32,338 nt of DNA from Planctomycetales bacterium. Its GTDB lineage: Bacteria > Planctomycetota > Planctomycetia > Isosphaerales > Isosphaeraceae. This document shows positions 1 through 32,338 of the stretch, one piece after another. Location: the NCBI GenBank assembly GCA_027451885.1, contig DAIDHX010000120.1:1-32338 (forward strand), given 5' to 3'. The notes below the pieces were generated by a model, which saw only the letters and a list, made by a program, of their open reading frames with translations, had not been told where the DNA came from and did not search any database. Within the stretch, counting starts at the first letter, position 1, and every line of letters begins with the position of its first letter. The position numbers and the translations under genes were made by a program.

Positions 1-1082
1 TCGAACGCGGCGACCCGGCCCAGAGCGCGGAGCCGGGCGGCCTGCTCGGCAAGGCTCGTCGCCGACGGCAACGTCATCGCGCGATAGGCGGACAGAACCT
101 CGGGCTCTGCGCCCGCCGCGGCGAGCGCATCGAACAGCGCCACGCGGACCTGGATGTTCGCCCCGGCGGTGCGGCTCGCATCGGCGAGCGCCCGGGCCGA
201 TTCCGCCTGGAACGTCTTCGAACCTGCCGCAAAGGCGGCGATCGCAGCCGGATTCGACCGCGGCTCGAGCGACTCGAGCATCGCACCCACCAGCCGCGCT
301 GCGATCTCACGCACCGCCGGCGATCCGTCTTGCAGAAATCGACTCACCGCCGCCAGCGCACGCGGCTCCCGAGCCAGAAGCTCCGCCCTTCGCGCCAGGG
401 AGAGCAGGATCGTCTCCGAGCCACGCCCGCTCGACTTGCCAAGCCCCTCTCGCAAGAGCGCCACACGTTTGGCCCGGTCGCCGCTGCGAACAACTCCCAC
501 GAGCAGCTCCACCGCGGACACGAGCGGATCCCCGAGGGCCGAGATCCGCGGAATCGACTGGCTCAGGCTCGGCGCACCATTGCAATTGAAAAAGCCCTGC
601 GGCTGCCGGCCCAGCAATACCAGCATCATCGCCCCACGCTCGAGCCGGGCCCCCTCCGTGTAGCGATACACCCCAAGGTCCTGCCCCGTCATGAGCAGCT
701 CCTCGTGGGGATAGACGCCCTTCAGGATCTTCACAGGCTCGAAGCGATACTGCTGCGTCGTTTGCACATTTCTTCCGCCCGAGACGATCTTCGTCTCGGC
801 CACACTCAGAAGCCGGACCGCCATGATCAGGTCCGCCTGCCGAACCGCCGGCTCGAGATCGTGCATGTCCGGCCGATTGATTAGCTCCGGAAACGGCCCA
901 GGAACGAGGTTGCTCACCCCCTTGGGCGCGGGGGCGAGAACGGGAAATTCCTCGAGGTCCTGCGCCCGGCAAGGCGCGATCCCAGAAGCCATCAAACAAT
1001 ACGCAACCGCCGCCGTGCAGGCCGCGGCCAGTTGCCGGATCGCGACGGGAAACGCTGGCGCTGATTCTGCATATGCCGACAT
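1..1082 (-). CDS. Secreted HEAT/armadillo-like repeat protein, C-terminus cut by the window edge
   Basis: An open minus-strand frame of 360 codons begins at 1082 and runs off the left edge without a stop. The start is set by a GAGGA ribosome site about 7 nt before the ATG. The N-terminus (MSAYAESAPAF, then a hydrophobic stretch ending ...GIAPCRAQ) looks like a Sec signal peptide, so the protein is probably periplasmic. The first half (about residues 40-190) has no domain I recognise. The second half is helical and Ala/Leu/Arg-rich, with segments such as DGSPAVREIAARLVGAM that are typical of HEAT repeats, which usually serve as protein-binding scaffolds. It lies 79 bp downstream of the M56 protease gene on the same strand and could be cotranscribed with it. 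Function is unknown. Reality of the gene is well supported by the RBS, signal peptide and continuous frame; the HEAT assignment is moderate. Confidence 0.8.
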   Translation of the reverse strand, partial: MSAYAESAPAFPVAIRQLAAACTAAVAYCLMASGIAPCRAQDLEEFPVLAPAPKGVSNLVPGPFPELINRPDMHDLEPAVRQADLIMAVRLLSVAETKIVSGGRNVQTTQQYRFEPVKILKGVYPHEELLMTGQDLGVYRYTEGARLERGAMMLVLLGRQPQGFFNCNGAPSLSQSIPRISALGDPLVSAVELLVGVVRSGDRAKRVALLREGLGKSSGRGSETILLSLARRAELLAREPRALAAVSRFLQDGSPAVREIAARLVGAMLESLEPRSNPAAIAAFAAGSKTFQAESARALADASRTAGANIQVRVALFDALAAAGAEPEVLSAYRAMTLPSATSLAEQAARLRALGRVAAF

Positions 1083-1115
1083 GTGCTGTTCCTCATTCCT
1101 ATAGGCGAATGAAAC

Positions 1116-1138
1116 TGGGGCGGACCAGGCCCGCCGAT
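1116..1138 (-). terminator. Weak hairpin after the M56 gene, possible terminator
   Basis: GGCGG and CCGCC arms (1119-1123 and 1131-1135) flank a 7-nt loop. On the minus strand the hairpin is followed by CCCCAGTTTCATT, a poor T-tract. It could attenuate transcription from the blaI-M56 pair into the HEAT-like gene, but the evidence is thin. Confidence 0.25.
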
Positions 1139-1161
1139 CCTGGGGTTGAGGCACGCGGACA

Positions 1162-2298
1162 TCACGGACAGGCAAGGACGCGGACGGGGCCGGGAGCGGC
1201 CGGGTGCTCGCAGGCGATCGCGGGCGAGGCGGTCGTGGTGCGGGTTTGAGCCTGGTCTCGCGCGGGTGCGAGCCCGGCGTGGAGCACGGAACATGCGGCA
1301 ATTGCCAGGATTCTCACGGCGACCGACCAGCACCAGGGGCAGCGTTGTTCGAGCGATCGGCTGTCGTCGAGGACGAGACGGATGCGGCGGTCCAGCGTGG
1401 ACCGACCATCCCACAGGCCGACGGACGAGGCAACGCGGCGGGGCCGTTCGAGCTGGCGCGACCAGCAGAGAAGCGCCTCGGCATAGGCGACGCGGCCTGC
1501 GCGGGCGGCGGCGGCATCAGCGATCGATTCTTGATCGGCGCGCATCAAGCCGCGCAGGATCCAGTAGAGCGGATGCGCGAAGAGCACAGGGAGCAGCCAG
1601 CGGCTCATTTCGACCATGGCAAGATCGCCCCCGCGCAGGTGAGCCCATTCGTGCTCGAGCGCTGCGCGAATGCGCACGCCCGGCTCGGCGACCGCGAAAT
1701 GTGCTGGCAGAATGATTGTCGGCCGCCGGACGCCGAGCGCAAGCGGCTGGTTTGCCAGGTCGGAAAGCAGGAGCCGAGGCAGCCGCTGGCCTGGCCCCGC
1801 GATCTCCTCGAGCAGCTTGATCATCCAGGCGGGAACGGCGTGGGCGCCTCGGATCAAGCGTTGGCTTGCGATCGCACCCAGGGCGAGCCAGGCGAGCATC
1901 GCCGCGCAGCCGGCCGCCGCGCCAGCGCCCAGGGTGGCCGCGAACTGGGACAGGCGCTCGCCTGAGGAAACCGACGGGTGTACGCTCGGCTCGGCCCGCG
2001 GCAGCCGAACGAGCGCCTGGGTGCAAGAATCGCAACAGAGCACCGCGGTGTTGCGTTGCGCTTCCAGGTTGGTCTCGACCACCACGCGTGCGGCTTCCGG
2101 CTCAACCCGCCGCACGCCAGACCACGTTGCCGCGCCGATCCAGACGAAGAGGGCAAGGAGTGCAGCGCGGGCGATCTCCCTGCGCCGAACAGGCTGAGCC
2201 ACGCTACCGCGGGCGACAAGCGCCACGGCCAGAATGAACGTTGCGCCCAGGTAGATCTTGCCCAACCACGGCGGCGCCAGCTCGAGCCATTCCGACAT
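1162..2298 (-). CDS. M56-family (BlaR1-like) membrane metalloprotease without a sensor domain
   Basis: This 378-aa polytopic protein has hydrophobic segments near residues 12-30, 42-59, 118-145, 232-250 and 305-325. The zinc motif HEWAH is at 216-220, and the third-ligand region ADQESIAD follows at about 254-261, as in M56 peptidases. In BlaR1/MecR1 this protease domain cleaves the paired BlaI repressor after a signal. BlaR1 carries a C-terminal penicillin-binding sensor of some 250 residues; here only about 55 residues follow the last hydrophobic segment, so beta-lactam sensing is unlikely. The start ATG at 2298 overlaps the blaI stop as TGATG, which indicates translational coupling; a GTG one codon earlier (2301) is possible. 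The protein is likely the signal-responsive partner of the adjacent repressor. The inducing signal cannot be read from the sequence. Confidence 0.9.
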   Translation of the reverse strand: MSEWLELAPPWLGKIYLGATFILAVALVARGSVAQPVRRREIARAALLALFVWIGAATWSGVRRVEPEAARVVVETNLEAQRNTAVLCCDSCTQALVRLPRAEPSVHPSVSSGERLSQFAATLGAGAAAGCAAMLAWLALGAIASQRLIRGAHAVPAWMIKLLEEIAGPGQRLPRLLLSDLANQPLALGVRRPTIILPAHFAVAEPGVRIRAALEHEWAHLRGGDLAMVEMSRWLLPVLFAHPLYWILRGLMRADQESIADAAAARAGRVAYAEALLCWSRQLERPRRVASSVGLWDGRSTLDRRIRLVLDDSRSLEQRCPWCWSVAVRILAIAACSVLHAGLAPARDQAQTRTTTASPAIACEHPAAPGPVRVLACP

Positions 2299-2708
2299 CA
2301 CGCGCCCCCTTTTCGCTTGCGCGCAGGCCCCCGCCCGCGCCTGGCCTCCGCAATCAATTGCTCAAGCCGGTCAAGCTCCGCCGCACTCGGCCGCCGAGTC
2401 TCAAGCGCGCGCGCCACGTATTCGCCCAGCGCGCCGTTGAATACCCGCTCGAGAAACCCCGCCGCCAACCCACGCAGCACCCCCGCCTCCTCGACAAGCG
2501 AGTAGTAATGATAGGTCTTCCCAACCGCCTCGTGCCCCACAAGACCCTTCTGCTCCATCGTTTGCATGAGGCTCAGGACCGTCGTGTACGCCAGCGACCC
2601 GTCCCGCGGATGCAAGACGCCATAGACCTCGCGCACCGTCGCCTTGCCCCGCGACCAGAGCACCTTGAGCGCTTCAAGCTCACGCTCCGTGGGACGAATC
2701 TCGGGCAT
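2298..2708 (-). CDS. BlaI/MecI/CopY-family transcriptional repressor (paired with the M56 protease)
   Basis: This 136-aa protein is the usual length for BlaI/MecI. Residues 1-75 form the winged helix, with the family signature ERELEALKVLWSRGKATVREVY followed by LAYTTVLSLMQTMEQKGLV. A C-terminal dimerisation helix region follows, ending in a basic tail (RRGRGPARKRKGG). I chose the start at 2708 because GGAGGAG lies 6 nt upstream and the winged-helix motif begins nearby; an in-frame start at 2741 would add 11 residues without an RBS. The gene overlaps the downstream M56 gene by one base. By family precedent it binds dyad operators as a dimer and is inactivated by the protease. Its target genes are unknown beyond a probable role on its own operon. 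Confidence 0.92.
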   Translation of the reverse strand: MPEIRPTERELEALKVLWSRGKATVREVYGVLHPRDGSLAYTTVLSLMQTMEQKGLVGHEAVGKTYHYYSLVEEAGVLRGLAAGFLERVFNGALGEYVARALETRRPSAAELDRLEQLIAEARRGRGPARKRKGGA

Positions 2709-2753
2709 CTGGCACTCCTCCGCTCCGCCGTCCGCGACCAATCCACGCCTTCT

Positions 2754-2781
2754 ATCGTACTGGCTGACCCGTAGATTGCAA
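2754..2781 (-). promoter_or_regulatory. Candidate promoter of the blaI-M56 operon
   Basis: On the minus strand TTGCAA (2776-2781), a 16-nt spacer and TACGAT (2754-2759) make a passable sigma-70-type promoter about 45 nt before the blaI start. A TTGTCT half-site lies just upstream (2783-2788) and matches one arm of the dyad seen at the second blaI gene. I see no full dyad here. Confidence 0.35.
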
Positions 2782-2884
2782 GAGACAACCAGCCCGGGTC
2801 GCGGATTCGCTGTTACGCGGGAATCAAACCAGCGGGGCGCAGGCGCCAGGGGTGCGGTTCTGATCGTTTGAGGCGCGCGTCCGG

Positions 2885-3298
2885 TCAGTTCCCTGGCGTT
2901 TCGAGCTCCTGGATCCGCGCCCGCACGAGCGCATCAAGCAGCGGATGGGGGCCGAGCGGCGGCGCCAGTTCAAAGGCGACGGCGGGATGCTCGCGCGCGG
3001 CGGCATCGCGCGCAGAGGCGAGGTCGCGCTCGAGATGGATCCCAGCGGAGAGAAAATAAGGCACCATCAGCACCCGCGCTGCACCCGAGGCAGCGCATCT
3101 GTCTACACCGGTGGGAATGTCCGGCTCGGCGAGCTCGAGAAAGCAGGGCTCGACGGTGGTGTAATCGCCCGCGGATGCGATCCGTTCCGCGAGCTCGACC
3201 AGGTCGCGATTGGCAGCCGGCTGCCGGCTGCCATGCGCGATGAGCAGCACCGCGGTGGGCTGTGCGGCCGCGCCCGGGTCCGTGTTCCTCTGTGCCAT
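2885..3298 (-). CDS. Small CbiX/SirB-type sirohydrochlorin chelatase
   Basis: This 137-aa protein is the size of the short CbiX/SirB chelatases, which insert Co or Fe into sirohydrochlorin for cobalamin or siroheme synthesis. Residues 16-30 read AVLLIAHGSRQPAAN, with the first catalytic histidine at H22. The second conserved histidine, H88, lies in MVPYFLSAGIHLERDL. The start at 3298 lies 10 nt after the stop of the upstream phosphoesterase gene. A longer in-frame start at 3328 would overlap that gene by 20 nt and lacks the family pattern before MAQRN. Neither start has a strong RBS, so expression may rely on read-through from the upstream gene. No other tetrapyrrole gene is visible nearby, so the metal cannot be inferred. 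Confidence 0.85.
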   Translation of the reverse strand: MAQRNTDPGAAAQPTAVLLIAHGSRQPAANRDLVELAERIASAGDYTTVEPCFLELAEPDIPTGVDRCAASGAARVLMVPYFLSAGIHLERDLASARDAAAREHPAVAFELAPPLGPHPLLDALVRARIQELETPGN

Positions 3299-3308
3299 GG
3301 TGGTTCGC

Positions 3309-5909
3309 CTAATCTCTGGGAAGCACAAACGCCGCGCGAACAGGCGCGGGCATCACCGCGTCCTTGCCCTTCACGGCCTTCCAGATGATCTCATTGAAAA
3401 GCAGGTCGTCCGCGCGATCCTCGACCTCGAGATCCAGCCGGCTTGAAGCCTGCGCCATGGGCGCGGAGGAGGCGTTGCGGGCGTTGAGATCAACGGTCAC
3501 GGGCCTGTGCTTGTAAGGGGATGGATCGGCCTTTTTGGTGAACGCCGCGAACATCGGACGGGCGGCGGCGTCGAACTGGCTCATCGGCTCGAGACCCAGA
3601 ATCAGCTCCATGGTGCGGAGCATCGAGCTGGTGCTATAGAGCGTTGAATCCACCCCTCGGTTGCGCGTGTAAGGGCTGATCGCAAGCGCGACCGTGCGAT
3701 GGGCGTCGACGTGGTCGGAGCCGTTCTGGGCGTCATCCTCGACCACGAAGACCGCCATCTTCGGCCAGAACTTGCTCCGGGACAGTCCCTCGACCAGGCG
3801 CCCGCGCGCGAGGTCGTTGTCGGCCACGCACGCCTCGACAGTATGCTTGCCGGGCGCAGTGCCCGAGGTATGGTCGTTGGGCAGCCGCAGAATCACCAGC
3901 CGGGGCATCTCACCCGACTTCTCAAAACCGGCCAGCTCCTCGAGGAACCGCTCGGTGCGCTTGACGTCGGGATAGTCCATGTCAAAGCTGCGGAACATCG
4001 GGTCAAAATGCCCCTCGAGCGACTTCACCGACGCGGTGCCAGGCTCGTTCGGCGTCTTGCCGTTGGCGATGAACTCGCCATAGCTGCGATAAGAGACCTT
4101 CTTCTCGGCCGCGCGGTCCCAGAGATAGCCGCCAAACGGCCTGGCCAGCTCCGGAAACGAGCCTTCTGACGGATACGGCACGCGGCGATCGCCGCGATAA
4201 CCAAGCGGCCAGAGCCGCTCCACGAAGTCGGTGGCATAGGCCGCCATCGACCATTCGTGCCCGTCGGCGCTCACCTCGCTATCGACATAAAAATTATCCA
4301 GCAGAACATATTCTCGCGCAAGCGCATGATGATTTGGGGTGATTCTCTCGGGGAACAGGCAGATTGAGGGTTCGCCGTTGCCCTGGGGCATGTCGCCATA
4401 GACCTGGTCGTAGGTGCGGTTTTCCTTGATGACGTAGACGACGTACTGGATGGGGGAGGGAATTCCGACCCTGGCGGGGATGGGGTTGCCGGCGGCGGGC
4501 GCCGGGCCGGTCACCGCGGTGGGTGCGCTGCGCTCGAGCGGGCTGCATTCGTAGACGGTCCTGGAGTAGCGGGCCATGGCCTGGGGATCGGGGAACGGGA
4601 TTCGCGACAGGGAGCCCTGGAAGAGCCCGCCGATGTATTCGCGCGTGGCCCCGCGCTGGCCGGCGAAGCCAGGCATCGGGCCGTCGCGATTGGCGCGTGA
4701 GCTTGCTCCCTTGCCGTTGGCCACGTGGATCGTCTTGCCGTCCCTTGAGAGCCGGACCGAGGTGGGATACCAGCCGACCGGCACGAAGCCCAGGGGCACG
4801 GCTGCGCCTGGCGTCTTGACGTTATAGACCGCGAGGTGGTTGGTGTTGGCGTTGGCCACGAGCAGGATCGAGCCGTCGGCCGAGAGTGCAAGCGCGCTCG
4901 GCGTGCTTCCCGCGGGCGCCCGGGGATCGATCGCGGTGCTGAGGGTCTCGAGCGCGATGTTCTTTTCGACGTCGATCACGCTCACACTGTTGCGATTGGC
5001 ATTGGCGACATAGAGAATCTTACCCCCTTGCCCCAGCACAAGCTCGTTGGGATGCTCCTGCGTCGCCACCCGGTCGACGACCTTGAAGGATTCCAGGTTG
5101 ACGACCGCGACGGCTGACTTGCTCCAGAGGCTCACGTAGAGGCGTTTGTGGGCGTCGTCGAGCGCCAGGCTGTGGGGGAACGACTCGGGCTCGAGATCCA
5201 GCTCCGCCAGGAACGCCCCGGTTTCGGCGTCGAACTTCGCCAGCTTGCCGCCGAACGTGAGTGCCGCGTAGAGCGTCTTGCCATCGGCCGAAATGGCAAG
5301 CCCCGCGGGAGTGCGCTGGGTTTTCTTGGCCCCCTTGCCAAAGCCTGGATTGGGCTCGGACTGGAACGCATCACGCCCCGGGAAGCTGAAGGTCTTGCGG
5401 GTTGAGAGCAGGCCCTGGGCGTGGTCGAAGCGGTGGATCTGATCGTCGAAGCCGCCGCTGACGAAGAGGCGTTTGCCATCGGGGGACCAGGTCAAGCCGA
5501 TGAAGCTTGCGGGCACGGGCACGCGGCCCAGGATCCGCCCGGTCTGGGCGTGCACGGTGATGATCTCATGGTCGCCGTAGCCTGCGTGCAGCACGGCCAG
5601 CACGGGCTCGCTGGGATGGACCGCGATCTGAACGGGGAAGTCGCCGAGCTGGGTCTGCCGGCCGGCGGGCTTGAGCGACCAGCCGTTTGGGAGCAGAACG
5701 GTCCCTGCGCGGGTCATGCCGGGCCAGACGGCGCGGTCTTTCGGTTGCGCGGCCGCGGTGGCGTTCTCCCTGTCCTCGACGGTGGCGTGATCCGCCGCCC
5801 TGGGGACGGGCCGGGTCGCGGGCGCTTGGCCCCACGCCGGCGCCAGGAGCCAGGCCCATGCGGTCGCCCCGATCGCCCTTCTCATCCACCGGCCCGCCGC
5901 GCTTCGCAT
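3309..5909 (-). CDS. Secreted YVTN beta-propeller / phosphoesterase (PF04185-type) protein
   Basis: This 866-aa protein has two parts. A signal peptide (MRSAAGRWMRRAIG...APAWGQA) is followed by about 450 residues of YVTN-type propeller blades, for example LYVANANRNSVSVIDVEKN and ILLVANANTNHLAVYNVKT. From about residue 484 there is an alkaline-phosphatase-superfamily phosphoesterase domain of the AcpA/phospholipase-C type (VVYVIKENRTYDQVYGD, LLDNFYVDSEVSADGHEWS, VVEDDAQNGSDHVDAHR). These motifs include the metal-binding Asn, Asp and His residues of the family. Family members hydrolyse phosphomono- or diesters outside the cytoplasm; the substrate here is unknown. The start at 5909 is fixed by GAGGAG 9 nt upstream. 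The frame stays open to 6008, but that extension is not signal-like. It is followed after 10 nt by the chelatase gene. Confidence 0.9.
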   Translation of the reverse strand: MRSAAGRWMRRAIGATAWAWLLAPAWGQAPATRPVPRAADHATVEDRENATAAAQPKDRAVWPGMTRAGTVLLPNGWSLKPAGRQTQLGDFPVQIAVHPSEPVLAVLHAGYGDHEIITVHAQTGRILGRVPVPASFIGLTWSPDGKRLFVSGGFDDQIHRFDHAQGLLSTRKTFSFPGRDAFQSEPNPGFGKGAKKTQRTPAGLAISADGKTLYAALTFGGKLAKFDAETGAFLAELDLEPESFPHSLALDDAHKRLYVSLWSKSAVAVVNLESFKVVDRVATQEHPNELVLGQGGKILYVANANRNSVSVIDVEKNIALETLSTAIDPRAPAGSTPSALALSADGSILLVANANTNHLAVYNVKTPGAAVPLGFVPVGWYPTSVRLSRDGKTIHVANGKGASSRANRDGPMPGFAGQRGATREYIGGLFQGSLSRIPFPDPQAMARYSRTVYECSPLERSAPTAVTGPAPAAGNPIPARVGIPSPIQYVVYVIKENRTYDQVYGDMPQGNGEPSICLFPERITPNHHALAREYVLLDNFYVDSEVSADGHEWSMAAYATDFVERLWPLGYRGDRRVPYPSEGSFPELARPFGGYLWDRAAEKKVSYRSYGEFIANGKTPNEPGTASVKSLEGHFDPMFRSFDMDYPDVKRTERFLEELAGFEKSGEMPRLVILRLPNDHTSGTAPGKHTVEACVADNDLARGRLVEGLSRSKFWPKMAVFVVEDDAQNGSDHVDAHRTVALAISPYTRNRGVDSTLYSTSSMLRTMELILGLEPMSQFDAAARPMFAAFTKKADPSPYKHRPVTVDLNARNASSAPMAQASSRLDLEVEDRADDLLFNEIIWKAVKGKDAVMPAPVRAAFVLPRD

Positions 5910-6151
5910 CGCTTGCAACTCCTCGGATCGCTGTCTCTTCCCCACCGTGACGCCCAGCCGCTCAAGCCCCAGCGCAGGACTCAATAGCCTATCCGCCACA
6001 CCCGCCACGGACCATCACCAAAGTCAATCTTCGCGCAATCTTACACGAATCTCGAACGACCGCTTTCCCTGGCTCGACCGTCCCGTTAGCTTGCTTTGAG
6101 AGCGCGGGGAGACGTGCGTTCCAGTTCCAGGTACAAATCCGAGGTGATCTC

Positions 6152-7123
6152 ATGCAAACTGACCCGCGTGATGCAGGTCTCGTTAGGCGCCAGTTCCTTC
6201 TGAGTGCGGCGGCGGGCGCGGCGGCCGCAGGCGCGCTTGCAACCCCCGCCCACGCGCAGACAAGCGCACCAGGCGCCAGGCGCGGAAACCCGATCGGCGT
6301 CTCGACCTATTCGTTCTGGCAATTCCGCAACAATGCCAAACGGCTCACCATGGCCGAGTGCATCGACAGGGCCGCGGCCATGGGCTTCGACGGCGTCGAG
6401 ATCCTCCACATCCAGATGGAGGACGAAACGAACGCCACGCTCCAGAAGCTGAAGGCCCAGGCGCATGCGCTCGGGCTCGCGCTCATGGGCTTCTCGACGC
6501 ACCAGGGGTTTGTGACTCCCGACCGCGAGCTGCGCTCGGCCAATGTGCAAAAGACGCTCTACCAGATCGACCTGGCGTACCGCATGGGCATCCCCACGAT
6601 GCGGATCAACACCGGGCGCTGGGGGACCGTCAAGTCGTTCGACGACTTCATGACCAAAAAGGGAATCGAGCCGCCGCTCGAAGGCCACGACGACGAAGAA
6701 GCCTTCAAGTGGGTGGGCGACTCGCTCGAAAAGCTGCTCCCCCGCGCCCAGGATTGCGGCGTGGTGCTCGGGCTCGAAAACCACTGGGGGCTTGGGCGCA
6801 CGGCCGAGGGCGTGGTGCGGATCGTCGAGGCGATCAAGTCTCCCTGGCTCAAGATCACGCTCGACACCGGCAACTTCCTGGAAAACTCCTACGAGCAGAT
6901 GGAGCGGCTCGCCTCGTCCTCGGTGCCCATCGAGCTCGTGCAGGCCAAGACGTACTACGGCGGCGGCCGCTGGTACGCCCTCGACCTCGATTACGCAAAA
7001 ATCGCCGCCATCTTGCGCAAGCATAACTACCGCGGCTGGATCTCGCTCGAATTCGAGGGCAATGACCCGCCCGACCAGGGCGTGCCCAGGAGCCTTGAGC
7101 TCCTGCGCAAGAATTTTGGGTAA
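6152..7123 (+). CDS. Tat-exported xylose-isomerase-like TIM-barrel (sugar phosphate isomerase/epimerase family)
   Basis: This 323-aa protein starts with a twin-arginine signal (VRRQFLLSAAAGAAAAGALATPAHAQ), so it is likely exported folded with its metal. The AP-endonuclease-2/xylose-isomerase-like barrel follows, opening with IGVSTYSFWQFR. Candidate metal ligands are E209 (LGLENHWG), D238 (TLDTGNF) and E300 (ISLEFEGND), with a polar residue in LVQAKTYYGG between the last two. Proteins of this type include isomerases, epimerases and keto-sugar lyases; the substrate cannot be assigned. The ATG at 6152 has a GAGGTGATC ribosome site. The gene is divergent from the phosphoesterase across 242 bp and converges on the FG-GAP gene with 23 bp between stops. 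Exported barrels of this kind are abundant in planctomycetes. Confidence 0.88.
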   Translation: MQTDPRDAGLVRRQFLLSAAAGAAAAGALATPAHAQTSAPGARRGNPIGVSTYSFWQFRNNAKRLTMAECIDRAAAMGFDGVEILHIQMEDETNATLQKLKAQAHALGLALMGFSTHQGFVTPDRELRSANVQKTLYQIDLAYRMGIPTMRINTGRWGTVKSFDDFMTKKGIEPPLEGHDDEEAFKWVGDSLEKLLPRAQDCGVVLGLENHWGLGRTAEGVVRIVEAIKSPWLKITLDTGNFLENSYEQMERLASSSVPIELVQAKTYYGGGRWYALDLDYAKIAAILRKHNYRGWISLEFEGNDPPDQGVPRSLELLRKNFG

Positions 7124-7146
7124 GTCTTGCAATCGCCCTCGCTGAG

Positions 7147-8361
<1,215 letters not shown>

Positions 8362-8416
8362 TGCAGTGGGGCTCCTGGCGGATGTTGCGGGGGATGGCGC
8401 ATGGCGGGGCGCAGGG

Positions 8417-9283
8417 CTACGCCTTGCGGCCCCAGCCGGTGGGCACGCCGGCCGTGTCCTCGGGATGAACCAGCACCTGCGAGACGTCGAATTCCGGCTG
8501 GGCGTTGGACTCGGCCAGCTTGAGCCGATTCTCGAGCTGGAGGATCTTTTGCTCGAGCACATACACGCGGCTCTCGAGCGCATCGCCGCGCCTGGGGCGC
8601 GGGACTTCGGGATATCCAAGCTGGCGCTGCAGGGCCGAGAAAAGATAGAGCGGGTCGCGCCCGCGATTCGCCCGCGCGATCTTGCCTTCCTTCTCGCCGA
8701 ACAGCATGGGGAACTTGGGCACGAAGTCGGGGTTGATCTTGCGCCTTTCGGCGGCGAAGTACTCGGATCGCACGAAGATCAGGTCGGCGAAGTCCACATC
8801 GCCCAGCCGCGCGCGGAGGGTGAGGATGTAGTCCTTCCAGTCCTCGTTGTAGAACGGGTCGGCGGCCATGGCGGCCAGGCCCTGGGTATATCCCAGGCGG
8901 TTGCGCGAGATCGCCTCGAACTGGTAGACGAAGAGCGCGGGGAGCGGCGGATCGTCCGCCTTGAATTTCGCCTCGCGCTCGAGCACCAGGAGCGCCTCTT
9001 CCATGGCGAAGCGCGAAAAATCGAGCTCGGCCTGGGCGATGACGTGGGTCTGGAACGGTGTGAAGTAGTGGCTGATGCGGGTCATCGCCGGGGCGAGCAG
9101 GCCGGAGCCCTTCATCTCAGCGCGGACGAACGAGACCGCGAGCGGCAGTTTGGTGGTCGAGAGCAGCTCGTGGTTGATCGATTCCAGGATCTGCTGCGAG
9201 GGCAGCCCATCGATCAGGCGTTCACGAAAGGCGGCGAAGAAATACGCCTGTTCGACGTGTTCCTCGCGTTCGAGCCTGGGCAT
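8417..9283 (-). CDS. Conserved-looking hypothetical protein with C-terminal coiled coil
   Basis: This 288-aa soluble protein has no signal peptide or membrane segment. The body (1-225) is helical and rich in aromatic and charged residues (HVEQAYFFAAFRERLIDG, YFTPFQTHVIAQAELDFSRF, YNEDWKDYILTLRARLGDVDF). A short coiled coil follows at about 245-268 (LESRVYVLEQKILQLENRLKLAE). The tail ends VLVHPEDTAGVPTGWGRKA. I do not recognise a named domain; proteins of this look occur in planctomycetes, but I cannot verify that here. The start at 9283 has GGGGAG about 7 nt upstream. It sits 31 nt after the esterase stop and 55 nt before the FG-GAP gene. A cytoplasmic protein between two exported products suggests a chaperone-like or regulatory role, which is inference only. 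Confidence 0.8.
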   Translation of the reverse strand: MPRLEREEHVEQAYFFAAFRERLIDGLPSQQILESINHELLSTTKLPLAVSFVRAEMKGSGLLAPAMTRISHYFTPFQTHVIAQAELDFSRFAMEEALLVLEREAKFKADDPPLPALFVYQFEAISRNRLGYTQGLAAMAADPFYNEDWKDYILTLRARLGDVDFADLIFVRSEYFAAERRKINPDFVPKFPMLFGEKEGKIARANRGRDPLYLFSALQRQLGYPEVPRPRRGDALESRVYVLEQKILQLENRLKLAESNAQPEFDVSQVLVHPEDTAGVPTGWGRKA

Positions 9284-9314
9284 GAGATTGCTCCCCGCCG
9301 GCCTGCGCCGGGGT

Positions 9315-10895
9315 TTACTTCGCCTCTGCGCCCGCGGCGGGGCGCCAGGATCGCACGGCCGCGTTGATCGATTCGTCGAGCTTCTTCGAGAATTCCGGGT
9401 TCAGCAGCGAGCCGTGATCCCTGTCCGGCACGATCTCGATCGTGGCGTCCGAACCCAGCCGGGCGAGCGACTCCTTGAGCAGCTTCACCGCCCCCTCGAG
9501 ATAGAAGGTATCCATCGAGCCGGTGTAGACGTGCAGCTTCCCCTTGAGCCTGGGGCCGAGCGTCGCCCAGTTGCGCTCGAGCACGAGCCGGATGTCATAG
9601 GCCTCCCAGGCCTTCGCGGTCTCGGGATCGATCGCGCCTGTCCTGCGATCCCAGAGCTTGCGGGGCGCGCCTGTGCGATCGAGCGGGCTGAAGACCGCCT
9701 CGAACGAGCCGAGCTGCCCGCCCCAGCCGATCACGTCGTCCATCCGCGAAAACGGCACGTAAAAGAGCGCAGCGCGGCCGCCCATGCGGGCGATCGGGCG
9801 CATGTTGCCTTCGCGGTCGCGGAACATGTTTTCGCCCGCGGCGTAGATGTTGATCCGCTGGAAATCGCGAAAGTCGACCGGATCGGGGGCGGTGGACCAG
9901 ACGCCGCCGAAGAAGTCGGGGTGTGAAACCTGGAGCCAGAGGCTGCTCCAGCCGCCGGAGGAATGCCCCGTCAGCAGGCGGCCCGCGGGGTCGGCGGCGA
10001 TCGGGAACTTGCTCTCGAGATAGGGGATGAACTCCTCCACGAGCGCCTTGCCCCGCGGCCCGTTGGTAGCGCTATCGGCAAACACGTGGTGCCCGGTGCC
10101 GCAATCGGGGTCGAGCACGATGCGCACGAGGTCCTTGCCAAAGCTCAGCCGGGTTGACGCCACGAACGCCGGCGCCATGTGCCGATCGCCGCCGAAGCCG
10201 GGGATGATGTAAAGAACCGGGCGTTTCGGCGCGGTGGCGCCGGGGGCCACGCCCTCGGGCAGGATCACCGCGGCGCGGTGCTTGATCGGCCTGCCGAAGA
10301 ACTTCGTCAGCATCGGGCTTTCACACTCCGCGTAGCGCACGCGGTCGGTGTCGGTGCACGTATCCGGCGGCTGGACCTTGTTCAGCACCAGCCCGACCTT
10401 GCCGCCGAGCTCGGGATCGAGCTGGGCCTGGGCCGCGGGACCGTAATAATTCCCCTCGGCGTCGAGCTTGTGCGAGTCGCGGTTCACGCGAAACACCGCC
10501 TGGATCTTGTAGAGCCCGGCCGGCAGCCGAGACATTTCCGCGGGAAAGCCCACGCAGTCGTTGCCCATTTCGAGGGGCGTCGTGGTGTCCCAGTCGCGAA
10601 CGTCCCGCGCGAAGAACGGCGTGGGACGGAACCAGTTGGGACCGCTGCGCGGCTCCTGGTCGGATCCGATCGGCGCCGTCATCACGTAGAGCCTGCCGGA
10701 AAGCGGCTTCGGCGGCGCGTCGCCCTCGTAGCGGATCGTGAAGGAGAGCGGCTCGGTTGCACGCGCGGAGGGCTGGGCCCCTTTCTTCGTGGCGACGGCC
10801 TGGCCACGCGCCTGACCCAGGCCCAGGACCGCAGCCACACAAACCAGTGCAAGCGCTCGAACCGCGAGCGGATGGCAGGAAGGTCGACGCATCAT
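9315..10895 (-). CDS. Exported esterase (alpha/beta hydrolase, PF00756-like)
   Basis: This 526-aa protein has a signal peptide (MMRRPSCHPLAVRALALVCVAAVLGLGQARGQA), an N-terminal region of about 180 residues without a clear match, and an esterase-D-type alpha/beta-hydrolase domain. The nucleophile elbow is GHSSGG with S312, and the likely catalytic histidine is H494 in VPDRDHGSLL. The strand before the domain (RPVLYIIPGFGGDRHMAPAF) is characteristic of this family, which includes feruloyl and acetyl-xylan esterases and mycolyltransferases. Substrate is unknown; release of acyl groups from polysaccharides is a reasonable guess. GAGAGGA lies 9 nt before the ATG at 10895; an in-frame GTG at 10913 is less likely. 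It is the third gene of the five-gene block. Confidence 0.88.
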   Translation of the reverse strand: MMRRPSCHPLAVRALALVCVAAVLGLGQARGQAVATKKGAQPSARATEPLSFTIRYEGDAPPKPLSGRLYVMTAPIGSDQEPRSGPNWFRPTPFFARDVRDWDTTTPLEMGNDCVGFPAEMSRLPAGLYKIQAVFRVNRDSHKLDAEGNYYGPAAQAQLDPELGGKVGLVLNKVQPPDTCTDTDRVRYAECESPMLTKFFGRPIKHRAAVILPEGVAPGATAPKRPVLYIIPGFGGDRHMAPAFVASTRLSFGKDLVRIVLDPDCGTGHHVFADSATNGPRGKALVEEFIPYLESKFPIAADPAGRLLTGHSSGGWSSLWLQVSHPDFFGGVWSTAPDPVDFRDFQRINIYAAGENMFRDREGNMRPIARMGGRAALFYVPFSRMDDVIGWGGQLGSFEAVFSPLDRTGAPRKLWDRRTGAIDPETAKAWEAYDIRLVLERNWATLGPRLKGKLHVYTGSMDTFYLEGAVKLLKESLARLGSDATIEIVPDRDHGSLLNPEFSKKLDESINAAVRSWRPAAGAEAK

Positions 10896-10931
10896 CGATC
10901 GGAGTCCTCTCACGGAACAGGGCCCAGGCGG

Positions 10932-11522
10932 CTACGCGCGGGCGAGCTCAGGCACGGGGAGCGGCGGATGGCGGAAGAGAAGCGACTCAAGAGTTACAGG
11001 CTCGGCCGGCTCAAACAAGCGCGCAGCCAACCGGGGAGAACCAAGTACGCACTCCTTCTCAATAAGGTAACAACGATTGTATTCCTCCACGAGCCGGTTC
11101 ACAGGCCCGAGGTTCAGCTCATCCATGAACCGCAGCCAGCGGCGATTGAAGCGCTCGACCGAGGCCACAAGATCGTTCGCCGCCGCCTTGCGCCTGCGCA
11201 GGCTCGCCGTGGCCGCGGCCCAGGTTGGCTCAGGCGCGCCCGCCGCAAGGTAGAGCGCACCGAGAGGCGCAGTGAAAACGCCGGCCCAGCCCCCCGGTCC
11301 GCTCACCACCTGCGCCCATTGCCGCAGCCGCATGTGCACCATCTCGAGTCTCTGCGTGCGCTCGCGGCGGCAGCGATCATCGAGCCGCGCAATCGCGCTT
11401 TCAAGGTCGTGCCCTCTGCGCGCAAACGAGGGGACGTCGAACATCCCCAGCACTTCGCGCACGTGCGCGTCGGCGTCGGTCTCGGAGCTGAGCTGGGGCC
11501 CTACCTCGATTTCGTCGTCCAT
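10932..11522 (-). CDS. Hypothetical helical protein in the solute-binding/esterase block
   Basis: This 196-aa protein has no signal peptide. It is mostly helical and rich in Arg and Glu, with one moderately hydrophobic stretch (WAGVFTAPLGALYLAAGA) that could be buried or a single membrane segment. A conspicuous motif is VERFNRRWLRFMDELNLGPVNRLVEEYNRCYLIEKEC, where the phrase PVNRLVEEYNRCYLIEKEC suggests a conserved core. I do not recognise the family. The gene starts 10 nt after the stop of the solute-binding lipoprotein, with only a weak ribosome site (CCGGAG directly before the ATG), so translational coupling is likely. It ends 36 nt before the esterase start. Confidence 0.75.
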   Translation of the reverse strand: MDDEIEVGPQLSSETDADAHVREVLGMFDVPSFARRGHDLESAIARLDDRCRRERTQRLEMVHMRLRQWAQVVSGPGGWAGVFTAPLGALYLAAGAPEPTWAAATASLRRRKAAANDLVASVERFNRRWLRFMDELNLGPVNRLVEEYNRCYLIEKECVLGSPRLAARLFEPAEPVTLESLLFRHPPLPVPELARA

Positions 11523-11532
11523 CTCCGGTCGC

Positions 11533-13101
11533 TCACGCTCCCTTCGGGGGTGGACTGGGATCGGTGGCCAGCTTGCCGAGCGATCGGCGATAGTGCCAGA
11601 GCCGCCGTTTGGGCCCGAACTTCGCCGTTCGCTCAGCCCAGCGCGCCGCGGCCTGTTTCAAGGCGGATTCGGGCGATGTGCCGGCCAGGGCCGCGGCGAT
11701 CGCCTGATCCAGGTCGGCGAGATCGTCGCTGCTCCCCGGCAGCCGCGGCGAGAGCACCACCCGATCCGCCTGGAGCACGCGCCCCACCGTATCCATCCAG
11801 AGCCGAGCATCAACATCGGGCGCCTGGGTTGGGTCAGGCAAACCTTGCCCGAGCTGCACGGCCCGCACAGGCAGCATGGGTGACCCGCGCTCGGTGCGCA
11901 GGCGATTCACCGATTCCAGGCCGGCCAGATAGAGGGCAAGGTCAAGCGCAGCCTCGCGCTTCGGTCCCGCAAGGCCCGCGGCCACGCCCACAAGCCAACC
12001 GCCCCCCTTCAGCAACAAGGTCGGCGCGTTGGGCCTGGCCGGCGTCTCCCACTTCTTTTCGAGTGGTTCATAGACCTTGCTCGAGCCTGGCAAGGCGCTT
12101 ACGCCCACGGGTTTGCCGCCTGACCACTGGCCCACGCGTTCCGCGCGATCGATCAAGAGCGCCACCTGGCCGTCGCGAAACGCCTTCCGCGCGGCGGCGG
12201 CGTTGAACTTCGCCATCGAGTCCGGCCCCGCTGCGCCGAGCCTGAGCAACGCACCCATGGCCTCGACAAACGGCGGCGCGTCGATCCGCGGCGCCATGGT
12301 CTCGCCGTCGTAGAGAAACGAGAAATGGTCGGGATGCTGCCCGAGGGCCGCCGCGATCGACAAATAAACATTTGATGCTGAATTCGCGGCGCCGGGCGCG
12401 GCCGCGAAGGCGATGCCGTGATCGGGCTTGCCGTCGCCGTCCCAGTCGCGGCCGTTGAGGAATCGCGCAAGCGCGACAAGCTCATCGAGCGTGCGCGGAG
12501 GTTCAAACCGCACCTTCGCCGCCGCGGCCGCCGCCGCCAGTTGTTTCGATTCGAGCACATCTCGGCGATAGGCAAGCACGAGCGCAGACCCGCCCACCGG
12601 CAGCGCCACGCAGCCCGAGCCGTACCGGCACGCCACATCCCCAAAGGCGGGCAAGACGTCGTGCAGGTTGAATGGCTCCTCGGCCGTTGTCGATTCCCGC
12701 GCGGGGGGCTGGTCCTCCGCGCCCGGCTCAACCTGCCGGGGCCGAGGATACAGGATCTCATTCGGCAAAACCTCCAGCCGGCCGAGATCGACCAGCTCCC
12801 CCATCCGCTCGCCCGGGAAGAAAAAGACATCCGCCGCCTGGCTCACCGTCTCGAGTGTCAGAGGCGCTTCGACCAGGCTCACTTGCCCGCCGCGAGACGC
12901 CGCCCACTCACCATGGACCGACGCCGCTCCCGCCAGGATCTCAGCGCAATCAAACGCGCCCAGCCTGAGCGAAACGCCCGGGAACCTCGGACCAGCCGGT
13001 TTCTCCTCGGGCGCGGAGCTCGAACACCCCGCGATTCCCGCCAGGGCCACCGCCAGAAACCCCATCCAGCCGCGATGTCTCGCCCCTCGCACCATCGACA
13101 C
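11533..13101 (-). CDS. Extracellular solute-binding lipoprotein (family 1-like)
   Basis: This 522-aa protein has a lipoprotein signal (GWMGFLAVALAGIAGCSS) with a lipobox cysteine near residue 26. The body resembles periplasmic sugar-binding proteins of ABC importers: VALPVGGSALVLAYRRDVLE, RTLDELVALARFLNGRDWDGDG, FRDGQVALLIDRAERVG and a hinge-like GGGWLVGVAAG. The DWDGDGKPDHG insert looks like a calcium loop. No permease or ATPase gene is adjacent, so it may serve a distant importer or act as a surface binder. The GTG at 13101 is preferred over the ATG at 13095 because GGGAGG sits 9 nt before it. It is the first gene of a five-gene run on the minus strand (to 7147) and is preceded by an intrinsic terminator. 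Confidence 0.85.
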   Translation of the reverse strand: MSMVRGARHRGWMGFLAVALAGIAGCSSSAPEEKPAGPRFPGVSLRLGAFDCAEILAGAASVHGEWAASRGGQVSLVEAPLTLETVSQAADVFFFPGERMGELVDLGRLEVLPNEILYPRPRQVEPGAEDQPPARESTTAEEPFNLHDVLPAFGDVACRYGSGCVALPVGGSALVLAYRRDVLESKQLAAAAAAAKVRFEPPRTLDELVALARFLNGRDWDGDGKPDHGIAFAAAPGAANSASNVYLSIAAALGQHPDHFSFLYDGETMAPRIDAPPFVEAMGALLRLGAAGPDSMAKFNAAAARKAFRDGQVALLIDRAERVGQWSGGKPVGVSALPGSSKVYEPLEKKWETPARPNAPTLLLKGGGWLVGVAAGLAGPKREAALDLALYLAGLESVNRLRTERGSPMLPVRAVQLGQGLPDPTQAPDVDARLWMDTVGRVLQADRVVLSPRLPGSSDDLADLDQAIAAALAGTSPESALKQAAARWAERTAKFGPKRRLWHYRRSLGKLATDPSPPPKGA

Positions 13102-13235
13102 CGATTCTCGCCTCCCAACGCCTCAGGCCCAGGCTCGCACACGAGCCGAATCCCTCACAAAACCATCGTAGCGGACCGCGTTTCGAAGGGTCAAACACCC
13201 GCAAGCCAGGACCCCGCAAGCCAGGACCCACGCAC

Positions 13236-13273
13236 GCAAAAAGGCCGGGAGTCCAGCCTGGACGCCCGGCCTT
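13236..13273 (-). terminator. Strong intrinsic terminator after the 236-aa hypothetical gene
   Basis: On the minus strand a long hairpin has outer arms AAGGCCGGG/CCCGGCCTT, one internal mismatch and inner arms GTCCAG/CTGGAC, and it merges into a run of five T residues. This is a textbook Rho-independent terminator 35 nt past the stop at 13308. It insulates the five-gene block downstream. Confidence 0.8.
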
Positions 13274-13307
13274 CGGATGGTGCCGATCCGCGGGGTTCGT
13301 ATCGTGC

Positions 13308-14018
13308 CTAGCAGCCGCTCAGACGCGAGTATTCCTGGCGGTCGATGCCAAGTCGGTAGGCAAGCTCGCCAAACTGCTGGTGGTACTCGTCGTCGGTGGA
13401 GTGCAGGTGCTCCGCCTCGGAAATGAACCGGAGAGTGTCGTCGCGCTTCAGCCCGTAGCGCGTGAGGATCTCCTCAAACGGCGCCAGGTCGTGAGCGTAG
13501 ATGAACAGGAGCTTGTGCTCGTCAAACTGCACTTCCATGGGGCCGGCGGGATTGAGCGCGGCCATCCCCGTGCAGCCGTCGTGCAGCAAGAGCGGCTCGT
13601 AGTCGTAGAGGGTGCTCTTGAGAATGACTGTGTCGATTTGCTCGCGGTAAAGATCGGAGTGCGAACCAGGCTCGGAATCGTGGCTCGATTCCATCACCAC
13701 GTCCACCACCTCGCCCAGCGGGTCGAGCAAATCCATGAACACGTCAAAAAGAATTTCAGCCGACACAGACGCAGCCAGCACCGGCATCTTGTTGCCGCTC
13801 TCCGGATCGCGGTACGTGTCACGGCGGTAACCCCCGCGCGGAACCACGTCCAGCCCAATCGAGGGCCGAACCGCGTCCGTCAGCAAAAAGTCGCCGTATC
13901 GTCCCACCTGCAGGTGCGCGTCGAGCTGATCCTGGCTCAAATCATCGAAGCTCGTTCGAGCAGTTCGAGATGGATTATTACGCAACACGCGCTCGAGAAA
14001 GCGCTGAAGGAAACTCAT
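13308..14018 (-). CDS. Hypothetical acidic protein of unknown function
   Basis: This 236-aa acidic cytoplasmic protein has no signal peptide or membrane segment. Segments that look structured are VGRYGDFLLTDAVRPSIGLDVVPRGG, ILFDVFMDLLDPLGEVVDVVMESSHDS and LLFIYAHDLAPFEEILTRYGLKRDD. I recognise no catalytic motif or named domain. The start is secure because AGGAGGGGG lies about 7 nt before the ATG at 14018. The gene is monocistronic: a long upstream intergenic region faces it and a strong terminator follows it. That isolation suggests independently regulated expression. Confidence 0.82.
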   Translation of the reverse strand: MSFLQRFLERVLRNNPSRTARTSFDDLSQDQLDAHLQVGRYGDFLLTDAVRPSIGLDVVPRGGYRRDTYRDPESGNKMPVLAASVSAEILFDVFMDLLDPLGEVVDVVMESSHDSEPGSHSDLYREQIDTVILKSTLYDYEPLLLHDGCTGMAALNPAGPMEVQFDEHKLLFIYAHDLAPFEEILTRYGLKRDDTLRFISEAEHLHSTDDEYHQQFGELAYRLGIDRQEYSRLSGC

Positions 14019-14724
14019 CGAAAGGCCCCCTCCTAAACTCCGACGGACACCCCGGTTCGATCAAGACCCCAACCTCGGTCACTGCGTCAAACGGTCTTGG
14101 GTGTCTCTCCCAAGCTGTGCCATCCCAGGCATCCGCTTGACACCGCGCCCAAGGGAGCTTTAAACCACCCCGGGGACGGGCGCCTTTCCATTGGCATCGC
14201 CGACTCGCGACCCTTTCATATATAACACGCAAGGTACCAGAACCGACGCGAACTCGCGGTTTTCGGCAGCCCTCTCTTTTCACTGTCGCTTGCCCAAGCC
14301 CGAAAACCCTCAGATCCCAATCCCTCCTACTGATCTCCACACGTCTCGCAAGCGTGCTAAACAGCAAATGCAGTGCCAGACGCGAAAGCCCAGGGAAGAA
14401 TTGCTCATTCGACCTGATTTCGTCGAAACTTGAGTCAAGTTTTGGAAAATATGGACTCTTGAATGGGGAAGTCAACCGTACAATCGCGAGCCACTCATTT
14501 TGTAAGCCCTGATCTTCGAAGTGCACAACCCCTCGCAAGAAAAAAATCGAGGGGCTTGATTCGGGAAAGCAACAACCCTCTTCTCATGATGCCTGAAGCC
14601 GATTCCGTGGCCTACGCTCCGGGTCCCGCGGGTGGATATACTCGCTTATCCGCGAAAGACTTACTGCTTGCAGGCGAGTATGTATCATTGAATCCAGAAC
14701 GTCGTGAGCTGGGGGGAGAATCGG
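14019..14724. other. Structured intergenic region between divergent genes (no gene supported)
   Basis: About 700 bp separate the 236-aa hypothetical (minus) from the M20 peptidase (plus), and the stretch is less GC-rich than its surroundings. It holds several hairpins: CTTGGG/CCCAAG with a 7-nt loop (14096-14114), CCCCTCG/CGAGGGG around an A-rich loop (14529-14554), a CTTGAGTCAAG palindrome near 14429-14439, and an 8-bp inverted repeat at 14638-14681. Short open frames exist (for example 14191-14433, plus) but have neither convincing ribosome sites nor protein-like composition. It probably carries the promoters and leaders of both flanking genes. A small RNA cannot be excluded. Confidence 0.5.
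14638..14688 (+). promoter_or_regulatory. Candidate promoter with overlapping inverted repeat upstream of the M20-serS genes
   Basis: ATACTCGC (14638-14645) and GCGAGTAT (14674-14681) form a perfect 8-bp inverted repeat. The second arm ends just before a TATCAT -10-like box (14683-14688). A weak -35-like CTTACT (14660-14665) lies 17 nt upstream of that box. The arrangement would suit an operator, or a leader hairpin if transcription starts further upstream. Confidence 0.35.
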
Positions 14725-16092
14725 ATGATCTGGAACGAGGTTGACCGCTATCTGGAGGCGAATCGCGCGCGATTCGAGGAGGAGCTCAAGGCTCTGATCC
14801 GGATCCCGAGCGTGAGCGCCCAGCCTGACCACGACGCCGATACCCGGAAGGCGGCGGAGGCCGTTCGGGACAATCTGATCGCCTCGGGTCTCAAGGCGGA
14901 GCTGATTGAGACGGCGCGGCATCCGCTGGTTTATGCCGAATGGTTGGGCATGCCTGGCAAGCCCACGATCCTCGTGTACGGGCATTACGACGTCCAGCCG
15001 CCGGAGCCGCTCGAGCCCTGGCTTTCGCCCCCCTTCGAGCCGACCATTCGCAACGGCAACCTGTATGCCCGGGGCGCGACCGACGACAAGGGCCAGATGT
15101 TTACCCACCTGAAGGCGGCCGAGGCCTGGATGAAGGTCGCGGCGGGCTTCCCGGTCAACGTCAAGTTCCTGATCGAGGGCGAGGAGGAAGTCGGCGGCCA
15201 CAGCCTCGAAAAATTCGTGGCCGAATCCGCGGCGAAACTCGCCTGCGACTACGCCGTCATTTCCGATACCAGCCAGTTCGCCCCCGGCATTCCCGCCGTG
15301 ACCTACGGGCTCAAGGGCCTTGCCTACTTTGAGCTCGCCGTCACGGGCGCTGATCGCGACCTGCATTCTGGAACCTACGGCGGCGCGGTGGCCAATCCCT
15401 TGAACGCACTCGCCGAGATCCTCGCAAGCCTGAAGGGACCCGACGGGCGCATCCAGGTCGCCGGCTTCTACGACCAGGTCCTCCCGCTCGAGGATTGGGA
15501 ACGGGCTGAGTTCGCCAAGTTGCCGTTCTCCGAGGCAGACTTTCAGGCGGATCTGAAGGTGCCCGCGCTCTTTGGCGAGGCCGATTACACCACGCTCGAG
15601 CGGAAATGGGCGCGGCCCACGTGCGACGTTCACGGACTTTGGGGCGGTTATTCTGGTCCTGGTCCAAAAACGGTCCTCCCGTGCAAGGCGGGCGCGAAGT
15701 TTAGCTTCCGGCTCGTGCCGAACCAGGACCCGGCCACGATTGAGCGGCTCGTCCGCGAGCACATCACACGCGTCACGCCCCCGGGGGTGCGTGTGGACCT
15801 GATCACGCACCATGGCGCTCCGGCGGTGCTCGTGGACGTGAACACCCCCGGCGTGCAAGCCGCGGCGCGGGCCGTGGAGGTCGGCTTCGGCGCGCGGCCG
15901 GTCTTCATGCGCGAAGGGGGCTCGATCCCCGTCGTCGGGCTCATCAAGGAGAAGCTCGGCGTCGATGCGCTCCTTCTCGGCTGGGGCCAGACCGATGACA
16001 ATCTCCACGGACCCAACGAAAAATTCTCTCTCGCGGACTTCCACCGCGGCATCAAGGCCGCTGCCCGGCTGCTCTACGAGCTTGCCATCTAG
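14725..16092 (+). CDS. M20 family dipeptidase/metallopeptidase
   Basis: This 455-aa cytoplasmic protein has the full M20 di-zinc site. VYGHYDVQPPEP gives H87 and D89, ARGATDDKGQ gives the bridging D120, EGEEEVGG gives catalytic E154 and ligand E155, ISDT gives D181, and the final histidine lies in LHGPNEKF. An insert with the dimerisation lid follows the first half (LHSGTYGGAVANPLNALAEILASL), as in carnosinase- and PepV-like dipeptidases. It likely cleaves short peptides or acyl-amino acids in the cytoplasm. The start at 14725 has GGGGGAG 7 nt upstream; a start at 14704 would place the RBS inside the gene. It is followed after 21 nt by serS and is probably cotranscribed with it. Confidence 0.93.
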   Translation: MIWNEVDRYLEANRARFEEELKALIRIPSVSAQPDHDADTRKAAEAVRDNLIASGLKAELIETARHPLVYAEWLGMPGKPTILVYGHYDVQPPEPLEPWLSPPFEPTIRNGNLYARGATDDKGQMFTHLKAAEAWMKVAAGFPVNVKFLIEGEEEVGGHSLEKFVAESAAKLACDYAVISDTSQFAPGIPAVTYGLKGLAYFELAVTGADRDLHSGTYGGAVANPLNALAEILASLKGPDGRIQVAGFYDQVLPLEDWERAEFAKLPFSEADFQADLKVPALFGEADYTTLERKWARPTCDVHGLWGGYSGPGPKTVLPCKAGAKFSFRLVPNQDPATIERLVREHITRVTPPGVRVDLITHHGAPAVLVDVNTPGVQAAARAVEVGFGARPVFMREGGSIPVVGLIKEKLGVDALLLGWGQTDDNLHGPNEKFSLADFHRGIKAAARLLYELAI

Positions 16093-16113
16093 CCCCCTCT
16101 CAAGGACGAAGCC

Positions 16114-17406
16114 ATGCTCGATCTGAAATATGTGGTCGCCAACGCCGAATCGGTCCGGCAAAACTGCAAGAACCGCAACGTACCTCAGGACGTGATCGAC
16201 GATCTGGACCGCGCGCTTGCCCTTGATCTCGAGCGCAAGACGCTGGTCAAGCAGGTGGAAGAGATGCGGCGGCGGCAGAACGAGGTCGCGCAGGCGACCG
16301 GCAAGGAGCGCGACGCCGAGCGCAGAGCCGCGCTCGTCGAGGAAGGCAAATCGCTCAAGACAGCCGCCGCCCACGAGGAAGAAAAACTCCGGCTTCTCGA
16401 TGGCGAGATCGCCCAGCGCCTCAAGCGCATCCCCAATCTCACGCATCCCGACGCGCCCATCGGCCAGACCGAGGGCGATAGCAAGGAGCTGCGCAAGGTT
16501 GGCACGCCCCGCTCCTTTGATTTCCCCGTGCGCGACCACGTCGAGATCGGCAAGGCGCTCGACCTGATCGACTTCGAAACCGGCGGCAAGGTCTCGGGCG
16601 CGGGGTTCTACTTCCTCAAGAACGACGCCGTTCTGCTCGACCTGGCGCTCCAGCAGTTCGCGGTCCGCAAGCTCATCGAGCGCGGCTTCACGCCCGTGAT
16701 CACGCCAGATCTCGCCCGCAACAGCATTCTCGAGGGCATCGGCTTCACCCCCCGCGGCGCCGAGACGCAGGTCTACTCGATCGAGGAGGCAGACCTCAGC
16801 CTCGTCGGCACGGCCGAAATCACCCTCGGCGGCATGCTTGCCGACACCGTGATCGATGAAGCCCAGCTCCCCATCCGCTTCGTTGGCGTTTCGCACTGCT
16901 TCCGCACCGAGGCAGGCGCCGCCGGACGCGCCAGCCGCGGCCTCTACCGCGTGCACCAGTTCACCAAGGTCGAGATGTTCGCGTTCACCACTCCCGAAAG
17001 CTCGGGAGCAATGCACTCGACCATGCTCGAAATCGAGGAAGATCTCTTCCAGGCGCTCGGAATTCCCTATCGCGTGCTCGACATCTGCTCGGGAGACCTG
17101 GGCGGGCCGGCGTATCGCAAGTTCGATCTCGAGGCCTGGATGCCAGGGCGCGGAGAGACCGGCGAATATGGCGAGGTCACAAGCACCTCCGACTGCACCG
17201 ATTATCAGTCGCGCAGGCTCAATATCCGCTATCGCCCCACAGGTCAAAAGGGCACCCGGTTCGTGCACACCTTGAATGGCACGGCCGTCGCGCTTTCGCG
17301 GGCAATCATCGCGATCCTGGAAAACTATCAACGCGGCGACGGCCTCATCGACACCCCGGACGTCCTCAAACCCTTGATCGGCAAGGACGTGCTCGGGGCA
17401 AAGTGA
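16114..17406 (+). CDS. serS: Seryl-tRNA synthetase
   Basis: At 430 aa this has the normal length for bacterial SerRS, which charges tRNA(Ser). Residues 1-110 form the N-terminal antiparallel coiled-coil arm (DRALALDLERKTLVKQVEEMRRRQNEVAQ ... EEKLRLLDGEIAQRLKRIPNL) that reads the long variable arm of the tRNA. The class II core follows with the serine pocket GTAEITLGGM, motif 2 (SHCFRTEAGAAGRASRGLYRVHQF) and motif 3 (LNGTAVALSRAIIAILENYQ). The canonical motif 3 beginning NGSG/NGTA is met. An AAGGA site lies 7 nt before the ATG. It is the only core housekeeping gene here and appears intact. Confidence 0.98.
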   Translation: MLDLKYVVANAESVRQNCKNRNVPQDVIDDLDRALALDLERKTLVKQVEEMRRRQNEVAQATGKERDAERRAALVEEGKSLKTAAAHEEEKLRLLDGEIAQRLKRIPNLTHPDAPIGQTEGDSKELRKVGTPRSFDFPVRDHVEIGKALDLIDFETGGKVSGAGFYFLKNDAVLLDLALQQFAVRKLIERGFTPVITPDLARNSILEGIGFTPRGAETQVYSIEEADLSLVGTAEITLGGMLADTVIDEAQLPIRFVGVSHCFRTEAGAAGRASRGLYRVHQFTKVEMFAFTTPESSGAMHSTMLEIEEDLFQALGIPYRVLDICSGDLGGPAYRKFDLEAWMPGRGETGEYGEVTSTSDCTDYQSRRLNIRYRPTGQKGTRFVHTLNGTAVALSRAIIAILENYQRGDGLIDTPDVLKPLIGKDVLGAK

Positions 17407-17520
17407 ACAAAGCGCGTCTGCGAGCCGTAGCGTTCCCAGGCGAGGGGCGATGCGGCTTCGCGCCTGACGATTTCCTGTCTCAGGGTGGTTTAACCTTTCC
17501 TCGGGGAAAAGAGCGTCGGC

Positions 17521-18891
17521 ATGCGTCATCCGCTCCTGATTCCCGACCTGCGCGAGCTCCTGCACGACGGCGAGGTCGACGCCGTCCGCGACTTCGTCTC
17601 CGAATACCACCCCGGACGCATCGCCGAGCTCATCGAGGATCTGGAAACCGAGGACGGTGAATCGCTCTTCCGCGTCCTCGATCGCCGCACGCGTGCCGAC
17701 GTATTCACCTATCTCGACCATGAACGCCAGGAGCAACTGATCGCGGCCATGCTGCCGCGAGACGCCGCCGACATGCTCCATCTCATGTCGCACGACGATC
17801 GCGCGGACCTGGTCGGCCGGCTCGAAGAGAACGTGCTCGACCCAGTTCTGCCCCACCTGGCCCAGGCCGAGCGCGACGACATCCGCCGCCTGGCGAGCTA
17901 TGCGCCCGGCACCGCCGCCGCCGCCATGACGACCGACTACGTCACCCTGCCGCCGCACATCACCGTGCGCGACGCGCTCGAACAGCTCCGCCGCGAAGCG
18001 CCTGATCGCGAGACGATTTACTATTGCTACGTGGTCGATCGCGACCGCAAGCTGATCGGCTTCGTTTCCCTCAAGCGGCTGATCCTCTCGCGCAGACCCG
18101 CGCTCGTCGAAGACGTCATGCAGCAGGATGTGATCTTCGCCCGGGCGGATCAGGATCAGGAATCCGCCGCGCGGCAGATCGACAAGTACGACCTGATCGC
18201 CATCCCCGTCATCGACGCTGAGGACCGCCTGGTCGGCATCATCACCCACGACGATGCGATGGATATCCTGCGGCAGGAACAAACCGCCGACATGCTGGCC
18301 TTCGGCGGCGTGACCAGCGGCGCGGAGACCAAGGAAGAAACCTACTGGCAAGGGCGGATCGTCACCAGCGTGCAAAGACGCATCGGTTGGCTGCTCTTCC
18401 TGTTCGTCGCGGGATTCCTCACCAAGATCGTCTCCGAACATTTCAAGGACGTGCGGCTCAAGCTGCCCGACCTGGCCGATTTTGTGCCGCTCATGATCGG
18501 CACCGGCGGCAACGCCGGCAGCCAGACCGTCGGCACCATCATCCGCGCGCTTGCGCTCGGCGAGGTCCGGCCGGCCGAAGGGCTCCGCGTCCTCGCGCGC
18601 GAACTCCTCACCGGCACGCTGCTGGGCGTGATGCTGGGACTCATCGGCTTCGGTTACATCTGGATGCTTCATGGGAGTTGGGGCTTCGCCGCGGTGATCG
18701 GTCTGGCCACCCTCTTCATCTGCATGTGGGCGAATACGGTTGGCACGGCCGTGCCTTTCCTCGCCAGGAGGCTCGGAATCGATCCCGCCGTCGTCTCCGC
18801 TCCTCTCATCAGCACCCTGGTCGACGCCACGGGACTGATCATCTTTTACTCGATTGCGATTCTGCTGCTCATCAAACTGGGCGGGCACTAG
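17521..18891 (+). CDS. mgtE: Magnesium transporter MgtE
   Basis: This 456-aa protein has the complete MgtE layout. An N-terminal superhelical domain (1-130, DRRTRADVFTYLDHERQEQLI) is followed by two CBS domains (about 135-255, with VDRDRKLIGFVSLKRL and DAEDRLVGIITHDDAMDIL). Then comes a plug helix and a five-helix pore (285-456). The pore carries PLMIGTGGNAGSQT and SAPLISTLVDATGLIIFYSIA, the latter holding the conserved Asp of the ion path. The protein imports Mg2+ and is gated by Mg2+ binding to the N and CBS domains. It starts 114 nt after serS with a weak AAAGAG ribosome site. That gap is too short for an M-box riboswitch, and I see none. It converges on the PAP2 gene. Confidence 0.96.
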   Translation: MRHPLLIPDLRELLHDGEVDAVRDFVSEYHPGRIAELIEDLETEDGESLFRVLDRRTRADVFTYLDHERQEQLIAAMLPRDAADMLHLMSHDDRADLVGRLEENVLDPVLPHLAQAERDDIRRLASYAPGTAAAAMTTDYVTLPPHITVRDALEQLRREAPDRETIYYCYVVDRDRKLIGFVSLKRLILSRRPALVEDVMQQDVIFARADQDQESAARQIDKYDLIAIPVIDAEDRLVGIITHDDAMDILRQEQTADMLAFGGVTSGAETKEETYWQGRIVTSVQRRIGWLLFLFVAGFLTKIVSEHFKDVRLKLPDLADFVPLMIGTGGNAGSQTVGTIIRALALGEVRPAEGLRVLARELLTGTLLGVMLGLIGFGYIWMLHGSWGFAAVIGLATLFICMWANTVGTAVPFLARRLGIDPAVVSAPLISTLVDATGLIIFYSIAILLLIKLGGH

Positions 18892-18976
18892 AGGTGAAGG
18901 GGATCTTTCGATCGTCTCGCGGAGGAGTGAACAGCTTGCGAGCCAGGCGGTCGAAGCGGTTAGCCAATGCGTGTGT

Positions 18977-19831
18977 TCAGGTCTGTGAGCCCGCGCCTTG
19001 ATTCACCGCGCCTTCGGCCGCTGAGGTCTCCGCGCGATCAGCGTGCGACCGGGAATCTCCCTCGATACCGGCCTCGATCACTCCAAAGCGCTGGAGGTAT
19101 CCGGCGACGAGCCAGCAACACATCGCCCAGACCAGGCCGGCAACCCAACCGGCAAGCACATCCGTCGGGTAGTGCACACCCAGGTAGACGCGGCTGACCC
19201 CGACGGCCACAGTCACGGACGTGGCCAGGGCAAGGATGTAGACCCGCAGTCTCACCCTGTCCGTCAAACGGAGGGCAACGAGGGCGAGCGTCAAATAGAC
19301 CGCCGCTGCGCTCATGCTGTGGCCGCTCGGAAAGCTGGAATAGCTCGCGGCCGTCAGATGCGGCACCACATCGGGCCGGGGTCTTGCGAACACGCTCTTC
19401 AGAAGAATGCTCAAGACCTGTCCTCCCACCGCGGCCGCGAAGACCAACCACATCGTGTGAAAGGTCCGCGTCTGCCACAAATAAAGGACCACCGCGGATG
19501 TCACCAGAACGAGCACGGATCGACCGCCAAGCGCAGAGACGTCGCGCACGTCCTCGACCAGCCAGCGCGGGCCGATGGGGACCGAGACATCACCCGGCTT
19601 GCGAAGCGAGCGAACCGCCCAGGTATCGACGGCCTGAGTCTCACCCTCGAGAACTTCGTCCGTGATCTCGATGAAGGTCCAGGCACCCGCAAGGGCGAGC
19701 GCAACGCATACAAGTGTAAGCAGGTCCTTGACAGCGAGGCTTCGAAGTCGAGTCCAGAGGTCGTTCGCAGCGTTTCTGATTCTGATGCTTCCCTCCTCGC
19801 GGATCGCGATAATCACGCTCGGCCTGGCCAT
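18977..19831 (-). CDS. PAP2-family membrane phosphatase
   Basis: This 284-aa polytopic protein has the three PAP2 phosphatase motifs: KSVFARPRP (motif 1), SFPSGHS (motif 2) and SRVYLGVHYPTD (motif 3, catalytic histidine). Around them are about six membrane helices. Such enzymes dephosphorylate phosphatidate, phosphatidylglycerophosphate or undecaprenyl pyrophosphate at the membrane. The substrate cannot be told from sequence. The start is uncertain: ATG 19831 gives a compact protein with a cytoplasmic N-terminus, while the frame stays open to an ATG at 19972, which would add 47 Pro/Arg/Gly-rich residues of low complexity. Neither has a strong ribosome site. It converges on mgtE with 85 bp between stops. 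Confidence 0.9.
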   Translation of the reverse strand: MARPSVIIAIREEGSIRIRNAANDLWTRLRSLAVKDLLTLVCVALALAGAWTFIEITDEVLEGETQAVDTWAVRSLRKPGDVSVPIGPRWLVEDVRDVSALGGRSVLVLVTSAVVLYLWQTRTFHTMWLVFAAAVGGQVLSILLKSVFARPRPDVVPHLTAASYSSFPSGHSMSAAAVYLTLALVALRLTDRVRLRVYILALATSVTVAVGVSRVYLGVHYPTDVLAGWVAGLVWAMCCWLVAGYLQRFGVIEAGIEGDSRSHADRAETSAAEGAVNQGAGSQT

Positions 19832-19984
19832 GGCGGCCGTCTCGCCTTGGCCGGGTTGACGGCTCGCAGGCTCCGGCGGCCGGCCTCGTGGACTGCTCGC
19901 GCCCGGGCGGGGAGCATAATTCAGGCGCCGGCCGGGCGATCGGAAGAACTGCGACTGGATTCCGATGCTCATCCCGCGGATTGC

Positions 19985-20019
19985 TCACAGGCGGAACACC
20001 ATGCGGGTCGCGCCTGTGA
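19985..20019. repeat. Perfect 9-bp inverted repeat between the membrane-protein gene and the PAP2 gene
   Basis: TCACAGGCG and CGCCTGTGA are separated by 17 nt. There is no T-tract on either side, so it is not a classic terminator. It could be an operator, a protein-binding leader hairpin or a Rho-dependent 3' end for the gene at 20104-21132. Confidence 0.4.
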
Positions 20020-20103
20020 CAACCCCCTCGGACGAGGATGGTTCAATGCCTGAACGCCAGGCCCAGGTGCTCCCAGTGATAACCCCACAACCGCAGTAAT
20101 CTC

Positions 20104-21132
20104 TTATGAGTTGACGTAGATCCGCCCAAGACCGCGGCTCGCCCACTTCGGCCTGCGCTGAAACCAGTGCAGCTCAAGCGCGCGGGCGTGGCACGTGAGC
20201 CCCACCACCCGCATCACCACCATCGCCAGGTAGAGCAGTCCGATCCAGTAAAGCCAAAGTGCGAGCGCTTCCATCCGAGCGGTGGGCATCCGGTAGAGCA
20301 ACAGCCAAACGCCCGCCGCCGCATACCCCAGCGTGAGGCCGGCCAGGATGCTCGGCAACACAATCGCCCAGCCCAGCTTGATGATCGAGGCAATCACAGT
20401 GATCGGATTCGCGGCGAGAATGTTCTCGTGCAGCAAGGACGAGGCGAGCGCGACACTCGCATAGCCGCCCCCCAGAATCGCCAGCTCGACCAGGATCACC
20501 CAGTCGGACCAGGCGAGCTCCTGATGCCTGCGCGCCAGGTACACCGCCGCGGGAACAACCGCGATCGAAAGCCCAACCCCGGCTGCCCAGAACCAGCGGC
20601 TGATCCCCTCGGCAATATCGCTGGGGTGCCAGTCGGGCCAGCGCGGGTGGTCGTTCTCCCCAAACGTGCTTGAAACCAGCATGTGCCCCAGGAAATGGAG
20701 CACATAGCCAAAGACCATGAAGAAGCTGAACGTCATGGGGACCATCACCGGCACGACGAGCAGCCCGAGCGCCCAGTGGCTCTTGTCGAGCGGCGAGAGC
20801 ACGGCAACGACGTCGAAGACCGGCAGCGAAAGCCCCCAGAGAGCAGGCGGCAGAAACACCAGAAGCCCGATCCCTGGCCCATCACACAAGGGATAAGCCA
20901 GGCACTCCCAGATGCCAGGTACGACCCGCTTATGCTTGTATCGCTGGCTCGAGAATGTCTCATAATCCTCGTCCCGCGGCACCACACGCACCGTCAGAGA
21001 GGCTTCCCTGTCGTACCATCGCTTGGGTTTGGCCAAGGGCGACCATCCTGGACCCAGGAGCGGGTCCCGCCAGCGGAACGGGCCAGGCACACTTGCCAGG
21101 CACGGCCGAGCCGGCTCGCCGCGCGAGCTCAC
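20104..21132 (-). CDS. Polytopic membrane protein of unknown function
   Basis: This 342-aa protein has an N-terminal soluble part of about 80 residues containing WYDREASLTVRVVPRDEDYETFSSQRYKHKR. Six or seven hydrophobic helices follow (for example LLVFLPPALWGLSLPVF, LLVVPVMVPMTFSFFMVFGY, LPSILAGLTLGYAAAGVWLLLY and LLYLAMVVMRVVGLTCHA). The basic tail reads HWFQRRPKWASRGLGRIYV. The cytoplasmic loop HMLVSSTFGENDHPRWPDWHPSDIAEGISRW is distinctive. I recognise no transporter or enzyme family. The frame opens with GTG at 21132 without a clear ribosome site, so the start is tentative. It lies 66 nt after the stop of the orphan blaI on the same strand, so it may be that repressor's cotranscribed target. 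Confidence 0.75.
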   Translation of the reverse strand: MSSRGEPARPCLASVPGPFRWRDPLLGPGWSPLAKPKRWYDREASLTVRVVPRDEDYETFSSQRYKHKRVVPGIWECLAYPLCDGPGIGLLVFLPPALWGLSLPVFDVVAVLSPLDKSHWALGLLVVPVMVPMTFSFFMVFGYVLHFLGHMLVSSTFGENDHPRWPDWHPSDIAEGISRWFWAAGVGLSIAVVPAAVYLARRHQELAWSDWVILVELAILGGGYASVALASSLLHENILAANPITVIASIIKLGWAIVLPSILAGLTLGYAAAGVWLLLYRMPTARMEALALWLYWIGLLYLAMVVMRVVGLTCHARALELHWFQRRPKWASRGLGRIYVNS

Positions 21133-21198
21133 CGATGCTGATTATCGCGTTGGATGGGATTGCTTCGCCAGGGGGGGCAGGCAATTCGACCGGACCGT

Positions 21199-21612
21199 TT
21201 ACCGATCCTTGTCTCGCTTCTTGCCGGCGGCCTCGCCCAGCATCGAATCGAGCACAGCACGGACCTCTTTGGCCTGGCCAGGCTTGAGCGGGTGCGACTT
21301 GAGCAAGTGCAGCACCAGCAGCCCAGGCTCGCCTTCATAAAGCTTGTCAACCAGGCTCGAGACCCGCCGTGTGCGGACTTCCTGGTCGGTAATCACCGGC
21401 TTGTAGACAAATGCCAGTTCGCGGCGGTCGCTCGTCACAAGCCCCTTGGACTCAAGCCGGTCAAGCAGCGTGGCCACCGTGGCGTACGACCACTCCCGGC
21501 CCGCGGCCCGGAGCGTCTCGAGCGCCTCACGCACGGTCGCCTGACCCCGCTCCCACAGAACCTTCAGGACGTCGAGCTCAGAATCTGGAATCGTTGGCGG
21601 TCGCTTTGCCAT
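21199..21612 (-). CDS. Orphan BlaI/MecI/CopY-family transcriptional repressor
   Basis: This 137-aa protein is of normal BlaI length. The winged helix is at 1-75 (IPDSELDVLKVLWERGQATVREALETL, then WSYATVATLLDRLESKGLV, the recognition helix region). A dimerisation domain follows (SSLVDKLYEGEPGLLVLHLLKS), ending in a Lys/Arg-rich tail (GKKRDKDR). Unlike the copy at 2298-2708, no M56 protease gene follows it; the next gene encodes an unknown membrane protein. GAGA about 9 nt before the ATG at 21612 supports this start over the ATG at 21627. The dyad-in-promoter structure 120-150 nt upstream suggests that it represses itself. Confidence 0.92.
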   Translation of the reverse strand: MAKRPPTIPDSELDVLKVLWERGQATVREALETLRAAGREWSYATVATLLDRLESKGLVTSDRRELAFVYKPVITDQEVRTRRVSSLVDKLYEGEPGLLVLHLLKSHPLKPGQAKEVRAVLDSMLGEAAGKKRDKDR

Positions 21613-21627
21613 CGGGATTCGTCTCAA

Positions 21628-22094
21628 TCAGGAAGCACGGGTCTACCTGACCCTTCTTCCCAAGTATAACTGATAAAAAGCCGCCTCGCAGCGGATGAAT
21701 CATCGCAAGAATGTCGATCGAATCAACCGTGTTCTATCCTAAGACAACTGTCTCACAACGTCAATCCCCCGCGCGCAATTCTTTCTCGATTTTCGGGTCG
21801 CCACAGCCTGCGGGAACACCCCCCACCCCACGCGCCCCTGCCTGAGAAAACAGGCATTTCAAGAGCGCATTGAGGCTGCCGAAATCCCGCTCGACCTCGC
21901 GCGCACAGCCGACGCTCGGAGCGGATAAAATGAAGGAAAACTCATGGGGCTGGCGCGCATCGCGCACCCATGAAAGCATGTTTCGTCCCTCGTGAAAATG
22001 CGCGCCGACTTCCCGTTCGCGACCGCGGCTGGCGGGGCCTGCGCAAGCCGGCTAAGATCGTGTTTTCGACACTGGACCAGAGACGGCCATCTTC
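21628..22094. other. Divergent intergenic region between the orphan blaI and the dehydratase/DPP-IV operon
   Basis: The left half holds the blaI promoter-operator. The middle has a TGCCTG-AGAAAA-CAGGCA hairpin (21839-21856) followed by TTTC, which looks like a weak terminator or attenuator on the plus strand. A 20-codon frame starts at an ATG near 21929 but has no supporting RBS. A TAAGAT box near 22052 could be the -10 of the plus-strand operon, but its -35 is poor. I see no gene here. Confidence 0.45.
21736..21764 (-). promoter_or_regulatory. Promoter with embedded dyad operator upstream of the orphan blaI
   Basis: On the minus strand TTGACG (21759-21764) and TAGGAT (21736-21741) are separated by exactly 17 nt, as in a sigma-70-type promoter. 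The spacer contains AGACA-nn-TGTCT (21742-21753), a perfect-arm dyad with a 2-nt centre. BlaI/MecI/CopY operators have the form nACAnnTGTn, so this is a good autorepression site. The predicted leader is about 115 nt. Confidence 0.6.
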
Positions 22095-23216
22095 ATGAAA
22101 ATCACAAGAATCCTGGCCTACCGGGTGCTGCTGCCGCTCCATGAGGGGGACTACAAGTGGTCCGGCGGCAAGTCGGTCACGGTCTTTGACTCGACGATCG
22201 TCGCCGTCGAGACCGACGCCGGGCTCACGGGATATGGCGAGGTCTGCCCGCTGGGACCGTTTTACCTGCCGGCGTACGCCGGCGGAGTTCGCGCGGGGCT
22301 GGCCGAGCTGGGGCCGCAACTGATTGGCAAATCCCCGCTCGAGCTGGGTGCGCTCAACCATTTCATGGACCAGGCGCTCAAGGGGCACGCCTACGTCAAG
22401 TCGGGGATCGACATGGCGGCCTGGGATCTCCTGGGCAAGGCCGCAGGCCAGCCGGTTTGCATCCTCCTGGGCGGGCGATATGGCGACGACTTCGTGCTCT
22501 ACCGGGCCATCTCGCAGGAAGCGCCCGAGGCCATGGCCGCCCGCGTGGCCGGCTATCGCGCGGAGGGTTATCGCCGCTTCCAGCTCAAGGTCGGCGGCGA
22601 GCCCGAGGTCGACATCGCCCGCATCAAGGCGGTGAGCGCGGTTCTCGAGCCCGGCGACAGGCTCGTCGCCGACGCCAACACCGGCTGGCGCATGCATGAC
22701 GCCCTGCGCGTGGTGCGGGCGGTGCGCGACATCGACGTCTACATCGAGCAGCCCTGCCTTTCTTATGAGGAGTGCCTCACGGTCCGCAAGCATTGCGACC
22801 ATCCTTTCGTGCTCGACGAGGTGATTGATTCGATCGACCCGCTCCTGCGCGGGCACGCGGATCGAGCGATGGACGTGGTCAACATCAAGATCAGCAAGTT
22901 CGGCGGCCTCACACGAGCCCGCCAGGCGCGTGACCTCTGCGCGTCGCTCGGGGTGGTGATGACGCTCGAGGATAGCTGGGGGGGCGACATCGTCACCGCG
23001 GCGATCGCACATCTGGCGCATTCGACCCCTCCCGAGCTGCTCTTCACCTCGACCGACTTCAACAGCTACGTCACGGTCTCGACGGCCGCGGGAGCGCCAG
23101 GTAGACGTAACGGCCGCATGGCCGCCTCGACCGCGCCCGGCCTTGGCATCGAGCCCCGCATGGAGATTCTGGGAGATCCGGTTCTCGTCATTGATCAAAA
23201 GGGCGTTCGGACATGA
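22095..23216 (+). CDS. Enolase-superfamily dehydratase, likely cis-3-hydroxy-L-proline dehydratase
   Basis: This 373-aa protein has the mandelate racemase/muconate lactonizing enzyme fold. Metal ligands are D193 (VADANTGW), E219 (YIEQPC) and D241 (VLDEV); the catalytic lysines are K165 (FQLKVGG) and K265 ([10 protein letters not shown]). The capping-domain motif [16 protein letters not shown] and the C-terminal [20 protein letters not shown] place it in the amino-acid/betaine racemase-dehydratase subgroup that includes 4-hydroxyproline betaine epimerase and cis-3-hydroxy-L-proline dehydratase. The latter converts cis-3-hydroxyproline to pyrroline-2-carboxylate. A proline- or betaine-epimerase activity is the main alternative. 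The stop overlaps the DPP-IV start by 4 nt (ATGA), so the two are translationally coupled. GAGA lies about 11 nt before the ATG. Confidence 0.85.
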
Positions 23217-25471
23217 AAGCTTGTGCATTTCTCGCGCTCGGTGTACTGCTGGTTCCGGTCGCGGCCTGGGCCGATGCGCCGGCCGACGATCGCCTGCTCA
23301 CGGTCGAGCGCATCTTTGATTCGGGTGAATTCCACGGCGGGGGGATCAGCGCGACCTGGCTCAAGGACGGGACAGGCTACGTCACGGTCGAGCCGGCGAG
23401 CGACAAAAGCGGCGGGCAAGACATCGTCCGCCACGATCCAGGCTCGGGCAAGAAGGAGATCCTGATCCCCGCCGAGCTGCTCACGCCGACCGGCAGCGAC
23501 TCGCCGCTCGGCATCGAGGGCTTCGAATTCTCGCCCGACATGGCGCGGGTCCTGATCTACACCAACTCCAAACGCGTCTGGCGGCTCAACACCCGGGGCG
23601 ATTACTGGATGCTCGACCGCACCAGCCGCGAGCTCCGGAAGCTCGGCGGCGACGCCCGCCCCTCCACCCTGCGCCACGCCAGATTCTCGCCCAGGGGGGA
23701 CAAGGTCGCCTACGCCATCGACCGCGACCTTTACATCGAGGAGCTGGAACCAGCGCGGATCATCAGGCTCACCCGCTCCGAGTCGCCGGACGTCATCAAC
23801 GGCGGGTTCGACTGGGTCTACGAGGAAGAGTTCTACCTTCGCGATGGGTTCCGCTTCAGCCCCGACGGCACCCAGGTCGCCTACTGGCAGCTCAATACCA
23901 GCGGCGTGAGCGAGTTCCCGCTCGTGAACGAGACCGACTCGCTCTACCCCGCAATCCGCATGATCAAGTACCCCAAGGCCGGCGAGCTCAATTCCGCCTG
24001 GCGGATCGGCATCGTGCCGGCGGCCGGCGGGCAGACGCAGTGGCTCTCGCTCGGCCAGTCGCGCGACAACTACGTCGCCTCCATGACCTGGGACGGCCCG
24101 CTGGTCGTGCAAAAGCTCAACCGGCTCCAGAATCAGCTCGAGCTCGTCGAGGCCTCGATCCTGGGCAACGCCCGCACAATCACGGCCGAGCGCGACCCCG
24201 CCTGGGTCGACGTCGTCGAGAAGGTCCTCTGGTTCAAGAACCACGAGGAGCTCATCTGGACCTCCGAGGCCGACGGCTGGCGCAGGCTCCACCGCGTGAA
24301 GGTTGGCAACGGCGCGCGGCAGCCGATCACCCCCGCCGGCGTTGATGTGATCGAGCCTGTACACCTTGATGAATCCAGCGGCGTGGTCTATTACACCGCG
24401 TCGCCCCAGAACGCCACGCAGGCGTATCTCTACAAGGCGACGCTCGACGGCAAGAAGTCCGAGCGCGTGACCCCGTCCGACCAGCCTGGCACGCATCATT
24501 ACCAGGTCTCGCCCGACGGCCGCTTCGCCATCCATACCGTCTCGCGCCTGGATACACCCCCCACAACCGACCTGATCGCCTTGCCCTCGCATCGCCGCGT
24601 GCGGATCCTGGCCGAGAGCCAGGAGCTCCAGAAAAAGCTCGCCGCCCTCAAGCCCTGGAAGACGGAATTCTTCCAGGTCGACATCGGCGATGGCGTGAAG
24701 CTCGACGCCTGGGCGCTTCTGCCGGCTGAGCTCGACGCCAGGGCCAGGGGCAAGCATCCCCTGCTCGTGCATGTTTATGGCGAGCCCGCCGCCCAGACGG
24801 TTCTCGACCGCTGGTCGGGCCCGGGATATCTCTGGCATGCGATGCTGGCTCAGCAGGGCTATGTGGTTGTAAGCATTGACAATCGCGGCACCCCGGCCCC
24901 GCGCGGCCGCGCCTGGCGCAAGTCGATCTACAAACGCGTCGGCATAAATGCACCAATGGATCAGGCCGCGGCGGTGCGCAAGATCCTCACGGAACGCCCC
25001 TATCTCGACCCCAACCGCGTCGGCGTCTGGGGCTGGAGCGGCGGCGGCTCGATGACGCTCCACGCCATGTTCAAGTTTCCCGAGCTCTACAAGGTCGGCA
25101 TCTCCATCGCTCCCGTCCCCAACCAGCGGCTCTACGACACCATCTACCAGGAACGCTACATGGCCTTGCCGAAGGATAATGTCGAGGGCTACACCCAGGG
25201 CTCGCCGGTGAACTTCGCGGGCAAGCTCCAGGGCAAACTGCTCGTGATCCACGGCACAGGCGACGACAATTGCCACTATCAAGGCACCGAGCAGCTCTTG
25301 AATGAGCTGATCCGCCAGAACCGGCCGTTCTCGATGATGGCCTATCCGAATCGCTCGCATTCAATTAGTGAGGGGCGGAATACCACGTTGCATCTGCGCA
25401 AGTTGATGACACGCTATCTGCTCGAGAATCTGCCGGCCTCTGCGCCCGCGCCGATGGCCAGGGCGGGCTAA
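23213..25471 (+). CDS. Secreted dipeptidyl peptidase IV (S9B prolyl peptidase)
   Basis: This 752-aa protein has a signal peptide ([22 protein letters not shown]), an eight-bladed propeller (about 30-500) and a prolyl-oligopeptidase alpha/beta-hydrolase domain. The catalytic triad is S609 (GWSGGG), D684 ([12 protein letters not shown]) and H716 (YPNRSHSI). The glutamates that hold the substrate N-terminus are present at 204-205 (WVYEEEFYL), which argues for true dipeptidyl peptidase activity: release of X-Pro (and possibly X-Hyp) dipeptides from the N-terminus. It acts outside the cytoplasm. The 4-nt overlap with the upstream dehydratase and the 25-nt gap to the xylonate dehydratase indicate one operon. 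Coupling to a hydroxyproline-type dehydratase suggests use of proline-rich peptides. Confidence 0.95.
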
Positions 25472-25496
25472 CCCTTGTGATGCTGGAGCTTGATCC

Positions 25497-27476
25497 ATGA
25501 AGACGGAACCACAACCGGGCCGGGCGCGTGCCCTGCTCGAGACGGCTGATCCTGCGCTCTACGCGGTCGAGACCGCGGCCGACGGGCCGGAAGGCGAGCT
25601 GCCGCTTTCGGAAACGATGCTCCGCGAGTGGCCGTCGGGTGATCTGTTCGGTCTCAGCCAGAACGTCGGCATGGGCTGGAACCCCGCGCGGGCGGCCGAT
25701 GCGTCGTACCTGATTCTGAGCACGCAGGGGGGGCTCCGCGGCGGGGACGGCAAGCCGGTTGCGCTTGGCTACCACACCGGCCACTGGGAGGTCGGCCTGC
25801 TGGTCGAGGAAGCCGCACGCACCTTCACCGCCGCGGCCGCGACGCCCTTCGCCGCGATGGTCTCGGACCCCTGCGACGGCCGCACCCAGGGCACCCTGGG
25901 GATGATGGACAGCCTGCCGTATCGCAACGACGCGGCCATGGTCTTCGGGCGCTTGATCCGCTCGCTCCCCACGCGCTCGGGAGTCCTGGGCGTGGCGACC
26001 TGCGACAAGGGCCTGCCGGCGATGATGATGGCGCTTGCAAACGCCCGGGGCTTGCCCTGCGTGCTCGTGCCCGGCGGCGTCACCTTGCCCCCCAGGCGCG
26101 GCGAGGACGCCGGCAAGATCCAGTCCATCGGCGCACGTTACTCGCACGGTGAGCTCACCCTCGCCGAGGCGGCCGAGCTCGGCTGCCGCGCCTGTGCCAG
26201 CCCCGGCGGCGGCTGCCAGTTCCTCGGCACCGCCGCCACCGCCCAGGTCGTTGCCGAAGCGCTCGGCCTCGCTCTCCCTCATGCCGCCCTCGCACCCTCA
26301 GGCCAACCCATCTGGAAAGACGTCGCACACAGGTCCGCACTCGCACTGCTCGAACACACAAAGGCCGGAATCTCGGTCGACAGCATTCTCACCCCAGCCG
26401 CCATTCGCAACGCCATGCACGTGCACGCCGCCTTCGGCGGCTCGACCAACCTGCTCATCCACCTGCCCGCCGTCGCCCATGCCGCAGGACTACCACGCCC
26501 CACCGTCGATGACTGGCACAAGGTCAACGTCTCCACCCCCAGGCTCGTCAGCGTCTTGCCCAACGGGCCAGACTACCACCCCACCATCCGCGTCTACCTG
26601 GCCGGCGGCGTACCCGAGGTCATGCTCCACCTCCGCGCGCTTGGACTGCTCGACCTCTCCGTGCTCACCGCCGCGGGCATCCCCCTTGGCGACGCACTCG
26701 ACTGGTGGGAAACCAGCGAACGCAGAAAACGCCTGCGGGCAAGGCTCTGGGAGCAAGATACCGTCGACCCGGATGCCGTCATCATGGCCCCCGCGATCGC
26801 ACGCGAACGCGGGCTCACCAGCACCGTCACCTTCCCCCGCGGGAATCTCGCGCCGGGGGGCGCGGTGATCAAGAGCACCGCGATCGATCCCAGCGTCGTC
26901 GATCCCGACGGCGTCTATCGCAAATCCGGTCCCGCCCGGGTCTTCACACGCGAAAAAGAGGCCATCGCGGCCATCAAGGGGCAGTCGCAACATCCGATCC
27001 AGCCAGGAGACGTGCTCGTGCTCATGGGCCGCGGACCCTCGGGTGCGGGCATGGAAGAAATCTACCAGATCACGGCCGCCCTCAAACACCTTTCCTGGGG
27101 TAAGCAGGTCGCCGTGCTGACCGATGCCCGGTTCTCGGGCGTCTCCACCGGCGCCTGCGTGGGCCATGTCAGCCCCGAAGCACTCACCGGCGGCCCCTTC
27201 GGCAAGCTCCGCGAAGGAGACACCGTTCGCATCGTGATCGACCGCGTCAACCTCACCGGCTCGATCGACCTCGTCGCCGCGGAGGGCAAGGCGCTCGACA
27301 AAGCCTCGGCCGAGCGGCTGCTCGCCTCACGCACACCCAACCCCCTGCTCTCGCCCGATCCAGACCTGCCCGACGCAACCCGCCTCTGGGCCGCGCTCCA
27401 GGCCGAAAGCGGCGGCGTCTGGGGCGGCTGCGTGTTCGATACCGACGCAATCCTCAAACGCCTCGCCAACCGCTAA
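25497..27476 (+). CDS. yjhG: YjhG/YagF-type D-xylonate dehydratase (IlvD/Edd family)
   Basis: This 659-aa protein resembles E. coli YjhG from end to end and has about the same length. It is an IlvD/Edd dehydratase that turns D-xylonate into 2-keto-3-deoxy-D-xylonate. Iron-sulfur cluster cysteines are visible in [10 protein letters not shown] (C126), ATCDKGLP (C169) and the [15 protein letters not shown] segment (230-244). Other family marks are [32 protein letters not shown] and [12 protein letters not shown] related sugar acid could be the real substrate. It starts 25 nt after DPP-IV and ends the operon, with a terminator-like hairpin after it. Function follows from family resemblance; pairing with a peptidase is unusual. 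Confidence 0.94.
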
Positions 27477-27496
27477 ACCAGCCCGCATCCCGGCGA

Positions 27497-27524
27497 CCGA
27501 GGCCGCTCCTCACGAGCGCCTCGG
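27497..27524. terminator. Bidirectional hairpin terminator between convergent yjhG and MIOX genes
   Basis: CCGAGG-c-CGCTC pairs with GAGCG-CCTCGG across a CTCAC loop: 11 base pairs with one bulged C. It sits in the 54-bp gap between converging stops. There is no T-tract on either strand, so it is a stem-only terminator or an mRNA-stabilising 3' hairpin for both transcripts. Confidence 0.55.
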
Positions 27525-27530
27525 CCCCTC

Positions 27531-28397
27531 TCACCACGCCAGCTCGGCCGGGAAGAATTCCTCGATCAGCCCCTCGTAATACGGCCTCAGCTTCTCCACG
27601 TCGGGGGGCTCATGGCCCTTCGAATATAGATCGTAAGGATTAAACCGGCGCACCCAGCCCATCCGCTCGCGGTCAAATGCGCTCATCAGATGCGTGTACG
27701 CCCCTTCGCGGTGCGCTGCGTAAAACGAGTGGTAGCGGATCATCGCAAGCGCGGGCGGGGGCAGATAATCCTTCACAACGTGATACAGATACTCATCATG
27801 GCCCCAGGACATATGCACATGATCAAGCCCTGCGCCCGGCTCGTAGATGCCGTGCTCGGTTTGCAGCCGGGGATCGCGCGCGTCAGGATTGGCGGCGAAG
27901 TACTCGGGGAAAACGACCCTGTCCGAATAGCGGCAACCGACCGGGAACGTGTCGCCCACCACGGCCCACTGCGGCTCGCCGAAGAGACAAAGAATCTTGC
28001 CCAGGTCGTGGATCAGCCCTGTCAGGATGAACCAGCGCGGGTGGCCGTCGCGGCGGATCGCCTCGGACGTCTGCATCAGGTGCTCGATCTGCGACAGCTC
28101 GGTGTCGGGGTCGCTCTCGTCGACCAGCGTGTTCAGAAACTCCATCGCTTCCCACACGCCCATGCGGCGGTGGTTCAGGGCCAGGTACTGGCGTTCCTTG
28201 GCCAGCACGAACTCGAGCGTCTGGTTGCTGTGATTCAGGCGGTAAAACTCGCGAACCCCGGGCCGCACATTGTCGCCATAGTCGCGAAAGGCCGACTCCT
28301 GCTCAGGCTCGGGGTAGCGCTCCTTCACAAAGTGTTCCCACTCGTCCAGCCCCTGGAGGGGGTTGCCGGCTTGCGGTTCGCGCCCGGGATCGCTCAT
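27531..28397 (-). CDS. Myo-inositol oxygenase (MIOX)
   Basis: This 288-aa protein is strongly similar to animal MIOX (about 285 aa) throughout, including [37 protein letters not shown] and [15 protein letters not shown]. All six di-iron ligands of this HD-fold oxygenase are present: H106, H130, D131 (LIHDLGK), H200, H223 and D256 (YDLYSK). The enzyme converts myo-inositol and O2 to D-glucuronate. The start at 28397 has GAGGAG 6 nt upstream; the frame is open to 28448 but that extension is not needed. It lies convergent to the sugar-acid dehydratase gene. No glucuronate pathway gene is visible, so the product must be handled elsewhere. MIOX is much better known in eukaryotes than in bacteria. 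Confidence 0.95.
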
Positions 28398-28474
28398 GGC
28401 CTGCTCCTCAATCGGATCGAAGGGATTGCCCGCCATCGTAGCCGACAACGGAAAGCCGGCACAGAGCGACTGGC

Positions 28475-28933
28475 CTAGGGCGCTCCCGCAAGCTCCTGGA
28501 GCCGGGCCGAGAAGCTCTTGCGGTCGTTCTCGCCCAGCGTGGGATCGCTCGCCACCGCCTCGACCAGTTTCTTGCAGGCGTCCGCGCGGCTCAGCCCGGC
28601 GATGCGATCGAGCTTGGTTGAAAGGTCGTCGAGCAGGTCGTCCAGGGTGGCCGCGCCGCTCCGCTTCTTGGTGGTGGGCGCACCCTGGTTTTTCCGCGTC
28701 GCGGTTTCCTCGGATTCCCGTTCAGCCGCGGTTTTTGCCTTCGAAACCCGCGTCTTCCGGGTCGATTTTCGCGCCTCCGGGTTCAATCCCCGATAGCGAA
28801 AAACAGCCTCCTGCGCCAGCGATTCCGGAGTGTACGCGGCCGCGCGGTCAAACTCCGGCCGAACACCGCAACCCGAGGCCAGAAACGCAAGGCCCAGCAC
28901 AACCCCCACCACGCACAAACCCAGCGGCCGCAT
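28475..28933 (-). CDS. Small lipoprotein of unknown function
   Basis: This 152-aa protein has a lipoprotein signal ([22 protein letters not shown]) with the lipobox cysteine near residue 22. The middle (about 55-95) is a Lys/Arg/Thr/Glu-rich, probably disordered linker ([20 protein letters not shown]). The C-terminal 55 residues look like a small helical bundle ([30 protein letters not shown]). The start at 28933 is supported by GTGAGG about 8 nt upstream. It ends 77 nt before the MIOX start on the same strand and could be cotranscribed with it. I do not recognise a family. Confidence 0.8.
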
Positions 28934-29008
28934 GCGGGACCTCACGTTCCAAGACGCTCCCGGCGAAATCATAACACACAACTCAGACGCCTCGAGCCCA
29001 GACCACGC

Positions 29009-30151
29009 TCAGTACGAGTCCGACGACACGATCTCGCCCCGGCCCCGCGTCCCCAGGAACCACCACGGCTGGAGCCCAATCGTGTTCTTGATGAAATGGA
29101 CCGAACCGTCCATGAACGAGACATTCACCCCCCCGGGATGATTGCTGGTGGGGTTCATGGCGCCGTCCCCTTCCAGGCAGCGGAACGTGTTGGTGTAGTA
29201 TGTAACAATGGGCGCTGCGTTCGGCGGCAGCAGGTGGGCGTAGACGTGCTTTTCCCAGGCGTCCGTATAAGCCCAGGTCAACCCCTTGTAGATGCTCCAG
29301 GGCTGCCAGTTCGTCGCGTTCGCAAGCCCATCCTGCACCACGGCAAGCGCGGGCACGTCGATCGCCTCAACCAGCCCGGAGGGAGTGTAGTTCAAATTCC
29401 TGCGGGGATCGCTCGAATTGCCACTGCCGTCGTTGACCAGCGACTCGCTGAGCGCGGCCGTGTTCGACGTGCCGTCCGTCACGCTCGCCAGAGTCACATT
29501 CACGTTCGTCGTCGCCGCGTAAGCCGCGCTCGAGCACGAACCCTGTTGCACATACATGCGCGACATCGACATGATGCCCGTAAGGTAAGGAACGTTCCCG
29601 TTCGTGGGGGAATCGCCAGGGAGCAAGACATTCCGCGGATGCCCCGTATTCGCCACGTAATTAAAGTTGCCCACGGGGTACTGGTCCGTCGGATCACCCG
29701 AGCACGTGTTGACCACGCCGTCCGACGGGCAAAGCATGGTCGCCAGGCTTGCCTTGTACACAGTCATGTCGGTCGGGTTGGGGCCAAGCAAAGTGCCGCT
29801 GTACGCCCATTCTTCTGTATAGGTTAAATTGAGCGCATTGAACATGACCGACTGATCGAGAAACGGTAAGATCCCGCAGTACCAGGAATGGTCGCCCGAA
29901 TACCCGCGTGAAAGATCCCCTTGCTCGTAAGTATAGCGATACTCGTGCACCGGCGTCTGGCTGTTGACATCGATGTAATTGGCCAGCGCCAGCGTCAACT
30001 GCTTGAGATTATTTGTGCACTGCATCCGCCGGGCCGCCTCGCGCGCTGCCTGCACCGCCGGCAGCAACAAGGCGATCAGGACCGCGATGATCGCGATCAC
30101 CACCAGCAATTCAATCAGGGTAAAACCACGCCGCCCTTGCTTCGCATGCAT
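29009..30151 (-). CDS. DUF1559 prepilin-type protein
   Basis: This 380-aa protein has a type IV pseudopilin N-terminus (GRRGFTLIELLVVIAIIAVLIALLLPAVQAAREAARR) with the prepilin peptidase site before the Phe. The C-terminus carries the H-x9-DG processing-associated motif (NHPGGVNVSFMDGSVHFI). This is the DUF1559/SBP_bac_10-like family, present in dozens of copies in planctomycete genomes and a good taxonomic marker. It is thought to be surface or envelope associated; its function is unproven. The start at 30151 has a GAGAGACTGAGG site directly upstream. The frame stays open to 30319 but that extension lacks any signal. It is divergent from the gene at 30754 across 602 bp. Confidence 0.93.
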   Translation of the reverse strand: MHAKQGRRGFTLIELLVVIAIIAVLIALLLPAVQAAREAARRMQCTNNLKQLTLALANYIDVNSQTPVHEYRYTYEQGDLSRGYSGDHSWYCGILPFLDQSVMFNALNLTYTEEWAYSGTLLGPNPTDMTVYKASLATMLCPSDGVVNTCSGDPTDQYPVGNFNYVANTGHPRNVLLPGDSPTNGNVPYLTGIMSMSRMYVQQGSCSSAAYAATTNVNVTLASVTDGTSNTAALSESLVNDGSGNSSDPRRNLNYTPSGLVEAIDVPALAVVQDGLANATNWQPWSIYKGLTWAYTDAWEKHVYAHLLPPNAAPIVTYYTNTFRCLEGDGAMNPTSNHPGGVNVSFMDGSVHFIKNTIGLQPWWFLGTRGRGEIVSSDSY

Positions 30152-30753
30152 CCTCAGTCTCTCCGCTCGCCAACCGGGGCTCGGCCCTTGCCAGAACCAC
30201 CCCTCATGCAGCCGACACAGGCTGAACGCCCATGCTAGAACACGCACCCAGGGATTCCGATTTGCATCCCGCGAATTTCCGATGAAGAAAACGAATCCAG
30301 AACCCCTCTTCTTGCACACTTTACCAGCGCATTACGGACATCGCAAATCATCCCCACGCGACTGTTTCGGCCTTTTCCGTCGCGGACGCCCCCTGGCGAT
30401 TGCGCCACGCAGGTGCGAACCATGCGCCCTCGGCTGCCGCGCAATCGACTCACTGACCCGGCCGCCGACTCGGAGACCGGGAGCACACCAGCTTCCAGAA
30501 CTCATGCGTTTGCCGGCCCCCCGGTGGACAATCGACCGCCACGCGCGGCCGTTTTTCCACCGCGGAGGGTGGATCGCCTGCTTTGCTCGAACTCTGTAAG
30601 TCCTTTGAATACCGATCGATACGCATCGCCCCAGCGCGGCATGCGGGTTGCAAAGGGGAATGGCAAGGCGATCTGGCGATTCGGACCGGGTTCGAATCGC
30701 GGACGCCGACTCGAGCAAAAACCACGGCCCCGCGCCTTGAGGAGACACCCCCG
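30152..30753. other. Intergenic region between the divergent DUF1559 and squalene-cyclase-like genes
   Basis: This 602-bp stretch has no gene I can support. Near 30676-30700 GCGATTCG and CGAATCGC form a perfect 8-bp hairpin with a 9-nt loop (GACCGGGTT), about 50 nt before the start of the plus-strand gene. It is probably a leader structure. It superficially resembles a tRNA T-arm but the rest of a tRNA is absent. The region should contain both divergent promoters, but I see no convincing boxes. Confidence 0.4.
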
Positions 30754-31875
30754 ATGGCGGAGACGCGCAGAGCTTTTCTTGATCAGGCGATCGCGAGCAT
30801 GGGCCTCCTGGGTCTGGGCGCCAGCCGGGCCTGGTGCGGGGAGGACGGCACCCCTGCGCCCGGCACGCTCTTTTCACGCGCAGTCAAGTTTCTCCGGCCG
30901 CGGCAAGGCGACGATGGAAGCTGGTCGAAGGACCGCAAGGAACCAGGCATTACCGCACTCGTCGCAACCGCGCTGCTCCGCTCCAAACGGGTCACGCCCG
31001 CAGACCCCGCAATCCAGAAGGCACTCGCCTACCTCGAACAGTTCATCGGTCCCAGCGGCGGGCTCTCCCAGGCGCCTCATGCCAATTACACGACCTCGAT
31101 CGCACTCATGGCCTTTCACGAGGCAAACCGCGACGGTAAGTACGACCAAACAATCAAGGGCGGGCAAGACTACCTGAAAGCGCTGCAGTGGGACGACAGC
31201 AAGGGCACAAACCGGGACAGCGACTCTTACGGAGGCGCAGGCTACGGCGGGCCCAGGAGCCGGCCAGACCTCTCGAACACGGCCTTCATGATTGAGGCCC
31301 TGCGCGACACTGGCCTGCCCCCCGACGATCCCGCCCTGAAGCGCGCACTCGTCTTTGTCTCACGCTGCCAGAACTGGAAGAGCGAGTTCAACGACCAGCC
31401 CTGGGCCGGCAAGGTGAACGACGGCGGGTTCATCTACTCAGCCGCCAACGGCGGCGCATCCATGTCCGGCAAGACCGAGGACGGCGGCCTGCGCTCGAAC
31501 GCCAGCATGACCTACGCCGGGCTCAAGAGCATGATCCACGCGGGGCTCGCTCAGGACGACCCGCGCGTGAAGGCAGCCTATGCGTATATCACCAAACACT
31601 ACACACTCGACGAAAACCCTGGGCTTGGCCAGTCCGGCCTCTATTACTATTACCACACGTTCGCGAGGGCGATGGCCCTGATCGGCAAGCCCACGGTCGT
31701 CGACAGCACGGGCAAATCGCACGACTGGAGAGCGGAGCTTACCGCGGCACTCGCGAAACGCCAGGGCCCCAACGGCGAATGGGTCAACCGGGCCGACCGC
31801 TTCATGGAGGGGGACCCCAACGTCGTCACCGCCTACGGCCTGCTCGCACTCGCAGCCGCGCAACCAAAGGCATGA
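30754..31875 (+). CDS. Tat-exported prenyltransferase/squalene-cyclase-repeat protein
   Basis: This 373-aa protein starts with a twin-arginine-like signal (TRRAFLDQAIASMGLLGLGASRAWCGE). Repeats of the alpha/alpha-toroid fold of squalene-hopene cyclases and prenyltransferases follow: ALAYLEQFIGPSGGLSQAP, AFMIEALRDTGLPPDDPALKRALVFVSRCQNW, SMTYAGLKSMIHAGL and ITKHYTLDENPGLGQSGLYYYYHTFARAMAL. It is about half the length of a true squalene-hopene cyclase, and I do not see the DxDD catalytic motif, so it is probably a binding protein rather than a cyclase. GAGGAG lies 9 nt before the ATG at 30754. The frame continues upstream to 30583 without a start-like site. Confidence 0.85.
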   Translation: MAETRRAFLDQAIASMGLLGLGASRAWCGEDGTPAPGTLFSRAVKFLRPRQGDDGSWSKDRKEPGITALVATALLRSKRVTPADPAIQKALAYLEQFIGPSGGLSQAPHANYTTSIALMAFHEANRDGKYDQTIKGGQDYLKALQWDDSKGTNRDSDSYGGAGYGGPRSRPDLSNTAFMIEALRDTGLPPDDPALKRALVFVSRCQNWKSEFNDQPWAGKVNDGGFIYSAANGGASMSGKTEDGGLRSNASMTYAGLKSMIHAGLAQDDPRVKAAYAYITKHYTLDENPGLGQSGLYYYYHTFARAMALIGKPTVVDSTGKSHDWRAELTAALAKRQGPNGEWVNRADRFMEGDPNVVTAYGLLALAAAQPKA

Positions 31876-32061
31876 CCCCCCGGCCCGCGGGCGCCAACCG
31901 CGAGCCGCCGCCACCAACCGCCATATTGCCAAGGAACACCCGCGGGATTCACCCGCTCACAACCAAACCGCCGACCGCCGACCGCTGAGTCTCTGACCTC
32001 GGAGGCTCGCGGTTGAGCCTCTGGCCGCCGAGCCGCACGGCTGAGCCCCGCGACCGGTCAC
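31876..32061. other. Intergenic stretch with a hairpin, no gene
   Basis: The region is CG-rich and protein-poor. GAGGCTC-GCGGTT-GAGCCTC (32002-32021) is a perfect 7-bp hairpin without a T-tract and may end the upstream transcript. Just before 32062 there are traces of decayed repeat units. Confidence 0.35.
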
Positions 32062-32222
32062 CGACTCACCGCCGCCGGTCTGCACGACTCACCGCCGACG
32101 GTCGACCCGACTCAAAGCCATCGGTCTTAACGACTTAACGCCGCCGGCCTGAACGACTTAACGCCGCCGGTCTTGCCGACTCAACGCCGCCGGTCTTGCC
32201 GACTCAACGCCGCCGGTTCTTC
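32062..32222. repeat. Seven tandem copies of a 23-bp repeat
   Basis: Units begin with CGACT every 23 bp (32062, 32085, 32108, 32131, 32154, 32177 and 32200). The best-conserved core is CGACTCAACGCCGCCGGTCT followed by three variable bases. The last three or four copies are nearly identical and the first ones more diverged, which suggests growth by slippage at the right end. There are no spacers, so this is a minisatellite and not CRISPR. A 23-bp period is not a multiple of three, so it does not encode a repeat peptide. Confidence 0.9.
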
Positions 32223-32338
32223 CGCCTGCTCTCTTTCTGCCGCCGGCGTTCTTCCTTCCGCTTCTTCCGCTCCCTGGCCTCCGCCGAGTCGTTCCGCTCC
32301 TGCGCCCGCCCAGCGCTCTCAGCACGCCTGGAACCGGC
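32204..32338 (-). CDS. C-terminal end of a highly charged protein, cut by the right edge
   Basis: On the minus strand the frame entering at 32338 runs 44 codons to a TGA at 32204-32206. The peptide is extremely charged (for example QERNDSAEAREREKKR-like stretches rich in Arg, Lys and Glu, ending RRRQKESRRKNRRR), typical of a coiled or disordered C-terminal tail. The stop codon lies inside the last 23-bp repeat unit, so the array forms the immediate 3' flank of this gene. The rest of the gene is outside the window; the call rests on the open frame and composition only. Confidence 0.4.
   Translation of the reverse strand, partial: AGSRRAESAGRAQERNDSAEARERKKRKEERRRQKESRRKNRRR

Follow-up and report, generated by a model that had tools for sequence, protein, structure and literature searches.

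A conserved promoter dyad of an unpaired blaI gene in Isosphaeraceae suggests a BlaI repressor of its own promoter and of a type II secretion-like operon, possibly partnered by an M48 peptidase

Introduction

In the BlaI/MecI-BlaR1/MecR1 systems of Staphylococcus aureus and Bacillus licheniformis, an autoregulated winged helix-turn-helix repressor of the Penicillinase_R family acts at dyad operators and a metalloprotease gene often lies next to it, an arrangement that the locus described here resembles. Repressors of the BlaI/MecI/CopY group bind dyads of the ACAnnTGT type (PMC7253601), and for BlaI of the classical system both an Asn-Phe cleavage bond and a coactivator ligand have been described (PMC3305447). 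In Clostridium thermocellum, BlaI proteins govern small regulons with paired dyads (PMC8457756). Planctomycetes possess many BlaI regulators, the targets of which are mostly unknown.

The blaI gene studied here lies in a 32,338-nucleotide contig of a Planctomycetales bacterium of the family Isosphaeraceae (GCA_027451885.1, DAIDHX010000120.1), the whole of which we call the window. Whereas the operator halves of BlaI/MecI-BlaR1/MecR1 read TACA/TGTA, the outer base pair here is G/C and not T/A; an M56 partner is absent and an M48 peptidase is found instead, the Asn-Phe bond is replaced by His-Leu, and the likely target is a type II secretion (T2SS)-like operon, with no beta-lactamase or PBP gene at the targets. 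Having neither an adjacent M56 gene nor an Asn-Phe bond, the window BlaI does not belong to the BlaI-BlaR1 pair type. Identity with CopY is likewise ruled out, since the NCBIfam CopY model scores 67.9 against a cut-off of 121.95, the C-terminal CxC copper motif of CopY/CopR is missing from a protein that has no cysteine at all, and the window dyad agrees with the core KACANNYGTM of the cop box RNYKACANNYGTMRNY (PMC7253601) but not with its RNY flanks. The C. thermocellum proteins BlaI_0696 and BlaI_1845 (PMC8457756) are comparable in self-regulation, in having one to three target operons and in their ordered dyad pairs, but differ in their motif (GTCTAT/GACTAT), their linked BlaR1 and their other targets. 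In the open-access literature that we searched, no paper describes T2SS genes under BlaI control or a BlaI partnered by an M48 peptidase.

Results

Promoter, dyad and product of the window blaI gene

Reading the minus strand directly, we found TTGACG-17-TAGGAT at 21764-21736, upstream of blaI, and the features of the locus are as follows.

21759..21764, minus strand: -35 hexamer TTGACG, from sequence and consensus scan; TTGAC is kept in orthologues
21742-21758, minus strand: 17-bp spacer between TTGACG and TAGGAT, TTGTGAGACAGTTGTCT
21742..21753, minus strand: putative operator dyad AGACAGTTGTCT (= AGACAgtTGTCT), core GACAnnTGTC invariant in orthologues
21736..21741, minus strand: -10 hexamer TAGGAT, from sequence and consensus scan; TTAGGATA is kept directly after the dyad
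21613..21735, minus strand: from the -10 to the ATG of blaI, for the most part untranslated leader, not conserved in sequence on alignment
21199..21612, minus strand: blaI, 137 amino acids, Penicillinase_R (PF03965) by profile match, no cysteine
20104..21132, minus strand: polytopic membrane protein P0002, 66 bp after blaI, no Pfam or NCBIfam match

The original prediction placed the dyad in the -35/-10 spacer, which the sequence bears out, and described it as filling that spacer, which it does not: the perfect dyad AGACA-GT-TGTCT takes up 12 bp adjoining the -10, and the remainder of the 17 bp lies outside it. A consensus scan of 19900-22200 returned no other sigma70-like promoter, and from the position of the -10 we predict a transcription start at about 21729 and a leader of about 115 nt. 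An Rfam scan of the window gave no RNA elements. Within the leader, a terminator-like hairpin CCGCTGCGAGGCGG followed by CTTTTT (21680-21694, minus strand) is not conserved in relatives and may be an attenuator or chance. Judged on its letters alone, the dyad is unremarkable and no more than moderately rare: with at most one mismatch, 0.32 occurrences are expected in the window, and 25 of 100 shuffles contained it.

By profile, predicted fold and operator core, the window protein is a member of the BlaI family. Its match to PF03965 reaches 93.5 bits (cut-off 22.6), its closest PDB matches are MecI and BlaI, and the AlphaFold model of the monomer (pLDDT 80.5) shows an N-terminal winged helix followed by C-terminal dimerisation helices, with MecI/BlaI structures, including the MecI-operator chains 2d45 and 1sax, as best Foldseek matches. 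As is characteristic of BlaI/MecI proteins, an ACAnnTGT-type dyad lies in its own promoter. The start at ATG 21612 is backed by the beginning MAKRPP that orthologues have in common, and the recognition helix WSYATVATLLDRLE is nearly invariant among them. Since the residues aligned to the classical cleavage bond (N101-F102) are His-Leu in both the window protein and its orthologues, cleavage of this BlaI, if any, would occur elsewhere or have another specificity.

The P0002 gene is probably co-transcribed with blaI, and many orthologous loci, across many genera, have a member of its family linked downstream of blaI; a fold model of moderate confidence gave no PDB match below E 0.1. In distant P0002 relatives (L046, L051, L052) the N-terminus has a zinc-ribbon-like stretch that resembles that of the M48 protein described below. 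Directly after blaI, three genera have a di-haem oxidoreductase gene (PF06537, cytochrome c peroxidase-like; L046:3473-4804, L049:3427-4905 and L051:3561-4898).

Conservation of the operator in Isosphaeraceae

Orthologues of the window blaI are present in most Isosphaeraceae genomes, and nearly every one of them has TTGAC-N7/8-GACAnnTGTC-TTAGGATA at 108-219 bp before the start codon, so that the operator consensus proposed for this lineage is indeed available. The flanking DNA has diverged among orthologues to the point of being unalignable, while the -35, dyad and -10 hardly change; because the dyad is conserved in this way and the DNA around it is not, we take it as a genuine element under selection. 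Across a collection of 33 distinct sites, no variation occurs in GACA, in TGTC or in the T-TA-AT of the -10 region, and the remaining spacer bases vary; the pattern used for the collection itself required the invariant bases, but no close orthologue that we inspected failed it, and failures were confined to distant relatives of the L032-L034 type. One of these, a relative at 50% identity in another family (L033, genome G036), has TTGACAGTGAATTACATGTGTCCTAGCAT about 200 bp upstream of blaI, with the same geometry and a diverged dyad. A 35-bp promoter/operator profile built from 28 sites gave one strong match per genome, at blaI, in 39 of the 45 Isosphaeraceae genomes (19 genera), and none in the 204 genomes that represent other families of the class. 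The conservation of the dyad upstream of orthologues, on which the original prediction could have failed, is thus nearly complete, and in several genera another full dyad, lying outside the promoter, is kept as well. On this conservation, the dyad is very probably the operator of the window blaI.

Paralogues and the absence of an M56 partner

The genome encodes eight BlaI and seven M56 proteins; by position, every M56 gene stands beside one BlaI gene, and the window blaI is the sole BlaI gene of the eight with no adjacent M56. Since none of the seven M56-paired paralogues has ACAnnTGT in its promoter, an operator of this type is specific to the window blaI. Among orthologous blaI loci, the search for M56 yielded a single weak match of 63 residues, at L049, inside the M48 gene of that locus. 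Calling the gene an orphan was therefore right as far as an adjoining M56 is concerned, but overlooked a conserved M48 metallopeptidase gene, which in most genera stands in divergent orientation to blaI. The window also holds a conventional pair about 19 kb away from the unpaired blaI, with BlaI at 2298-2741 and a BlaR1-type M56 at 1162-2301, both on the minus strand. Elsewhere, a different BlaI paralogue, this one M56-paired, has a perfect dyad GTAGTAGACTTCTACTAC 88 bp before its gene (L236, G000:C301), which is a candidate for its operator.

A membrane M48 metallopeptidase linked to blaI

An alignment-based search located a single-copy gene for a membrane M48 metallopeptidase (PF01435, 39.3 bits against 20.3; HExxH zinc motif HELAH) in 37 of the 45 Isosphaeraceae genomes. 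In 28 of them M48 and blaI are divergent and no more than 1.2 kb apart (within 600 bp in 21, 0.85-1.2 kb in 7); in the other nine, which include the window's genus, M48 lies elsewhere, in the window's genome on another contig (C311:61737-62795). The gene is missing in g6, g18 and G045, all of which likewise have no blaI operator match, as well as in G008 and G012, where blaI is at a contig edge; because absence is confined to few lineages, the co-occurrence of M48, blaI and operator is confounded by phylogeny. Stop codons break up the short M48 match beside blaI in genus g20 (G021:C2:1851561-1852145), which may be a gene in decay.

Of the 13 genera in which M48 adjoins blaI, 8 carry another full dyad on the M48 side, 32-34 bp further upstream, as against none of the 5 genera that have no adjacent M48 gene (Fisher p 0.036, with genera that are not independent of one another); these dyad assignments are our own, and one of the eight has one mismatch. 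Upstream of unlinked M48 genes we found no ACAnnTGT. The unlinked and dyad-free state of M48 in the window's own genome would suit a BlaI controlled by a small molecule, such as the coactivator ligand mentioned above, or by an M56 protein in trans, with the M48 linkage reflecting another role, for instance membrane quality control; M48/HtpX proteins are commonly quality-control enzymes. Such control is hard to square with a single-copy M48 gene that is divergent in 28 of 37 genomes, often with a second operator on its side, and every M56 already has a BlaI neighbour of its own, so that we consider it unlikely, though a serious contender. That M48 is the functional partner of BlaI has, in our judgement, slightly better than even chances, given this linkage.

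The search for further targets

A genome scan with AGACAnnTGTCT had been proposed as a way to the regulon, but in the 6.18-Mb genome it returned only the blaI site itself, a single occurrence, and the reversed control pattern also occurred once. Counted genome-wide, the strict core GACAnnTGTC showed no excess either (23 against 21 for a control pattern). A likely second-target site emerged only when the core was relaxed to ACAnnTGT at the same promoter position: TTGACN{7,8}ACAnnTGT occurs in exactly two places in the window's whole genome, at blaI and before T2SSF genes, at the following site.

Contig C127:35009-35053, window's genome: T2SSF promoter site cccTTGACAgcctcgTACAAGTGTGgtgtacttggctcaTACAAATGTA, before T2SSF

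The two dyads of this promoter are the only ACAnnTGT within 19.5 kb. Besides three T2SSF proteins, the operon specifies two DUF1559/N_methyl proteins and one short pilin-like protein; the T2SSE gene lies upstream. In relatives, the weaker matches of the 35-bp profile in g14 and g17 and one exact match in g2 all fall between the T2SSE ATPase gene and the T2SSF genes. Orthologous T2SSF genes are repeatedly preceded by TTGAC-N7-(G/T)ACAnnTGT, and often another ACAnnTGT follows 20-26 bp further downstream. Upstream regions of gspF (200 bp) contained ACAnnTGT in 27 of 30 cases, against 2 of 493 matched control windows taken from these loci. With a matrix trained on blaI sites only, they far outscored the controls (Mann-Whitney p 7e-19, phylogeny not corrected); some gspF promoters, in g3, parts of g17 and g8, match poorly.

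These dyads might instead belong to another regulator, with BlaI acting on its own promoter and, where M48 is divergent, on the M48 promoter. Pure autorepression of this kind would explain why the strict core is in no excess and why each genome has a single strong profile match, and the T2SSF dyads of the window's genome (TACAAGTGTG and TACAAATGTA) agree with the blaI operator in the ACAnnTGT core only. It leaves unexplained, however, why the arrangement stands at the same promoter position in many genera, with the full GACAnnTGTC before T2SSF in several (g2 and g9 included), and why genera that have no blaI operator have no T2SSF dyads in the spacer; the core is also absent from every other BlaI paralogue promoter. 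We regard autorepression alone as improbable, and the T2SSF operon as a probable target of the window BlaI.

No third family-wide target was detected, since the matches left over after removal of blaI and T2SSF (38/89) were fewer than the 58 control matches. The gspF cluster aside, additional TTGACN{6,9}GACAnnTGTC sites in relatives had no recurrent downstream gene, and conserved-looking extra sites in g7, g6, g17 and g15 no consistent gene. Recurrent DUF1559 genes were discounted as targets, these forming a very large paralogous family.

Discussion

From sequence, promoter geometry, conservation, uniqueness, co-occurrence and linkage we infer binding, repression, cleavage by M48 and a signal, as follows. 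Sitting between the -35 and -10, a BlaI dimer would keep RNA polymerase off the promoter, and blaI, probably together with the membrane-protein gene behind it, would thereby be under autorepression. The operon of three T2SSF genes and pilin-like genes, a type II secretion/pilus platform, is most likely repressed likewise; its promoter has either a single ACAnnTGT dyad or a pair, of which the first stands at the same -35/-10 position as the blaI operator. Repression would probably be relieved by M48 proteolysis of BlaI, with M48 replacing the BlaR1-type M56 partner; the His-Leu residues at the classical cleavage bond and the dyad-free upstream regions of unlinked M48 genes weigh against this reading. 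We thus consider it likely that BlaI represses its own promoter and the T2SS/endopilus operon, with relief probably by M48 rather than M56. The fuller proposal of a BlaI-M48 signalling pair in Isosphaeraceae, in which an HtpX-like M48 inactivates a BlaI controlling its own divergent locus and the T2SS/endopilus operon, and so would couple the envelope state to secretion and not to beta-lactam resistance, we put at even chances. That the dyad is a chance palindrome in a core promoter conserved for RNA polymerase alone, as matches with up to one mismatch in shuffles of the window and the conservation of the -35 and -10 might suggest, is very improbable and strongly disfavoured by conservation, given GACA/TGTC constant in sites whose other spacer bases vary (the collection pattern having required GACA/TGTC) and the full dyad kept outside the promoter in several genera.

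A type II secretion cluster has been discussed among the conserved gene clusters in an essential-gene study of Planctopirus (PMC10632474). What is gained here is a regulator common to the family, together with its precise operator, a probable regulon of two promoters, a candidate protease and a likely target machine, namely a T2SS-like cluster that includes DUF1559 pilin-like proteins. A vague annotation as an antibiotic repressor is thereby turned into directly testable biology, and the locus suggests that BlaI can be wired to a protease family other than M56.
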